Source of the DNA: Eremothecium cymbalariae DBVPG#7215
Lineage: Eukaryota > Ascomycota > Saccharomycetes > Saccharomycetales > Saccharomycetaceae
Assembly (NCBI RefSeq): GCF_000235365.1
Contig: NC_016456.1
Coordinates: 1 to 64,000, forward strand
Direction: 5' to 3'
Length of the DNA: 64,000 nucleotides
A program made the translations under genes and the position numbers. Each line of letters begins with the position of its first letter. Positions within the stretch are counted from its first letter, which is position 1. The notes beneath the pieces are model-generated. The model saw nothing but the letters and a program-made list of their open reading frames with translations, did no database searches and had not been told where the DNA came from. This document shows, piece after piece, positions 1 through 64,000 of this stretch.

Positions 1-288
1 TACACCACACCGCTGAGAGACCCCTACACCACACCGCTGAGAGACCCGTACACCACACCGCTGAGAGACCCGTACACCACACCGCTGAGAGACCCGTACA
101 CCACACCGCTGAGAGACCCGTACACCACACCGCTGAGAGACCCGTACACCACACCGCTGAGAGACCCGTACACCACACCGCTGAGAGACCCGTACACCAC
201 ACCGCTGAGAGACCCGTACACCACACCGCTGAGAGACCCGTACACCACACCGCTGAGAGACCCGTACACCACACCGCTGAGAGACCCG
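1..288. repeat. Telomeric repeat array (left chromosome end)
   Basis: Twelve head-to-tail copies of a 24-bp unit run from the first base. The + strand is the C-rich strand, as expected at a left chromosome end. Read on the complement, each unit contains GTGTGGTGTACGGG followed by TCTCTCAGC. The GGTGTACGG core is shared with Kluyveromyces telomeres, and the whole unit matches, from memory, the 24-bp Ashbya/Eremothecium repeat with about one change. Every unit also holds ACCCGTACACC, which fits the Rap1 site consensus. Copy 1 differs by one base at its end. Both strands have long open frames here only because 24 is a multiple of three. Seen: array and orientation. Recalled: identity of the unit. 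Confidence 0.9.
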
Positions 289-745
289 TACACTGCTCCG
301 CTGAGAGACCCGTACACTGCTCCGCTGAGAGACCCGTACACTGCTCCGCTCCCTCCCGTCGCCCGCCAGATCCACGTGACCTCAACCATACGCTGCCCTG
401 CCCTCAAGACCTCGCTCCGCTGAGACCCGACGCTGCCTGAAACCGCTCCCTCCCGTCGCCCGCCAGATCCACGTGACCCTCCTGGACCATACACTGCTCC
501 CTGAGAGACCCGTACGCTGCTCCGCTCCCTCCCGTCCCCCGCCAGATACATCCACGTGACCTCAACCGTACACTGCCCTGCCCTCAAGACCTCGCTCCGC
601 TGAGACCCGTCGCTGCCTGAAACCGCTCTCAAGACCCTCTCGCCAGATCCCACGTGACCTCAAGACCATACACTGCTCCCTGAGAGACCCGTACGCTGCT
701 CCCTGAGAGACCCGTACACTGCTCCGCTGAGAGAGACCGCCTTTA
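289..745. repeat. Degenerate telomere-derived subtelomeric repeat
   Basis: Next to the regular array come two or three units in which CACCACAC is replaced by CACTGCTC. After that come longer, imperfect copies of a block built from CCCTCCCGTCGCCCGCCAGA, TCCACGTGACCTCAA and CTGCCTGAAACCGCTC, with scattered GCTGAGAGACCCG remnants. Four CACGTG hexamers occur at 373, 470, 553 and 651, one per block, and a fifth lies at 799 in unique sequence. The block is repeated about three times with loss of pieces. This looks like a short telomere-associated sequence, not a gene. Confidence 0.75.
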
Positions 746-941
746 TTTTGTGTCTGGTCACATTTTCCTCAAGACGCTCACCACAGTGACTTTACCCTCA
801 CGTGACCAATCTGACGCAGATACAGGAATTTCCTCATCGCTGCCAAAGCTATGCGACCCAATGAACAAATTGAATCCAAACTATTGAATAAAGCTCTTGA
901 GGTAGATTAGGAAGTCAGGTGCTTGGGAAACGTTAGGTAAG
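746..941. promoter_or_regulatory. LRP1 promoter with PAC element
   Basis: Unique sequence between the subtelomeric repeat and LRP1. CTCATCGC at 833-840 is the reverse complement of the PAC core GCGATGAG, about 100 nt before the LRP1 start. A TCACGTGA palindrome lies at 798-805. PAC elements mark the ribosome-biogenesis regulon in yeasts (Dot6/Tod6 targets), which fits the role of LRP1. Confidence 0.6.
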
Positions 942-1469
942 ATGGAGCATATCAATAAGATAAAACCATTTATTGTACATCTGAACAGACAGCTCAAGGA
1001 TTTAGAGCCAGAAATTAAAAAACTAACCAACCAACCTCTTGATGATCAACTTCTCTCTTTGACAGATGAGAAGGAAAGGTTGAAGCTATCAAATAAATAT
1101 GCATATGTGTTGAGCTCGTTGCTTTTTGTATATATGAAGGTTTTAAATGTCAAAGATATGACTCCTATCATGGCCGAGTTGTCCAGAGTGAAGAGCTACA
1201 TGGATAAGGTTAAGCAGTTAGACTTGAATCAATCAGAGAAGGAAAGTGCAGCCCAAGAGCAACAAGAACGTGCCAAAACCATAATAGGCAGCGCATTAGG
1301 TGAAATAAGATCTGATGCGGCTATCAGTAAGGTCCATTTTCTAGGAAAGCATACCAAATTTGAAAATAAACGTGATCAAGACGAATTGGCCAAAAAAGTG
1401 ATGAGTAGATTAAAACAAGCTAACAAAACGAAAGAGAGTACTGGGAAGGTCTCTAAAAGGAACAAATAG
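942..1469 (+). CDS. LRP1: Exosome-associated C1D/Sas10-family protein Lrp1 (Rrp47)
   Basis: Nuclear cofactor of the exosome exonuclease Rrp6, needed for 3'-end processing of 5.8S rRNA, snoRNAs and snRNAs. The 175-residue product is close to the 184 residues of S. cerevisiae Lrp1. The N-terminal two-thirds (about 1-110) is the helical C1D/Sas10 region that binds Rrp6, and the last 25 residues form a Lys/Arg-rich tail typical of RNA-binding C1D proteins. The ATG at 942 is the first in frame and gives the expected MEHI-type start. It is the first gene from the telomere and has a PAC element 100 nt upstream. Identity rests on recognised similarity and on synteny (YHR081W next to KSP1/SAM35 genes). 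Confidence 0.9.
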   Translation: MEHINKIKPFIVHLNRQLKDLEPEIKKLTNQPLDDQLLSLTDEKERLKLSNKYAYVLSSLLFVYMKVLNVKDMTPIMAELSRVKSYMDKVKQLDLNQSEKESAAQEQQERAKTIIGSALGEIRSDAAISKVHFLGKHTKFENKRDQDELAKKVMSRLKQANKTKESTGKVSKRNK

Positions 1470-1746
1470 GAGTATCTACATAGTTGAATACACACTTTTA
1501 ATGTATATTAATCTCGATAGTAAAATACAGGCTTCGTTTGGCGATAATGTTGTTTTAAATGCTGCAGGGTGGGTGTGAGCGAAACGGATATAGCGGAAAG
1601 TAGAAGAGTTAAGTAACGCGGCTGGAGAATTAATCCTTAATTAAAAAAGTATTTTGTTTTGGAACAAGCTCTGTGGTACTCACATCTACATCAGGTCAGT
1701 GAATAAAGAACACAGATAAGTTATTAGAGGTTGTTGCAAGGTAATT

Positions 1747-3264
1747 ATGAGGTCTCAGGAAGATGTGGAGACTTTCATGGGTATCTGCGGGACTAGCAAT
1801 AGCGGATTGGCTAAGCATTTCCTTGAAATGGCAGGTGGCAACATGGAGACGGCTATTTCTTTGTTCTTTGAGCACGGTGGAGAATCGCAATTAAAGGAGG
1901 GCAGTGCTCGGGATGTTCCTGGGTATGGTGGTATTGGCACTGGTGATGATGAGCTGCTGGCAAACACGTTACAGCAGGAAGCATACCACGAAGAAAGTAG
2001 CTATCGTCCTCCTGATCAGGCAAGGCATGAGCAGTTGGTAGATACACAGTTCTTTCCGGGGCAATATGCTGGTGTAGGGGGCATGTTCCAACCTCTACGG
2101 GGTGTACGTGATATGTTTGATGATAGTAGGCCCTCAGGTATTTTCAATCAGCAACTTTCTGATGAGCAGCTGGGCAGCGAAAGCGATAACAGTGATGACT
2201 ATTCTTACGCTGAGGATAGGCATCGGCAATATGAGTATGCTGAAGAAACGGTTGTAGAGGTTGATGATGACGGTAATCTTCGTGAATACACCAAGATAGT
2301 TCGCAAACCGAAGGCCGTGAGTAAAGAGGAAAGGATGACCTTGCTTTTCAGACCTCCATTCGATATGATGAGTAAAGTCGATTTGGACCATGCCAAATTA
2401 TCTGCTCGTGAAAAGAAAAAATGGATCATGATCAATATCCAAGCTGTGGATATATTTCAATGCCAGATGTTAAATAGAGACTTGTGGTCTGATTCCAAGG
2501 TGAAGAGGTTGATTAAATCAAATTTTGTGTTTTTACAATATCAATATGAATCGCGTTCTGCTCAAAGCTACGTACAGTTCTATGACCTTAATAATAGAGA
2601 TGATCTCCCACATATTGCCATTTTGGATCCATTGACAGGTGAAAGATTAAAACAATGGAATAGAGACGTCCCTAAACCTGACGCTTTTATAAAGACAGTC
2701 GAAGAGTTCCTTTCCGATTTTTCGTTAGATCCAGCTGCAGCTAACCCTACAGTTAAAGAACCTACCCCAGAACTAGACCCTACTACTCTGACTGAGGAAC
2801 AACAAGTAAGTCTGGCTATCCAAGAGTCTTTGAATCGACCAGGAGATCCGTCAGACGCCAAAGATGACAATACTGAAGATGATGACGGTGACGGCGCCGC
2901 TGCTGGTGCTGTCAACGAGAATCCGCAACCTTCAACACCAGCAGGTGAGGATGCGGATCTCGTACTATTTCAATCCATTAAACCTGTATCTCACTTGGAA
3001 CCAGATAACGAACCAGGAGTGACTACTAGAATTCAGATTCGTACTGGCGATGGTAAGAGAATCATAAGAAGATTCAATGCTAAGCAAGACACAGTAAAGA
3101 CAATATATGAAGTCATCAAATCTGAGATGGATGATTATAGAACCGCTCGGTTTTTATTGACTACACACACTAGGGAAAACTTGATCAACAAGTTAGATGA
3201 GACCATCAGTGGCGCTGCGTTGGAAAACAGTTCTATACTGTTAGAGAGGATTACAGAGGGGTAG
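1747..3264 (+). CDS. UBX5: UBX-domain Cdc48 adaptor Ubx5
   Basis: Adaptor that brings ubiquitylated substrates to the AAA ATPase Cdc48/p97. The 505-residue product matches the family's usual 500. Visible parts in order: a UBA-like domain (about 1-45), an acidic linker, a UAS/thioredoxin-like domain (about 200-335, including an FDMMSKVDLDHAKLSAREKK stretch), a ubiquitin-interacting motif near residue 350 (EEQQVSLAIQESL), an acidic spacer, and a C-terminal UBX domain (about 425-505) beginning at TTRIQIRTGDGKR. Start at the first ATG. It is orthologous to YDR330W and followed by GPI8 as in S. cerevisiae, while the flanking LRP1 belongs to the other S. cerevisiae paralogous region. Confidence 0.92.
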   Translation: MRSQEDVETFMGICGTSNSGLAKHFLEMAGGNMETAISLFFEHGGESQLKEGSARDVPGYGGIGTGDDELLANTLQQEAYHEESSYRPPDQARHEQLVDTQFFPGQYAGVGGMFQPLRGVRDMFDDSRPSGIFNQQLSDEQLGSESDNSDDYSYAEDRHRQYEYAEETVVEVDDDGNLREYTKIVRKPKAVSKEERMTLLFRPPFDMMSKVDLDHAKLSAREKKKWIMINIQAVDIFQCQMLNRDLWSDSKVKRLIKSNFVFLQYQYESRSAQSYVQFYDLNNRDDLPHIAILDPLTGERLKQWNRDVPKPDAFIKTVEEFLSDFSLDPAAANPTVKEPTPELDPTTLTEEQQVSLAIQESLNRPGDPSDAKDDNTEDDDGDGAAAGAVNENPQPSTPAGEDADLVLFQSIKPVSHLEPDNEPGVTTRIQIRTGDGKRIIRRFNAKQDTVKTIYEVIKSEMDDYRTARFLLTTHTRENLINKLDETISGAALENSSILLERITEG

Positions 3265-3360
3265 GCACGGCTTTAAAATTCTAATATTAAGATAAATGAG
3301 AAGATAAATACATATAACCAGCGTTTATTTACTTACAATATATATATGCTTGGCTGATCG

Positions 3361-3367
3361 TTACCCG
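3361..3367 (+). promoter_or_regulatory. Reb1-type site upstream of GPI8
   Basis: TTACCCG lies 140 nt before the GPI8 ATG, in the 242-nt spacer after UBX5. It matches the core of the general regulatory factor Reb1, which both clears nucleosomes and can stop upstream transcription between tandem genes. Inferred from the motif only. Confidence 0.5.
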
Positions 3368-3506
3368 GGCTTCTCTTACCATCATTCCTGACGGAGCACA
3401 TGCTAGCCAATGTCAGTGTAATATCGTCATTATTAAAAGCCCGCAAAAAGACCACAGTTCCGTATGTGTGATTTAAGCTCATCCTTTAGCGTTCCCTAGA
3501 GCTACA

Positions 3507-4718
3507 ATGAAGCTTCAAATCATTCAATCTTTTGCACTTTTGCTTCTTACATGCTTCGGGAAAGTTTGGGGGGATGGTTCGCATACCAATAATTGGGCAG
3601 TACTTGTGTCTACATCTCGTTTTTGGTTCAATTATAGACACATGGCTAATGTGTTAAGCATGTACCGTACGGTAAAAAGGCTTGGGATTCCTGATTCTCA
3701 GATTATATTGATGTTAAGTGATGATATTGCATGTAATTCTAGAAACCTGTTTCCTGGTGCGGTTTTTAACAACGCAGATCGAGCTATCGATTTGTATGGA
3801 CAGTCAGTTGAGGTTGATTACAGAGGTTACGAGGTCACTGTTGAAAATTTCATTAGATTACTAACGGATAGGTGGGATGATGTGCAACCGAAGTCTAAAC
3901 GGCTTATGACAGATGAAAACTCTAATATTTTTATATATATCACAGGTCATGGAGGCGAAGATTTCTTAAAGTTTCAAGATGCGGAAGAGATTTCGTCATA
4001 TGATATCGCAGATGCGTTTGCACAAATGTGGGAGAAGAAGCGTTATAATGAGATTTTTTTCATGATAGATACGTGCCAGGCGAATACGATGTATTCCAGA
4101 TGTTATTCACCCAATGTTCTAGCTGTTGGTTCAAGTGAGCTAGACGAAAGTTCTTATTCTCATCATTCAGATGTTGAAATTGGGGTAGCAGTCATTGATA
4201 GGTTTACCTATTATACACTAGAATTTATGGAACAAATTAAGAAGAATTCTACAGCAACCCTCCAGGATCTTTTTGATTACTACACATTTGAGAAGGTTCA
4301 TTCACATGTCGGTGTTCGGAAATATTTATATGAGAGAGACACTGCCGAAGTTTTAATAACAGATTTCTTTGGTAATGTGCAGAATATTATACTGGATGAT
4401 GAGGAAACCACGGACGCAGGAGCTGGTATTGCAGGAACACAGGAACAGAGAAATGACATATTGGACTTCACTATCGCAAGGAACTTAAGTCGTACTCCAG
4501 AAACAATATCCAAAGAGAATCCAAGAGTGACGCAGGTGGTAAAAAGTACCGAAGTTAATAAAGATGGAGCATTATATCAAGGTTCTATCGAATCATATAA
4601 TCGTTCTCTAGTAAAAGCATTTGGGACTTTATTGCTATTATCTCTAAGTCTATCACTATACGCTCAAAAGGAGAACACAAGCCTCGATTCTTATAATACA
4701 CTGTATAAAGCTACTTAA
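3507..4718 (+). CDS. GPI8: GPI transamidase catalytic subunit Gpi8
   Basis: Caspase-fold cysteine protease of the ER-membrane GPI transamidase, which cuts the C-terminal signal of precursors and attaches the GPI anchor. The 403-residue product compares with 411 in S. cerevisiae. Residues 1-22 are a cleavable signal peptide (hydrophobic LLLLTCFGKVWG). The catalytic dyad is visible: His148 in YITGHGGEDF and Cys190 in MIDTCQANTMY, corresponding to His157/Cys199 of the S. cerevisiae enzyme. A hydrophobic segment near residues 372-392 is the membrane anchor, followed by a short polar tail. Ortholog of YDR331W, directly after UBX5. Confidence 0.95.
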   Translation: MKLQIIQSFALLLLTCFGKVWGDGSHTNNWAVLVSTSRFWFNYRHMANVLSMYRTVKRLGIPDSQIILMLSDDIACNSRNLFPGAVFNNADRAIDLYGQSVEVDYRGYEVTVENFIRLLTDRWDDVQPKSKRLMTDENSNIFIYITGHGGEDFLKFQDAEEISSYDIADAFAQMWEKKRYNEIFFMIDTCQANTMYSRCYSPNVLAVGSSELDESSYSHHSDVEIGVAVIDRFTYYTLEFMEQIKKNSTATLQDLFDYYTFEKVHSHVGVRKYLYERDTAEVLITDFFGNVQNIILDDEETTDAGAGIAGTQEQRNDILDFTIARNLSRTPETISKENPRVTQVVKSTEVNKDGALYQGSIESYNRSLVKAFGTLLLLSLSLSLYAQKENTSLDSYNTLYKAT

Positions 4719-5272
4719 AGTGGCTAACATTCCCGTCATTGTTTTATATTTGTTATTTAAAAGATATGCATACAAAGATATAAAGATATATATGCCTGAT
4801 ACTTAAATTACCTATAGACAAACGCAAAAGGCCATCCAATACCTCTAATGGAGTAATAAGAATTGTACTATTGGTTTGAAATTGTATATCCTTTTTCTTA
4901 CGAAATATATGTGTATTTTTCAATACAAGTGTTAAAACTAATTTTTTGAAAAAAAATTGGAAAAATGCAGAATCATTAAAAATAACGGTACATAATAAAT
5001 CATAGATGGTAGAATGCGAAATAATGAAAGTTTCCACAATCACCTTACCTTTCGATAAAAATTGTACGTTTTCCTTCTATTTATTGTTTTATTGGGTTTT
5101 CATATAGGCTTTTTTTTCAACTGGTCAAGACCTCCATGAACTAACTATATTTGCAGTCTTTATCAAAAAGATAAATCAAAACTGCAAATGAAATAATAAG
5201 AATTAGTGAGGCGGTTCTTCAAAATGTCTAAGTGAACAAAAATAAAAGAAAAAAAATTTGGCATGGGAAAAC
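4719..5272. other. Convergent GPI8/KSP1 spacer
   Basis: AT-rich 554-bp region between two convergent genes. It contains runs of A and T and ATATAT stretches suitable for 3'-end formation on both strands. A minus-strand open frame of about 90 codons begins at a GTG and has low-complexity composition, so it is not called. Nothing else recognised. Confidence 0.5.
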
Positions 5273-7957
5273 TTAATCTTGATGTTGCTGCAATATTAGC
5301 CAATTGTTTTTATATTGCTCTAATGAACCAACCAAGTCATCTTGGATAGAGGACTTGCGTCCGCTCTTGATCTTTTGTGGTGAATGAACATGGAAAACCC
5401 TTCGATTAATGGAGGCGATTTCATGGTCGTCTTCAAACGCCACAGCATGATCAGCAAATACATCAGCATTTTGAATTGCAGTAGTGCTAATAGCATGGTT
5501 CTGTGGCATATATGGTTTATGAATCTTGTTAAAGGATGATTCTGATCTGATATGACTGTTATTGTTACTGTGACTGTTATTGTTATTGTTGTTAATCGTT
5601 GATGAAGAATACCTTCTTGTGCCTAAAGTGTTTTTCTTTGAAGCATACGTGCCAGTGTTATAATTTTCACCATTTATTGAGAGAGTAGGACCAACTCCGT
5701 AGATTGAACTGCCCATATTGTTACATGATCCTTGGTTGAAAGCCTTCCTATGGTGAGGCGGAATGTAAATCCCTGGCTTTGGCTTGAATTCAGTGGTAGA
5801 AATATTGTTCGAAACAGCGCTATTACTTGAGGCACTATGCCTGCGAGCATTATCAGACACGTGGAAGGTTAAGTCCTTCAATTGGTTATGCAATTCGGTA
5901 GAAGCTGATTGCGGAGACTTCAACAACTCGGGTACATCCGTGGCAGTTCCTGCACTGGCTGGATTCGCCCCAGGTGTTCCGTGCAGTGAATCGAGTTGCG
6001 TTGGAGTGCGAGATCTGTGAAGTGATGTATGTTCATGAACCGTTAAATTTGACATCTCATTGATAAAGTTGTTGTCCACATCGGATTCTTCTAACGTGAA
6101 AAGGACATCATCTAAATCGGGTTCAGCATCCAATGTTAGACGATGCTGTTCATGATATGTGACACCTTTTTTGGGTGAATCACCATTAATATGAACGGAA
6201 TTGCCTGCATTATTTGGAGAGTTGTTGTTGTTGTTGTTGTTGTTGTGGAGAGTGTTCCGCGAATGTGGAGGGATATATTTTCCGGAAGGAAAATTCAGGC
6301 TACTTACAGAGGATCCGCGCCTGCCATGGCTATTCGCACTGTTGGCATTTGCGGATGAACTCGCACTTTGAAACGGCACCTTGCCAAGGTTAGCACTTGC
6401 AGAAGCTGGTCGGCCATTGTTTACGCTGTTGTTATTATTATTATTGCCATGCTCACCCAAGTTATAATGATAACTATTTCTGCGAGGACGGTTTCTTCTA
6501 CTGAATACCCCCTCCATATACCGGTTGTGGAGACTAGGAGGAGTGAAAAAATCCCTCGTATTAAAATTTTCACTGTTGTTTTGGCTATTATACTCATGGA
6601 AATAATTGTCTATATGACTGTTTGGCGTCGGAATCCCCAAAGGTTTCCTACTGTTTTTGATGATCTTGCGATTATTCCTGATTTTAATTGGTTTAGTGTT
6701 CTTTTCCGGATTCAAAGGTTTAGCATGGGATCTCTTTGTAAAGGTAAACTTTGGAACAGGATCTTTCTCCTCCTTTTTCGATTGAGCCGGAGTGATTTGT
6801 TCGACTGTTATTGCCGGTACAGAGCCCGCTGTAACTGGAGCCAAAGGTAGGTCAGCATCTGATATTGGGGTATTCGTGACATTGGTAGCATCACCCTCGT
6901 GGAATCTAGAAGTAGCACTGTATGCGTCCTCTTCTTCGGAAGCCACTCCACCCTCATCATACAAGGTGTTATAGTATTCATCATCCAAGGTGTATTCTCC
7001 CAACCTTGATAACTCCTCTCTCATACCTTGTAAATATCTGTTTGTCGGATCAATCGTTAGACAATGTCTCAATAGTTGGAAAAGGTCATAGGTCATAGTT
7101 GGAAACACATCAAACAATGCCTCTCTGTTTGCCGCAAAATAGCAGAAAGACTTGTCTGTCTGATTAGCAACACTGAACGGGTTCTTATGGAAAACCATGT
7201 TGAGCAACACAACCCCAATCGACCATATATCAACTTTACTACAGTCATACGGATCATCTCTTTCATCATAATCCAGATTGCTCTCAAATAGCTCAGGAGC
7301 CATGTAACGCTCACTCCCAACATTCCGGTTGGTAGACATACGATCTGTAGTAGCTAAGCCCCAATCGGTCAACTTAATAGTCCAGTTGGAATCCGCAATC
7401 AAAATATTTTCCGGCTTAATATCCCGATGATAGATCCCTTTGCTATGAACATAGTCCACAGCATCCATGATCTGATTTAGTAAATGCGTCAACTGTTTGG
7501 TCTTCCTAGGAACTAGGCCACCTCTGATAGCTTCATACAAGTCGCCGCCAGAACAGTACTCCATAATAATGTAGGAATCAAAGTAATCGAATAACTCAGT
7601 AATATTATTGTGTTTACCAATTTTGTTTTGTACATCAACTTCGTATAATGCTTCATAACAAACATGATTGGACAGCCTAGAACGGACCCTCTCGGAAATT
7701 AGCGATCGCTGGCGTTTCAGCATCTGCCGTCTTTCTAAAGATGAGTTGTTGGAACCATCCCCTTTTTCGTTGGTATTTCTTGTTTCATCATCATCATCAT
7801 CACTTTTGAATATGTACTTGACAGCCACCAACTTCTTCAAATTGGTGTCCTTGGCCAAAGACACATATCCATATGAGCCCTCGCTGATATCCTCCAACTT
7901 CTGATAACGCCCCTTCAACAACCCCCCTTCCTTGTAGATCTCATAATCCAGCGTCAT
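5273..7957 (-). CDS. KSP1: Ser/Thr protein kinase Ksp1
   Basis: Kinase acting downstream of TORC1/PKA in S. cerevisiae, where it restrains autophagy and promotes filamentous growth. The ATG at 7957 gives MTLDYEIYKEGGLLKGRYQ, almost identical to the known N terminus, so the 53 open codons upstream (no ATG) are not included. That gives 894 residues. The kinase domain spans about 18-355, with a glycine loop (SEGSYGYVS), VAVKYIF lysine, HRDIKPEN with Asp179, and a DWG in place of DFG as in Ksp1 orthologs. An Asp/Glu/Asn-rich insert separates early lobes. The C-terminal 500 residues are disordered, with several Asn runs and two PPHxRK-type repeats (IPPHSRN, IPPHHRK). Ortholog of YHR082C. Confidence 0.93.
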   Translation of the reverse strand: MTLDYEIYKEGGLLKGRYQKLEDISEGSYGYVSLAKDTNLKKLVAVKYIFKSDDDDDETRNTNEKGDGSNNSSLERRQMLKRQRSLISERVRSRLSNHVCYEALYEVDVQNKIGKHNNITELFDYFDSYIIMEYCSGGDLYEAIRGGLVPRKTKQLTHLLNQIMDAVDYVHSKGIYHRDIKPENILIADSNWTIKLTDWGLATTDRMSTNRNVGSERYMAPELFESNLDYDERDDPYDCSKVDIWSIGVVLLNMVFHKNPFSVANQTDKSFCYFAANREALFDVFPTMTYDLFQLLRHCLTIDPTNRYLQGMREELSRLGEYTLDDEYYNTLYDEGGVASEEEDAYSATSRFHEGDATNVTNTPISDADLPLAPVTAGSVPAITVEQITPAQSKKEEKDPVPKFTFTKRSHAKPLNPEKNTKPIKIRNNRKIIKNSRKPLGIPTPNSHIDNYFHEYNSQNNSENFNTRDFFTPPSLHNRYMEGVFSRRNRPRRNSYHYNLGEHGNNNNNNSVNNGRPASASANLGKVPFQSASSSANANSANSHGRRGSSVSSLNFPSGKYIPPHSRNTLHNNNNNNNNSPNNAGNSVHINGDSPKKGVTYHEQHRLTLDAEPDLDDVLFTLEESDVDNNFINEMSNLTVHEHTSLHRSRTPTQLDSLHGTPGANPASAGTATDVPELLKSPQSASTELHNQLKDLTFHVSDNARRHSASSNSAVSNNISTTEFKPKPGIYIPPHHRKAFNQGSCNNMGSSIYGVGPTLSINGENYNTGTYASKKNTLGTRRYSSSTINNNNNNSHSNNNSHIRSESSFNKIHKPYMPQNHAISTTAIQNADVFADHAVAFEDDHEIASINRRVFHVHSPQKIKSGRKSSIQDDLVGSLEQYKNNWLILQQHQD

Positions 7958-9382
7958 GTTAGCAACCTGCACTTGATCGAAAAAACACGGATGGCAAATT
8001 AACTCAAAAGCTTGACAGTAAAATAATAAAAAATCCTTCCAAAGCTCGTCAGTTGGTACGTGTAGCTCAAAACGTTGGACGATTGGTTGGACGAATGTTC
8101 GCTCGTAGATCCTCACTAAAACAAAAACCCTATAATGACTACTGCAAAATACGAGGAAAAAAGCCCAGATATAGAAACAACGTTTAACTTCGTTGTATAA
8201 GCCTACCCGCTGCTTTGGCCTGGACTGGATGTTTCCCCTATTTCTAGACAGAAAAACTAAAAAAAAGTGTCCTTTCTTTCTTTCTTTCCTTTAAGTTAAG
8301 ACCTCCGGTCTCAAACTATACGCACTCCAGATGATAATCTAAAACCGTTATCACAAAACACATACAACTCAACAGAAAAAATAAACACCCGCTGAACTCT
8401 TGCTCGCTCTCTCTCCCTTAACCAACGCTATAGACCCCTGCTTCCAGAACGCTCTCCAAGCTTCTTTTTTCCTCTCAACCTTTCCCGCTCGTCCCCCTTG
8501 TCTTCGCTTGCCTTCTTACCTACCTCTTCTACAAAACTTGTTGAACGACAGATAGATAAAAGTACCTTCGATCCAAACCCAAAGGCCAATCAATCTCACC
8601 CAAAAATTACCCGGGTCGCTCGCTCACTCTACTATGACAATGATCAAACCTGGCCGCAAACCTCAGACCCGCCTATATTTCTCTCAACCAAATCAATCAA
8701 AACAACAAAAAAAACAAAACAAAACAAACTAAAAAGCTTAACTTAGCTCCCTTGTCGTCGCTTAAAAAGTGCAAAACCAAAGAAACCTTACCTAACCCAA
8801 AAAAAAGATACTACTAATATCTTTTAAACAAAACAAAACAAAAATGAAAACCCTAATAAAAAACTATCTCTTTTTATCCTGTCTTCTCTCTCTTGGTTTC
8901 CGCTATAATGATATTTGCCTCTCCGTTCGATGATACCTTTAAAGCAGCAGCAGTTGTAGCACCTTAATTTGTTACTGTTTTGGATTCCTTTCTTTGTTGC
9001 AAAGGTGTTGTTTTAGAAGGGGGGAGGGGGTGAGGGAGGACAGCTAAAAATTCCCTGATTGTTTATTTTTCTTAAAAGATGCATATGGACTTCCTGTTGT
9101 TTACCGGTGTTCCACTCCACAGTCCCAAACTTTGAGTCCGGGAGCCTACCACGTCGCCGTGCAGCATGACGGGTCAGCGGTGTGTGCGGGTAACTGTTGT
9201 GTGCATTTCACGTGATCTTTGTGTCACGTGACGCGGGCCGGGCGTGCGTCAACAAAGTTTGCAGATTTCAGGAAAGCCAAACCGAGCACAACGTAAATCG
9301 GTAATTGGTGACTGGCAAAGTGGGCTTTTTCCTAGGTGATCGGTGGGAGAGTTCAATGGTGGTATAGAAGACGAAAAGGTAA
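7958..9382. promoter_or_regulatory. Divergent KSP1/IRC3 intergenic region
   Basis: A 1.4-kb divergent promoter region. It holds a CTTT tract near 8273-8292, A-rich CAAAA repeats at 8700-8730 and 8825-8845, TTACCCG (Reb1 type) at 8607-8613 and CGGGTAA at 9187-9193, and two CACGTG E-boxes at 9209-9214 and 9225-9230 close to IRC3. On the KSP1 strand only one ATG (8363-8361, opening a 15-codon uORF) occurs in the first 1.1 kb, which suggests a long 5' leader. No convincing protein gene seen. Confidence 0.55.
9209..9230. promoter_or_regulatory. Pair of CACGTG E-boxes upstream of IRC3
   Basis: TTCACGTGAT and GTCACGTGAC centred 16 bp apart, 150-210 bp before the IRC3 start, next to a Reb1-type CGGGTAA (9187-9193). 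CACGTG with flanking T/A is the Cbf1 palindrome (also Pho4). In pre-duplication yeasts Cbf1 sites are common at mitochondrial and ribosome-related promoters. The occupying factor is inferred. Confidence 0.5.
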
Positions 9383-11551
9383 ATGGGGGTCTTGAATGGT
9401 GACCGACGATGGCTGATATTGATGAGGTTTTTTGTGCAGCGGAAGGCGTGGTATTCGGGGGTATGTGGGGCTGGTAAGGAAGATATGGTAGGAAAGGTGG
9501 TGTTAGGCGACAAAGGAGCGGGGGTGGCAGGGGTAAAGGAACCGGCAGTGGGTTTGATATCTGGCCTACGGAGATATCAGCAGGAGTGCATTGATCAGTG
9601 CATCGATTGCATTACGCTGAAGGGTCAGCGACGGATAGGGGTATCTTTGGCGACGGGTGGTGGGAAGACAGTGATATTTGCTAATCTGTTGCAGCAGTTA
9701 CGGGAGCGCCAGGTACGAGGAGGGGTGGTGGGGAGCGGTATGGCGGGATTTCGAACGTTGGTTTTGGTGCATCGAAGGGAGCTAGCGGTGCAGGCTTCGC
9801 AGACTATCAAGCGATTTTTTCCTGGGTTGAATGTACAGGTTGAGATGGGGAAATTGAGGGCGGATGTGGTTGGTGCCGATGTAGTTGTTGCATCTTTGCA
9901 GAGTCTGATACGACGGTTGGAGGAGTATCCTACGGATAGTGTTAATCTGATTATAATTGATGAGGCACATCATGCTGTGGCGAGGTCGTATATTGAGGTG
10001 CTGCGGCACTTTGGTGCGGACGTTGTGGATAGCCGGGTGCCTGTTGTTGGTTTTAGCGCGACGTTCGAGCGTGCGGATCGAAAGGCTTTGTCACGTGTGT
10101 TTGACGAGATAGTGTTTCATAAGGGCATACTCGAGATGATCGACGAGGAGTGGCTCTGTGATGGCAAGTTCACTACTGTAGAGATTGGCGCCGATCTAAC
10201 GGATGTAGCGGTTGCCGGTTCGGATTTTCAGGTGGGTAGTTTGTCCAGAGTCATGAATACCGATTGGGTTAATAAGGTGATTTTGCAGACCTACTTGCAC
10301 AAGAAAAAGCTCCACAACCTCAAGTCCACTATTCTTTTTGGTGTCGACATTGCCCATGTTACAACTCTGTGCGAGTTATTTCAAAAACATAATATCGGAG
10401 CGCAATACGTCACTTCTAAAACCAGACTTACCGAGAGGGACTCATTGCTTGAGGATTTTCGTCAAGGGCGCATCGAGGTGCTGATGAACTGTGGGATATT
10501 TACTGAGGGGACCGATATTCCAAATATAGACTGTATATTGTTGTGCAGGCCCACTAAATCGCGGACTTTGCTTGTGCAGATGGTTGGCCGCGGCCTAAGA
10601 AAGCACCATACGAAAGATTACTGTCAGGTAGTGGATTTTGTTGCCTCATCGAGGGCCGGTGTCGTTTCGGTGCCTTCACTTGTGGGCATCGATCCTGAAG
10701 GCATGCAGTTTGACGAAGCTACGTTGAAAGATTTAGAGCTTGTGAAGCAAGAGTTAGAGAAACGAAGGCTGGAAGTCGAACATCGGGATGCATTGAAACT
10801 CGAAGAGGCCAGGGAATATGCAAGAAATATTGATGCACGGGTTGAGGAACTGGTAGGTTCCTTGAGCGCACTGGACCTCACGCTAACGTCCTACGACAAC
10901 TTTAGGTCTTATTACGAGACAGTAGCAAAAGGTGAAGAGGTTAGCGTTAACGAAATGACTAACCATCAAAAGGAACTCAAGCTTTTCAAGGACTCGGTAT
11001 ATCCGTGGGTAAAGCTAGGCAACGCGTCATGGGGCATGGATATAAGTCAAGGGCATCACATTAGAATTTACAAAATAAAAGATCTAGAGAACCCCAAGGA
11101 GTCCCTTTATGAACTCAAGTTTTTTAGGAAACTGCCATACCGAGAAGGTAGGGTTGTCAAGTACAGTCCCAGAACAATAATAAAAAGCCTGGATCTAGTA
11201 GAAGTCATTGGTGCAGTAGAGGGTTTGATAAACAACCTGCAACTATCGCTGATAGCATCCTCTCCATCATCTAAAGCACCCAAGAATTTTACAAAGTACT
11301 CTCCATGGAGACAGATGGCTGCCACTTCCAAGCAGAAAAAATTTGTTGAAACGTTATTAGAGAAGCAACTAGATAAAGATGAACAGCTGAAAGAACTTTT
11401 GACTAAAAAGAATATCAAAGACTTCGTTTCTAACATCAGCAAAGGTGAGGCGTCGAATATCATATTTGGGAGTGCACAAGCTCCAGTATATTTAACTACC
11501 GCCGTTTTAAAATCATTGGCACGGAAAATATGTAATAAAGTAACTAAGTAA
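9383..11551 (+). CDS. IRC3: Mitochondrial DEAD/H-box (SF2) helicase Irc3
   Basis: Double-strand DNA helicase of the mitochondrial matrix required for mtDNA maintenance, with branch-migration activity in S. cerevisiae. The product is 722 residues from the first ATG. The ATG at 9422 would start MRFFVQRKAWYSGV, a better mitochondrial presequence, so either start is possible. Motif I is ATGGGKT (K95), motif II is DEAH (193-196), SAT-like motif III is GFSATFERAD, and motif VI is QMVGRGLRKH. The C-terminal region (about 480-722) is the Irc3-specific extension. The first half is strikingly G-rich on the + strand and the second half is not. Ortholog of YDR332W. Confidence 0.92.
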   Translation: MGVLNGDRRWLILMRFFVQRKAWYSGVCGAGKEDMVGKVVLGDKGAGVAGVKEPAVGLISGLRRYQQECIDQCIDCITLKGQRRIGVSLATGGGKTVIFANLLQQLRERQVRGGVVGSGMAGFRTLVLVHRRELAVQASQTIKRFFPGLNVQVEMGKLRADVVGADVVVASLQSLIRRLEEYPTDSVNLIIIDEAHHAVARSYIEVLRHFGADVVDSRVPVVGFSATFERADRKALSRVFDEIVFHKGILEMIDEEWLCDGKFTTVEIGADLTDVAVAGSDFQVGSLSRVMNTDWVNKVILQTYLHKKKLHNLKSTILFGVDIAHVTTLCELFQKHNIGAQYVTSKTRLTERDSLLEDFRQGRIEVLMNCGIFTEGTDIPNIDCILLCRPTKSRTLLVQMVGRGLRKHHTKDYCQVVDFVASSRAGVVSVPSLVGIDPEGMQFDEATLKDLELVKQELEKRRLEVEHRDALKLEEAREYARNIDARVEELVGSLSALDLTLTSYDNFRSYYETVAKGEEVSVNEMTNHQKELKLFKDSVYPWVKLGNASWGMDISQGHHIRIYKIKDLENPKESLYELKFFRKLPYREGRVVKYSPRTIIKSLDLVEVIGAVEGLINNLQLSLIASSPSSKAPKNFTKYSPWRQMAATSKQKKFVETLLEKQLDKDEQLKELLTKKNIKDFVSNISKGEASNIIFGSAQAPVYLTTAVLKSLARKICNKVTK

Positions 11552-11756
11552 TTATACGATCTTCCTTTTTTTCTATTTATTTGATTTCTTGTCGGAATGT
11601 CGCTTTAGCCTTCTAAGATCATCTAGCGTCGATCTTTAAAAACAAAAAAACCATCAGCATCGACATTGACATTGGCAAAAAAAGTTTCAAGAAAATCTTT
11701 GCATACATACAACGAAGAGTAGTCTTCTATGTACTCATCAAGACAACCAAGATTAT

Positions 11757-12791
11757 ATGGAGGTGCCAGCTCCCATCAAACAACTATTTGACCAATTCCC
11801 CCTAGTTTCCTATGGCCCAGTAGCTAAAAATGATAACTCATTGAAAAATGAACTACAACAGAGAACCTATCCATTCGAAGGTAACAACGCCATCAAATCC
11901 AGCCCGAACGATGTTTTGAAACTCTGTGTTTATAATGTCATAACGCATGAAGAAACTAAAAGCATCCTGGCATCGGATCCCTGGTGCCTGTTTATACAAC
12001 TTGCAATTTGCCAGAAGAACTCTGTACGCCTTTGCAAAGCAGCCCCCAATAATGACCTACTAATACCGAACAGTTCTGTGCAACAAAACGACAGTTCATA
12101 TCCGCTGAAGCACTGCATGCTAGTGGTTTCCCATCATGCCGCGACCAGTTCCCACCTCCCAATGCTGATAGAGGGATACCAGAAGCGGTACATCAGGCAA
12201 ACACATGCCATTAGCGAAATCATGGACTCCAAAATCGCCGACAACCCCATCGAAATCATGTATATGACTCTTTTAGACACCGTAATCAGCGATGCCTACG
12301 TCTCCCAACTGCTATTCGAAACCCCGGACCATACACTCCTACGCCTGTACGCTCGCAACCCACCTACTTCAATATCCCTACTACAATCATCCCAGCTACA
12401 CAATCTGAAGACTTTGCTCCGCACCAGAAACAACTTCCACCTACGCCATATTGCCTTGGCCAACTATATAAAACCTCACCACCACCTCTCCCCCCCCTCC
12501 AACCATTCCAACAAAGACCCCCTCCTCCACCACCTACTACAAAAGTCAGAAACCGTGTTGCTACAGTTCCAGGAACTTGTGCAACACCACAACCTTTTTA
12601 GCGAATCCGACCCTCTCATCTCCAAAAACTCGGACTCACATCACATCCGTCCCGCATATCTCGACCTAAAGCTAGCAAGCTACATTCTTGCCATACAACA
12701 ACTAAGCGGCTCGTCTTTACAGCTCTTCATCGCCAAGAATTGCAAGCAGCTAATAAGGCACTCCACAAGAGTACTCTCTCTTTACACGTAG
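11757..12791 (+). CDS. SAM35: Mitochondrial outer-membrane SAM complex subunit Sam35
   Basis: Peripheral outer-membrane subunit of the sorting and assembly machinery, which recognises the beta-signal of beta-barrel precursors together with Sam50. The 344-residue product aligns with S. cerevisiae Sam35 (329) from MEVPAPIKQLFDQFPL onward, with the conserved LATDPWCLFVQLALCQK-like region (here ILASDPWCLFIQLAICQKN) and a VEGYKKR-like segment. A His/Pro/Ser-rich insert near residues 240-262 is low complexity and coincides with a run of C-rich sequence. Start at the first ATG. Ortholog of YHR083W, next to STE12. Confidence 0.9.
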   Translation: MEVPAPIKQLFDQFPLVSYGPVAKNDNSLKNELQQRTYPFEGNNAIKSSPNDVLKLCVYNVITHEETKSILASDPWCLFIQLAICQKNSVRLCKAAPNNDLLIPNSSVQQNDSSYPLKHCMLVVSHHAATSSHLPMLIEGYQKRYIRQTHAISEIMDSKIADNPIEIMYMTLLDTVISDAYVSQLLFETPDHTLLRLYARNPPTSISLLQSSQLHNLKTLLRTRNNFHLRHIALANYIKPHHHLSPPSNHSNKDPLLHHLLQKSETVLLQFQELVQHHNLFSESDPLISKNSDSHHIRPAYLDLKLASYILAIQQLSGSSLQLFIAKNCKQLIRHSTRVLSLYT

Positions 12792-14139
12792 CTACAAATT
12801 ACCTAAAAGTACCTATCAATACCTATAATTTACCTACATCCTTCTTCCCTGCCCTTCATGTGTATTGTGTCCTCAAAACCGCCTTCCATCGATACAAACA
12901 TCCACAGCTACGTAAACACACTCTTCGGAGGAACTCCCCATCACCCTACCAATAATACCACCACAACTAACGTCTTACGTATATCGTTTATCCAATTCCA
13001 CACAGACACAAAAACACCACCACATACATACTACATACACACTGTAAAAAACAAAAACACATAAACCACGCATAACACAGCAGACAATAACACAGCTCAA
13101 CGACGGTCTCACCCATCTCAAGTAGACACGACCCAACTCCCTAACCCCCTCCTACTCCTCCCCTTCCCTGCTGCTTAAACCCTGTCATCCCACTATCACC
13201 AGGCACGAATACTCTATATTACATAAAACTACATTCCACACACGCCCGACAAATTCTTGTCTCAACTAGCGTTTTGAATCCCCAACCAAATCGAAAGCAC
13301 TAACATGCTCTCTTTTCTTTATCAATTTACTTTCAGATGCTCGGATTGACATATACTTCCGACTGCATGGCAGCTGCCATGCACACATGTCCTGTTTTCT
13401 TGTTTTCTGTTTTGTTTTCCAAAAAATATCAAAACGGGTGTTTCATGTTGAAACACCAAAAATATTTGAAACTTGGCCATAGATCCACAGTAAAACGGAT
13501 CTCTTCTGATCTTTATATACAGCACGACACTAGCAGTTAAATTGGCCAACATCGACGCAAACATTCCTGAGATAGTTTTAAAACAGCAGGTTTAATCATT
13601 TTTTGAATTGAGTATAGCATCGATTGTCTGAAACTAATCTGTCGCCTAGTGGATTGCTATACAGCCAAAAAGTAGCTAGATATCGAATTTTGGTTATCAT
13701 ATTATTAGTGTTGAGGAGGGCGTCCAGAATCGAGCATTGGCTTAATTTGTTACAGGAATAGAGAGATTTGGTAAAAGACACCAGGTAGACGTTGGTTAAT
13801 TGCGATTACGGGGATTCAAGGAGTGAAGGAACAATAATTGCGCAGGATTAGGACAGTGGTAATAATAATATTGCACTGCAGGAGGAGTTAAATAGCGGTC
13901 GAGTGTGCAAGAAAGAGAGAGAGAACGCTGGAGAGAGAAATAGAGGGAAGGGAAAGGGTGTTTGGTTTTATAAAAACAGGCTAGAATAGATTTTTTTTGG
14001 TTTGAGTTAGATTCTGGGGAAGATCGGGATCTTGAAACGCACATAGTACGTAAGGAGTGTGTGTGGAGAGACAAGAACAGAGACAAGAACAGAGGCAGAG
14101 ACAGAGACAACGACAGGGAGAGATTTTTTGAGTGGCACA
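12792..14139. promoter_or_regulatory. SAM35/STE12 spacer (STE12 promoter and leader)
   Basis: The first 540 bp are C/A-rich and G-poor. A 3'-splice-site-like string (CACTAAC at 13298, CAG at 13334-13336), a 20-bp perfect palindrome (13364-13383) and an inverted Ste12-site pair (13437-13457) follow. From 13448 to the STE12 start there is no ATG on the + strand. The last 250 bp are purine-rich, with repeated AGAGACAAGAACAG units at 14067-14130. No protein gene was recognised. Confidence 0.55.
13437..13457. promoter_or_regulatory. Inverted pair of pheromone response elements upstream of STE12
   Basis: TGTTTCA, three bases, TGAAACA: two perfect Ste12 sites facing away from a 3-nt spacer, inside a perfect 9-bp inverted repeat. 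TGAAACT occurs at 13467 and 13629 and TGAAACG at 14033, which are one-base variants. TGAAACA is the established PRE core, and STE12 activates its own gene in S. cerevisiae, so autoregulation is inferred. Confidence 0.7.
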
Positions 14140-16317
14140 ATGTCGATTATCAAAACTGATGGGGTGATTGTTAAGTCTAAGATTGGGGAGCATAGGGTGG
14201 AGAGAGTGAAACCGGAAAATGTTGAAGAATCTTTGAGACTGATTGAAGATCTTAAGTTCTTCTTGGCAACTGCTCCGGCCAATTGGCAAGAGAATCAAGT
14301 TATAAGGCGATACTATTTGAATAATGACGAAGGCTTTGTTTCATGTGTATTTTGGAATAACTTGTATTATATCACCGGGACTGATATAGTTCGGTGTTGT
14401 GTGTATCGAATGCAAAAGTTTGGTCGTGAGGTTGTGGAGAGGAAGAAGTTCGAGGAGGGTATATTCTCAGACTTAAGAAATCTTAAATGCGGGGCAGATG
14501 CCACGCTTGAGATGCCTAAATCAGAGTTTCTATCGTTTCTTTACAAAAACCTCTGTCTTAAGACCCAGAAGAAACAGAAGGTATTTTTTTGGTTTAGTGT
14601 ACCTCATGATAAGCTTTTTGCTGATGCTTTAGAAAGAGATTTACGTAGAGAGGCTTCCGGTCAGCCTTCGACCACAAGAGCTGTTACAGAGCCTGCTTTG
14701 ACGTTTACATATGATGATCAATCGGGTATGTCTCTCTACGATCAAGTGGTTCAACACGTTGATACTAAGAGGATAGATTTATACTCCGCTCCGTCGACTA
14801 TAGGCCCAATGGAAGTGGACATGGATGATGACGAACAAGATGATGACGAACAAAATGGCAAAGGTCATGTAACTGTGGATATGGAGGATCAGAGACCCTC
14901 TAAAGACAAGCTTGGTATAGAACCGCAGGCTGTAATATCCGGCGAAGTTTCTTGTGCTGATGCTGATATTTCCAGCAGTATTGCTGGAGAGGCTGACCGA
15001 TCTACTGCACCTACTACCAATTATTCTCCCCAAGAACTTATCATTGAAGCTGCAAATACCGGTGTTACCGAATATGCATTGGGTGACGAGATAAATCCTG
15101 CCGATTTGCTCACTAAAGAGGATGACGATTTCCCGCTAGATTATTTCTCACTTGAAATCGAATACCCTCCCCATCAGGAGCAACAAGGAAGAATGATAAA
15201 TCCGCTTTTTTTTGACACCGAAATGGAATCATTTCCACCAATACCGCCTACAGCTGGGCCTTTTGAAAACCCCTATGTTCATGCTGAACTACCTACAAAA
15301 TTTATGTATAGCGGAATTCCTCCTACTTCTGCAGTAGCACCACAGCCTGTGCAGCAGCCATTACAACCATCAATCCCACCTCCGCAACTGTCTGTTGGAA
15401 AAGGACATTTTATAACCAACGGAGAGTACTATGCCACAGCTAAAACGAAGGATGGGAAGCAACCTCGTGATGCTGAAGATGAAACTTCGAATCACATTAC
15501 GAAGGAAAATACCGATCAGATCCCTGGTTTAACTGAAGATCAAGTGCCTGCATCGAACAATTCCAGAACTGTAAATTCTGGAATTCCTGCAGTTATGGGA
15601 AATGTTGCAGGTGTTCCTCTCCAAGACGCTTACACAGGGTTCCAAGGAATGGGAGTTCCAGGAATGTATCCTTACATGATGCCCGATTTTCTATACAATA
15701 ATACATTTCCAGGCACGGATGAAATGCTTTACGAACAATGGATGCACATGCAGGTAGCTCAAACGCAACCAAACGAAATGTACATGAATGCTCAGGCCCC
15801 TTTTATGGGTAGATCATTTACTCCTATGTATCGTACAACCCCTACAAATCCATACATGGCGATCTCACCCTATCAGTCAAAACCACCAAACTCATCGACA
15901 GCTAAGAACTTCCCGTTTTACCAAGGTTATTACGGAAGGCGTAGCAATATGCACTCATATTTACGAGGATTTCCCTCAATACAAGCAACACAACCTTCTT
16001 CCGCGACAAGAATGCATTTTGTAAAACATAATAAAGTCACGAATCAGCACAGCTCTGCATCTAGTTCGGGTCCCTCATCAAGTAGTAAGGCGTCACATAT
16101 ATCCTCAAAAAAAAAAGTGATGAAACCAAGATCTCAGACACTAAAAAATATAGGAAGGGCCAAAAGAATTGAGATAGACACCAACAGTACATTTGTTTCT
16201 CAAAACAGCACGCATGTCGACAATATAAGTACTGCAGGCTTGACAGAGGATCAAGCTTCCGAAAATGAGGGTGTAGGCTCACCTACAAGCTTTCAAAATG
16301 TTAATACTAGAACATAA
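14140..16317 (+). CDS. STE12: Homeodomain-like transcription factor Ste12
   Basis: Transcription factor at the end of the pheromone and filamentous-growth MAP kinase pathways, binding TGAAACA sites. The ATG at 14140 gives MSIIKTDGVIVKSKIGEHR. The open frame continues 27 codons upstream without an ATG and is not included. The product is 725 residues against 688 in S. cerevisiae. The N-terminal Ste12 DNA-binding domain (about 30-195) is highly conserved, including the NDEGFVSCVFWNNLYYITGT core and the KKQKVFFWFSVPHDKLF end. The rest is Pro/Gln/Asn-rich and probably holds activation and Dig/Kss1-binding regions. No C2H2 fingers are visible, unlike Ste12 of filamentous ascomycetes. Ortholog of YHR084W. 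Confidence 0.95.
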   Translation: MSIIKTDGVIVKSKIGEHRVERVKPENVEESLRLIEDLKFFLATAPANWQENQVIRRYYLNNDEGFVSCVFWNNLYYITGTDIVRCCVYRMQKFGREVVERKKFEEGIFSDLRNLKCGADATLEMPKSEFLSFLYKNLCLKTQKKQKVFFWFSVPHDKLFADALERDLRREASGQPSTTRAVTEPALTFTYDDQSGMSLYDQVVQHVDTKRIDLYSAPSTIGPMEVDMDDDEQDDDEQNGKGHVTVDMEDQRPSKDKLGIEPQAVISGEVSCADADISSSIAGEADRSTAPTTNYSPQELIIEAANTGVTEYALGDEINPADLLTKEDDDFPLDYFSLEIEYPPHQEQQGRMINPLFFDTEMESFPPIPPTAGPFENPYVHAELPTKFMYSGIPPTSAVAPQPVQQPLQPSIPPPQLSVGKGHFITNGEYYATAKTKDGKQPRDAEDETSNHITKENTDQIPGLTEDQVPASNNSRTVNSGIPAVMGNVAGVPLQDAYTGFQGMGVPGMYPYMMPDFLYNNTFPGTDEMLYEQWMHMQVAQTQPNEMYMNAQAPFMGRSFTPMYRTTPTNPYMAISPYQSKPPNSSTAKNFPFYQGYYGRRSNMHSYLRGFPSIQATQPSSATRMHFVKHNKVTNQHSSASSSGPSSSSKASHISSKKKVMKPRSQTLKNIGRAKRIEIDTNSTFVSQNSTHVDNISTAGLTEDQASENEGVGSPTSFQNVNTRT

Positions 16318-16996
16318 TGTATTTTTATTGTTATTATATTAACAACCCCACCTACTAATCACTGAAAAACCTTTAATTCTAACTAATAAAAACCCCTTCA
16401 ATTTCTACTTCTTCACATGGAAATTCCACATACTAGGTTCAAGGAGTTCACTTATCAATTTGATTTTCACCGAATCATTTGGATGCCTGTGCCTTATGTT
16501 CTCTGCAATAGTCATCTTTTTAAAGTTGATACTCCCTTCTAATGATGCGGAACATACTTTGCGATGCAGTTGTATTTATAGTGGACCTAACCATTATCGT
16601 GTATAAAAAGGGAACTTTATGTTATTTATACTTAGTATTACTTTGGACAATTGATATCAAACAGTAATTACGTTATTTTCATATTATACTAAACGCTACG
16701 ACTTAACATGGCAATTTTTGATGAAATGGGTATGTCTTTACAACATTTATCTAATACTAGAATAAAATCAATGATACTGTACTTAAGATTTATATTTTAT
16801 GAATAATCCTCCAGATACAATCTGCTTGCCATTTATAGTACGCCAAAGCTAAATTATCATATGAATTTGATATATATAAATTCCAAGAATTTTGTTCGAG
16901 CTGAAATAACGTCATTTTTATTACTGCCGTTAAGTAAAATACGTAAAGGTCCTGGCATAACACTAAGTATCATCTACGAAGTCATCTATGAGCGCG
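16318..16996. other. Convergent STE12/RQC1 spacer
   Basis: An AT-rich region of 679 bp, unusually long for convergent genes. It carries a candidate spliced minus-strand microgene (16405-16594), a + strand TATAAAAAG at 16602-16610 and a minus-strand TATAAATA at 16630-16623. A 32-codon + strand open frame starts at 16708 and contains GGTATGT, which could be a 5' splice site, but no matching branch point was found. Confidence 0.5.
16405..16594 (-). CDS. Candidate spliced 44-codon gene
   Basis: Not recognised. On the minus strand an ATG at 16594 opens exon 1 (16594-16558, 37 nt). A perfect GTATGT 5' splice site follows at 16557. A branch-like TATCAAC lies at 16531-16525 and the intron ends in TTGCAG at 16503. 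Exon 2 runs 16502-16405. The two exons join in phase into a 44-residue basic protein, starting MVRSTINTTASQ and ending EPSMWNFHVKK. The 55-nt intron is near the minimum known for yeasts, and a TATAAATA lies only 29 nt before the ATG, which is too close for normal initiation. Chance is possible; conservation in sister species would decide. Confidence 0.3.
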
Positions 16997-19069
16997 TTAA
17001 GAATTGTCCTCCAAATACTGCTCAATTGAAAGTTGTCTAATCTGGTTTAGTAATTCTTCATCTTGTTCACGAGAAAACTGTGACACCTGTAATTCGCGTT
17101 CATCTATAAAAGTTTTAATAGTTTCCGTCGTATCTTCAGGATCGTTAATGTTGGGCTTTGGCGGTAATACGTCATATTCATAAACATCATAATCAGACCA
17201 AATATGGGCGGGGATTTTAGCCATTGCTGAAGATTCTTGAGATAATATTACAAATCTTAATAGATTCACAGGAAAACTATCAATGAAAAAATGATTTTGA
17301 GGATTAGATTGACTGGAACTTGAAGAGCGGATATCAAAAGTGCCTGATTCATATTGTCCTAATAACTCGTTTAATTCATTATATAGCCAGGAAAGATCGT
17401 TATCCAACCAAACAGCTTTCATTCTAACCATATAAGCGGCGACTTGCAAATGCATTGTGGGAGTCATTAAGGATTGTAACTTTGCTGTACAATTTCTGTT
17501 TCCCAGCAACACGTCAGTGAAAATAGTAGATAGACATTCTGGATAACACTTGAAGGCATGCTGGAGAGCGGCTAAAGCCGCTTCAAGATTGCCAAGTTTT
17601 AGGTAGCTTAAGACGATTCCCAAGGCAATGCCTAGGGTAAACCACTCTTCGTACACTTTGAACAATGGACTGTCACCCATTTTTATGATATATGTGTACT
17701 CTTTATTCATGAGCAAATAGTGATCAATAAAATACCTGACACCCAAGGGATCTTCCAATGGTGATAATGACCAGAGCACTTTCGCCCAACTACTAGCGGC
17801 GGTTAGAGCACCTCTTTGTGAAATTATTTGCAGGTAACGGAATATCGCGAGATAAAACTGCCGGTTATAGAAGTAGATATATGGTAATTGAAAACGCCTA
17901 GAGTCAAAAGCAATGCCATTCCTCAACGATCTATCAAAAACAAATAGTGCTCTTTCAACCAAGCCATTACTGCTGGATTTATCTCCTTGTCGGATGAGTA
18001 TCATAGCTACTTGCAATAAACCCGGAATATGATATGGATACTTTGAAGATATCATGTTAATTAAAGCCTCATGGTCAGGATGCAGCACCACATTGAGGTA
18101 GAACTCAGTTAAATATTTCTTGTTAATCTCTTTATTGAGTGGTTCAAATTTGTAAAACGATATATGATTTTTCCACTTACGAACATTACCTTGGATTACA
18201 TCTTTCCAATCATTAGGGCATTTCCACAACTCCCAGTCCATTAAGGCATCTTCATCTAACGATTTCATTAGTAGCTCCCCACGTTGAGTTGGCAGCCAAT
18301 CATCCCTGATTTTTGTAAATTGTAGTTGACGTACCGTACCAGCATTAGGAACTGATTTACGATCTCTACCTCCCCAATTACGGACTAATCTCTTCATTCT
18401 TTGAATTTGTTTCAAAACTTGTGGAGAAATGTTCACTGAAGTCATTGAATCCACGTCATCCAGCGACTCCGAAGAAATATCGCCAAATAATAACCGAAAT
18501 TCATTATCCGGAGATAGATTCTTAAAATCGATGTTCGAAAAGGCTTCATAGAGCTCGTTAAAGTGATTGAATTTAGTAAAGCCTGGGTCCCACATTACCT
18601 TGTTAATACTGGTCCCTGAAGCCACGCTTTCCGATTCAAGTGCAGTATCATACTCACCACCTGATGATTGTGAAGTCTCTTCGATGCAATAATCTTTTTT
18701 TTTAGCAGAAAGTCCGTCGTTCAGTTGAAATTGCTTAAGCAAGATATCAAACTCTTCATCGGAATTTATCCCACTGGCAGCCCCCTTTGATGCTTTCACC
18801 TTCTTTTGCCTTTTCTTATCCTTCTTCTTCTGCGATTTCGTTGGAAGCTTAACTACAGACTTAAAATCTTCCGGTATATCCTTCACATCCTCCTCGACTG
18901 CTTCCTCTATCTCTTGTTCATCATCAAACAGTGCAAACACATTAGAATTAGAGTTCTTGGGAGATGCTGTTTTGGACGTCTTCGTGACCGGCGGAGGGTC
19001 CTTGATGAATCTTGCAAGCGTAGATTCTAAGTCATCACTACCAAGCCTTCTCAACTGTCTCGAACTCAT
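16997..19069 (-). CDS. RQC1: Ribosome quality control complex subunit Rqc1
   Basis: TCF25-family subunit of the RQC complex, which works with Ltn1, Rqc2 and Cdc48 on 60S subunits carrying stalled nascent chains. The 690-residue product compares with 723 in S. cerevisiae. The N terminus MSSRQLRRL and the following acidic/Ser-rich region are typical. A polybasic run at residues 81-94 (KKKDKKRQKK) corresponds to the basic stretch known in Rqc1 proteins. From about 200 onward the TCF25 domain is visible, with the HPYHIPGLLQ-like motif (here YPYHIPGLLQVAMI) and repeated helical segments. Ortholog of YDR333C, divergent from IPI1. Confidence 0.9.
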   Translation of the reverse strand: MSSRQLRRLGSDDLESTLARFIKDPPPVTKTSKTASPKNSNSNVFALFDDEQEIEEAVEEDVKDIPEDFKSVVKLPTKSQKKKDKKRQKKVKASKGAASGINSDEEFDILLKQFQLNDGLSAKKKDYCIEETSQSSGGEYDTALESESVASGTSINKVMWDPGFTKFNHFNELYEAFSNIDFKNLSPDNEFRLLFGDISSESLDDVDSMTSVNISPQVLKQIQRMKRLVRNWGGRDRKSVPNAGTVRQLQFTKIRDDWLPTQRGELLMKSLDEDALMDWELWKCPNDWKDVIQGNVRKWKNHISFYKFEPLNKEINKKYLTEFYLNVVLHPDHEALINMISSKYPYHIPGLLQVAMILIRQGDKSSSNGLVERALFVFDRSLRNGIAFDSRRFQLPYIYFYNRQFYLAIFRYLQIISQRGALTAASSWAKVLWSLSPLEDPLGVRYFIDHYLLMNKEYTYIIKMGDSPLFKVYEEWFTLGIALGIVLSYLKLGNLEAALAALQHAFKCYPECLSTIFTDVLLGNRNCTAKLQSLMTPTMHLQVAAYMVRMKAVWLDNDLSWLYNELNELLGQYESGTFDIRSSSSSQSNPQNHFFIDSFPVNLLRFVILSQESSAMAKIPAHIWSDYDVYEYDVLPPKPNINDPEDTTETIKTFIDERELQVSQFSREQDEELLNQIRQLSIEQYLEDNS

Positions 19070-19162
19070 AGCAGATCAGTAGTGGTGCCTGGGGTAAATA
19101 ACTAATATATATGATTTGGACAACGAACCATATTGAAGGGACGGCGCTACTTTCCAAGGTAT

Positions 19163-19232
19163 TGAAAAATTAGGTGTCTACAATATTTATCGACGTTAAA
19201 AATTTTTTATCATTAAGAAGCCATGCGATGAG
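19163..19232 (+). promoter_or_regulatory. RRPE and PAC elements of the IPI1 promoter
   Basis: TGAAAAATT at 19163-19171 and AAAAATTTT at 19198-19206 are RRPE-type (Stb3) sites. GCGATGAG at 19225-19232 is a perfect PAC core, 62 nt before the IPI1 ATG. RRPE upstream of PAC is the standard arrangement at ribosome-biogenesis genes. The 224-bp region is shared with divergent RQC1. Confidence 0.7.
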
Positions 19233-19293
19233 TTGAATTAACTAACACAAGGTGCCGTTTAATTGCGATACACAGGGCTGCAGTAAGGATATA

Positions 19294-20361
19294 ATGGCTA
19301 AGAAAAAGACTCTGAAGCAGCAAGACTTCCAAAAGAAGAAACTGAAAGTGGGAAAACCGAAAATACCTGCTTCGAATGTGACTGACGCATCATTTGTTGC
19401 AAAAACCATCCATCTACCTAATCAGACGAAGTTACAGTTAACTGCTGATTTGCAAGGCGACATTACAAGAAGGCTTTCGCTGTGTAAACACCATAGTGAT
19501 GTTACTAGGAAAGAAACTTTGATCTACTTTCAATCCGTGGTGCCCCGGGTTATTCATGGAAAGGTAATGTCTCGTCTAATGAATAGTTGTATTCCTTTAA
19601 TGTGCGATACGGAACGGTCAGTGCGGGATGAATTGCTCAAATTGTTCGATATAGTAGGAGAGAACAATGCGAATGTGCTTAAACTTCAAATCAGACCGTT
19701 GGTTCTATTTATTAGTAGCGCGATGACACATATTTCTAGCACAGTACAACGTGATTGTGGGAAATTTCTGAAATGCATAATGAAACATTGTGGTGACGAA
19801 CTGGTAAGATGTTCGTGGGTGAAAATTTTAAAGGGTATGCTAACTGTTCTTGGATGGCCCTTGACAGATGAGATGAATCCCTCTTCAGGAGGAGGTTTCA
19901 AAATGGTCCTAAACAGCAGCAACGTCGTTAACATAAACAAAGACAAGAAATTTCAGCACCATAATATACAGGCACTTACCGAATTCATACGTATAGGCTG
20001 CCTAGAATCTCACAACATCCCATTGGAGAATGCCAATGATAAAAGCGACCGCGTCTTGTATGGGAAATACCTCATTCCGAACTACCCGCAGCCTTATGCA
20101 TACTTGAAGCTTTCCATTCGTGAGTTCAACTCCCGCTTGACAGGTAGCCCCAGATCTTCCAACAAGGATATCTTTACACTTCATGAGCTGGAAACCATTG
20201 CCTGCGAAGATCTCTCCACAAGACGCCACGTCTTCCTAGACCATTTTCACGACAGAATTATGCTTCATCTGCCTTCATTAATCAAAGACGGCGGCGATCG
20301 TGGCCGCAGCGCAAGCAGTCTGCTGAAGCTGCTCGAGCAACTTCAGCAGACTGCATCATAG
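19294..20361 (+). CDS. IPI1: Pre-60S Rix1-complex subunit Ipi1
   Basis: Subunit of the Rix1-Ipi1-Ipi3 complex, which acts on late nuclear pre-60S particles during ITS2 processing and is also linked to pre-replicative complexes. The ATG at 19294 begins MAKKKTLKQQDFQKKKLKVG, matching the basic N terminus of the family. The in-frame GTG 14 codons upstream is not used. The product is 355 residues (S. cerevisiae 334). HEAT-like helical repeats fill about 60-250, and the Ipi1/TEX10 signature region includes VTRKETLIYFQSVVPRVIHG. Ortholog of YHR085W. Its 3' part becomes C-rich, a bias that continues 900 bp past the stop. Confidence 0.9.
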   Translation: MAKKKTLKQQDFQKKKLKVGKPKIPASNVTDASFVAKTIHLPNQTKLQLTADLQGDITRRLSLCKHHSDVTRKETLIYFQSVVPRVIHGKVMSRLMNSCIPLMCDTERSVRDELLKLFDIVGENNANVLKLQIRPLVLFISSAMTHISSTVQRDCGKFLKCIMKHCGDELVRCSWVKILKGMLTVLGWPLTDEMNPSSGGGFKMVLNSSNVVNINKDKKFQHHNIQALTEFIRIGCLESHNIPLENANDKSDRVLYGKYLIPNYPQPYAYLKLSIREFNSRLTGSPRSSNKDIFTLHELETIACEDLSTRRHVFLDHFHDRIMLHLPSLIKDGGDRGRSASSLLKLLEQLQQTAS

Positions 20362-22167
20362 ACCGTGCTACCCATCAATTATTGTAACCCCTCCTTCCAT
20401 ATACGGAATAATATACCACTCCATCCTTCCCGCTCATCTCTGCGTCCCTTCTAGCTGCCCAACACAAAGCGTATCTTTACGCCAACCAGTTTTATATAGC
20501 TCATCACCACCCACATACCTTCTCTAAGTCGCGCTGTCAAAGGTTATATACACATTTAATACAAGGTTGATTAGCCTAAAATCACAAATCGGGTAATCTA
20601 CAGACATTATCGATTCTCTTACTTCGACATCTCGCCGGCCTACGTATGCAACCTTAGATCAAAAAGGAACCTCTGCTACACTTGCAAACTTGAACTGCTG
20701 GGTTCAATCTGCTTTCCTGCTTCTTACCCCTCTCTGCCAAAGACGAATGGCCCTCTCCCTGCCTAAACTCTCTCTTCCCACCCTGTCGGCGGGAAACCCT
20801 GGCGCGGTCGCTCAGCAAACCTACCACAGTAGTACCAAAGCAACCGCAGCTCAACAGCCTAACCACACACACGCCCTCTCACCATATAAATACATTCCTC
20901 AGCCATAAACCCCGCCGCCAAACCAGCTTACTCCCCACCCACAGAATATACACCGTTCGCCCACCTCTCTATAACGCTTTCAGCACGTGACTCAACAGCT
21001 CTAAGAACCCTCAAACTTCATTGGTCCATAGCACCACATCCAACTCTAATATTCCCAGACAGAATAAGCAGCCAGGCAGATAATACTCTCCTACCACACC
21101 CCAGCAGGCATCTACGAAACATTACACAAACTAAAAACCCACTAACTACTAGATTACGTAGCTTCCATTTTCACATACTACTCAACATATTGTTTTATCG
21201 CCACTTTGAAACCCCCATCCCACCACCTTTCGGCACAAACCTAAAGGACGGTAAACAATCAGAACTCTGCTCGAAGGGTTTTAGATTTAGATTTAGATTT
21301 AGGTTTTTTTTTCATTGTGAAAAGAATCCTTCATAACAATTTTACCATCCATCCATCATCATCATCACCAACAACCAACCACAACCCGTATCCTTATACA
21401 TTATTAACACAAACCAAAAAAAACTATTTTCTTTTCCTTTTGACTGACTATCAGTTTTCTAACATAACAACGGACAACAAAGCCAACTAGGGAAGGAAGT
21501 GAGGTCTAAAAGGGCTATATATCACAATATAAGACGAAAGAGCAAACTGGAGAAAGTTTTTATTTTCAGAAGTAAAGCTTGTTATTACATATAGTCTCAC
21601 CGAGATCAGCAGCATTTATATTTGATCTTTTTTGGTTTTCTGTTGTTATTATTGTTATATTATTATTATTGTTCCTGTTTTATTTTATTTTAGTTAACTT
21701 CATCAAACTTTTTTGCCTCTTAAGAAAGACGCTTAGGATCCCTATTTTACTCTAGCTCTGTTTGTTCATTAAGTTGATCCTTCTGTCTCGTTATTTGGTT
21801 TTAGTTTTCAGTTTTGTTTTTCTTTTCCATTTGAAGTTTTTTCTTTCAAGAGAGAGAGGCCTCTATTAAAAAGCAGGGTATTTTTTGGAACAAGTCTTTA
21901 TTTTAAGCTTGATTTAGTTTGTTTTGGTTTCTGTCTGTCGGGGGTACGCTTCAGCAGTTGATTCCTGTTCTGTTCCGTTCCTTTCCAGTGTGTTTTGAAC
22001 GGGGGACAGTTGACGCCTTTGCAATATAATTCGTTGCCAGTTGTCCCGCCGCCCCTCACCCACTCTCTCATACACATCCCCCTCCTTCGTCCTCGTTGCC
22101 GTCCTCTTCGCGACCCCCAACGCCCTCAATTTGATCTTTCTTTCGTCATTATCATTTGCTGGACCAA
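20362..22167. promoter_or_regulatory. IPI1/NAM8 spacer with long ATG-free NAM8 upstream region
   Basis: A 1.8-kb tandem spacer. It has a Reb1-type CGGGTAA at 20590-20596, a perfect TATA box (TATAAATA) at 20885-20892, and CACGTG at 20984-20989. A (GATTTA)n run lies at 21282-21302, followed by T-rich sequence. After the ATG at 20747 there is no further ATG on the + strand until NAM8. The first half is C-rich and the second T-rich. No protein or RNA gene was recognised. The likely content is the NAM8 promoter and a very long 5' leader. Confidence 0.55.
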
Positions 22168-23976
22168 ATGTCTTTCAATTCATCCTACAATTCGCAGGTC
22201 ATGCAAGATTATACATATAACGGAGCCGGGCAATTTCGTGCGCAGCAGAATAGCGCGCTGACCCGGCAGCTTTCAGCATCATCAGCAGCTTCGACGTCTT
22301 CCAATGGGCCGGAGACGACTTCGACACAGCTGTATATGGGTGATTTAGATGCTAGCTGGACTGAAAATGATATTAAGCAGATCTGGGCGACTCTTGGGGA
22401 GCCCAACGTCCAAGTTAAGTTGATCAAGAACAGTGGCCCGATGAATAACTCGGGGTACTGCTTTGTTGAGTTTCCGTCGAACCTATCAGCTACCAATGCT
22501 TTGTTGAAAACCGGGCTGCCCATTCCTGTGGATCCTTCACGGTCGCTTAAGCTGAATTGGGCTTCCTTTGCTACGGCCCCAGGCACTGAGTTTTCTATTT
22601 TCGTCGGGGATTTGGCTCCCAACGTTAGCGAATCGCAGTTGTTCGAACTGTTTATTTCACGGTACTCGTCAACGCTAAACGCCAAGATCGTATTCGACCA
22701 AGTCACCGGGGTTTCCAAGGGATATGGCTTTGTAAAGTTTGGAAACGAGGCAGAGCAGCAGCGCTCCTTAGTGGAGATGCAAGGTGTTTTTCTCAATGGC
22801 AGAGCTATTAGGGTTTCGACAACGTCCAAAAACAAGTCTCGTTTTCGAGGAGGACTTTCCGGGACCGTAACATCCGCCGCTGCCGCTACTGCGGGGCCAC
22901 CAGTGGGTAATCTCTCCGGGGTTATTCAGACGAGCAGCCCGCAAACGCTCCCACAACAATCACAATTTATATATCCTGTCCAGCAACAGCCTGTGCTATC
23001 CCAGTTTACAGATCCTAATAATACCACTGTATTTATAGGCGGGTTGTCATCACTTGTTACTGAGGAGGAACTACGCGCCTACTTCCAGCCCTTTGGTCAA
23101 ATAGTATATGTTAAGATTCCTGTAGGGAAGGGTTGTGGTTTCGTTCAGTATGTGGACCGCAGCTCGGCAGAAAACGCTATTGCTAAGATGCAGGGATTCC
23201 CAATAGGCAATTCCAGAATCAGATTGTCTTGGGGCAGGAGCGCGAAGCAGGCCGCTGGGATGCAACAGGTCTTTGCCATGACATTGCAACATCAACAACC
23301 CCAAAAGACGCAGCAACAGCAACAGCACCACAATCATCATCATAACACACAGCAGTCGATCCAGGAATCTCAGAAGCATCGGGCCCCGCAACAACAGCAA
23401 CAAACCGCAGCTAATAACACTTCCACAACTACTACAACAGTTCCTAATTTGGCTACTGGTGGTGCTGCTGGCACTACCTCTGCTGGCACTGCGCAACCGT
23501 TGCTGCAACAGCAGTTACAGCAACAATTCCCGTACCAACAACAACCTGCTATGCCACAGACTTACAGTTATACTCTGGACTCTATTAGCGGCACTGGGTC
23601 AAACTACGTCCCAATGTCCCATATACCACCTATTCAGTTAACATACCAATCATCTGCTATTATTGATCCTTCATCTTCGTCTGCTTTGCTTCCAAACCTA
23701 ACTACATTAGATTATTCAGGGTTCCCTTCTTCCAACAATTCTAACTTCAACTTCTCGCCTTCCACCTCACTAGGTGCAGGCTTCAATCAGCAAGTTTTCG
23801 ATTATTCTAACAGCGACATGGGAACGCCAATGGCACAGACACCGAATACTGCGGCCAGCACCCAGTCGACAAAGCATCCCCAAATCTTCGTGCAAGGTGG
23901 GGAGGCCTACGTCAAAGGTAGGAATAGCTCGATAGATAGGTTGGAGCAAGGTAGCAACGGATACATTTTTGTATAA
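22168..23976 (+). CDS. NAM8: U1 snRNP-associated RNA-binding protein Nam8
   Basis: Three-RRM protein of the U1 snRNP (TIA-1 family) that stabilises U1 at weak 5' splice sites by binding U-rich sequence downstream. It is required with Mer1 for meiotic splicing. The ATG at 22168 (MSFNSSYNSQVMQDY) gives 602 residues against 523 in S. cerevisiae; a TTG four codons upstream is not used. RRM1 starts near 56 (LYMGDLD), RRM2 near 141 (IFVGDLAPNV, RNP1 KGYGFVKF), RRM3 near 285 (VFIGGLSS, RNP1 GCGFVQYV). The C-terminal 220 residues are Gln/Asn/Ser-rich and end RLEQGSNGYIFV, as in the family. Ortholog of YHR086W. Its meiotic partner target SPO22 is also in this window. Confidence 0.94.
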   Translation: MSFNSSYNSQVMQDYTYNGAGQFRAQQNSALTRQLSASSAASTSSNGPETTSTQLYMGDLDASWTENDIKQIWATLGEPNVQVKLIKNSGPMNNSGYCFVEFPSNLSATNALLKTGLPIPVDPSRSLKLNWASFATAPGTEFSIFVGDLAPNVSESQLFELFISRYSSTLNAKIVFDQVTGVSKGYGFVKFGNEAEQQRSLVEMQGVFLNGRAIRVSTTSKNKSRFRGGLSGTVTSAAAATAGPPVGNLSGVIQTSSPQTLPQQSQFIYPVQQQPVLSQFTDPNNTTVFIGGLSSLVTEEELRAYFQPFGQIVYVKIPVGKGCGFVQYVDRSSAENAIAKMQGFPIGNSRIRLSWGRSAKQAAGMQQVFAMTLQHQQPQKTQQQQQHHNHHHNTQQSIQESQKHRAPQQQQQTAANNTSTTTTTVPNLATGGAAGTTSAGTAQPLLQQQLQQQFPYQQQPAMPQTYSYTLDSISGTGSNYVPMSHIPPIQLTYQSSAIIDPSSSSALLPNLTTLDYSGFPSSNNSNFNFSPSTSLGAGFNQQVFDYSNSDMGTPMAQTPNTAASTQSTKHPQIFVQGGEAYVKGRNSSIDRLEQGSNGYIFV

Positions 23977-26471
23977 ACGTTTTGTGACTGTGTACTTTTG
24001 CCCTTAAAACAAGGCACATTCTTCCTCTGCTTTTCCCACTATTCTGTTTTTGGTTTAATCACACTTCACCACCACCCCACCCCTTTAATTCATTGCGCAG
24101 TTTGTTTTTCGGTTTCATTATTATCAGAGTCGGCTAAGTTTTTATTCATTTTACTCATCATTATTTTTACATTATCTTACTTCATTGTTTAATTTGCGTT
24201 TCTGTCTGTATTTTTCCGTATCCTCCATGCTCACCACACCAGCACGATCCTTACATTTTTAGGAATTTCATTTTTTTGACCAGTATTACTTCTAATAAGA
24301 ATTTATTTTATTATATAATTTTATGACGATTATCTTTTAACACAAGACCAAGAGATTTCTGGAAGTACGAAAAGAGTGTTGAAGACAAAAAAACAATAAA
24401 ATACAACAAATAAATGAATATGGTGATCTCATCACCACTATTACCCACCCCTAACTTTCATTGTTCATTTTTAAGATAATCGACACAAACTATATGGTAG
24501 ATAACTATGGAAGGGGATAATACGATTTTACATTTATTTTTACATCATTTTCTCCCAAAGTATATTTTGATCTTCTGTAACCCATACGCATATTATTCCT
24601 AGTAATAATATATCGTTTATATATATATAACCTATTGTATGTGTAATGGGGTTTCTGCTATATTGTTTCATGGATACCTCTCCCTTTCAACAATAAGATA
24701 TCCGCGGCGTTTGCTAATGATGTTGCGGTTATTCTAGATGTATGTGCTCAGTTCTATGTTACATGTGCATTTTCCGTTTACTAACTACTACTCCCTTGTC
24801 CAAATCTGTCAAAAATGATGAGACTTGATACATCGTGGATCAACAACGCACGCTAATCTCCATTCCCTGCAAGATTTGGGATCAGTAACCCCCCCACCCC
24901 CAGGCACGCCGTAGCTCATCAAATTTGCAGACAAAATAGCATTAGAATCATTTGAAGTCTTAATTGTTCTATTTTTTGGACTACTAGCCGGATCTTACGG
25001 TACAAAAAGTAAGCCCGATAGGCAATCAGCTCGACCGTACAGATGCTGCTGCTGAACAACCACCGATATCTTTCTGTCCCAATTGGGAATTACGAAAATT
25101 AACTCTAAATCGAACAAGTGAAGATAATGCTGTAGAGGCAGCTGTACAAGTTCTGAGTTAGAGTTGCGGCTATAAATTGAATCGCTTATATATATTTTTG
25201 ATGAATGTAGTCAGATAACAGGCTTATGAGTAGCGTCTTGACCGAAACTGGTAAAAATGTCGTTGCAATTGCTGTAGCACATACTTACACAGCAGATATA
25301 TCGCCTACCATCGTAAAAGTACACGTTTGTGGAATATTTTTCTTCCATAGGGAGTCTGTCTCGTCTCTTTTAGTTTATACCACACGTCAGAGCAAACATC
25401 TTCTGGTGGTGAAATATGCATCCATTCATCTAGGAACGTGATCTGTCTTGTTGCGAATCTTGAGTTGTAGGCCTTCCTCTTCGCATGTATCTTTTCTTTT
25501 GAACAAGAATGCAGCAGATCCTACGTTCTGATACATTCTCATTCATTTTTTCGTTAACATGGAACCTGAGATTACAGGAAGATTAGATATTTTTCTGGTG
25601 CTAAATTATTGTTAACCATAGCTTAAACAGGTCAAGATAAAATCTGCAAGTTAATGTGTGGTTTCCATGACTTCGATTAAGTATTTCCTGGATCGAACAG
25701 GCCAAAACTGTTTGATCAGCCCCCCCCATGTAAATCATAAGCAAGTCAGATATTGTGCCAGCTAAGACTTACAGCAACAACAGGTCTAAGTTTTTTGGAT
25801 CCTGAATGGCTTCAGACTAAATTTTTTTTAGAATACAATACATACTGAAACACTAATTAAAAATATCCATGTTAGAGAAGAGATGAAATGTCCTATACAT
25901 TGTTAGCGAATTGTTCTTGAAAAAATGTACTGATAATGGTATCAAATACTAGAATAAAATAAAAAGTTGTTGTGAACACGAATTGAAAATTGTCAGCAGG
26001 AAATAGAAGGAGGCCATAGGAGGCAAAGAGACAGAGTTGAGTGCCTACCTAGGGTTGGATCAGTATAAGAGTCGCAAAAGCTCCCAAAAATAGTAATAAG
26101 GTTTTCGAATGTGCTGTTCCGTAGGAGATGTTACTTCTTGGACGCGCACGATGGAGTGGCAGGAGATATGTGTACGGCACATTCGATTACATAACCCGTT
26201 GCCGTGTATCCATAGGCTGATATGGAGGAACAGACACAGACCTGCTGGTGGTGTGAGGAGGAGAGCAATTGATATTCTTCTGTATTCGCCATGCTGAAGT
26301 GTGTATGTAATTGATATTCATGAATACATCATATGCCGCTCCTCGCTCCCCCTCACCCCTCATAGTTACATTGCACAACGTTTTGAAGGGGTTGGCATAA
26401 AAGAATAATAACTATATTATTCCAGATCCAAATCACGGTCCCATGATTATTCGTAGCAAGAGCTGGGATTA
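23977..26471. other. Large convergent NAM8/C2H2 spacer
   Basis: 2.5 kb between convergent genes, far longer than other convergent gaps here. The first part is AT-rich 3' sequence. A perfect branch-point heptamer TACTAAC lies at 24779-24785 on the + strand, with GTATGT at 24637 and 24740 upstream and the first downstream YAG at 24883-24885, but no coding exons fit. Poly-C runs occur at 24890-24900 and 25720-25726. The only open frames are under 75 codons and unconvincing. No tRNA, snoRNA or centromere consensus was recognised. S. cerevisiae has RTC3 between NAM8 and RPF1; no remnant was seen here. Confidence 0.45.
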
Positions 26472-27302
26472 TTAGGGCTTCTTCGTAGTTGAATCATTAT
26501 CTCTTCCGTGGAGTCTCTCATGTCTTAGCATGTTACTCCTCACGTTAAAGCTTTTATTGCAACCCGGATGTCTACAGCAGAATGGTCGTTGGCCTGTATG
26601 AGTGAGCATATGCGTCTTGAGCGTTGAAGGTCTGCGACATTCCCTCCCGCAGACTTTGCAGACATTTTTCCTTATTCCATCGGGAGAAGAATGCTCGATT
26701 GTTCCCGAAGTCATTCCTGGGGATATTGGAAGGGTAGGTACTGTTGAACTCATAGGTGGGGAAATGTAGTGCTTGCCTTGTAAGTCACCGGATGTTATGA
26801 TGACAGCGTGATGTATATCTCGGGATTCAGTACCTGGCATAACCTGTGATATCGACGGTAATCTCAAATGCTGCTGAGAATTTGGCGCAGCACCACTTGC
26901 AAGGGGCGGTGGTAAAGAGGCTAATAATTGGCTCAGATGCTGGTAAACACTATTATATTCCTCCGTAGTCAGCTTTCCATCTAATGACTGGTATAACGAA
27001 TTTTTGAGAGATACAAGAACCTCCATTATCGCTGTCACTTGCGGTGAACTTTTTCGTAGTGCGTAAGAACCAGCTACCATCGACTGATGCGGAGGTCGCT
27101 TGCAATATGGCAGTTGTCCCGTCAGCGGCGGAATCAACGGCTGCAAACCGCCCACCGGCGAACCTATCGAAGGTGTTACCGTTATTGCCGCTGTATCAGG
27201 TGTTCGCAACGGATACAGAGGCATGCTCATCGAAGAACTAGTCATTTTCTTATGGGATTCAGGAATTGAAATTTGCTGCACGTTATAATGGCTTGTCTGC
27301 AT
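26472..27302 (-). CDS. C2H2 zinc-finger transcription factor (Cmr3/YPR015C-like fingers)
   Basis: Probable DNA-binding regulator of 276 residues. Two adjacent C2H2 fingers sit at the C terminus (about 211-267). The first is CX2C-X12-HX3H beginning CKVCGREC, and the second is CX4C-X12-HX3H beginning CCRHPGCNKSFNVRSNM, joined by a THTGQRPF linker. The PSTLKTH and FNVRSNMLRH helices resemble the S. cerevisiae Cmr3/YPR013C-YPR015C group, by memory only. The N-terminal 200 residues are Ser/Pro-rich and without known domains. Start at the first ATG. It lies between two 2.5-kb spacers, a setting typical of genes with complex promoters. No ortholog is known to me at the syntenic S. cerevisiae position. 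Target genes are unknown. Confidence 0.85.
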   Translation of the reverse strand: MQTSHYNVQQISIPESHKKMTSSSMSMPLYPLRTPDTAAITVTPSIGSPVGGLQPLIPPLTGQLPYCKRPPHQSMVAGSYALRKSSPQVTAIMEVLVSLKNSLYQSLDGKLTTEEYNSVYQHLSQLLASLPPPLASGAAPNSQQHLRLPSISQVMPGTESRDIHHAVIITSGDLQGKHYISPPMSSTVPTLPISPGMTSGTIEHSSPDGIRKNVCKVCGRECRRPSTLKTHMLTHTGQRPFCCRHPGCNKSFNVRSNMLRHERLHGRDNDSTTKKP

Positions 27303-27913
27303 TTCTATTGACCTTACTGTTCTTCCTGACGACCACCAGAATCGATGGACACGACCAAGGCTTCCTTCCTTCCCTGTCTCTATTGATATGCTATCAAAAG
27401 AGAATAATAACCCAAAAAAAGTATAAATCCAAAAACTAAAACCACACAGACCCTTGGTTGGGACTGGGACTGGGGGAAAAACTATCCCGTCCCTTCTTAT
27501 ACAAGTTCTTCATATATATATATATCCTTATACACCAAAACTATATATAAACTGATAAAAAACATCTCTAAATAAGTAAACATTCTACATAAAAGCCGAC
27601 AAGATCCATTGTTCCAAGAGAATGTCCGTATGACTACAATATACCATCCCATAATTCGTTGAGGGGAAAATTCTTGAACATAATGAAATCCTACACATAG
27701 CTGTGAAGATCCTTTTCGTAAACTTGTCTTTATCCCCTCCTTCATCCTCCTGCCAACCCCCATCCCCCCAAACCCTCTCTTGGTTCTTCTGCACACTATT
27801 TAGAAGAATACTACACATTATAAGAAAATAAACCCCCGCCCCATAACGATTCTCTGGAGGTTGGCACCTGTATTCGCTATAAACCTAGCCTACGGAAGCA
27901 GCCTTTGCTCTGT

Positions 27914-27947
27914 GTGTTTTGTGCACAGCGTGCTGTGCACAAAACAC
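27914..27947. repeat. Perfect 16-bp inverted repeat with 2-nt spacer
   Basis: Left arm GTGTTTTGTGCACAGC at 27914-27929, spacer GT, right arm its exact reverse complement at 27932-27947. Each arm itself contains the palindrome GTGCAC. It lies about 610 bp upstream of the zinc-finger gene start and 1.8 kb from SWR1. It could form a hairpin or cruciform, or bind a dimeric factor; no T-run follows that would suggest a terminator. Confidence 0.8.
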
Positions 27948-29168
27948 GAGAATGGCCTCTTAAAAAGGACAAAACGAAGACAGAATCGGAAGAACAAAAA
28001 ATCATGCCTACATGCATACGTGACATCGGATATGCGTTTGCATCAGATTTAGAGATCAATTCATAAATTCCCTTTTCGGCAATGAAACGTCTAATCCATT
28101 GGTCGATCACCTATTCGCAAAAACAGGAAACGTGCCTCTTGTCCAGAATACAATAGGGTATAGATAATTCTCAAAAGGGGATTCTACTAATGCCTTTCAA
28201 AAAGGTATTGTTTTATTGTTGTATCTTTAGTGGTTGTTTATAGCAAAATCATAGAGAAATTGTGTAGGCTACGTATGAAGGTTTTATTGGGATGTCGGTG
28301 AGAAAGAGGTCCATCCTCACCGTATGTCATTTAAGATATCGTAGTATGATATGGCTTACAGCAGGATGGCCATGTGCAGAGGGAAAAGACAAATAAGGAT
28401 TAGTTTCAGTGGGTATGGAGAAGGACGCAGATATAGATATATGGATAATGTGTTATTTTTAGGGTCTGTCGATAGGATCGCTCAATAGGGTGCGAACGGG
28501 ACGATCAGTAGAAGTGTTAAGGATCTTACGATAAGTGTATTGATCTGTACTGCGTATTTCTTGGGTAAGAAAAAAAGGACTGCCGATATCTTTGATCGCG
28601 GAGATTATTGATTATATTGTTATCATCCAAAGACGCAGATGTATTTACGACAGAAAAGAGTCGACTCTTAACGCCTTCGGATGTGCTTATATGACAATAA
28701 TATGTAAAACGCGGGTAGAGATAGAGAGGGAACGGGCGCAATGCAACGGGACCGTGTTTAGTTTTCTCGGTGTATCGAAAGAGTAGGCTCTTGACATTTT
28801 TAGAAACCTACAATGCCAAGCTGTGTCACTCCCTCAGAGGGTCCCTGTTACAATCTTGAATTTTTTTTCTTTGTTGTATTGGGTACCAGCTGTAGATTGG
28901 ACACATCAATCATCACTCTGGCGGAAATTCTCAACGCTACGCAACGAATAAAAATACAAACAGCTTACAGAGAATGTGGCTAAAAGAAGTCAATTGATAA
29001 ACGTATATGAACGCAGAATATTCTTTTGCCAAAGTCTTTTCCTACTGGTGTCTGGGCACTATCCGGGCCCTATGGACATCATCATAGGTAAATATTACTA
29101 TATATACAGAATACACGGAAACACATGATATATATGTGGTATATCTTGCGGGGTCCTATCTAAATTTG

Positions 29169-29239
29169 AAGGAGAAGGGAAAGAAAAAGAAGTAGTAGAG
29201 GGAGAAGGAGAAGGAGAAGGAGAAGGAGAAGGAGAAGGA
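29169..29239. repeat. Polypurine tract with GGAGAA microsatellite
   Basis: About 70 nt almost free of pyrimidines on the + strand, ending in six to seven copies of GGAGAA (29201-29239). Such tracts exclude nucleosomes or form triplex DNA in vitro. Here it lies 530 bp upstream of SWR1. Confidence 0.7.
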
Positions 29240-29771
29240 ACAATTCGCTATGCCCAGGATGGTTATAAAGAGGGAGATCGGGCCCCAATGAATATTATAG
29301 TTCCACAGTTTCCGCCATCTACAAACAAAATCGTTTCAGCTTTAGGTTTTCGGTCTAATTACGATAGACCAGTATAGAAAACACATGCAAATCAATAGCA
29401 TCACAGACTAACCAGTCTTGGGAAACCACTAGATGGTTTTAGTTTGATGTTCTCTTCGTTTCTTTTTCTTGTGCTGTCTGCCTTTTTAGTTTTTCGTTGT
29501 TCTTTTTCCTTTTCCTCGCCACCCTAATGGAATTCTTCTTCACAACACCTAAATAAAGGCTAATAAGGAATAAATCAGTACAATATAAGGTGAAAAGAGA
29601 GTGGAGATCATCTGAAAATAGCGGAATTCAATATCTTGTATACCAGTGTTTCCATATTCACCAATTTCTTTTCGTTTCATCCTGCAAGGCATTTTTAATT
29701 TTCTGGATTTGAATTTTTTTATTTTTATTTTTATTCTCCCACCCAAACGTAAACTTGGAGGGGTTTTTTAA

Positions 29772-32700
29772 ATGACGAGAGGTAATACGATGGACGAATT
29801 AGCAGATTGGAAATTCCAATATGATCTTTTGGCTAATGAGTTATTTCATTTATATGAATTTACGTCGCTGATTGAGTTTGATCCAGTGTTCCGACATGAA
29901 TCGGATTCCTTTAAGATATTTTTGGCAGAAAAGAAGTTAGATTTACAGTTTTCCGATGAGGATGTGGGTAATATTGAAGAGAGCAATGCGGTGAGGAGGA
30001 TACGGCGGAGGCAGAAGAGATCCCGGGGCAGTGAGGTGGGTGATGAGAGGTTGAAGGACGTTCAGTATCATGTTGATGAGAAGTATCGGGAGCTGGGATT
30101 GGAATTACAGGCCGAGAAAGCGGTAGTGCCCAGGGTGAACAGTAACAGTAAGCCTGATCTTAAGCGGAGAAAGAGGCCAGAGCCCGTAACGAGGGTGAAA
30201 AAGGAGATGAAGAAACGCAGGGGAGGGTTGTCTGGAAAAAACGTAAAACAGGGCCAAGCAAAGGCGGAAAGTGTAATAGATCTGGGAGGGACAGGAGAGG
30301 GAGTAGCAGGTAATAATGATAGCGATCACCGCCAAATCCACGGTGAAGAAGAGAAAGAGAAAGAACAAGAGGGAGAAAATGCGTTTATTGAATTTAGTTC
30401 TCCATTGAACGATATCATTATGTCTTACTCACAGAGCCCGCCTCCTGAGGAATGTGTCTATGATGATGATTACGATAGTTTTTATTTTACCACTTCCTCT
30501 GAAGAAGATGAACCCGTAACCAGGAGATCAACGTCATCGAAGAAAAAAAGCAATTTGCCAAATATAAAGTTCATTGTAAACCCACCCAAACAGACAGTTA
30601 CCAACCCACTTCACGTATTGAAGCCGGAATTTTCTTCCTTGCACGATTTTTTGTTGTCATATAAATCGTTAGATGATGATGTTTCTATTGATGAATTTAA
30701 TGAATACGTTGCTGAGCAACGGAAGGTTGTTAATGGAATTCAAAAGGGTTTAAAGAATGGGGCTTTGAAGTATGATCCAGAAACGGATTCGATTCAAGCT
30801 ATTGGCTTCAAAGATGTTCAAAATCCCCAAAATAATAAACCGGAGCCTATTTCTCTCCTATATAAAGAGCAGGAAAAACAAACTTTACAAAATCATTTAA
30901 TAAATCATGGGTTAGTGATGAGCAAGGCTTTTCAAGAAAGGAGGAGACTTAGAATGGCGAGGGCTCGTAAAATATCTCTGATGATTGAACAACATTTTAA
31001 ACATGTTGCTGGTGCTGAAGAACGCAAAGCAAAGGAAGAAGAGAAAAAAAACGAGCATTGGCAAGGGCTGCTGTTCAAGCCGTGAAAAAGCGGTGGACTA
31101 TGGCTGAAAGAGCATATAAGGTTTTAAAGAAGGATGAAGAAGAACAGTTGAAGCGAATAAAGGGCAAAGAGCATTTAACCAAAATGCTGGAACAAAGCAC
31201 TCAGCTATTAGGCGCTCAATTAAACCAGCCATATATTGATGGTGATGAATCGGATAGCTCCAATGTTTATTCAAGTGAACAATCGTTTGATAGCGATGAA
31301 GTTACATCCACTTCTGAATCTGAATCAGAAGTTGATTATCATGAAGGAAAGGCGGAAGCTGATTCAAAATTGACAGTAGAAGAGTTGCGCTCAAAATATT
31401 CTGGATTGGATGATCTAAAGGTTAACAAAAGTAACGTCGATAAAGAAGTTTCTCAAGCTTCGGATTCTGGAGGGAATATTCAACAAAATAACGTTGTTCC
31501 TACTAACCAACCCGAGAAGATCCTTCTTTCCGAATCAGAAAATCTTGAATTGATGAAAACAATGGAAGAGGATGGCTATGACATGTTAGATGAAAGCAAC
31601 TCTGATTCTACATCCATGACAGGCGAGTCGTCTACTGGATCTTCTGGTTTTTCAACAAATGAAGAAGGATATCGTTCTGACAATTCGGAACCTTCCGGTT
31701 TGGCTTCCTTATTTGGTAATATAAACGAGCAGAATGTAAGTGATGAAGAAGTTTACTATTCAAGTGATGAGGATATATCAAAAGACAGTGAAAATCAAGA
31801 TAAATTTATAAATGGTAAGGAGGTTTCCCCTACTGCCAAATTACAGGATATTAATGTTTTAAAGACCCCTGATGATGCATTATCTGTAGTGGATGTTCCT
31901 TTGCCATCATTACTTAGAGGTATCTTAAGAACTTATCAGAAGCAAGGTTTAAACTGGTTAGCATCGCTTTACAATAACAACACCAATGGAATTCTTGCAG
32001 ATGAGATGGGATTGGGTAAAACTATTCAAACAATTGCATTATTAGCGTACCTTGCCTGTGATAAAGAAAATTGGGGCCCTCATTTAATCATCGTGCCTAC
32101 ATCTGTGTTATTGAATTGGGAAATGGAATTCAAAAGATTTGCTCCCGGTTTTAAGGTACTGACATACTATGGATCCCCACAACAAAGGAAGGAAAAGCGT
32201 AAGGGTTGGAATAAACCGGATCGATTTCATGTGTGCATAACATCCTACCAACTAGTCGTACATGATCAACATTCCTTTAAAAGAAAACGGTGGCAGTATA
32301 TGATCTTAGACGAAGCTCATAATATTAAAAATTTTCGTTCTACACGTTGGCAAGCGCTTTTAAACTTCAACACAAGAAGAAGGCTGCTATTGACAGGTAC
32401 TCCCCTACAAAATAATATCGCCGAGTTATGGTCCTTGTTATATTTCTTGATGCCTCAGACGGCATTAGAGAATGGTTCTATATCTGGCTTTGCAGATTTG
32501 GACGCATTCCAACAGTGGTTTGGTCGCCCAGTTGATAAATTACTTGCTGCTGGTGTCAGTGAGGAAAATGATGAAGAAACCAAAAAAACTGTAGCCAAAT
32601 TGCATCAGGTTTTACGCCCGTATCTATTAAGAAGGCTCAAAGCAGATGTAGAAAAACAGATGCCGGCGAAATACGAGCATATCGTTTACTGCCGCTTATC

Positions 32701-34384
32701 AAAGAGACAGAGATTTCTATATGATGATTTTATGTCACGCGCTCAGACAAAGGCAACGTTGTCCAGTGGTAATTTTATGTCTATTATCAACTGCTTAATG
32801 CAATTAAGGAAAGTTTGCAACCATCCAGATTTATTTGAAGTCAGACCTATTTTAACGTCTTTTTGCATAGAAAAATGTGTAGCATCTAATTATGCTCATT
32901 TGAATCAAACAGTATTAAGATACCTTCATGACAATGACTTTGAAACCAACGTTAATTTAGAAAATTTAAATTTAGTCTTCACCAACAATGATTTTAATAT
33001 GACCACACAGTATTCAGAAAATACATCAAAGCTTCAATGCGATTTACAGTTCGTAGAAGTAATTCAAAAATTAAGGGAGGATACAGTTTTGATATCCCAA
33101 GACGAACCAGATCATTTAAACTTTCAAGATATCAATGAATTTTATAAGGGTTTTACTATTCAGAAAAGTGTCAAAATAATCAATCACTATCTTCATATGC
33201 AATATCTAAACTCTCTACGTTGTGGAAGGAGGCCAATGTATGGTCAAAATCTTATCAAACTTTTATCAATTGACCCACCAACTACTATGGGGCATAGTTT
33301 TTTGAATGACATAATCAAACCTTTGGAAACTAGATTGATAACAAACAGAGATGTCATTAGTGAGTTTGCTATAGTAACACCGAAGGTAGTCACACTAGAC
33401 AGTAAGGAGGTTGCCTTGGGTTTAAACAGTGAGTCTGTTGTCCATCCGACTGCGAAATTAAAGTTAACTCATGAATTGCAATATGTAGACAATCCATTCC
33501 ACTTTCTTCAAACAAAGCTCTCCATAGCTTTTCCGGATAAGTCTTTACTTCAATATGACTGTGGTAAACTTCAAAATTTAGCGATATTATTGCAGAAATT
33601 GAAGGACAATGGCCACCGTGCGTTGATTTTTACGCAAATGACCAAAGTTTTGGATATTTTGGAACAATTTTTGAATTATCACGGGTACCTGTATATGAGA
33701 CTAGATGGTGCTACTAAGATAGAGGACCGTCAGATTTTAACCGAAAGATTTAACAGTGATTCGAAAATAACAGTTTTTATTTTATCCAGTAGGTCAGGTG
33801 GGCTTGGTATCAACTTAACAGGGGCAGATACTGTTATATTTTATGACTCCGACTGGAACCCTGCGATGGACAAGCAGTGTCAAGATCGTTGCCATAGAAT
33901 AGGACAGACTAGGGATGTTCATATTTATAGATTTGTCAGCGAACATACTATCGAGAGCAACATTTTGAAGAAGGCCAATCAAAAGCGGGAATTGGACAAT
34001 ATCGTCATTCAGAAAGGTGACTTTACAACAGACTACTTTAGCAAGCTATCAGTTAATGATTTACTAGGAGCGGAAGCTGCTGACGACTTGGATAACGAGG
34101 GATCTCTGCTTTTAGCTGATACTGCAACTGGTGATTCTAGAAAATTCGAAAAGATGCTTGCTCAAGCTGAAGATGAGGATGATGTTAAAGCTGCAAAGCT
34201 TGCTATGCAAGAGGCAGGCGTGGACGATATAGATTTTAGAGAGAGTACCGTAATAGCCAGTGGCTCTCAAGAGGACGATAACGATAACGACAATGATGAA
34301 GAGATTGTCGATGGCTATGGAGGTACTAGGCATGTGGAAGAATATATGATACGCTTCATAGCCAACGGTTATTTATATGACTAA
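29772..34384 (+). CDS. SWR1: SWR1 complex ATPase Swr1 (frame change at 31044-31052)
   Basis: Snf2-family ATPase that exchanges H2A for H2A.Z (Htz1) in nucleosomes. It is encoded in two frames: 29772-31085 (437 codons, MTRGNTMDELADWKF start, HSA part) and a second frame to 34384 continuing with RALARAAVQAVKKRW. The switch lies on GAG AAA AAA AAC: one added A, or a -1 slip, restores one protein of about 1,537 residues (S. cerevisiae 1,514). The ATPase domain has DEMGLGKTIQT (motif I), LDEAHNIKN (motif II) and, after the long Swr1/Ino80-type insertion, GGLGINLTGADTVIFYDSDWNP and QCQDRCHRIGQTR. The C terminus EYMIRFIANGYLYD is typical. Probably functional; the break may be a sequencing error, a real mutation or programmed. 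Ortholog of YDR334W. Confidence 0.92.
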
Positions 34385-34820
34385 TGCTCTTAAAATGTCC
34401 TGAAGGAGTTTTAAAGAACATATAGTGAGTTATATTACTTGTAACATTACCATTTAACGTACATAGTATAGAGGATAAATATTTATACTGGAGCTAAACT
34501 GCTTATCCTTGTTTAAATGGGCTTGGCTGACGTATCCTGAGTTAACCGTAAGCTGTCTTTCCGATTTGTAATATCGATTGGCACGAGGCGAATATTTAAA
34601 AGTGTAACGATAAAAAAAATACGTTAGATTATGAATAACTAAACGAATTTTTTAAGCATGAATGTGTGTCCTATATTGGAAGTGTTCTGGCTCGTTAGAT
34701 ATTCACTTTCCTATTGTCTATTAATTGAAATTTTGGAATAGGGAGAATTTTAGTTCTCTAGCCTCTACCAATTGTATACAAATATCCATATATATATATA
34801 TATTAATATGTAACGGTTCA
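34385..34820. other. Convergent SWR1/RhoGEF spacer
   Basis: 436 bp of AT-rich sequence with an (AT)n run at 34789-34803. It fits 3' ends of both genes; no other feature seen. Confidence 0.5.
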
Positions 34821-36650
34821 TTACGATACTTGGTTTTCGCTAAACTGTTTGTTATAAGTTTTAACAGTGAGGTAATTTCTTAGTTTGTTTATTGTCCCCA
34901 GTCGGACGATAGTCAGATTTTTATTGTTGTTTTTGTTTTGTTGAGATGTATCTTGGTTATTGGCTGGCTCTACCACTGATGTGGCTCTTGTATTATCTGA
35001 ACGAATGGAGAACATTCCCCATGATGATCTAGTTGATGAAGGAGCTCTCGTAGTAGCGACGCTCGTTATGGTGTCGCTGTAGGATGTCATTATGTATTCT
35101 AAGGATGGAGTTCTCACCAAGCTTTCCGACCATACGTCGAACATCAAGGCTTCTATATGTAGTCGCCTTGCAGTGTCAAATTTGGCATAAAAACATGTAG
35201 GGTCTGATTTGTTTCGTGAAAGAGTTTGATACTTCAGTTGGAATCTCTGAGATCCTGAAAAGCTTACATTTATGTGAATTGGGTTGATCCCATAATAGTC
35301 AGATGCTGAGTGCTTTAGCATCTCCCTCTGTGCATGTGTAAGGTTGTGTAACTCATTCACTTTGGGGCACCTACTTGCAACAGTGGATTTGGGGACCATC
35401 TCCCTAGGAACCATTGTAGATTCTCCTATATCACTTATCTGCTCGAATTCAGAACCAGAAGAACCATTTAGTTCTTTTACGGTGTCTAGATGTTGTTTCC
35501 AGACTTGGAACTCTTGAGAGTTCCTAAATGCAAAGGTAACTTCAAAGCACTGGCCATAAAAATAAAATTCAATCTTTAAAGCCATGGGACAGTGATTTGA
35601 ACTGTCTGAAGATGCATTGGAGTTATTGGCTCTTTGAGATTCGTTGGTTTCATCGGTATCATCCGTGTCAGTAGTATCAACGCAACTGCTATCTTTGTTG
35701 CAATTATCACTGCTTTCAGAAATATCGATGACACCAGACAAATGATGAATATTACAACGTACCATGGGCACACAATGCTTTACTGTCCACCAATCTTGGC
35801 AAATTTCAGCAAGGACCAAATATGATTTGAATAAGAAGGCTCCCAATGGTTCTGCCACTACTGCAAATCCATAAGACGCTCTGCGCCGCACCCACATTGT
35901 ATTGAGACATCCGGCTAACATACATTGGCCAAATGCACTCACTGGTACATATTCCACAGTAGGGAAGCGAAGTCTTCGCTGTATAACAGTATTTACAGGA
36001 TCCATTGTACTGCTGTCGCTATTGATATGGTGAATAATTTCCGATGCTTTACGTGTGTAGGCAGCAATACGGCGCTTATCTGAAGGACTTGTGACAGTCT
36101 TGGCGATGACGTCTAGAAACAATTTGTAATTTGTTAAACGACTCACCGGTAGATGGCTTAGACAGTCATACGACGTGTCCTTCTGCCAGAGATGCCTCTT
36201 GTGCTCCCCACTAAACTGAGTGCGTTGATAAGTGCGCACCCCGTGGTCCAATCTGCCCACCAACTCTCTCATCACCTTCCCGTAGTATGTCTCTTCTGTA
36301 AACAACCGGCTTGATGCTTGAAAATGGAAGATGTAACTCCTATAGAGAGCCTCTAATTTCGCCATGTACGCGACCACCTGCTTACTCACACGGACCGCTG
36401 CCTCTACAGTACTCCTACCATGCTCACCTAAAATATGGCGCAAATCACATTCCATTCTTCGATGCCACCTTACTAGTTCCTTAACAACCCCTTCCATACT
36501 CCTGAACACCACATGTTCTTCCTCCCGCGCTAATACATTCAAATAGCTCTCCCTAAATAGCCCAAACATCGATACATAGTCCCCCTCTGTGTCTATCAAC
36601 TCCTGTAGCACTTCTCGCCGATTCCCCTCTAAATCCCTGTGACGATCCAT
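34821..36650 (-). CDS. Dbl-homology (RhoGEF-like) domain protein
   Basis: Probable guanine nucleotide exchange factor for a Rho-type GTPase, 609 residues from the only upstream in-frame ATG (36650); the frame is open 26 codons further but begins after a stop and has no ATG. Residues about 12-205 look like a DH domain: CR1-like RREVLQELIDTEGDYVSMFG and CR3-like LPVSRLTNYKLFLDVIAKTV. Residues about 230-410 may be a PH-like domain with an acidic Asp/Thr-rich insert, including a FYFYGQCFEVTFAFRNSQEF strand pattern. The C-terminal 150 residues are Ser/Thr-rich. It is not a recognisable ortholog of Cdc24, Rom1/2, Tus1 or Bud3. Fus2 is the nearest idea but I cannot align it. The substrate GTPase is unknown. 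Confidence 0.65.
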   Translation of the reverse strand: MDRHRDLEGNRREVLQELIDTEGDYVSMFGLFRESYLNVLAREEEHVVFRSMEGVVKELVRWHRRMECDLRHILGEHGRSTVEAAVRVSKQVVAYMAKLEALYRSYIFHFQASSRLFTEETYYGKVMRELVGRLDHGVRTYQRTQFSGEHKRHLWQKDTSYDCLSHLPVSRLTNYKLFLDVIAKTVTSPSDKRRIAAYTRKASEIIHHINSDSSTMDPVNTVIQRRLRFPTVEYVPVSAFGQCMLAGCLNTMWVRRRASYGFAVVAEPLGAFLFKSYLVLAEICQDWWTVKHCVPMVRCNIHHLSGVIDISESSDNCNKDSSCVDTTDTDDTDETNESQRANNSNASSDSSNHCPMALKIEFYFYGQCFEVTFAFRNSQEFQVWKQHLDTVKELNGSSGSEFEQISDIGESTMVPREMVPKSTVASRCPKVNELHNLTHAQREMLKHSASDYYGINPIHINVSFSGSQRFQLKYQTLSRNKSDPTCFYAKFDTARRLHIEALMFDVWSESLVRTPSLEYIMTSYSDTITSVATTRAPSSTRSSWGMFSIRSDNTRATSVVEPANNQDTSQQNKNNNKNLTIVRLGTINKLRNYLTVKTYNKQFSENQVS

Positions 36651-37755
36651 TACCTGTAAATCCTGGGCTAATTGTGTCGATCCGGCTTTCTTCCTTATTA
36701 TCCCTCCAATTAAGTGTACAAAAAACAACTTCCCTAGCGTCTTTGCCTTTCAATCCGCTATGTGCGCTACCACCGAATTGGTGTCTCTTTGTTAGATTAT
36801 ATGCTTGTGTTATTAGTAATTAATCCAAGTAAACCAACCACTCTCGAGGTATGCCTCTCTGTGCACTGTTTGTCTACAGTAAAAGAACACTTGTCTTACA
36901 GCCATACACTTCATCCTAAAAACGATGTCTGAAGGCTTTGTACTTCTATATTATCGCATCCTCACCGTCCGCCAGACAATATTTGACACTCCTCCGGCTC
37001 GTCTGCCGCCAAGCTATCATCAATATGTCTTATTTTGGCCCTGACATCTGTCGCCAGCCGTCAGTGTACCGAATTCCTTTTGTGCCCGAAGAATTTTCCG
37101 AAGTCTGTCGTAAATATGCAAGTCTATTGTTCCGTGATTTGATGATGTTCTCGAAAAAAGTAAATATTACATGTTCGGCATTTCAGGCTAATTTTTCAAA
37201 GGTGAACAGAACAAACCAGCATATAACAAAGAGGACCACCACATGGGCTAGCGATTTATTTACATCTGGAATTGATATTTCATGTCCTGTCTGGACCGTA
37301 ATTTGGCTCGGTTACGGGATTCCCGTTTGAAATACTTTCAATGAAAGATAGACCCTCCGCTGTGCATTGTTTTTAGTTCCACGGAATAGTCGGAATGGGG
37401 CGAAGCAGGGTTCCGTGGAACGTATTTTGCTTGCGTGCGTAAGCTTTACAACCTTGATTGGCCTTATCTAATACAACAGAATAGGTATACGGTAAGAATG
37501 AAAAGTATGCGTGAGGGGTAAAGGTTTTGATTTGAAATGTCGGTTATCTGATTATTAAGTTTATGTTACCTTATGTTATGGTGTGTTTTATTTTTTGGAC
37601 AATATATAATGGGCATTGAAAAAGCTCATCGTAAATCCTTTTGTTTGAGTATTAGCTTATGTTAACTCATTAGAAAGATAGGAAGCCTCTTATTTCACAA
37701 TAGAGGGGTTAGTTTTGTTGTGACACTTGAGCTAGCAGGTATTAGTTACTACTGA
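36651..37755. promoter_or_regulatory. Divergent RhoGEF/PDR5 spacer
   Basis: 1.1 kb divergent promoter. Two pleiotropic drug response elements lie at 37378-37385 and 37412-37419. A 101-codon open frame (ATG 37025, end 37330) has no recognisable content and is not called. The last 340 bp before the pump gene are AT-rich. Confidence 0.55.
37378..37419. promoter_or_regulatory. Two pleiotropic drug response elements (PDREs)
   Basis: TTCCACGGAA (37377-37386) and TTCCGTGGAA (37411-37420) are exact reverse complements, with cores 34 bp apart and about 340-380 bp upstream of the PDR5-type gene. TCCGTGGA is a known Pdr1/Pdr3 site variant of TCCGCGGA. The pair implies control by a Pdr1-like Zn2Cys6 factor. 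Confidence 0.8.
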
Positions 37756-40700
37756 ATGGAAAGCGACGGTGAGAAAGAGAAGCAGAGATCGATGTCGACC
37801 CAAGACTTGTCTTTGGAGTCGCCAATTGAGCTCAATAATGATACTGCGCATATTTATACGGGAATCAATTCTGAAGAAAACATGATGGTTAAGGAATTGG
37901 CAAGAACGTTAACCAATACGTCTGCAAGAAGACAGCAGGACAATCGTAGTGGGTCAGCGCATTTGTATTCACTTACTTCAGCTGAGTATGGTGTTAACCC
38001 AGTTTATATGGATGAGTCGAATCCTGGTTATGATCCTCGTTTAGATCCCACTTCTGACCATTTCTCTTCAGAGGCATGGACTAAGAATATGTCTAGAATA
38101 AACGCATCGGATGCTTCTTATTATAAACCCTATTCACTTGGCTGCATGTGGCGAAATCTCAGTGCATACGGTAATTCCGCCGATGTTGCATATCAGTCCA
38201 CGATCTACCAAAGTGTGGTCAAGGCAGTTAGTTCCATGGCTAGGCAATTCCGCGGTAATAAGCATGTCAACACAGTTGACATTTTGAAGCCAATGGATGG
38301 GCTTGTCAAACCCAATGAATTGTTGGTGGTGTTAGGTAGGCCTGGGTCTGGTTGCACTACGTTGCTCAAATCAATTTCATCAAATACTCATGGATTTTAC
38401 GTCGGTGAAGATGCGATGATTTCCTATGATGGTCTCACGCCAAAACAAGTTGCCAAGAACTACAGGGGCGCGGTAGTTTACACTGCCGAGGTAGATGTCC
38501 ATATCCCGCATTTAACGGTCTTTCAAACGCTGTACAATGTGGCACTGCTTGCCACTCCTGTTAATCGTATTAAAGGGGTGGACAGGGAAACATATGCAAA
38601 ACACATAACTGAGGTGACGATGGCCACGTATGGTTTATCTCACACAAAGAACACAAAGGTCGGAAATGACTTCATCAGAGGTGTTTCTGGTGGAGAAAGG
38701 AAGCGTGTATCTATTGCGGAAGTGTCAATTTGTGGATCTAAGTTTCAGTGTTGGGATAACGCAACAAGAGGTTTGGATTCTGCAACCGCACTAGAATTTG
38801 TTAAAGCATTACGTGTAAATGCGGATTTGACCGATTCTGCAGGTGTGGTTGCCATTTATCAATGTTCTGAAGAAATCTATACTCTCTTTGACAAAGTTTG
38901 TATTCTTTATGAAGGTCGCCAAATATTTTTTGGATCTACTAAGGAAGCCAAACAATATTTCTTGGATCTTGGGTATATCTGCCCACCCAGACAAGCAACA
39001 GCAGATTTTCTCACAGCAATTACAAACCCTTCTGAAAGAATTATAAATGAAGAGTTTTTAAAAGCTCAGAAGTATGTGCCAGTAACTCCAAAAGAGATGG
39101 AGATTTGTTGGAAGCAGTCAGACCAATATAAGAGGCTGTTACAGGAGATTGATAGTTATGCTACAAATGAATCTGAACAAGGCGATTTAAAATTGAAACA
39201 AGCACACTGTGCAAGACAATCTAAGTCGTCTCGTTCCTCCTCTCCATACATTTCTAGTTTCAACCAACAAGTCAAGTATTTGACTACGCGTAATATACAA
39301 AGGGCAAAGGCTACGATGGAGATTACTCTATTTCAAATAATCGGTAATATTGTGATGCCATTAATAATAGGTTCCATGTTTTATAAAGCAATGAAGCCAA
39401 ATGATGCAACAACATTTTATTCTCGTGGAGCCGCTATGTTTTACGGCCTTCTGTTTAATGCTTTCTCGTCGCTTTTGGAAATAAACGCATTGTATGAGAT
39501 TAGGCCTGTCACTGAGAAACATAAGCGTTACGCATTATACCATCCAGGCGCGGAGGCATTGGCTTCTATCATGTCTGAAATACCTATAAAAATTACCATT
39601 TCGGTTACTTTTAATTTGGTTTATTATTTCATGGTTAATTTCCGCCGAGATGCTGGTACGTTCTTTTTCTTCTATCTTATTGTGATGTTGTCCACTTTTG
39701 CTATGTCGCATTTATTCAGATGTGTCGGTGCTGCTACTAAGACCTTACCCCAGGCTATGATTCCAGCCTCAATAATATTGTTAATACTAGCGATGTATGT
39801 TGGGTTTGCGGTTCCAAAGACTAAAATATTGGGATGGTCCAAGTGGTTATTTTACATAAATCCTCTAACACATGCTTTTGAATCGCTGATGATAAATGAA
39901 TTCCATGGGCGAGAATTCCAATGTGCCAATTATGTACCGTCAGGGCCGTTATATCAGGGCTTTTCTTCCGATAACCGTGTTTGCGCAGTCGTTGGTTCTG
40001 TGCCTGGTAGTGACAAAGTACTTGGTGATAGATACATTGAGCTTTCATATGGTTATTTGCACTCTCACAAATGGCGTTCCGTTCCAATTCTTTTGGCATA
40101 TATCTTTTTTTTCTTAATAGTTTACCTACTCTTGTGTGAGTACAATGAAAGTGCAAAGCAGAATGGTGAAATATTAGTATTTCCCAAATCTGTTGTCAAC
40201 AGGTTGAAAAAAGAGAATAAACTAAACCAGAAGAATGCTGATGATGAAGAAAAGTCCTTAGGTATCGAACCGATATCAGATTCCAAATTAATAAGATCCT
40301 CTACAGGAAGATCTAACTTGGAAACGACGGTTGGCCTCTCCAAGTCACAGGCTATATTCCACTGGAGGAATGTCTGCTACAGTGTTAAAATTAAGGACGA
40401 AAACCGACTCATATTGGATCATGTTGATGGGTGGGTAAAACCGGGAACGTTAACAGCCTTGATGGGTGCATCAGGTGCAGGTAAAACTACTTTGTTGGAT
40501 TGTTTAGCTTCAAGAGTTACAACTGGTGTCCTTACTGGTAGCATGTTTGTAAATGGAAACTTGCGTGATAAATCCTTCCCTAGGTCAATCGGATATTGTC
40601 AGCAACAAGATCTACATTTATCCACTGCCACCGTTAAGGAGTCTTTGAGATTCAGCGCTTATTTACGTCAATCTGCCGATATTCCTAAAGAAGAAAAGGA

Positions 40701-42309
40701 TCGATATGTAGATGAGGTGATCAAAATTCTAGACATGGAACAGTATGTTGATGCTGTTGTAGGTGTTGCTGGTGAAGGTTTGAACGTTGAGCAGAGGAAG
40801 CGGTTGACTATTGGTGTCGAGTTAGTTGCTAAACCAAAGTTATTGTTATTTTTGGATGAACCCACTTCTGGTCTAGACTCTCAAACAGCATGGTCTATAT
40901 GTCAATTGATGAGATCCTTGGCTGATCATGGCCAAGCTGTTTTGTGTACAATCCACCAGCCTTCTGCTTTACTAATGCAGGAATTTGATAGATTGTTGTT
41001 ACTGCAAAAACACGGACAAACGGTTTATTTCGGTGATCTGGGTGATGGTTGTTCAACGATGATTAAATATTTTGAAGATCATGGTGCTGAGCCATGTGAT
41101 AAAAACTCAAATCCTGCCGACTGGATGTTACGTGTAATTGATGCGGCTCCTGGATCTACTGCAAATCAGGATTATCATGAGGTTTGGAAAAATTCTAAAG
41201 AGTATGAGGAGGTGCAAAAGGAACTATCTTTGATGGAGCAAGAGTTGCCTAAGAGACCATTAGACACTTCTTCAGAGCAGACTGAATTTGCTACCGGTTT
41301 CCCTTACCAAGTGAAATTAGTGACTTCCAGATTATGGCAGCAATATTGGCGGACGCCGTCCTATATATGGTCTAAATTCTTTGTGGCTATTATCTCCTCC
41401 TTATTTGTTGGCTTTACTTTCTTCAAATCCGATCTTTCTATGCAAGGTTTACAAAATCAAATGTTATCGATTTTCATGTTAATTGTTGTTTTTAACCCAA
41501 TACTCCAACAATATTTACCTGTATTTGTCTCTCAAAGGAACTTATACGAGTCAAGAGAGCAGCATTCGAGGACATTTTCTTGGAAATCTTTTCTCGTTGC
41601 ACAACTCATTGTTGAAATACCTTGGAATGTGATTGTCGGAACCCTCAGCTTCTTCTGTTACTACTATGCAGTTGGGTTGTACAATAGCGCCTCGGTAGCT
41701 CACCAATTGACTGAAAGAGGTCTATTGTTTTGGTTGTTCTCTATTATTTATTATGTCTACGTTGGTTCCGCTGGTCAAGCAGCTATAGCCGGGGTGCAGA
41801 ACATTGAAAGTGCAGGTAATTTGGCTAGTATGGTATTTACATTATGTTTATCATTCTGTGGTGTTATGGTGAGTCGCAAAAATCTTCCAAGATTCTGGAT
41901 ATTTATGTATCGTATCTCTCCCTTTACTTACATGGTAGACGGTATGTTGTCCGTTGCAGTCGCCAATGTTGATGTTCGGTGTTCCGATTATGAATATATC
42001 CATTTTAATGCTCCCGCTGGGCAGACATGCCAGCAATACACAGACGCTTACATGAATGTTGCTGGAGGTTATCTCTCCAACCCTAATTCAACAACAGATT
42101 GCTCTTTCTGCCCTATTTCCTCTACAAATGCCTTTTTGAGCTCCGTGGACTGTTCGTATTCTCATAGGTGGAGAAATATTGGAATATCCGTCGCCTATAT
42201 TTTATTGAATTACTTCATATTCCTTGGTTTATACTGGTTGACAAGGGTTCCCAAAAAGAGACCTGACTTGGTAGAATCCACAGACGCTGATAGACCATCA
42301 TCATCATAA
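37756..42309 (+). CDS. PDR5: PDR-type ABC multidrug efflux pump (Pdr5 family)
   Basis: Plasma-membrane ABCG full transporter that exports hydrophobic drugs and sterol-like compounds. The 1,517 residues compare with 1,511 in S. cerevisiae Pdr5, with matching NBD-TMD-NBD-TMD order. NBD1 has the degenerate Walker A GRPGSGCTTLLK with Cys200 replacing Lys, and signature VSGGERKRVSI. NBD2 has a canonical GASGAGKTTLLD (Lys910), a degenerate signature LNVEQRKRLTIG and Walker B LLLFLDEPTSGLD. This asymmetry is the hallmark of the Pdr5 group. Cysteines near the C-terminal extracellular loop (CSFCPISSTN) are also conserved. Two PDREs lie upstream. S. cerevisiae has no pump gene at this synteny position, so it moved in or was lost there. 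PDR5, PDR10 and PDR15 are co-orthologs. Confidence 0.93.
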   Translation: MESDGEKEKQRSMSTQDLSLESPIELNNDTAHIYTGINSEENMMVKELARTLTNTSARRQQDNRSGSAHLYSLTSAEYGVNPVYMDESNPGYDPRLDPTSDHFSSEAWTKNMSRINASDASYYKPYSLGCMWRNLSAYGNSADVAYQSTIYQSVVKAVSSMARQFRGNKHVNTVDILKPMDGLVKPNELLVVLGRPGSGCTTLLKSISSNTHGFYVGEDAMISYDGLTPKQVAKNYRGAVVYTAEVDVHIPHLTVFQTLYNVALLATPVNRIKGVDRETYAKHITEVTMATYGLSHTKNTKVGNDFIRGVSGGERKRVSIAEVSICGSKFQCWDNATRGLDSATALEFVKALRVNADLTDSAGVVAIYQCSEEIYTLFDKVCILYEGRQIFFGSTKEAKQYFLDLGYICPPRQATADFLTAITNPSERIINEEFLKAQKYVPVTPKEMEICWKQSDQYKRLLQEIDSYATNESEQGDLKLKQAHCARQSKSSRSSSPYISSFNQQVKYLTTRNIQRAKATMEITLFQIIGNIVMPLIIGSMFYKAMKPNDATTFYSRGAAMFYGLLFNAFSSLLEINALYEIRPVTEKHKRYALYHPGAEALASIMSEIPIKITISVTFNLVYYFMVNFRRDAGTFFFFYLIVMLSTFAMSHLFRCVGAATKTLPQAMIPASIILLILAMYVGFAVPKTKILGWSKWLFYINPLTHAFESLMINEFHGREFQCANYVPSGPLYQGFSSDNRVCAVVGSVPGSDKVLGDRYIELSYGYLHSHKWRSVPILLAYIFFFLIVYLLLCEYNESAKQNGEILVFPKSVVNRLKKENKLNQKNADDEEKSLGIEPISDSKLIRSSTGRSNLETTVGLSKSQAIFHWRNVCYSVKIKDENRLILDHVDGWVKPGTLTALMGASGAGKTTLLDCLASRVTTGVLTGSMFVNGNLRDKSFPRSIGYCQQQDLHLSTATVKESLRFSAYLRQSADIPKEEKDRYVDEVIKILDMEQYVDAVVGVAGEGLNVEQRKRLTIGVELVAKPKLLLFLDEPTSGLDSQTAWSICQLMRSLADHGQAVLCTIHQPSALLMQEFDRLLLLQKHGQTVYFGDLGDGCSTMIKYFEDHGAEPCDKNSNPADWMLRVIDAAPGSTANQDYHEVWKNSKEYEEVQKELSLMEQELPKRPLDTSSEQTEFATGFPYQVKLVTSRLWQQYWRTPSYIWSKFFVAIISSLFVGFTFFKSDLSMQGLQNQMLSIFMLIVVFNPILQQYLPVFVSQRNLYESREQHSRTFSWKSFLVAQLIVEIPWNVIVGTLSFFCYYYAVGLYNSASVAHQLTERGLLFWLFSIIYYVYVGSAGQAAIAGVQNIESAGNLASMVFTLCLSFCGVMVSRKNLPRFWIFMYRISPFTYMVDGMLSVAVANVDVRCSDYEYIHFNAPAGQTCQQYTDAYMNVAGGYLSNPNSTTDCSFCPISSTNAFLSSVDCSYSHRWRNIGISVAYILLNYFIFLGLYWLTRVPKKRPDLVESTDADRPSSS

Positions 42310-42629
42310 ACTAACGGAATATAAAGTACTCGCTGTAATATATATTACTATACCTCAAGGCTATTCATATATAATATATACTCAATTACACACAGTTTAA
42401 TAACTTTGTCCCACTAATTAATATTTATTTGATCTTTTCACTCGTTGTTATTCGCTTCTTCTGATGGGCACTGACACCATATTTGCCCGTTTCTTTTGAA
42501 TGAAAATCTTCACCAAGCGATGAGTTCAAAAAGAACTAATGTTGTTAAAGTTCAACAAACTTCAACATAACTAGTGGAAGAATCACGAATAGAAACCACA
42601 GTTTAGCGAATATATAGGTAACCTTCAAG
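42310..42629. promoter_or_regulatory. PDR5/RPF1 spacer with PAC element
   Basis: 320 bp. GCGATGAG at 42517-42524 is a perfect PAC core 106 nt before RPF1, preceded by TGAAAATCTT (42500-42510), a weak RRPE. The upstream half is AT-rich PDR5 3' sequence. Confidence 0.65.
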
Positions 42630-43508
42630 ATGGCAGTTGAACAGATCAATATCAAGAACAAAATGAAGAGAAAACAACTCTTTGCAGAGTTAAAAGACCA
42701 GCAAAACAAAGAGCGTCATAAGATGCGGAGGTTAAGAGCCAAAGAAGAACGCGAGGACCAAGACTTGAAGGAAGCCAGGTTGCAGAATAATGTGCCCAAG
42801 ACGATTGATAGCATGCGTGTGTACGATGAGACAATAGGCCAGGAAATAGAAGGCGATAAAGATGACCTGATGAAAGTTTTTAACAGCAATGAGCCTCCGA
42901 AAATCCTGCTCACAACGAACGTGAATGCCAAGAAAAAGGCATACGAGTTTGCCAACGTACTGATCGAAATATTCCCTAACGTCACGTTTGTCAAAAGGCA
43001 ATTTGGCTACACACTGAAGGAGATCGTAGGCTTCTGCAACAACCGGAACTACACCGACCTCGTGATAATCAACGAAGACAAGAAAAAGGTAACCGGTCTC
43101 ACCTTCGTACACCTCCCAGCCGGCCCCACCTTCTACTTCAAGGTAAGCTCCTACCTAGAAGTCGAAAAGATCGTCGGCCACGGTAGACCCACCAGTCACA
43201 TCCCTGAGCTCATCCTCAACAACTTCAATACCAGACTCGGCAAAACCGTCGGAACCCTCTTCCAATCCATCTTCCCGCAGAAACCTGACTTCGAAGGACG
43301 CCAGGTCATCACACTACACAACCAGCGAGACTACATTTTCTTCAGAAGGCATCGTTACGTATTCAGAAACGAAGTCAAAGTAGGCCTGCAGGAACTTGGC
43401 CCCCAATTCACCCTGAAGCTAAAACGTCTGCAAAAAGGCATCAAGGAGGAAACCGAGTGGGAACACAAGCCAGACATGGACAAGGAGAAGAAGAAGTTCT
43501 ACCTATAG
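42630..43508 (+). CDS. RPF1: Brix-domain ribosome biogenesis factor Rpf1
   Basis: Nucleolar protein bound to pre-60S particles, required for ITS2-containing pre-rRNA processing and export. The 292 residues match the S. cerevisiae protein (295). A basic, charged N-terminal helix (about 8-50) precedes the Brix domain (about 88-270), with PPKILLTTNVNAKKKAYEFA at its start, FVHLPAGPTFYFKVS in the middle and VITLHNQRDYIFFRRHRYVF near the end. The second half of the gene is clearly C-rich and G-poor on the + strand. PAC element upstream. Ortholog of YHR088W. Confidence 0.95.
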   Translation: MAVEQINIKNKMKRKQLFAELKDQQNKERHKMRRLRAKEEREDQDLKEARLQNNVPKTIDSMRVYDETIGQEIEGDKDDLMKVFNSNEPPKILLTTNVNAKKKAYEFANVLIEIFPNVTFVKRQFGYTLKEIVGFCNNRNYTDLVIINEDKKKVTGLTFVHLPAGPTFYFKVSSYLEVEKIVGHGRPTSHIPELILNNFNTRLGKTVGTLFQSIFPQKPDFEGRQVITLHNQRDYIFFRRHRYVFRNEVKVGLQELGPQFTLKLKRLQKGIKEETEWEHKPDMDKEKKKFYL

Positions 43509-44089
43509 CTCCATAACTACATAAAGCTCATCATATTCTTCATAATATTACCCCATCGCTGCCCATACGCTATCGAACATCATTACGCACGAACGCTGTG
43601 CCCCTCGTTTCGGGTGGCAAAGCGAGGTTGCCCTCTTTAAGAGCTTGTGAAGGAATTTTAAACAAATGCGTTAAAGAATTTATAAACAAATCAGAGCATT
43701 ACTTATAGACGTTAGTCTCAAGTAGCAAGTGGAATTCAGATACAAGGATTGCTCCCTGTGGACATTTGATTGAGCAAGTTTAATAGTCGGAAGAAGAAAA
43801 TAGGATATCGAGAATTTTGTTCCTGGTGTGGGTGCTGGTGCGATTTTTTTATTGTTTATTCACCATCGATCAATATCCGTCAACAATAATTCGTCTCTCT
43901 CAATTGACTAAATTTTTTTGGCTTTGTTGCACGCGTTAGATATTCATATCGTTTCCTTTCTTGTTTGTATTTGTGGCTTTAATTGAGTGTTAGATAGGTT
44001 GGCGCTGTATTTGCTGTCTTGTCGGAATTGTTTGAATTGTTGCAAGCTTGAGATATATCAACATCTTGACAATCGGAACGCGTCTCAAA
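43509..44089. promoter_or_regulatory. RPF1/MSN5 spacer
   Basis: 581 bp. GGTGGCAAA at 43613-43621 is a perfect proteasome-associated control element (PACE, Rpn4 site) lying inside an imperfect inverted repeat CCTCG...CGAGG (43602-43626), about 470 bp before MSN5. T-rich stretches precede MSN5. No gene seen. Confidence 0.5.
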
Positions 44090-47000
44090 ATGGATCCTAA
44101 TGGTGCGTCGCAGATAGTTAGTGCTTTGGAAGTTATATATTCTCCGAAGTCAGCTAATCACCAGAGATTAGAGGCGCAGAGGTTTTTAGACCAGGTGAAG
44201 AGCCATGAGGAGTCTCCATTTTGGGGGTATGAGATAGCTTTGAATAATTCGAGCAATTCTATCCTGAAGCATTTTGGGCTTGGGTTGTTGGTTCATGTGA
44301 TGCAAAAGCATTGGAAGGATTATGATACGGAGAAGCAGTTGGCTCTTCGGAAGTGGATAACGGATTTGAATTATCGGGTTACGGCGGATGATCCTCGTTA
44401 TATTAAGGAGAAGTTGGCATTTCTTTGGGTGGAAATTGCGAAACGAGTTTGGGGCGAGGTGTTGAAAGATGATACATTGTCGGAGCAGTCTTTGTTTGAA
44501 TCTTGGGTGGATATGGATAGGAATTTGGCTGAATTGTGGAATATGTCTGAGGCTTCTCGTGAGTTAGTGTTAATAATTTTCAGAACGTTATTTGAAGACA
44601 GTTTTCTTCTTGAGGATTTAACCGTGCTGAAGAGGATATCTATTGTGCAGCCGTTATGTATTATGATCGTGTGTCCACTAGATTTATTTAGTGAACACTA
44701 CAAGCATTCTGATAAGTGGAGATTATTTAAGAGCAACGATGAGGGTTGGTTTGGAATATGGGTCACCGAGTTGCACCGAGCGTTGGAGGCACACAACTCG
44801 CCTTACATATTAAGGTTATTGGAGACTTTAAAAACGTGTTTAAATTGGCCCATCAGCGATATCGTAATAAGATATGATATTTTGGGTGCATTGCTGGATT
44901 GTTTAATGTCTAAGATCCCCAAGGCCCAAGCTATCTCATTAGATTCGATTCACATTCTTTTGACACGCCCATACAATTCACAATCTCATTATGACACTTT
45001 CATTACCAAAGTATTCAATAGCATGAGTCTACTAGATAAAGTTTATGATGAATTGCAGTTTAATCCAAACGAAGGTATCGATGAAGGTAAATATCCAATT
45101 ATTAAAAAATTTGCGGACATGATAACGTGTTTGCATAAAAGCGTTCTGAGGTTCGACCCTGCTGATAAGAATGTCGAACTCTACCTTCGTTTAGTATTAA
45201 AAACAACATATAATCCAAGTTTGATTGTTAGTGGTATTTCTCTAGATCTGTGGTGTGCGTGTCTTAGAAATGATGAATTCCTTCCTTTGCTAGAGAAATA
45301 TGTTATTAGAGATATTTTGGAGTATTGTGCAAACGCTTTGGTTCACTACGAGCAAATAGATAATCACATTTCCAAGAACTATGCAGATGCTGACTTTCAA
45401 TCTATTTCTGATTATAATGGTTTCTGCTCAACATATAGAAAGCGAATAAGAGATGTGATCAGACTGATCTCATGCGTTCAAGTGGATTATGTTTATGATT
45501 GGTTATGTGCCAGATTAAACAGTTACTTTAGTTCTGCCTACGGACAAGAAATATTGAGTTCTACATTCCTTAATCATAAAGCGGAGCCGTACTGGAGTTC
45601 TCTGTCACAATTAATGATTGTAGAATGTTTCATTAATGGCTGTATTCGTTGGAAAATTTGGTACACTAATGAAAGCGATTTCGATAAAAAACTGGATACT
45701 ATCTTAGCAAAGGTAGAAACACTTTCAAATCAACTTATTTCTTTGAATTTAAGGGATCCATTGTTGTTAAAAAAACAAATTCAAAATTTTGCATTGTTTT
45801 TGACAATACTAAAAGACAATGTGTTGTTTAAATTGTTAGAAAAGATTATTACCACCGCTACTTTGGACTATTCGGACATTGACATGGAAGAGAAAAGTGA
45901 TAAAGCAGATGCAGTCAGAGAATTGAGGTATGCATGTGGCATAGAATTAAACAGAATGGCATTGTTGATGCCCGATTCCCTAAAGGGAATTTATTCAGAT
46001 TTAGAAAATGTCATTGCCAGTATTTTACCCAAGTTGACTTCACATGAAACGATCTCCTTCAAATCTTTCTTGTTAAGTATCGCTTTATCATCGTCAATGG
46101 ATGATAAAGGTTCCAGGTTTTCATCTATTGTGGACCCAGAATTGGCAGCGTGGTCGGACAAGAATACCGTTGTTGGTTTAACAGATTTGCCGTGGTTCTT
46201 GGAAAGGCTTGGTATTGTTAAAATTGCTCAGTACTTTCAAAAGAGAGTCATCGATGAGAATAGCGATCTTCTTGCAATAAAAATTGATGATGAAGGTAAA
46301 AAATTAAAAGTTGATCTAGCGAAACATTGGCAAACCTTGTTCCCAGTTCGTGCTACCAGAATGTTTATCCATTATTCTATGCAAACTGTTAAAAATAATG
46401 AAGATTTTGTTAAGTTACAAGAACTATGGAAACCAAGGATCGTACCTATACTGCCCTATATTTTAAGATTGTTGTACCAATTGCAGTCTTACCATGATCC
46501 TGAAAATTGGAAGGACCTTCCTGTTATAGTTCAATCTTTTGTGAAATGTTCTACGATTGAAAGGTTTTGGGAAGCAGGCGCTACTAATAAATCTAAAGAT
46601 GAGTTTATCGATGAGCACATGAAAGCTTTGCAAACAGTACGTGATTTTGCAGACTCCGTTGGGCATATAGTAAGATATACAAGAGAGTATGTCCTCTTGA
46701 TTTTGAGCGGCATTTCAAGCCTTGGCAGTATCTTCTATGAAATTGATGATCTACCTAATTTATTGATGAATTCAATCGCGATTTACAAACCAGGTTCTGA
46801 TGAAATCAGTCCTGGTGTCTCAACTCATGGTTGGAAACATATCATCAATGTCGCAATCCGGTCCATTCTCAAGAGCTGTCCGGAACAATGCGCTGCAACC
46901 TTCATGACTGCTTTTTTACCAAAATTGTTTGATACCATATCCATTGTATTGTGTAAGAAATGGTCCTCTTATATGAACAATATCAGCGTGAATCCTTCTC

Positions 47001-47755
47001 CAGCAGACGACGATGAGATAACGGAAGAAATTTTGGAAGAGAACCTGTTGCGTCAATTGACAACCGTTGTTGTTCGTTTGTTAATTGATTGTGTTGGTCA
47101 AGTTGGAGTGTCTGCACAAGTTTCCAAGTTAAAGTTGAACGCCCATCAGATCAAAATGAGAAAGGTTATATTTGGCAATGCAAATGTCATGGCTTCATTT
47201 TTGAAATTATTAAACTACCTGATATCTTTTAGAGACAGTAAATGTTCATTTAATTCAATTTTGATTATGAGGAGCAGTCTAACTGAAACATTGATAAAGC
47301 ATGAAGAGATTGATAGGTTTTATATTACAGAAATTTTACCAAACTTCTTGATGAATATTTTGACTCAAAGCGCATTCCAGGATTCATTTCAGGAAGCTCT
47401 GTATGTTTTCACGGTTGCTTTCTTAACATTATGCAAAGAGCATGAAAGCTGCAGGAAGTATTTCCATGAATTATCCAACGGTTATGACATCGAAGCCTTG
47501 TATGAAAACTTGCGAAATGTCGATAACTACAAGGACCAAAAAGTTCTAATGGTTGACTTTATTGAATGGATTAAAACTTTCAACGGTGATGTAGACGAAG
47601 ACCATCAGGATGAAAATAAAACGCGAGAAAGAAGAGAAGCAGTTTTAGCCAGGGCAAATGAAAGATTGGTCAAGAAGAATAAGGACCAAGGCGATATGTT
47701 GGATGATCCAAACACGGAAGATGCTGCATTTGGTCATCTGTTCGGTGATCACTAA
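44090..47755 (+). CDS. MSN5: Karyopherin-beta exportin Msn5
   Basis: Exportin-5-class transport receptor that exports phosphorylated proteins (Pho4, Crz1, Far1, Ste5 and others in S. cerevisiae) and imports replication protein A. The ATG at 44090 (MDPNGASQIVSALEVIYSP) follows a 14-codon open stretch beginning with TTG that is not used. The 1,221 residues match the usual 1,224. The N-terminal importin-beta-like region (about 15-90: RLEAQRFLDQVKSHEESPFW) is clear, and the rest is HEAT-repeat helical. The acidic/basic C terminus ends AAFGHLFGDH. Ortholog of YDR335W, after SWR1 in the ancestral order. Confidence 0.94.
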   Translation: MDPNGASQIVSALEVIYSPKSANHQRLEAQRFLDQVKSHEESPFWGYEIALNNSSNSILKHFGLGLLVHVMQKHWKDYDTEKQLALRKWITDLNYRVTADDPRYIKEKLAFLWVEIAKRVWGEVLKDDTLSEQSLFESWVDMDRNLAELWNMSEASRELVLIIFRTLFEDSFLLEDLTVLKRISIVQPLCIMIVCPLDLFSEHYKHSDKWRLFKSNDEGWFGIWVTELHRALEAHNSPYILRLLETLKTCLNWPISDIVIRYDILGALLDCLMSKIPKAQAISLDSIHILLTRPYNSQSHYDTFITKVFNSMSLLDKVYDELQFNPNEGIDEGKYPIIKKFADMITCLHKSVLRFDPADKNVELYLRLVLKTTYNPSLIVSGISLDLWCACLRNDEFLPLLEKYVIRDILEYCANALVHYEQIDNHISKNYADADFQSISDYNGFCSTYRKRIRDVIRLISCVQVDYVYDWLCARLNSYFSSAYGQEILSSTFLNHKAEPYWSSLSQLMIVECFINGCIRWKIWYTNESDFDKKLDTILAKVETLSNQLISLNLRDPLLLKKQIQNFALFLTILKDNVLFKLLEKIITTATLDYSDIDMEEKSDKADAVRELRYACGIELNRMALLMPDSLKGIYSDLENVIASILPKLTSHETISFKSFLLSIALSSSMDDKGSRFSSIVDPELAAWSDKNTVVGLTDLPWFLERLGIVKIAQYFQKRVIDENSDLLAIKIDDEGKKLKVDLAKHWQTLFPVRATRMFIHYSMQTVKNNEDFVKLQELWKPRIVPILPYILRLLYQLQSYHDPENWKDLPVIVQSFVKCSTIERFWEAGATNKSKDEFIDEHMKALQTVRDFADSVGHIVRYTREYVLLILSGISSLGSIFYEIDDLPNLLMNSIAIYKPGSDEISPGVSTHGWKHIINVAIRSILKSCPEQCAATFMTAFLPKLFDTISIVLCKKWSSYMNNISVNPSPADDDEITEEILEENLLRQLTTVVVRLLIDCVGQVGVSAQVSKLKLNAHQIKMRKVIFGNANVMASFLKLLNYLISFRDSKCSFNSILIMRSSLTETLIKHEEIDRFYITEILPNFLMNILTQSAFQDSFQEALYVFTVAFLTLCKEHESCRKYFHELSNGYDIEALYENLRNVDNYKDQKVLMVDFIEWIKTFNGDVDEDHQDENKTRERREAVLARANERLVKKNKDQGDMLDDPNTEDAAFGHLFGDH

Positions 47756-47963
47756 GTTGTATATAATAAAAGGAGTGTTTAAATTTGCATAATGCCAAGA
47801 GCTTATGTGCTCGAAAGCGGTTTAAATAATCAAACTTTACATGTGTAATAGTCGACTACTGTTTTGTGTAGCGTTTAATTTGTAAGTATAGAAAACTGAA
47901 CGTAAAAAATTGAAGATTGCTTCCTCTTCACTATTCTCAACAAACTAAACGAGTAAGCAAATA

Positions 47964-47999
47964 ATGAATATATGTGTGCAACTAAAACACAGCTTTTAA
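47964..47999 (+). other. uORF overlapping the MRX8 start
   Basis: An ATG 8 nt before the MRX8 ATG opens an 11-codon frame that ends at TAA 47997-47999, after the MRX8 start. If included in the mRNA it would compete with MRX8 initiation; if transcription starts downstream it has no effect. Confidence 0.4.
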
Positions 48000-49063
48000 C
48001 GTCTAAAGTTTTAAGGAGCAGTCCTTCAAATCTCAAGGATATCATATTACGGACTGAAGTTAAGCATAGACCACCTTTAGAGCCAGAGATACACACTAAA
48101 TGTATTAAGCAAATCAGTTCTATTTCAAAAAAGACTCCAAAATTAACGCTTTCAGCTGACCTATTTGAACAATATAATAAAGAGTTTGCTCGAGTATCTC
48201 CTAATGAACTTTCAAAGGTTAACTCCTTCTTTAACTCCTCGATGGTGAAGTTCGAATGGGCGTGTTCCAGTTTTTTGGCGATTCCGGGAGAGAATTTAAA
48301 GAGAGATATCAAGCTCCGCCAAAAAGAAGAAGAGAAGCTTATAGCTGACACTGCAAACTTCATAGACTCAATAAAAGTTCCAGGTTCATCTCCAGTTTTT
48401 TGTGATGATGATCACCTGCCTAAAAAACCGAGGAAGCGTTATCCTGGCAAAACCGATGGGATACCTTTTGAATTATTGAACGGTCTGCCTGAAGTTGCTT
48501 TCTTGGGTCGCTGTAATTCTGGAAAATCCACATTATTGAACAATTTAACAACTGGGTTCCAAAGAGTTAAACTTAACGCCTATGCTAGGGCTTCCAGGAG
48601 ACCAGGTTTTACAAAAACAATTAATTGTTTTAATGTGGGAAATAAGTTGAGACTTATAGATACCCCAGGATATGGTGTTAAAGGTACAAAAGAACAAGGC
48701 ACCCTAACAATGGACTATTTACGTGAAAGGAAGGAACTTAGGAGAACTTTCGTTTTGATTTCTGCCGATCTAGGTTTCACTCCTTTGGACACTATGATAA
48801 TCGACTTTCTAGTAACTCATGGGATTCCATTTGAATTAGTTTTTACAAAAATGGATAAAGTTAAAAATGTGAAAAGAATACATAGCATTATTCAGAACAG
48901 TGGAATCCTAAACCTACCTGTTCTACCACAAATCACTTTTTTGAATTCTACAACGAACAAGCAATTCCAGAAGAGATACGGAGTTGATCAACTACGCTAT
49001 TTGATATTCCAAGCATGTAATTTAAAACCGGGCACTCTCCCCTCGAAGAGCGCAAAACTTTGA
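47972..49063 (+). CDS. MRX8: Mitochondrial EngB/YihA-family GTPase Mrx8
   Basis: Translation-factor-class GTPase associated with the mitochondrial ribosome/expressosome in S. cerevisiae. It has 363 residues. A basic N-terminal presequence-like stretch precedes the GTPase domain (about 170-345): G1 GRCNSGKSTLLNN, G2 region RPGFTKTINCF, G3 DTPGYGVKG and G4 FTKMDKV. The SRRPGFTKT-type G2 is diagnostic of EngB/YihA. An ATG 8 nt upstream opens a short overlapping frame. Ortholog of YDR336W, directly after MSN5 as in S. cerevisiae. Confidence 0.9.
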   Translation: MCATKTQLLTSKVLRSSPSNLKDIILRTEVKHRPPLEPEIHTKCIKQISSISKKTPKLTLSADLFEQYNKEFARVSPNELSKVNSFFNSSMVKFEWACSSFLAIPGENLKRDIKLRQKEEEKLIADTANFIDSIKVPGSSPVFCDDDHLPKKPRKRYPGKTDGIPFELLNGLPEVAFLGRCNSGKSTLLNNLTTGFQRVKLNAYARASRRPGFTKTINCFNVGNKLRLIDTPGYGVKGTKEQGTLTMDYLRERKELRRTFVLISADLGFTPLDTMIIDFLVTHGIPFELVFTKMDKVKNVKRIHSIIQNSGILNLPVLPQITFLNSTTNKQFQKRYGVDQLRYLIFQACNLKPGTLPSKSAKL

Positions 49064-49251
49064 CTATACGTCTTTCATTAAAGGCAAACCATAGCCTCAT
49101 CAAGATATAATGCATTTGATATATATATATGGTCATTATTTATAAAGTGATAGCGGTTTAAGTACCACTCTGTCTTAAAGCAATGTAATATTGTACACAG
49201 TAAAATCAGACAAAAGCTGTCACATCCACGATTTATTCAGAATTGGTCAGT

Positions 49252-49896
49252 TCAAAATCCCCAACCACCACGACCACCTCTGCTGCCGCCTCTGCTGCTA
49301 CCACCTCTAAAACCACCTCTGCTTCCGAAACCACCTCTGGAACCGCCACCACGGCCAGAAAAACCACCTCTGGAACCACCTCTACCACTAAATCCGCCTC
49401 TAGAACCGCCTCTACCACTAAATCCGCCTCTGCTGCCGCCACGACCACCACGGCCACCTGGAGCACCACCAGTTCTCTTCCTTTTAGGTTTTGGTCCAAC
49501 AACTGCTGGTTTTGGCAAAAATCTTTCAATTGGTAATAGCTTGTCAGGAGAAATATAAAATTTATCACCGTCTTTGAATGACGAAGCCTTGACACCTTCA
49601 GAACACTTAACAGTGAAGAATACCTCGTTTAATGGGCCCAAAATTTCATCGACCTTACCAACTTGCGTCTTGTTTTCCAAGTAAATTGGTGCATTGAAAT
49701 ACGGAACCTTGGTATTGATGGAACGGCACACAACGTCACCTTCACAATCATGCATGAAAGCACCCATTTCTAATACGCTGTCCGGTGGGCCCTGTGGGAC
49801 CGATGATCTACCACCTCTGCCTCCAAAACCACCTCTGCCTCCAAAGCCGCCTCTAGAACCACCACGGCCGCCTCTACTATTACCTCTAAAACTCAT
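49252..49896 (-). CDS. GAR1: H/ACA snoRNP protein Gar1
   Basis: Core protein of H/ACA ribonucleoproteins, which guide pseudouridylation and 18S rRNA processing, and partner of Cbf5. The ATG at 49896 ([13 protein letters not shown]) gives 214 residues (S. cerevisiae 205). An upstream in-frame GTG is not used. The central beta-barrel domain (about 35-125) contains [19 protein letters not shown] and [20 protein letters not shown]. It is flanked by RGG-rich tails of about 30 and 75 residues. The long imperfect GGXRGG repeat makes both other frames open. A perfect RRPE lies upstream. Ortholog of YHR089C. Confidence 0.96.
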
Positions 49897-50208
49897 TATA
49901 TCTAATATTAGCACGGGAGAGAGGGCACTGATCGGATATTTGGTAGAATCAAGATTACTGCTATACAATTACAGCTTATTTCTCTATTAGCGTTCAAAGA
50001 GATGAGCTTTTGCATTGAAATAAAAATTTTTCAGGCTGAAGTCGTAAAAAGAAAAGATACTCTTATAATAGCACGTGACTATTTCGTTATGTAACCAGAT
50101 TATATCATCACATCTTAAACTTGTATTGACGGTAATGACCGGTTTATCAAATTAGCATTTTAGTTGATGACACAAGGTACCTTAGTTTTCACTATATATT
50201 TGTAACTT
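49897..50208. promoter_or_regulatory. GAR1 promoter and URA9 3' region
   Basis: 312 bp. On the GAR1 strand TGAAAAATTTTT (50033-50022) is a perfect RRPE, GATGAG at 50001-50006 is a PAC-like core, and CACGTG is at 50072-50077. Together they resemble the ribosome-biogenesis promoter pattern seen at IPI1. Confidence 0.65.
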
Positions 50209-51543
50209 TTAAATGTTATCCTCTCCAATAATTTGCATCCATGTTTTGCCTTCCATCTTCAATTGTTCAGTAACTTCATCCTTGATTCTAGCAACTACAC
50301 CAGGACCTCTGTAGGCATATGAAGTGTATAACTGGACAAATGTAGCCCCAGCTTTTGCAAATTCGATAGCATCTTGGCCCGAGGAAATACCTCCGCAACC
50401 AACCAAAATCAATCCAGAGTCTTTTGTGTATTTAGAAATTGTTCTTAATGCCTGTAACGAAAATGGCTTCAATGGCTTTCCAGAAAGACCACCAGCTTGG
50501 TTATTTATTGTCTCCTCTTTTGTATACAGGGTGTCTGGTCGCTGGATTGTAGTGTTTGAAACAATGATACCATCAACCTTGGATTTCTTTGCAGCTTCCG
50601 CAACAGATTGTAACTCAGGTTCGGTCAAATCGGGGGCAATCTTGACCAGCACAGGGGGTTTGTGAGTTTTGGCCCCCAATGCATTGCCCTGGTCGATCAA
50701 AGAATCTCTTTTAGCAACAACCTGTGACAGGAGTTCAACTAACTTGCCCTCATGTTGCAGGTCTCTTAAACCTGGCGTGTTTGGAGAGGATACGTTGATA
50801 ACTAAAACATCTGCTAGTGCTTGAAACTTTTCCACGCCTTTTACAAAGTCCTTAACCTCATCTCCATCCTTGTTCTTGCCCAAATTAATACCTAACAACT
50901 TATTTTTGTATAGTGCCAAAGTGTCGACTTCCTGGTCTCTGAAGTATGACTTTATGAACCTATTAACACGTTCAGTAATATTGCCAAAGACCACATTGTG
51001 ACCAGAAGAGTTGAACCCATATCTGTTGATGACAGCTTCGTCCTGAGGTAGTCTAAAAAACCTTGGTTTCGGGTTCCCTGGCTGAGATAGTGGGGTAACA
51101 GTACCAACTTCAACATAACCAAACCCACTGTGTGAAATTCCGTCAATGGCCTCAGCATCCTTATCCAAACCAGCAGCACAGCCAATCGGATTAGTCATTC
51201 TCGTTCCAAATACATCTACAGCTAATACCTTATCATCCTTATCGAACAATAGCCTTGGAGCCAGTCCCCACTTCAAGAACCAAATGCCCATTCTGTGTCC
51301 ATTTTCACCATCTGGTGTGACAAGCCTGAGAAGAGGACATAGCACATATTCATGGATAGCCGACCTCGAATTCATAAAATAAAACCCAATGATAGTGCCA
51401 CATGCTATGCTGCTGCCATAAAGCAAAAACTTCGATGCTCCACTAGTAACTGATGCCTGCAATGGGACTTCCATATTAGACACAAAATATTTTGGTATTC
51501 TAAAGGGAAATACCATACGCTTACTAAAACGCCGGGAAAACAT
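50209..51543 (-). CDS. URA9: Mitochondrial class 2 dihydroorotate dehydrogenase
   Basis: Inner-membrane, quinone-dependent enzyme that oxidises dihydroorotate to orotate in pyrimidine synthesis, feeding the respiratory chain. The ATG at 51543 starts [20 protein letters not shown], a good presequence. The 38 codons upstream lack an ATG and are excluded, giving 444 residues. A transmembrane segment ([19 protein letters not shown], about 37-56) precedes the barrel. Visible motifs are [26 protein letters not shown] and [11 protein letters not shown], whose serine is the class 2 catalytic base. S. cerevisiae instead uses the cytosolic fumarate-dependent URA1; no URA1 is seen here. The class ties growth without oxygen to pyrimidine supply. 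Confidence 0.94.
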
Positions 51544-52178
51544 GGCGAACACTAAATTACCACCTCCTAATATCCTATGTGCTATTGATCTTTCTAAAAC
51601 TATGTAGATTGGTCGATCGCAAGGTTTTTTTTCACAGGTTTTACAGGCTTCGCTCACAGATCAAATTTCACCAACAAATAAAGCAGTAAAGAATTAAGAT
51701 TTCATAGAGTATGTTATCCATGGACATACGGTGTTTTGCTTGAGTTGATCAACTCTATGGATTCAATTGCAATATTTAAAATCATATAGAATGTTTCGAA
51801 GATCTATGTCTGAACTGATCAACGCAGTCCATAATTGGGATGGATCTCCACGCATAATTCTGGAGTATGACATGTCTTCACAGGACTCATCTTACAGCTT
51901 GAATAAAAGGTTAATAAATATCCACAGATATTGATCTACTTGATCATGATAGGCCCTAAACCTAAATGATTAAAGATTATAATTTGTCTGGATCGTCTGT
52001 CTTGACGCATTTAAGCTCATTTCAAATCGAAATTTGATTTTTAGTCACGTGACAGAACAGACAGTCGTTTCTTTTTCATGACGAGTGAAAAACTTCAAAA
52101 GTCCTCTCGAGCCTCTATATAGTCGACATTGAATATCCATCTCATCGCAGCTAATATTAATAAGATAAAGACAGTATC
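51544..52178. promoter_or_regulatory. Divergent URA9/UTP7 promoter region
   Basis: 635 bp. CTCATCGC at 52141-52148 (PAC, reverse orientation) lies 31 nt before UTP7. TGAAAAACTT (52086-52095) is RRPE-like and CACGTG sits at 52046-52051. A GTATGT...ACATAC dyad at 51709-51731 flanks TCCATGGA. No gene recognised. Confidence 0.6.
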
Positions 52179-53834
52179 ATGGCATTGAAGAAGGTTTCGA
52201 AGTTTCCTTCAGATACTAAAAGTATTAGCGAAAATGTGGCTAAGTTTCATAGGAACTCATCCGGTTCCAATTATAAGAAGACTAAAGATAAGAAGCTTAG
52301 AGCGGGCCTAAAACGAATTGATGATCAGTATAAGGATGCTGTTGCTACTGCGGCAGCAACAGACTATCTGTTGCCTGAATCTCAAGGTTATTTGGAAGCG
52401 GAAGATGAGATGGAAAAGACATTTAAAGTTAGTCAAGCCGAGATAAAGCAGAGTGTGGATGTCACTACGGCTAACAAGGCATTGGATCTTAAGCTAAACG
52501 ATTTTGGGCCTTATCAGATTAGCTATTCAAAAAATGGTACTCATTTGCTAATAGCTGGTCGCAAGGGGCATATTGTCTCTTTTGATTGGAGAAAAGGTGA
52601 ACTACGTGCTGAATTACATCTCCAAGAGACCGCTACGGCAGCGACTTACCTACAAAATGAGCAATACTTCGCGGTTGCGCAGAAGAAATATACATTCATA
52701 TACGATCACGAAGGCACTGAACTTCATCGTTTAAAGCAGCATATTGAGGTAAAGCACATGGAATATTTGCCCTTTCATTATCTACTTGCTACAGCGGGCC
52801 AGACTGGGTTTCTAAAATATCAGGATGTCTCGACTGGTCAATTAGTTGCTGAAATAAGAACTAAACTGGGGCCTACAATCTCTATGGCACAAAATCCGTG
52901 GAATGCAGTAGTTCATCTAGGTCACAGTAATGGTACTGTCACTCTATGGGCTCCTAATATGTCGACTCCGCTAGTTAGGTTGCTGTCTGCCAGGGGACCA
53001 GTAACCAGTATGGCTATTGATAGAACGGGATATTATATGGCTACTACAGGTGCTGATAAATCTTTGAAAATTTGGGATATCAGAAATTTCAAAGAGTTGC
53101 ATTCCGTTGAAAATCTGCCAACTCCAGGTATGAATGTTAGGATATCAGATACTGGATTGCTAGCTGTGAGTAGAGGCCCTCATGTGACATTATGGAAAGA
53201 TTCCCTGAAGCATGGTTCTTCAAATAGACCATACTTTACATCTAGTGGTCTAAAGAACAGAAACACACCCTATATGTCTCATATATTCGAAGGGAACAAG
53301 GTCAATAGTATTGAATTTGTTCCATTTGAAGACTTACTCGGAGTTGGGCATCAAAAAGGAGTTACAAATCTAATTATTCCAGGTGCTGGTGAGGCCAATT
53401 ACGACGCTTTGGAAATCAACCCATACGAGACTGTAAAACAAAGAAAAGAACAAGAGGTTAGATCCTTGATGAACAAATTACCTGCAGATTCCATTGCGTT
53501 GGATCCAAATGTCATCGGTACTGTGGACAATCGTGCTTCCCACCTGAGACTTACAGCCAAGGATTTGACTGAGGTTACTGTTCAGGAAACAAATAAATCT
53601 AAGACAAACAGCGATATTCCACAAGTTAATCCTGATATCAAAAGTAAGAACTCTGGGTTACGTACCTTCCTTCGTAAGAAAACTCAAAATGTTATTGATG
53701 AAAGGAAATTGAGAGTTCAGAAGCAACTACAGCGGGAAAAAGAAGGTCGTCAGAGAAGGTTGAATATCACCAGAGGAGAAATCGCCGAAGATGACAAAGA
53801 CTTTGTTGACGAAGCATTAGGGAGGTTTAGTTGA
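52179..53834 (+). CDS. UTP7: U3 snoRNP / SSU processome WD40 protein Utp7
   Basis: Component of the 90S pre-ribosome needed for 18S rRNA maturation (human WDR46). The 551 residues match S. cerevisiae Utp7 (554). A basic N-terminal region (about 1-55) is followed by TDYLLPESQGYLEAEDEMEK, then a WD40 beta-propeller (about 105-390) with repeats ending in FDW, WDI and similar, for example ADKSLKIWDIRNF. The C-terminal BING4 extension includes MSHIFEGNKVNSIEFVPFED and PGAGEANYDALEINPYE, the family signature. The tail is highly charged. PAC upstream. Ortholog of YER082C. Confidence 0.95.
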   Translation: MALKKVSKFPSDTKSISENVAKFHRNSSGSNYKKTKDKKLRAGLKRIDDQYKDAVATAAATDYLLPESQGYLEAEDEMEKTFKVSQAEIKQSVDVTTANKALDLKLNDFGPYQISYSKNGTHLLIAGRKGHIVSFDWRKGELRAELHLQETATAATYLQNEQYFAVAQKKYTFIYDHEGTELHRLKQHIEVKHMEYLPFHYLLATAGQTGFLKYQDVSTGQLVAEIRTKLGPTISMAQNPWNAVVHLGHSNGTVTLWAPNMSTPLVRLLSARGPVTSMAIDRTGYYMATTGADKSLKIWDIRNFKELHSVENLPTPGMNVRISDTGLLAVSRGPHVTLWKDSLKHGSSNRPYFTSSGLKNRNTPYMSHIFEGNKVNSIEFVPFEDLLGVGHQKGVTNLIIPGAGEANYDALEINPYETVKQRKEQEVRSLMNKLPADSIALDPNVIGTVDNRASHLRLTAKDLTEVTVQETNKSKTNSDIPQVNPDIKSKNSGLRTFLRKKTQNVIDERKLRVQKQLQREKEGRQRRLNITRGEIAEDDKDFVDEALGRFS

Positions 53835-53952
53835 CCCTTTTAAGCTAATCTCGTAATAATTTTTGGTAGAGATCTAAATTCATGAAAATCTGTTTCAAAA
53901 ACTTCCTTTTTCACTAATGTACATACAATGCATTTTATATTACTACTAATGC

Positions 53953-56739
53953 CTAAAACTCTAACTCTTCATTTATCTTAAAAGGTGTAGGTAGCGGTGC
54001 TTCTACGTCTTTTTCTTGTCTTACGGTCTTGATGATTTCTGCAGGTTCATCTGGTGTTTTGTCTGACAACACTATAACACCATTGCTACCTTTAAACTTC
54101 CGAACAGGTGTAAACCGTTCCTCCTTGGCAAATACAATGTACTTGAGCTGTTGTGGCAGTACACGTGACATATTATCAACCTTATATGAGCTGGATGTAT
54201 ACTTAATCTTCACTTCTTCTTCAATAACTTCAACTTCCTTCTTTTCCTTAACATCTTTTTCAGATTTCGGATCTTCCTTTAATTTTTCAGGCTCTAGTAC
54301 TTTATCCTTCTTGGACTTCTTAGCTCTTGCTTTAGCCTTAGCGGTAGTTGATAACACAGCTGTTGCGACCTTTTCAACCCCTTTGTCAACATCTTCTTCG
54401 AATCTTGTTGGATAGTCAAAAATGCCTTCCTTAGTGTGGCAGTTAAATGAAAATTTTGGAATGGCCAAATCTTGGCTACGAACACCGATAATTGACGTTG
54501 GTGTAAAAGCTAATGACAAAAAGTGGGACAAAGGAAACCAGTACCAGAACTGGGTAAACATAGCTAATCCAATAACAGACTTGGTGTTTAAAGTACCCAT
54601 TTCGGAGTTCTCCAATTGGATTGTGACGTTACGGCCACCTGCATTCATGATTCCTTGAGCAACACATGCACCAAACTTCGCTAAACCCTCTTGATGCTTG
54701 TTAGATATAACAGATCTAAATTGTTCATTAACTTCTTTCACTTTCGGATTAGTTTTTTCGGTTTGTTGAATCAAGATCATTGACAAAGAAATCATAGCAG
54801 CTTGACGAACAAAGTCCACAGGATCATTAGTTAATGGCTCCAAAACGTCATAAGCACTTTGTAATCCTCTACCAGCACAAGCAACACCTAATGCAAATGC
54901 AGTCCCACAACGAACATGAGGGTTGTGAGACTCAGACAACAACTCAACGATTCTTGGAACAGTAGTGTAATCACGAATTAAAATAAAACCTAAGCCAGTA
55001 ACAGCAGCTCTTCTGACATCACAATTTGAGTCAGAAACTGCCACGTGCAATAATTTCTTTACAGCTTTGTTATTACTAGTCCCAGCATAGGCCAAAGCAA
55101 TCATGTACACAGCACCATAACGTAAAAAGTCGTTTTCGTGATGCAACATCTTCTTAATCAATTCGTCTGCTAATTCTTCACGGCCATAATTGACCAACGC
55201 TAGAGCAACAGCTAGACCCCTCGTTATTTCACCATGGGAAGTTTCCTGTGCGTACGTAAATAAGTTGTCGAGGACAGCTTTATCACCAGAACCCAACATT
55301 GTTAAACCAATACCCAAAGCTGCTGCTGCGCCTGAGTTTGCAGAGTCCGCGTATAGCACCTCTTTCAAAGCTTCATAGATTTCTGTATTATTCGAACCCA
55401 TACCAGCTAAACCAATACCCAAAGAAGCACCATGCAACAATACATCAACATCCTCATCACTAGCGTTAGAGCTATTCTCTAAAATTTGCTGCTTTAAGTA
55501 GCCGATGATCTCTTTTCCATAGCCAGCAAATATTAATCCTAAACCATACAATGAACCGCCTTTGATGTACCGAGAAGATGAGCGGCTACCCGGTAAATAA
55601 GGCTCTAAAATCTTCTTACCTTCTGATAAATTGCCCTGGTGGATAATCCCCAAAGAAGCAGTAGCAGTGAACTTGGCCCAATTTTGCGCTTTTCCTAACC
55701 ACTGAAGGTTTAATCTAATAAATGTATCATCAGTGGTACCCGCATGCATGAAGGCATTAGATACACTGACAGCTGTGTGGAATAATGAGAATTTGCCATC
55801 CAATGCTAGTTTGGATTTATTCAACAAACCCAAGCGAACGTTCTTATTCTGAAACAAGAACGTATTATAAAAATCACAGGTTGGGATTCCCGAGAGGATT
55901 TCGACAAGCTTGCTATCATAAGATTCAGAACTCAAAGATGTAACCAAATCATTTAGTAAGCCTTGTGAAGCTGAGGTAACTAGATCAAATGCAATCTGGT
56001 ATGCGATTTCAAAGTTCTCCTCTGCAACTAATTTTTTGAACAACCTCCTAGCCAAGTCAGATTCATTTAAATTGACAATAATCTTAGATATAGCAAAATA
56101 GTCTGGCGACTTCAATTTAATTAAAATTTCAAAAAGTTCATGTAAGATGTTCAATCTAAAATAGGTATTGTTCACAGTGGTTGTTGCAGCAACTAAAACA
56201 TAAGTAATCAATTTTAAAGCGCTTGTCTCTGATGTTTGCTGATTTAAAATCCTTGAAACGACATCAAGACGGTAACTCTCCAATGCTATTCCTAGAGCCA
56301 ACTTGTATTCACCAGCTGAAACACACTTGCTAAGCATTCTCTCAAAAATACCAACAAGCTGCTTATCTAGTTCTTCCCCATTGGAACCATATTTTTCACT
56401 AGACAATTTGATATACAACTCAATGCTTTGAGAAACAATAGTTTCCACGTACCTAGACTTTTCATTAATATCAAAGTATTCCTCTGCTGCGAGAGCGTAT
56501 TTCACAGCAGACTCATACTCCCCCAAATTATAGTATATTTTAGATGCCACTAAGGCAGCTAATTTACGATCCTGAAATTTGCTATCTTCATATAGCGCCT
56601 CGATATCAGTAATATCGTTAGATACCTCGCTCCATAACTGATCCACAACGTCATTAATGGATTTTAAGGCATAAGATTTTACAGTATTATCACTCTCTCT
56701 TAGCAATGCTAACAGAGGAGCAGCAGTAATAACAGACAT
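53953..56739 (-). CDS. RPN2: 26S proteasome regulatory subunit Rpn2
   Basis: Largest scaffold subunit of the 19S base; it docks Rpn13 and Rpn10 and contacts Rpt proteins. It has 928 residues (S. cerevisiae 945). The N-terminal helical region (1-370) begins MSVITAAPLLALLRESDNTV. The toroid of proteasome/cyclosome repeats (about 375-740) is visible as repeated GSLYGLGLIFAG, GASLGIGLAGMG, GAAAALGIGLTMLG, RGLAVALALVNYG and GTAFALGVACAG segments. A Lys/Glu-rich insert (about 800-850) and the acidic C terminus follow. A PACE site lies 83 nt upstream. Ortholog of YIL075C. Confidence 0.96.
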   Translation of the reverse strand: MSVITAAPLLALLRESDNTVKSYALKSINDVVDQLWSEVSNDITDIEALYEDSKFQDRKLAALVASKIYYNLGEYESAVKYALAAEEYFDINEKSRYVETIVSQSIELYIKLSSEKYGSNGEELDKQLVGIFERMLSKCVSAGEYKLALGIALESYRLDVVSRILNQQTSETSALKLITYVLVAATTTVNNTYFRLNILHELFEILIKLKSPDYFAISKIIVNLNESDLARRLFKKLVAEENFEIAYQIAFDLVTSASQGLLNDLVTSLSSESYDSKLVEILSGIPTCDFYNTFLFQNKNVRLGLLNKSKLALDGKFSLFHTAVSVSNAFMHAGTTDDTFIRLNLQWLGKAQNWAKFTATASLGIIHQGNLSEGKKILEPYLPGSRSSSRYIKGGSLYGLGLIFAGYGKEIIGYLKQQILENSSNASDEDVDVLLHGASLGIGLAGMGSNNTEIYEALKEVLYADSANSGAAAALGIGLTMLGSGDKAVLDNLFTYAQETSHGEITRGLAVALALVNYGREELADELIKKMLHHENDFLRYGAVYMIALAYAGTSNNKAVKKLLHVAVSDSNCDVRRAAVTGLGFILIRDYTTVPRIVELLSESHNPHVRCGTAFALGVACAGRGLQSAYDVLEPLTNDPVDFVRQAAMISLSMILIQQTEKTNPKVKEVNEQFRSVISNKHQEGLAKFGACVAQGIMNAGGRNVTIQLENSEMGTLNTKSVIGLAMFTQFWYWFPLSHFLSLAFTPTSIIGVRSQDLAIPKFSFNCHTKEGIFDYPTRFEEDVDKGVEKVATAVLSTTAKAKARAKKSKKDKVLEPEKLKEDPKSEKDVKEKKEVEVIEEEVKIKYTSSSYKVDNMSRVLPQQLKYIVFAKEERFTPVRKFKGSNGVIVLSDKTPDEPAEIIKTVRQEKDVEAPLPTPFKINEELEF

Positions 56740-56821
56740 GGTAACGTTAACACAGCTTAAAGGTTACTGGAGCACGTTTATTGTGTTGTCATGTATTGAA
56801 GTTTAACCAGTATCAGGGAAA

Positions 56822-56830
56822 TTTGCCACC
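56822..56830 (-). promoter_or_regulatory. PACE (Rpn4 site) of RPN2
   Basis: On the RPN2 strand GGTGGCAAA, a perfect proteasome-associated control element, ends 83 nt before the ATG. Rpn4 binding to this nonamer drives coordinated proteasome gene expression in yeasts. Confidence 0.85.
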
Positions 56831-57005
56831 GAAATAAAGGCTAAATAAAAGTTTAATAATATAACTTAGCCAATCGTACTATATGACTTAATTATAGCGC
56901 CAATTAGAAGTTGAGATATACTCAGCACGCCTACTGGAGCAAACACAAGGTTGATGTAGTTTTATTAGTTAAATAACTCGCTAAGTATCATCTAAATATG
57001 TGCGT

Positions 57006-58418
57006 TCAATAGAGTAATCTTATGGAGATCTTGTATTCTGTTGCGTTCAATTTGTCGTAGACATCTTTAATGTCGCTCTGGTCAACATTTGAAATGTCAG
57101 CCATTAAGTAAGCGATATCACCATTCGAATCAGAAAATTGTTTCTCGATATTGTGATCGGACAAGATATTGTTGACAGTCTTCAAGACACCAGGAACGTT
57201 GTGGTGGATATATAAGACACGGACAGTATTCTCTTGGTCAAGATCGAGGGGTCTCAAGGAGACCTCAGGGAAGTTCACGGATCCAACTGAATTACCCTCG
57301 TTGATGTATTTGGACAATGCAGTTGCGACTTCAACTCCAATTGCACTCTGCGCCTCCTCCGTGGAACCACCAATGTGCGGAGTAAGGATGATGTTGGGCA
57401 AAGATACAAGATCAGAGACCCAAGGGTTTAGCTCATCGCTGAAAGCACCGGAACCGTTCTTCGCAGGCTCGTTTGGATATACGTCCAGAGCCGCACCTGC
57501 AATCTTTCCAACCTTCATTGCTTGGATTAGAGAAGGTATATCGACGACAGTGCCTCGTGATGCATTGATGATGTAGGCACCGTCTTTCATGGCAGCCATC
57601 TGTGGGGCAGAAAACATATTGTTAGTTTCCTCAGTAGCTGGAACATGTAAACTAACAAAGTCCGATCTATTCAGCAATTCGTTCAAAGTAGGAACCTGTT
57701 TGGCACTACCAAGGGCCATGATAGTGACAATGTCGTAGTATAATACGTGCATACCGAAGGCTTCTGCAAGAACAGATAATTGTGAACCAATATGGCCACA
57801 GCCAACGATACCCAAAGTCTTGCCTCTGATCTCCCAACAGCCATGTGAGACTTTGTTCCACGTACCAGTGTGCATTTCGATCGATCTATCACCCAACTGT
57901 CTGGCCAAAGAGATAATTTCACCCATCACCAGTTCTGCAACTGATCTAGAGTTAGAGAAGGGGGAATTAAAAACAGCTACACCCAACTTAGCCGCAGATT
58001 CTAAATCGACTTGGTTAGTTCCAATACAGAAGCAACCAATACAGACCAAGTTCTTAGCATGTTCCAGAACTTTAGCTGTCAGCTTAGTTTTCGATCTAAT
58101 ACCAATGGCATGTACGTCAGCAATTTTAGCGATCAACTCCTCCTCTGAAAACGATGATTTATGAAACTCAATTTGGTAACCTTGATCGTTAAAAATGTCA
58201 ATGGCCGTCTGATTCACATTTTCCAACAACAAAATTTTGATGTCACCGCTGGAAAATGGCTTTAAAGCCTTCGATGGCTTCACAACATTCATGCGCTGCG
58301 GTACTGTGTTCATAAATGATGGCGTTGGTGATGTTGAAACAGCCCCTGGTGAGCCACTGAAGTTCAGAGCTCTCTGAAACGTGCTTTGCAAGTTGTTTAT
58401 TTCTTGAGGTGATGCCAT
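57006..58418 (-). CDS. SER33: 3-phosphoglycerate dehydrogenase (Ser3/Ser33)
   Basis: First enzyme of serine synthesis: oxidises 3-phosphoglycerate to phosphohydroxypyruvate with NAD; some family members also reduce 2-oxoglutarate. It has 470 residues (S. cerevisiae 469). The N-terminal extension of about 50 residues is as in fungi. The Rossmann motif is GIVGCGHIGSQLS, catalytic elements are NASRGTVVD, a DVYPNEP loop and the HIGGSTEEAQ histidine, and a C-terminal ACT domain (about 395-470) includes VLYIHHNVPGVLKTVNNILS for serine feedback. S. cerevisiae has two copies (YER081W, YIL074C); this single gene is the unduplicated ancestor of both, so the symbol is a choice. Confidence 0.95.
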   Translation of the reverse strand: MASPQEINNLQSTFQRALNFSGSPGAVSTSPTPSFMNTVPQRMNVVKPSKALKPFSSGDIKILLLENVNQTAIDIFNDQGYQIEFHKSSFSEEELIAKIADVHAIGIRSKTKLTAKVLEHAKNLVCIGCFCIGTNQVDLESAAKLGVAVFNSPFSNSRSVAELVMGEIISLARQLGDRSIEMHTGTWNKVSHGCWEIRGKTLGIVGCGHIGSQLSVLAEAFGMHVLYYDIVTIMALGSAKQVPTLNELLNRSDFVSLHVPATEETNNMFSAPQMAAMKDGAYIINASRGTVVDIPSLIQAMKVGKIAGAALDVYPNEPAKNGSGAFSDELNPWVSDLVSLPNIILTPHIGGSTEEAQSAIGVEVATALSKYINEGNSVGSVNFPEVSLRPLDLDQENTVRVLYIHHNVPGVLKTVNNILSDHNIEKQFSDSNGDIAYLMADISNVDQSDIKDVYDKLNATEYKISIRLLY

Positions 58419-58733
58419 TGTTAGCTACCAGCCAGCGTCTGTCGTGTACGATAATTTTAAGCCACAGAAGCTAATTTCTAGCTATCTATCTTTCTTCGAG
58501 ACTTATGGAATAAGCACGACTGTGGTATATATATATGTGTGTGTTTGTCGTTAATAACCCGCCACAGTAAATGATCACGATAAATGGTTAGTAGTTACAC
58601 GCAGGAAAATTGTTAATATAGAAGAAAGGAGTCTATTAACCCGTGAAAATTTTTCATTTTAGGAGCGAAGTTTGGTTGACAAATGCCTATGTTTCCAGAA
58701 AGCCACTAAACATCCCATCTAACTTAGTAGTTG
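58419..58733. promoter_or_regulatory. SER33 promoter region
   Basis: 315 bp between SER33 and the small ORF. AT-rich, with an (AT)/(GT) run at 58527-58546. No clear Gcn4 site (TGASTCA) was seen. Confidence 0.4.
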
Positions 58734-58928
58734 CTAATACTCGTGTTTATCAAGAATCGTAGATTTTAAACTTGCTACAACTCTAGGTCTTGATTTGTTT
58801 CCCCCAGCCATTCCGGTTATAGAATCATTTGGCAATCCAAGCATTAAAATGGTGGACTTTAACTTCCACGTCGTTGTCGTTGCAACCCGCAACGGTTTGC
58901 TGACTTGGACAAGGCGCGACAGAGTCAT
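58734..58928 (-). CDS. Small hypothetical protein, possible mitochondrial import signal
   Basis: Unrecognised 64-residue ORF starting at an ATG 27 nt after the SPO22 stop, same strand. The N-terminal half (MTLSRLVQVSKPLRVATTTT) is rich in Arg, Lys, Ser and Thr with no acidic residue, like a mitochondrial presequence. The C-terminal half (GLPNDSITGMAGGNKSRPRV, ending ILDKHEY) has the varied composition of a real protein. A perfect TATCACGTGATA lies between the SPO22 stop and this ATG. Its promoter would have to overlap the end of SPO22. It could be a genuine short gene or chance; comparison with sister species would settle it. Confidence 0.45.
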   Translation of the reverse strand: MTLSRLVQVSKPLRVATTTTWKLKSTILMLGLPNDSITGMAGGNKSRPRVVASLKSTILDKHEY

Positions 58929-58954
58929 ATTATATCACGTGATATGATATATGA

Positions 58955-61868
58955 TCATTCACTTAGATCGGAGTTCAAGGACGACCATAACTCTGCTAAA
59001 TGCTCCTCTAAACGATTATTAAACAAGCTTGCAAGCTGGATTGCCTTGCGGCACCACTTTTCACCCATTAATCTGTTTTCTTCAGCAATGTCAGTAACAC
59101 CCTGGTTCCATATGGAGGTGGTTATGCATTCTAGTTCCTGAGAAGCGGCTGGTGTGTTGTAGTCAGTGGATGATCTCATTCTAGGGTGAAGTTCGTTTAT
59201 TATCCTCAAACATGTTTGTTCGCTTGTACTTATTGAGTTCTCTATTAGGAGCCTGGTCCAGGTAAGCAAAGTGATATCGTCAATTCTTGTCGTGGTGATG
59301 TTACGCTCGATCAATACTGTTAAGATATAAGATAGCATTGGTTTTGGGAAGTCATCCAGTGGAACAATGTAATTAACAAGAGCTGAATCCAAGTCGCCAT
59401 TCTGGTATTTAGCGCTTTGGTCCATTATCTGATGTATAAATTGTTCGTTTCTTGTTTGAATTGCAACTTCATAAGCGATGATTAGAATATCAAAAAGACA
59501 GCGCCTAAAGCGTTCCTTTAATTCTTCATCGGCTAAATTTAAGAAGTCCTGGTCAGCTAGTTTTTTTGCGAGTTCATTGAATAGCTGGCTGTACGTCTCA
59601 GTGAATGATGACAGGCTTTCATTGTTGGCGCTGTTTTTTTTGGCCATCAAAGATAAGGTTATACACCTGTATCTCCAGTACTCGTACTGCATCCGCTTGC
59701 TTGGGATGAAGTCGTTCAGAGCCATTAACGAAATAAAGTTGACCGCTAATTCGGAGTACTTTAACGCACTTGCATAGTTTTCTTCCCTTGTGCATTTGAC
59801 ACCAATATTATATGAAACTGATGCGAACCATTCTAAGTCATCAGAAGAAATAACTTCATTGTGAGCGTTAATCTTTGGAGCAGAGACGCTATTTAGTATT
59901 TTCACCGTGTTTAGGAATTGAAACCCCTTATTTAGTAAGTGTTCAAATGTTGGTAGATACCTGTTAAATACAGCTTGCTCCTTCTCACATAATTTTAAAA
60001 TCAATTGGATAGTGTAACGAAGGGAACATGCGATGGGCATATCTTTGCCATTTGTACCATCTTTTTCAAGTTTTTGAAATAAAAGTAGCATAGCTTTTAT
60101 GGCTAGTTCAGTTGAGTTTTTGCAGTCAACTATACCAAGAATTAATGTATCCACAGATTTAGGGTTTTCAGATTCCTTCATATGTTGCAAACACTTTAGG
60201 GCTTCATCCTCATTATTTTCAGCAATAAACACCTTAAACATTATCAACTTGGTCAATGGGTGAATTTTATCACGTTCCTCCATTTCATTGTACACTGATT
60301 TCACGCCCGAATGATTTGCTGTCTCCAGATATGCATACTTTAGGGCCCTTTGGACTTTAGCTTTATCCTCATAGCCACTCGAGATAATATCTTTTAAAGC
60401 CAGGTTAAACCACCCAATGCTGTCTTGAGGATTGCCTGCTTTCTGCAACTTTTTCCCAGTGTTGAAGAGTAACGTTACTAGACTTGATATAGCTGCTTTT
60501 GATGGTTCCTGAGAGATGATTCGTTCGTACTGTGCAAAAAAATGTTCTAGACTTTCTATCTTCTCTGCATTCTCCATTGTCAGTGCTTGTGTGATAATGA
60601 AAACTCTGGTAGTAGCAGCCCTCTCCAATAACGTTTGATCCTTCGTAGCATCTATTTTGTTTAAAAATAAATAATCCAAACATCTAATAGCAGAAAGAGA
60701 ATCGAATTTTGCTTGATCATTAATACACCCTAATATAGAGTCAAAATTAACAGATACATTCACAGACATTATCATCCTCATCAAAATTTCCTCCCTGGAA
60801 TTGGTATCCAAACTTGATGTTTTGTCATTAAATTTAATAGCCAATTTAAATGACTCAATCTTATTTGGGTAATCATTCTGAATGATGTCTAAGTACCTGG
60901 AGCATAAATTAACATCCAGCTCATCTGATTCAACCATGAGATTAGCAAGAAACAATAATAACGTATACCTGGTATTGCTATAATCTGGATGTTGCTTCAA
61001 GCCAGAGACTGGTAAATTCAAATATTCAACTGCGCACTGTAAAAAGAAGTATAGCTCTTCTACCTTGATCTCCGGTTCCGAGTTTCTTAAAGAAAGCACA
61101 CTGTTATATATCACTCGACACAATTCAAGGACTAGTTCAGCATTAATCACATCAACACTCGATTTTATGTTCGCTTTGGACTCATAAAACTGTGCCATTT
61201 TCAGATCCTTGTTACCCAAGGCAAGCTGGAAATTGGTCATGAATAACTCGATCTTCAACTTGTTAAATTCAGCCATTTGTTTTGAAGTTAGCTTTTCTTT
61301 CGACTCCTCTAGTACTCTTAGGCATTTATCTGCATTCTCTACTCCATTTGGTATCAAATCTGCGAAATTATCATCATTGCAGAACTTCAAGTACTTTAAA
61401 AAGCACTTCAAAATACGTATTCGCCCTTCGTTTGATTGACATACAGCTTCATGGATGGATAATAATAAGGTTGAAAAAAGCATAGTGCTGCAGAATACCT
61501 TTTTATTCTCGGTGTTGTTTTCCATCCTCATTGCAAAAATAACCGCATTCCATAGGCTTGTAGCAGAGTTCTCTAAAGACAATATTACATCATCTGGAAT
61601 CAATACCTGGGAAACCCTAAATGTTCTATCATATTTTTCAACCATCGGGATGAGTGATATAATTTTTGATTTAATCGCATTAGTTTCATCTGTTAAAAGA
61701 GTTTTAGTAGTAGAGAACTTTGTTGTTATCCAGTTTGCAACGTCTGAAAATATTTGATGTTAGGAATCTGATATACGCATCTAAATCTCTTGAGGGTATT
61801 AGAATAACTTCTTAATTACCGGTAAACTCCATTATAGATGTCTTGAATTTAGAATTTATCTCTGACAT
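58955..61868 (-). CDS. SPO22: Meiosis-specific TPR protein Spo22/Zip4, with 5' intron
   Basis: ZMM protein that promotes crossovers and synaptonemal complex polymerisation. The body of the gene (ATG at 61645) is open further upstream to 61759 and looks coding (DVANWITTKFSTTKTLL). An upstream ATG at 61868 opens a 49-nt exon (61868-61820). The intron 61819-61744 starts GTAATT, contains ATACCCTC (61799-61792), branch TCCTAAC (61765-61759) and ends TTTTCAG, and exon 2 is 61743-58955. The exons join in phase (G|AC) to give 945 residues; S. cerevisiae Spo22 has 975. The protein is a chain of TPR-like helical repeats. ATACCCTC fits the Mer1 enhancer AYACCCUY, and S. cerevisiae SPO22 also has a Mer1-dependent intron. 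URS1 upstream. Ortholog of YIL073C. Confidence 0.88.
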
Positions 61869-61944
61869 GGCTCGCTCTTGACTTTGGTGATAGTTGTTAG
61901 AAGGGTTGAACATCAATTTTTTGTTTTTTTTTTGTTCGGAGGAA

Positions 61945-61953
61945 AGCCGCCGA
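61945..61953 (-). promoter_or_regulatory. URS1 element of SPO22
   Basis: On the SPO22 strand TCGGCGGCT lies 77 nt before the exon 1 ATG. This matches the Ume6 site core of URS1, which represses early meiotic genes in vegetative cells and activates them with Ime1 in meiosis. Confidence 0.8.
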
Positions 61954-62011
61954 AGTAATAAATTAACGCAAGTAGTATGAAATCTGCTACATATTTACAT
62001 GCAAAAAATAT

Positions 62012-63895
62012 TCAAACAGATGTCTGCTGTTTAATTGAGTAGTCGCCATTATCCTCCTTGACTAAGATACCTGATTTAACTAAATTGTCAAACATATCTT
62101 GAGGAAGCCATCCTTGGGTTGCAGCAAATGGTTCAACAAGTAGTCTTTCATGATATTTGTTCAAATCTTCAGCATGCTTCGTTAGCCAAGCTTCTGAAAA
62201 CTCTAGTGGGAACTGTTTATTTGAAACTAAGCTGCTTTTGAAAAAGATATCCCAAACTTCTTTCAACTGGACCATGGATTCATCAAGCAATAAATATTCT
62301 TCATCAGTTTTACGTTCTATAGCAGCAATATAAGGTCTTCTTAGAAGTTTGATTGGAGGTGCGACACTTGATATTAAAATCTTAGAGTTTGAATTAAATG
62401 CCAATTCCCATAAATATTGATTTCTTGTACGTTTGTACATGAATTCATATTGTGATTTTTCATCAGAACTTAAAGTCTTATACTTTTCAACATCAGTTTC
62501 TAAATTGTAGATCTTCGGACCATCATAAGCAATAAACTGTGGATTATTTTGCAGAATATATGGCTTCAGTGAGGCCCCTTCGAAGTCTAATAAATAAGGT
62601 GTATCGTTATCATTCTTGTTCAATATAACATTCATTGGGTCCAGATCTGGATGGAACAACCGAGGTTTCAAAAGCTCCTCAATATTGGGGACTGCCTTTG
62701 TATTCAGATTTATTAAAGTAGGGGTCAGCTTGGACAAGTTGTCAAAGCTTGAAATTTGACTTTTCAACACATGTTCTTGTACATGAGCTTCTGGGGATGC
62801 TCCTGCTTGCCCCAAAGCTAAACGTGCCTTGGCATTCTCCAATTCAAGGATGGAAATGTCCCTAACTATATCTAGAGGTTTTGAAATATCCCATGGCCCT
62901 AGGTACTTTTTCTGTTCTTCAAATTTTAATGCACTTTTCTTCCGCCAAAAACATCTTTCTACAGTTGGTCCAATTCTCCATCTGCTTATTAAGCTTGGGT
63001 TGGACTCACCATTGTAAGGAAGCAGCTTTGAATCCTGTTGATCCTTTGCAAAGTACAAACTACCAAACGCTGTAAACTCCATTTTAGCAATGGCGGCCTG
63101 GAATTTAGAAATAGGGTCAATCACAGTGTTCAATTTATGCTTGTGAGACTCCCCATCAGGTGAATCATCTTCCAACGGAGCCCAATTTCTGATCAGCAGT
63201 TGCCCATCAATATACTCTTGAAGAATAAATGGCTGTCTTATCGGGTTTAGACTGTTAACCCCAAAACAATTGACTTTTGGAACTTTTAGCCCCAGCTTTA
63301 AATCAAGAAAGTCCATGGTAGCTACTTCACTCTTCAAACGGTGAGCAATAGTATTTTCATTATCCAACGGATATGGAATCCTCAAAATAAACGACTTACC
63401 AGCGTTAGTATCAACTTTATAAATCCGGTGGTGTTTCCCTTCGTGAATACTAGCTAGAGATGTCACTTTGATCTTCTCTTTTAGATTCACAACCTGCAAA
63501 ACTTCTTCAGTATTATTATGAGGCAATGATACAGTCAAATTAGAATTATAGGAAGGAGGCGGAATTGAATCCACCTGCACGTTCTTCGAAGAGTTCTTTG
63601 ATTGCTCATATAAATCTTCCAATACAGCATTTAATCCCTCAATAGAGAATCTAGTAACTCTCCTCTCCTGCTCTTGTCTGTTGTTTTTTAACCAAGTCCC
63701 CCAAGAGTACTTGAAAAAAGAGTCTCTTTGAGGATCATTCTCATCAGACAACTTTGTAAACACTTCATTGGGTTCATTGGAGTACTGACGAACTGTGATA
63801 TTTCGAGTGAACCTTAAAGGCTGTAATTGTCCTCGGCTGTAAGTTGTGACGAATTTCTTATATGGAAATTTAACCATTGTTGCTCGATACTTCAT
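62012..63895 (-). CDS. AIM9: Mitochondrial aminoglycoside-phosphotransferase-like protein Aim9
   Basis: Protein-kinase-like (APH) fold protein located in mitochondria, of unknown substrate; loss affects mitochondrial genome maintenance in S. cerevisiae. It has 627 residues, the same as the S. cerevisiae protein. The N terminus (MKYRATMVKFPYKKFVTTYS) is a basic presequence; M7 is an alternative start. The APH domain spans about 140-480: KSFILRIPYP (lysine strand), the catalytic Brenner motif RLFHPDLDPMNVILN (H-x-D-x4-N) and the metal-binding YLLDFEGASLKPY. All expected catalytic residues are present. Ortholog of YER080W. Confidence 0.93.
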   Translation of the reverse strand: MKYRATMVKFPYKKFVTTYSRGQLQPLRFTRNITVRQYSNEPNEVFTKLSDENDPQRDSFFKYSWGTWLKNNRQEQERRVTRFSIEGLNAVLEDLYEQSKNSSKNVQVDSIPPPSYNSNLTVSLPHNNTEEVLQVVNLKEKIKVTSLASIHEGKHHRIYKVDTNAGKSFILRIPYPLDNENTIAHRLKSEVATMDFLDLKLGLKVPKVNCFGVNSLNPIRQPFILQEYIDGQLLIRNWAPLEDDSPDGESHKHKLNTVIDPISKFQAAIAKMEFTAFGSLYFAKDQQDSKLLPYNGESNPSLISRWRIGPTVERCFWRKKSALKFEEQKKYLGPWDISKPLDIVRDISILELENAKARLALGQAGASPEAHVQEHVLKSQISSFDNLSKLTPTLINLNTKAVPNIEELLKPRLFHPDLDPMNVILNKNDNDTPYLLDFEGASLKPYILQNNPQFIAYDGPKIYNLETDVEKYKTLSSDEKSQYEFMYKRTRNQYLWELAFNSNSKILISSVAPPIKLLRRPYIAAIERKTDEEYLLLDESMVQLKEVWDIFFKSSLVSNKQFPLEFSEAWLTKHAEDLNKYHERLLVEPFAATQGWLPQDMFDNLVKSGILVKEDNGDYSIKQQTSV

Positions 63896-64000
63896 CTTAC
63901 TTCAATTATTGTTAGTTCAAACTACGCGTCAACCTTTTAATGCGAGAATACAAGTATACATTTATGTATATAGATACATAAATATATAGATATGTTACTG
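63896..64000. other. AIM9 upstream region at window edge
   Basis: 105 bp with an ATATA-rich end. Nothing else can be read before the window stops. Confidence 0.3.

Follow-up and report, generated by a model that had tools for sequence, protein, structure and literature searches.

Introduction

Regulated splicing is rare in budding yeast, and Mer1 is its textbook case. The Mer1 targets of S. cerevisiae, MER2, MER3, SPO22 and AMA1, are described in the available text of PMC6380292 as having introns with non-consensus donors and the word AUACCCUU, and as requiring Nam8; the same text has Ume6 acting on URS1 in early meiotic genes. According to the available text of PMC8567612, MER1 is ancestral and has homologues at syntenic positions even in distant families. 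In Saccharomycodes ludwigii, which belongs to another family, that text reports that MER1 has been lost and that no introns were detected in AMA1, HFM1 and REC107. A pre-duplication origin of the system is thus already partly in print, since this source reports both an ancestral MER1 and a predicted SPO22 intron outside the Saccharomycetaceae.

The genus Eremothecium is termed pre-whole-genome-duplication in the accessible part of PMC3276169, which gives E. cymbalariae 8 chromosomes of 9671 kb in total, a full ZMM set and 232 introns. PMC4202332, which surveyed introns with S. cerevisiae orthologues, counts 204 in this species; the accessible part of its main text makes no mention of SPO22, AMA1, REC107 or HFM1. 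Among the literature matches listed for Mer1, its targets, Eremothecium, intron evolution and AUACCCUU, supplements apart, no description of a Mer1 enhancer or regulon in Eremothecium was found.

Here we describe the E. cymbalariae SPO22/ZIP4 gene, whose intron is very likely, by analogy with S. cerevisiae, to be efficiently removed only in meiosis via Mer1 and Nam8, by a design common to REC107, HFM1 and AMA1. As in S. cerevisiae, the introns lie in the same four genes, with non-consensus 5' splice sites and a AUACCCUU-type word, and both MER1 and NAM8 are present; unlike in S. cerevisiae, the genus is pre-duplication, the donors are GTAATT, GTAGGT, GTACTT and GTAAAT, and dependence on Mer1 is predicted by analogy. 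With Saccharomycodes ludwigii the species shares a predicted SPO22 intron (PMC8567612, available text), but it differs in possessing MER1 and in that introns fit in all four genes. What is new is this instance of the known mechanism, predicted from sequence, in a pre-duplication genus.

Results

Structure of the SPO22 gene

The window, a stretch of 64,000 nucleotides, is the start of contig C8 in a genome of 9,669,424 bp in 8 contigs. SPO22 lies on the minus strand of chromosome 8 and its spliced frame encodes 945 amino acids; the product belongs to the SPO22 family (PF08631, E 5.3e-69) and shares 36% identity with its S. cerevisiae counterpart across 99% of the query, with no match among solved structures. 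Elsewhere in the window, a dihydroorotate dehydrogenase gene of 444 amino acids (50209-51543, minus strand) is found two genes beyond RPN2.

An earlier note made from the letters of this stretch had proposed an additional 5' exon and an intron, and its exon, 5' site, branch site, TTTTCAG and phase (G|AC) are all found letter for letter. On the minus strand, exon 1 (61820..61868) is 49 nt long; it starts at the ATG at 61868, comprises 16 codons plus one nucleotide (MSEINSKFKTSIMEFT) and ends at G61820. The intron (61744..61819; 76 nt) is in phase 1, interrupting the codon G|AC. Its 5' splice site GTAATT (61814..61819) differs from GTATGT at +4 and +5, its branch site TCCTAAC (61759..61765) has its branch A at 61760, 16 nt upstream of the last intron nucleotide, and its 3' splice site is TTTTCAG (61744..61750). 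Exon 2 (58955..61743) contributes 2789 nt including the stop codon and carries the PF08631 domain.

The predicted Mer1-type enhancer, ATACCCTC, occupies 61792..61799 on the minus strand, intron positions +21 to +28. The earlier note had it fitting AYACCCUY and lying 20 nt after the 5' site, and indeed it begins at 61799 where the donor begins at 61819; this degenerate form is the one given in that note. The intron word is the single sense copy of AYACCCTY in the 2914-nt gene. An in-frame TAA within the intron (61812..61814, minus strand) ends the unspliced reading after 18 codons, also in agreement with what had been claimed.

Splice models were enumerated from all ATGs and GT or GC donors in a stretch of 330 nt running down from 62011 and all AG acceptors to 61645, with introns of 45-400 nt. 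Ten models kept the frame, three of which join GTAATT to the CAG whose last base is 61744 and start at the ATG at 61913, 61868 or 61832. Three others, with GTAATT and a later acceptor, and one with a GTATAT donor and that same later acceptor were rejected; they lose exon-2 residues that align with homologues. The remaining models, also rejected, use a GTCAAG donor (two models) or a GCCATG donor (one). The ATG at 61913 is the start that competes with 61868 on the same intron: it is 45 nt upstream, in frame and with no stop between, it lies downstream of a URS1-type site, and it could add 15 residues if the transcript begins above 61913. The three homologues with exon-1 sequence, however, begin at the position of 61868 (MSE.. 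/ MSD..), and the longer form is unlikely. The start at 61868 is used in what follows.

Exon 1 as coding sequence

The alternative to an intron is a start at the ATG at 61645, giving 896 amino acids, with the similarity upstream being decayed sequence. This 896-aa reading is the product of a list of ORFs running from ATG to stop and is the sole form listed by a protein search, where E. cymbalariae SPO22 appears with one member and no 945-aa form; such a listing is also compatible with the exon being missing from the SPO22 annotation. Against an unspliced gene, the main frame extends without a stop as far up as 61759, 114 nt upstream of the first ATG at 61645, and both this upstream frame and the separate exon 1 align with the proteins of S. 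cerevisiae (P0005), S. kudriavzevii (P0003) and Vanderwaltozyma polyspora (P0008). In view of the open frame and the exon-1 homology the 896-aa start was rejected, and a gene without the intron is very improbable.

The spliced protein aligns with these three homologues through the junction, as in MSEINSKFKTSIMEF-T|DVANWI of E. cymbalariae against MSEIISTFDSSLLEF-C|DATVWI of V. polyspora. When exon 1 was shuffled, the observed score was reached in 0 of 5000 trials against V. polyspora, 5 of 5000 against S. cerevisiae and 0 of 5000 against S. kudriavzevii. Furthermore, among the 1138 stop-free 16-mers that start with ATG on either strand of the window, exon 1 ranks first against the V. polyspora and the S. 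cerevisiae N-terminus alike. On these comparisons exon 1 is predicted to be coding.

The alignment took in eight of ten relatives; P0010 and P0011, whose starts lie further in, were not included. Half of those aligned (P0002, P0006, P0007 and P0009) begin at an internal methionine, and the N-terminus of P0004 is unrelated, as would be expected from gene calling without the intron. P0009, listed at 938 aa, has MNWITTK as its first residues, just within exon 2.

The other three Mer1 targets

Introns of the same design can be modelled in the other three genes. REC107/MER2 has a first exon of 256 nt and an intron of 93 nt with GTAGGT, ATACCCTT at +16, TACTAAC and TAG; in HFM1/MER3 an exon of 106 nt precedes an intron of 116 nt with GTACTT, ATACCCTC at +43, AACTAAC and TAG; and in AMA1 an exon of 1282 nt precedes an intron of 127 nt with GTAAAT, ATACCCTT at +28, TACTAAC and CAG. 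All four introns, that of SPO22 included, are in phase 1, each has a non-consensus donor, and each contains one AYACCCTY. The three models are constrained by frame and branch site and, for REC107 and AMA1, also by homology across the junction.

The identity of each gene was examined through its domains and neighbours. REC107 lies near an LSM-domain gene (LSM8 by position), an aldolase-II gene (MDE1-like) and BNA1, and the Pfam Mer2 profile covers residues 13-199 of its spliced product, unbroken at the junction near residue 86. HFM1, whose open frame has 1199 codons, is the single-cassette Sec63-domain helicase and adjoins a Ppx/GppA gene that is presumably RTG2. By score AMA1 ranks third among the Cdc20/Fizzy-type proteins, and it is found as two pieces in separate open frames; its best solved-structure matches (Cdc20, query residues 411-603) span the junction near residue 428.

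At position +4 the donors have A in SPO22, G in REC107, C in HFM1 and A in AMA1, and U in none of the four. A strong preference for U at this position is reported for Eremothecium in the available text of PMC10581693, which also has the genus retaining the U6 methylase METTL16 despite that preference.

Chance level of the enhancer word

AYACCCTY occurs 1164 times in the 9,669,424 bp of the genome (539 and 625 on the two strands) and the reversed control pattern 1307 times (646 and 661), and there is no genome-wide enrichment of the word over this control. In a 76-nt intron about 0.004 copies are expected. REC107, HFM1, AMA1 and SPO22, together 9628 nt, contain four sense copies and no antisense copy, and all four sense copies are inside the 412 nt of intron in these genes, where 0.023 would be expected from the genome-wide density. 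The probability that four randomly placed copies all land in these 412 nt is about 3e-6, although such figures flatter the case somewhat, because the splice models of REC107, HFM1 and AMA1 were hand-picked after the enhancer matches were known.

Control meiotic introns

HOP2, REC114 and MND1 have introns in S. cerevisiae and are not known to be Mer1 targets. Their E. cymbalariae introns, two in HOP2 and one in each of the others, were read by eye and served as controls. The donor is GTATGT in all four control introns and in none of the four regulon introns, and a sense AYACCCTY is found in none of the controls and in every regulon intron. One Mer1-type word at HOP2 was set aside; it is antisense and arises from that gene's own GAGGGTATGT donor region. 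The SPO16 gene of E. cymbalariae is reported to have an intron (PMC3276169, accessible part), and SPO16 was not recognised near SPO12 or in one other stretch of C2.

These controls bear on the possibility that the SPO22 intron is real and ancestral but constitutive, or controlled in some other way (for example by Nam8 alone), with ATACCCTC a relic or a chance word. A SPO22 intron can persist without Mer1, since one is predicted in the MER1-less Saccharomycodes ludwigii (PMC8567612, available text). Against this reading stand the confinement of the sense word to the regulon introns in the comparison above, the departure of every regulon donor from consensus, and the retention of both MER1 and NAM8, and we regard it as quite unlikely. 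The interpretation of SPO22 as a Mer1 target is supported, and extends to a four-gene regulon, because the three other targets fit the design and the control introns differ.

MER1, NAM8 and BUD13

The earlier note had proposed looking for MER1 in the genome, and the gene proved to be present in the expected neighbourhood. A KH-domain search of the genome gave 16 matches; the one at C6:885658 led to a 310-aa protein that is 100% identical to the entry Mer1p Ecym_6456. Its gene (L026 8493-9422) was assigned on the KH domain of the product (PF00013, 31.9 bits against a cut-off of 21.5, residues 223-296) and on its neighbours: it sits between genes for a protein-tyrosine phosphatase and an HSP70; VID27 lies upstream, separated from the phosphatase gene by one further long ORF. 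This arrangement agrees with the S. cerevisiae neighbourhoods MER1/SSB2 and PTP1/SSB1 (order PTP1 - MER1 - SSB).

The E. cymbalariae protein thus resembles the Mer1 splicing activator in its KH domain, in its position between PTP1-type and HSP70 genes and in a URS1-type site upstream. With its 310 aa it is linked by sequence search to Eremothecium/Ashbya relatives only: a single-sequence search gave E. sinecaudum, Ashbya aceris and E. gossypii, and a profile search with the four Eremothecium/Ashbya Mer1 proteins (8000 candidates scored) returned those four and not S. cerevisiae Mer1. In the Mer1 proteins, including those of the Ashbya species (P0014 and P0015), conservation is higher in the C-terminal KH part than in the remainder. 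These Ashbya species retain MER1 though A. gossypii is reported, in the accessible part of PMC3276169, to be without SPO22 and MER3.

NAM8, which the earlier note had recognised, is present in the window at 22168..23976 on the plus strand; among solved structures it matches Protein NAM8 best (E 9e-124), it has three RRM stretches, and IPI1- and STE12-family genes lie upstream. BUD13 is also present in the genome.

URS1-type sites

A putative URS1-type site, TCGGCGGCT, lies at 61945..61953 on the minus strand, 76 nt above the exon-1 ATG of SPO22, and this 9-mer is a single copy in the 64-kb window. A second, TAGCCGCCGA, is found no more than 40 nt upstream of the MER1 ATG. No GGCGGC core was found within 600 nt upstream of REC107, HFM1 or AMA1; therefore URS1 control is suggested, by analogy, for SPO22 and MER1 only. 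A URS1-like GGCGGCTAA was also noted upstream of MND1 (L055 about 1788-1796).

Discussion

From the elements, positions, frames and homologies observed here, and with MER1 and NAM8 present, a scheme for SPO22 can be proposed in which binding, splicing, meiotic restriction and URS1 control are inferred from S. cerevisiae. In early meiosis URS1-driven transcription would provide MER1 and SPO22 RNA. The GTAATT donor would be too weak for the U1 snRNP alone, and in cells without Mer1 most SPO22 RNA would stay unspliced and give an 18-codon peptide. In meiosis the KH domain of Mer1 would bind AUACCCUC, 20 nt after the start of the donor, and Mer1, together with Nam8 on the U1 snRNP, would stabilise U1 at the donor, leading to the 945-aa SPO22 protein.

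The SPO22 design is also found in REC107, HFM1 and AMA1, so that a four-gene Mer1 regulon would exist in a pre-duplication species. The suggestion of the earlier note that meiosis-specific splicing seems older than the genome duplication is supported, by analogy, by the splice elements, MER1, NAM8 and the three further targets. On sequence grounds the Mer1 circuit is probably old and stable, and not a peculiarity of Saccharomyces; it offers a reason why these introns withstood the general intron loss of yeasts.

How the regulon arose is a further matter, and here we lean towards its having been assembled complete in the common ancestor of Eremothecium and Saccharomyces and kept as a unit in both lines, with the Mer1 of A. 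gossypii serving AMA1 and REC107 only. In such a history the four introns would survive because they are switches, and, if it is true, the ancestral regulon consisted of one activator, one 8-nt word and four weak-donor introns in phase 1.

A. gossypii gives a test of the circuit: it is reported to have lost two of the four targets (PMC3276169, accessible part), and MER1 remains. In that text only ZIP1 is kept of the ZMM set, SPO22 and HFM1 being lost; elsewhere the paper mentions an A. gossypii SPO16 homologue, so that its ZMM count is not fully consistent. In our SPO22 protein search (7991 candidates scored) none of the 11 matches, several of them nameless, named E. gossypii, which agrees with the reported loss. 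E. gossypii nevertheless retains the KH protein ABL173C, a Mer1 relative, and, if the circuit is as proposed, Mer1 in A. gossypii should act on AMA1 and REC107 alone.
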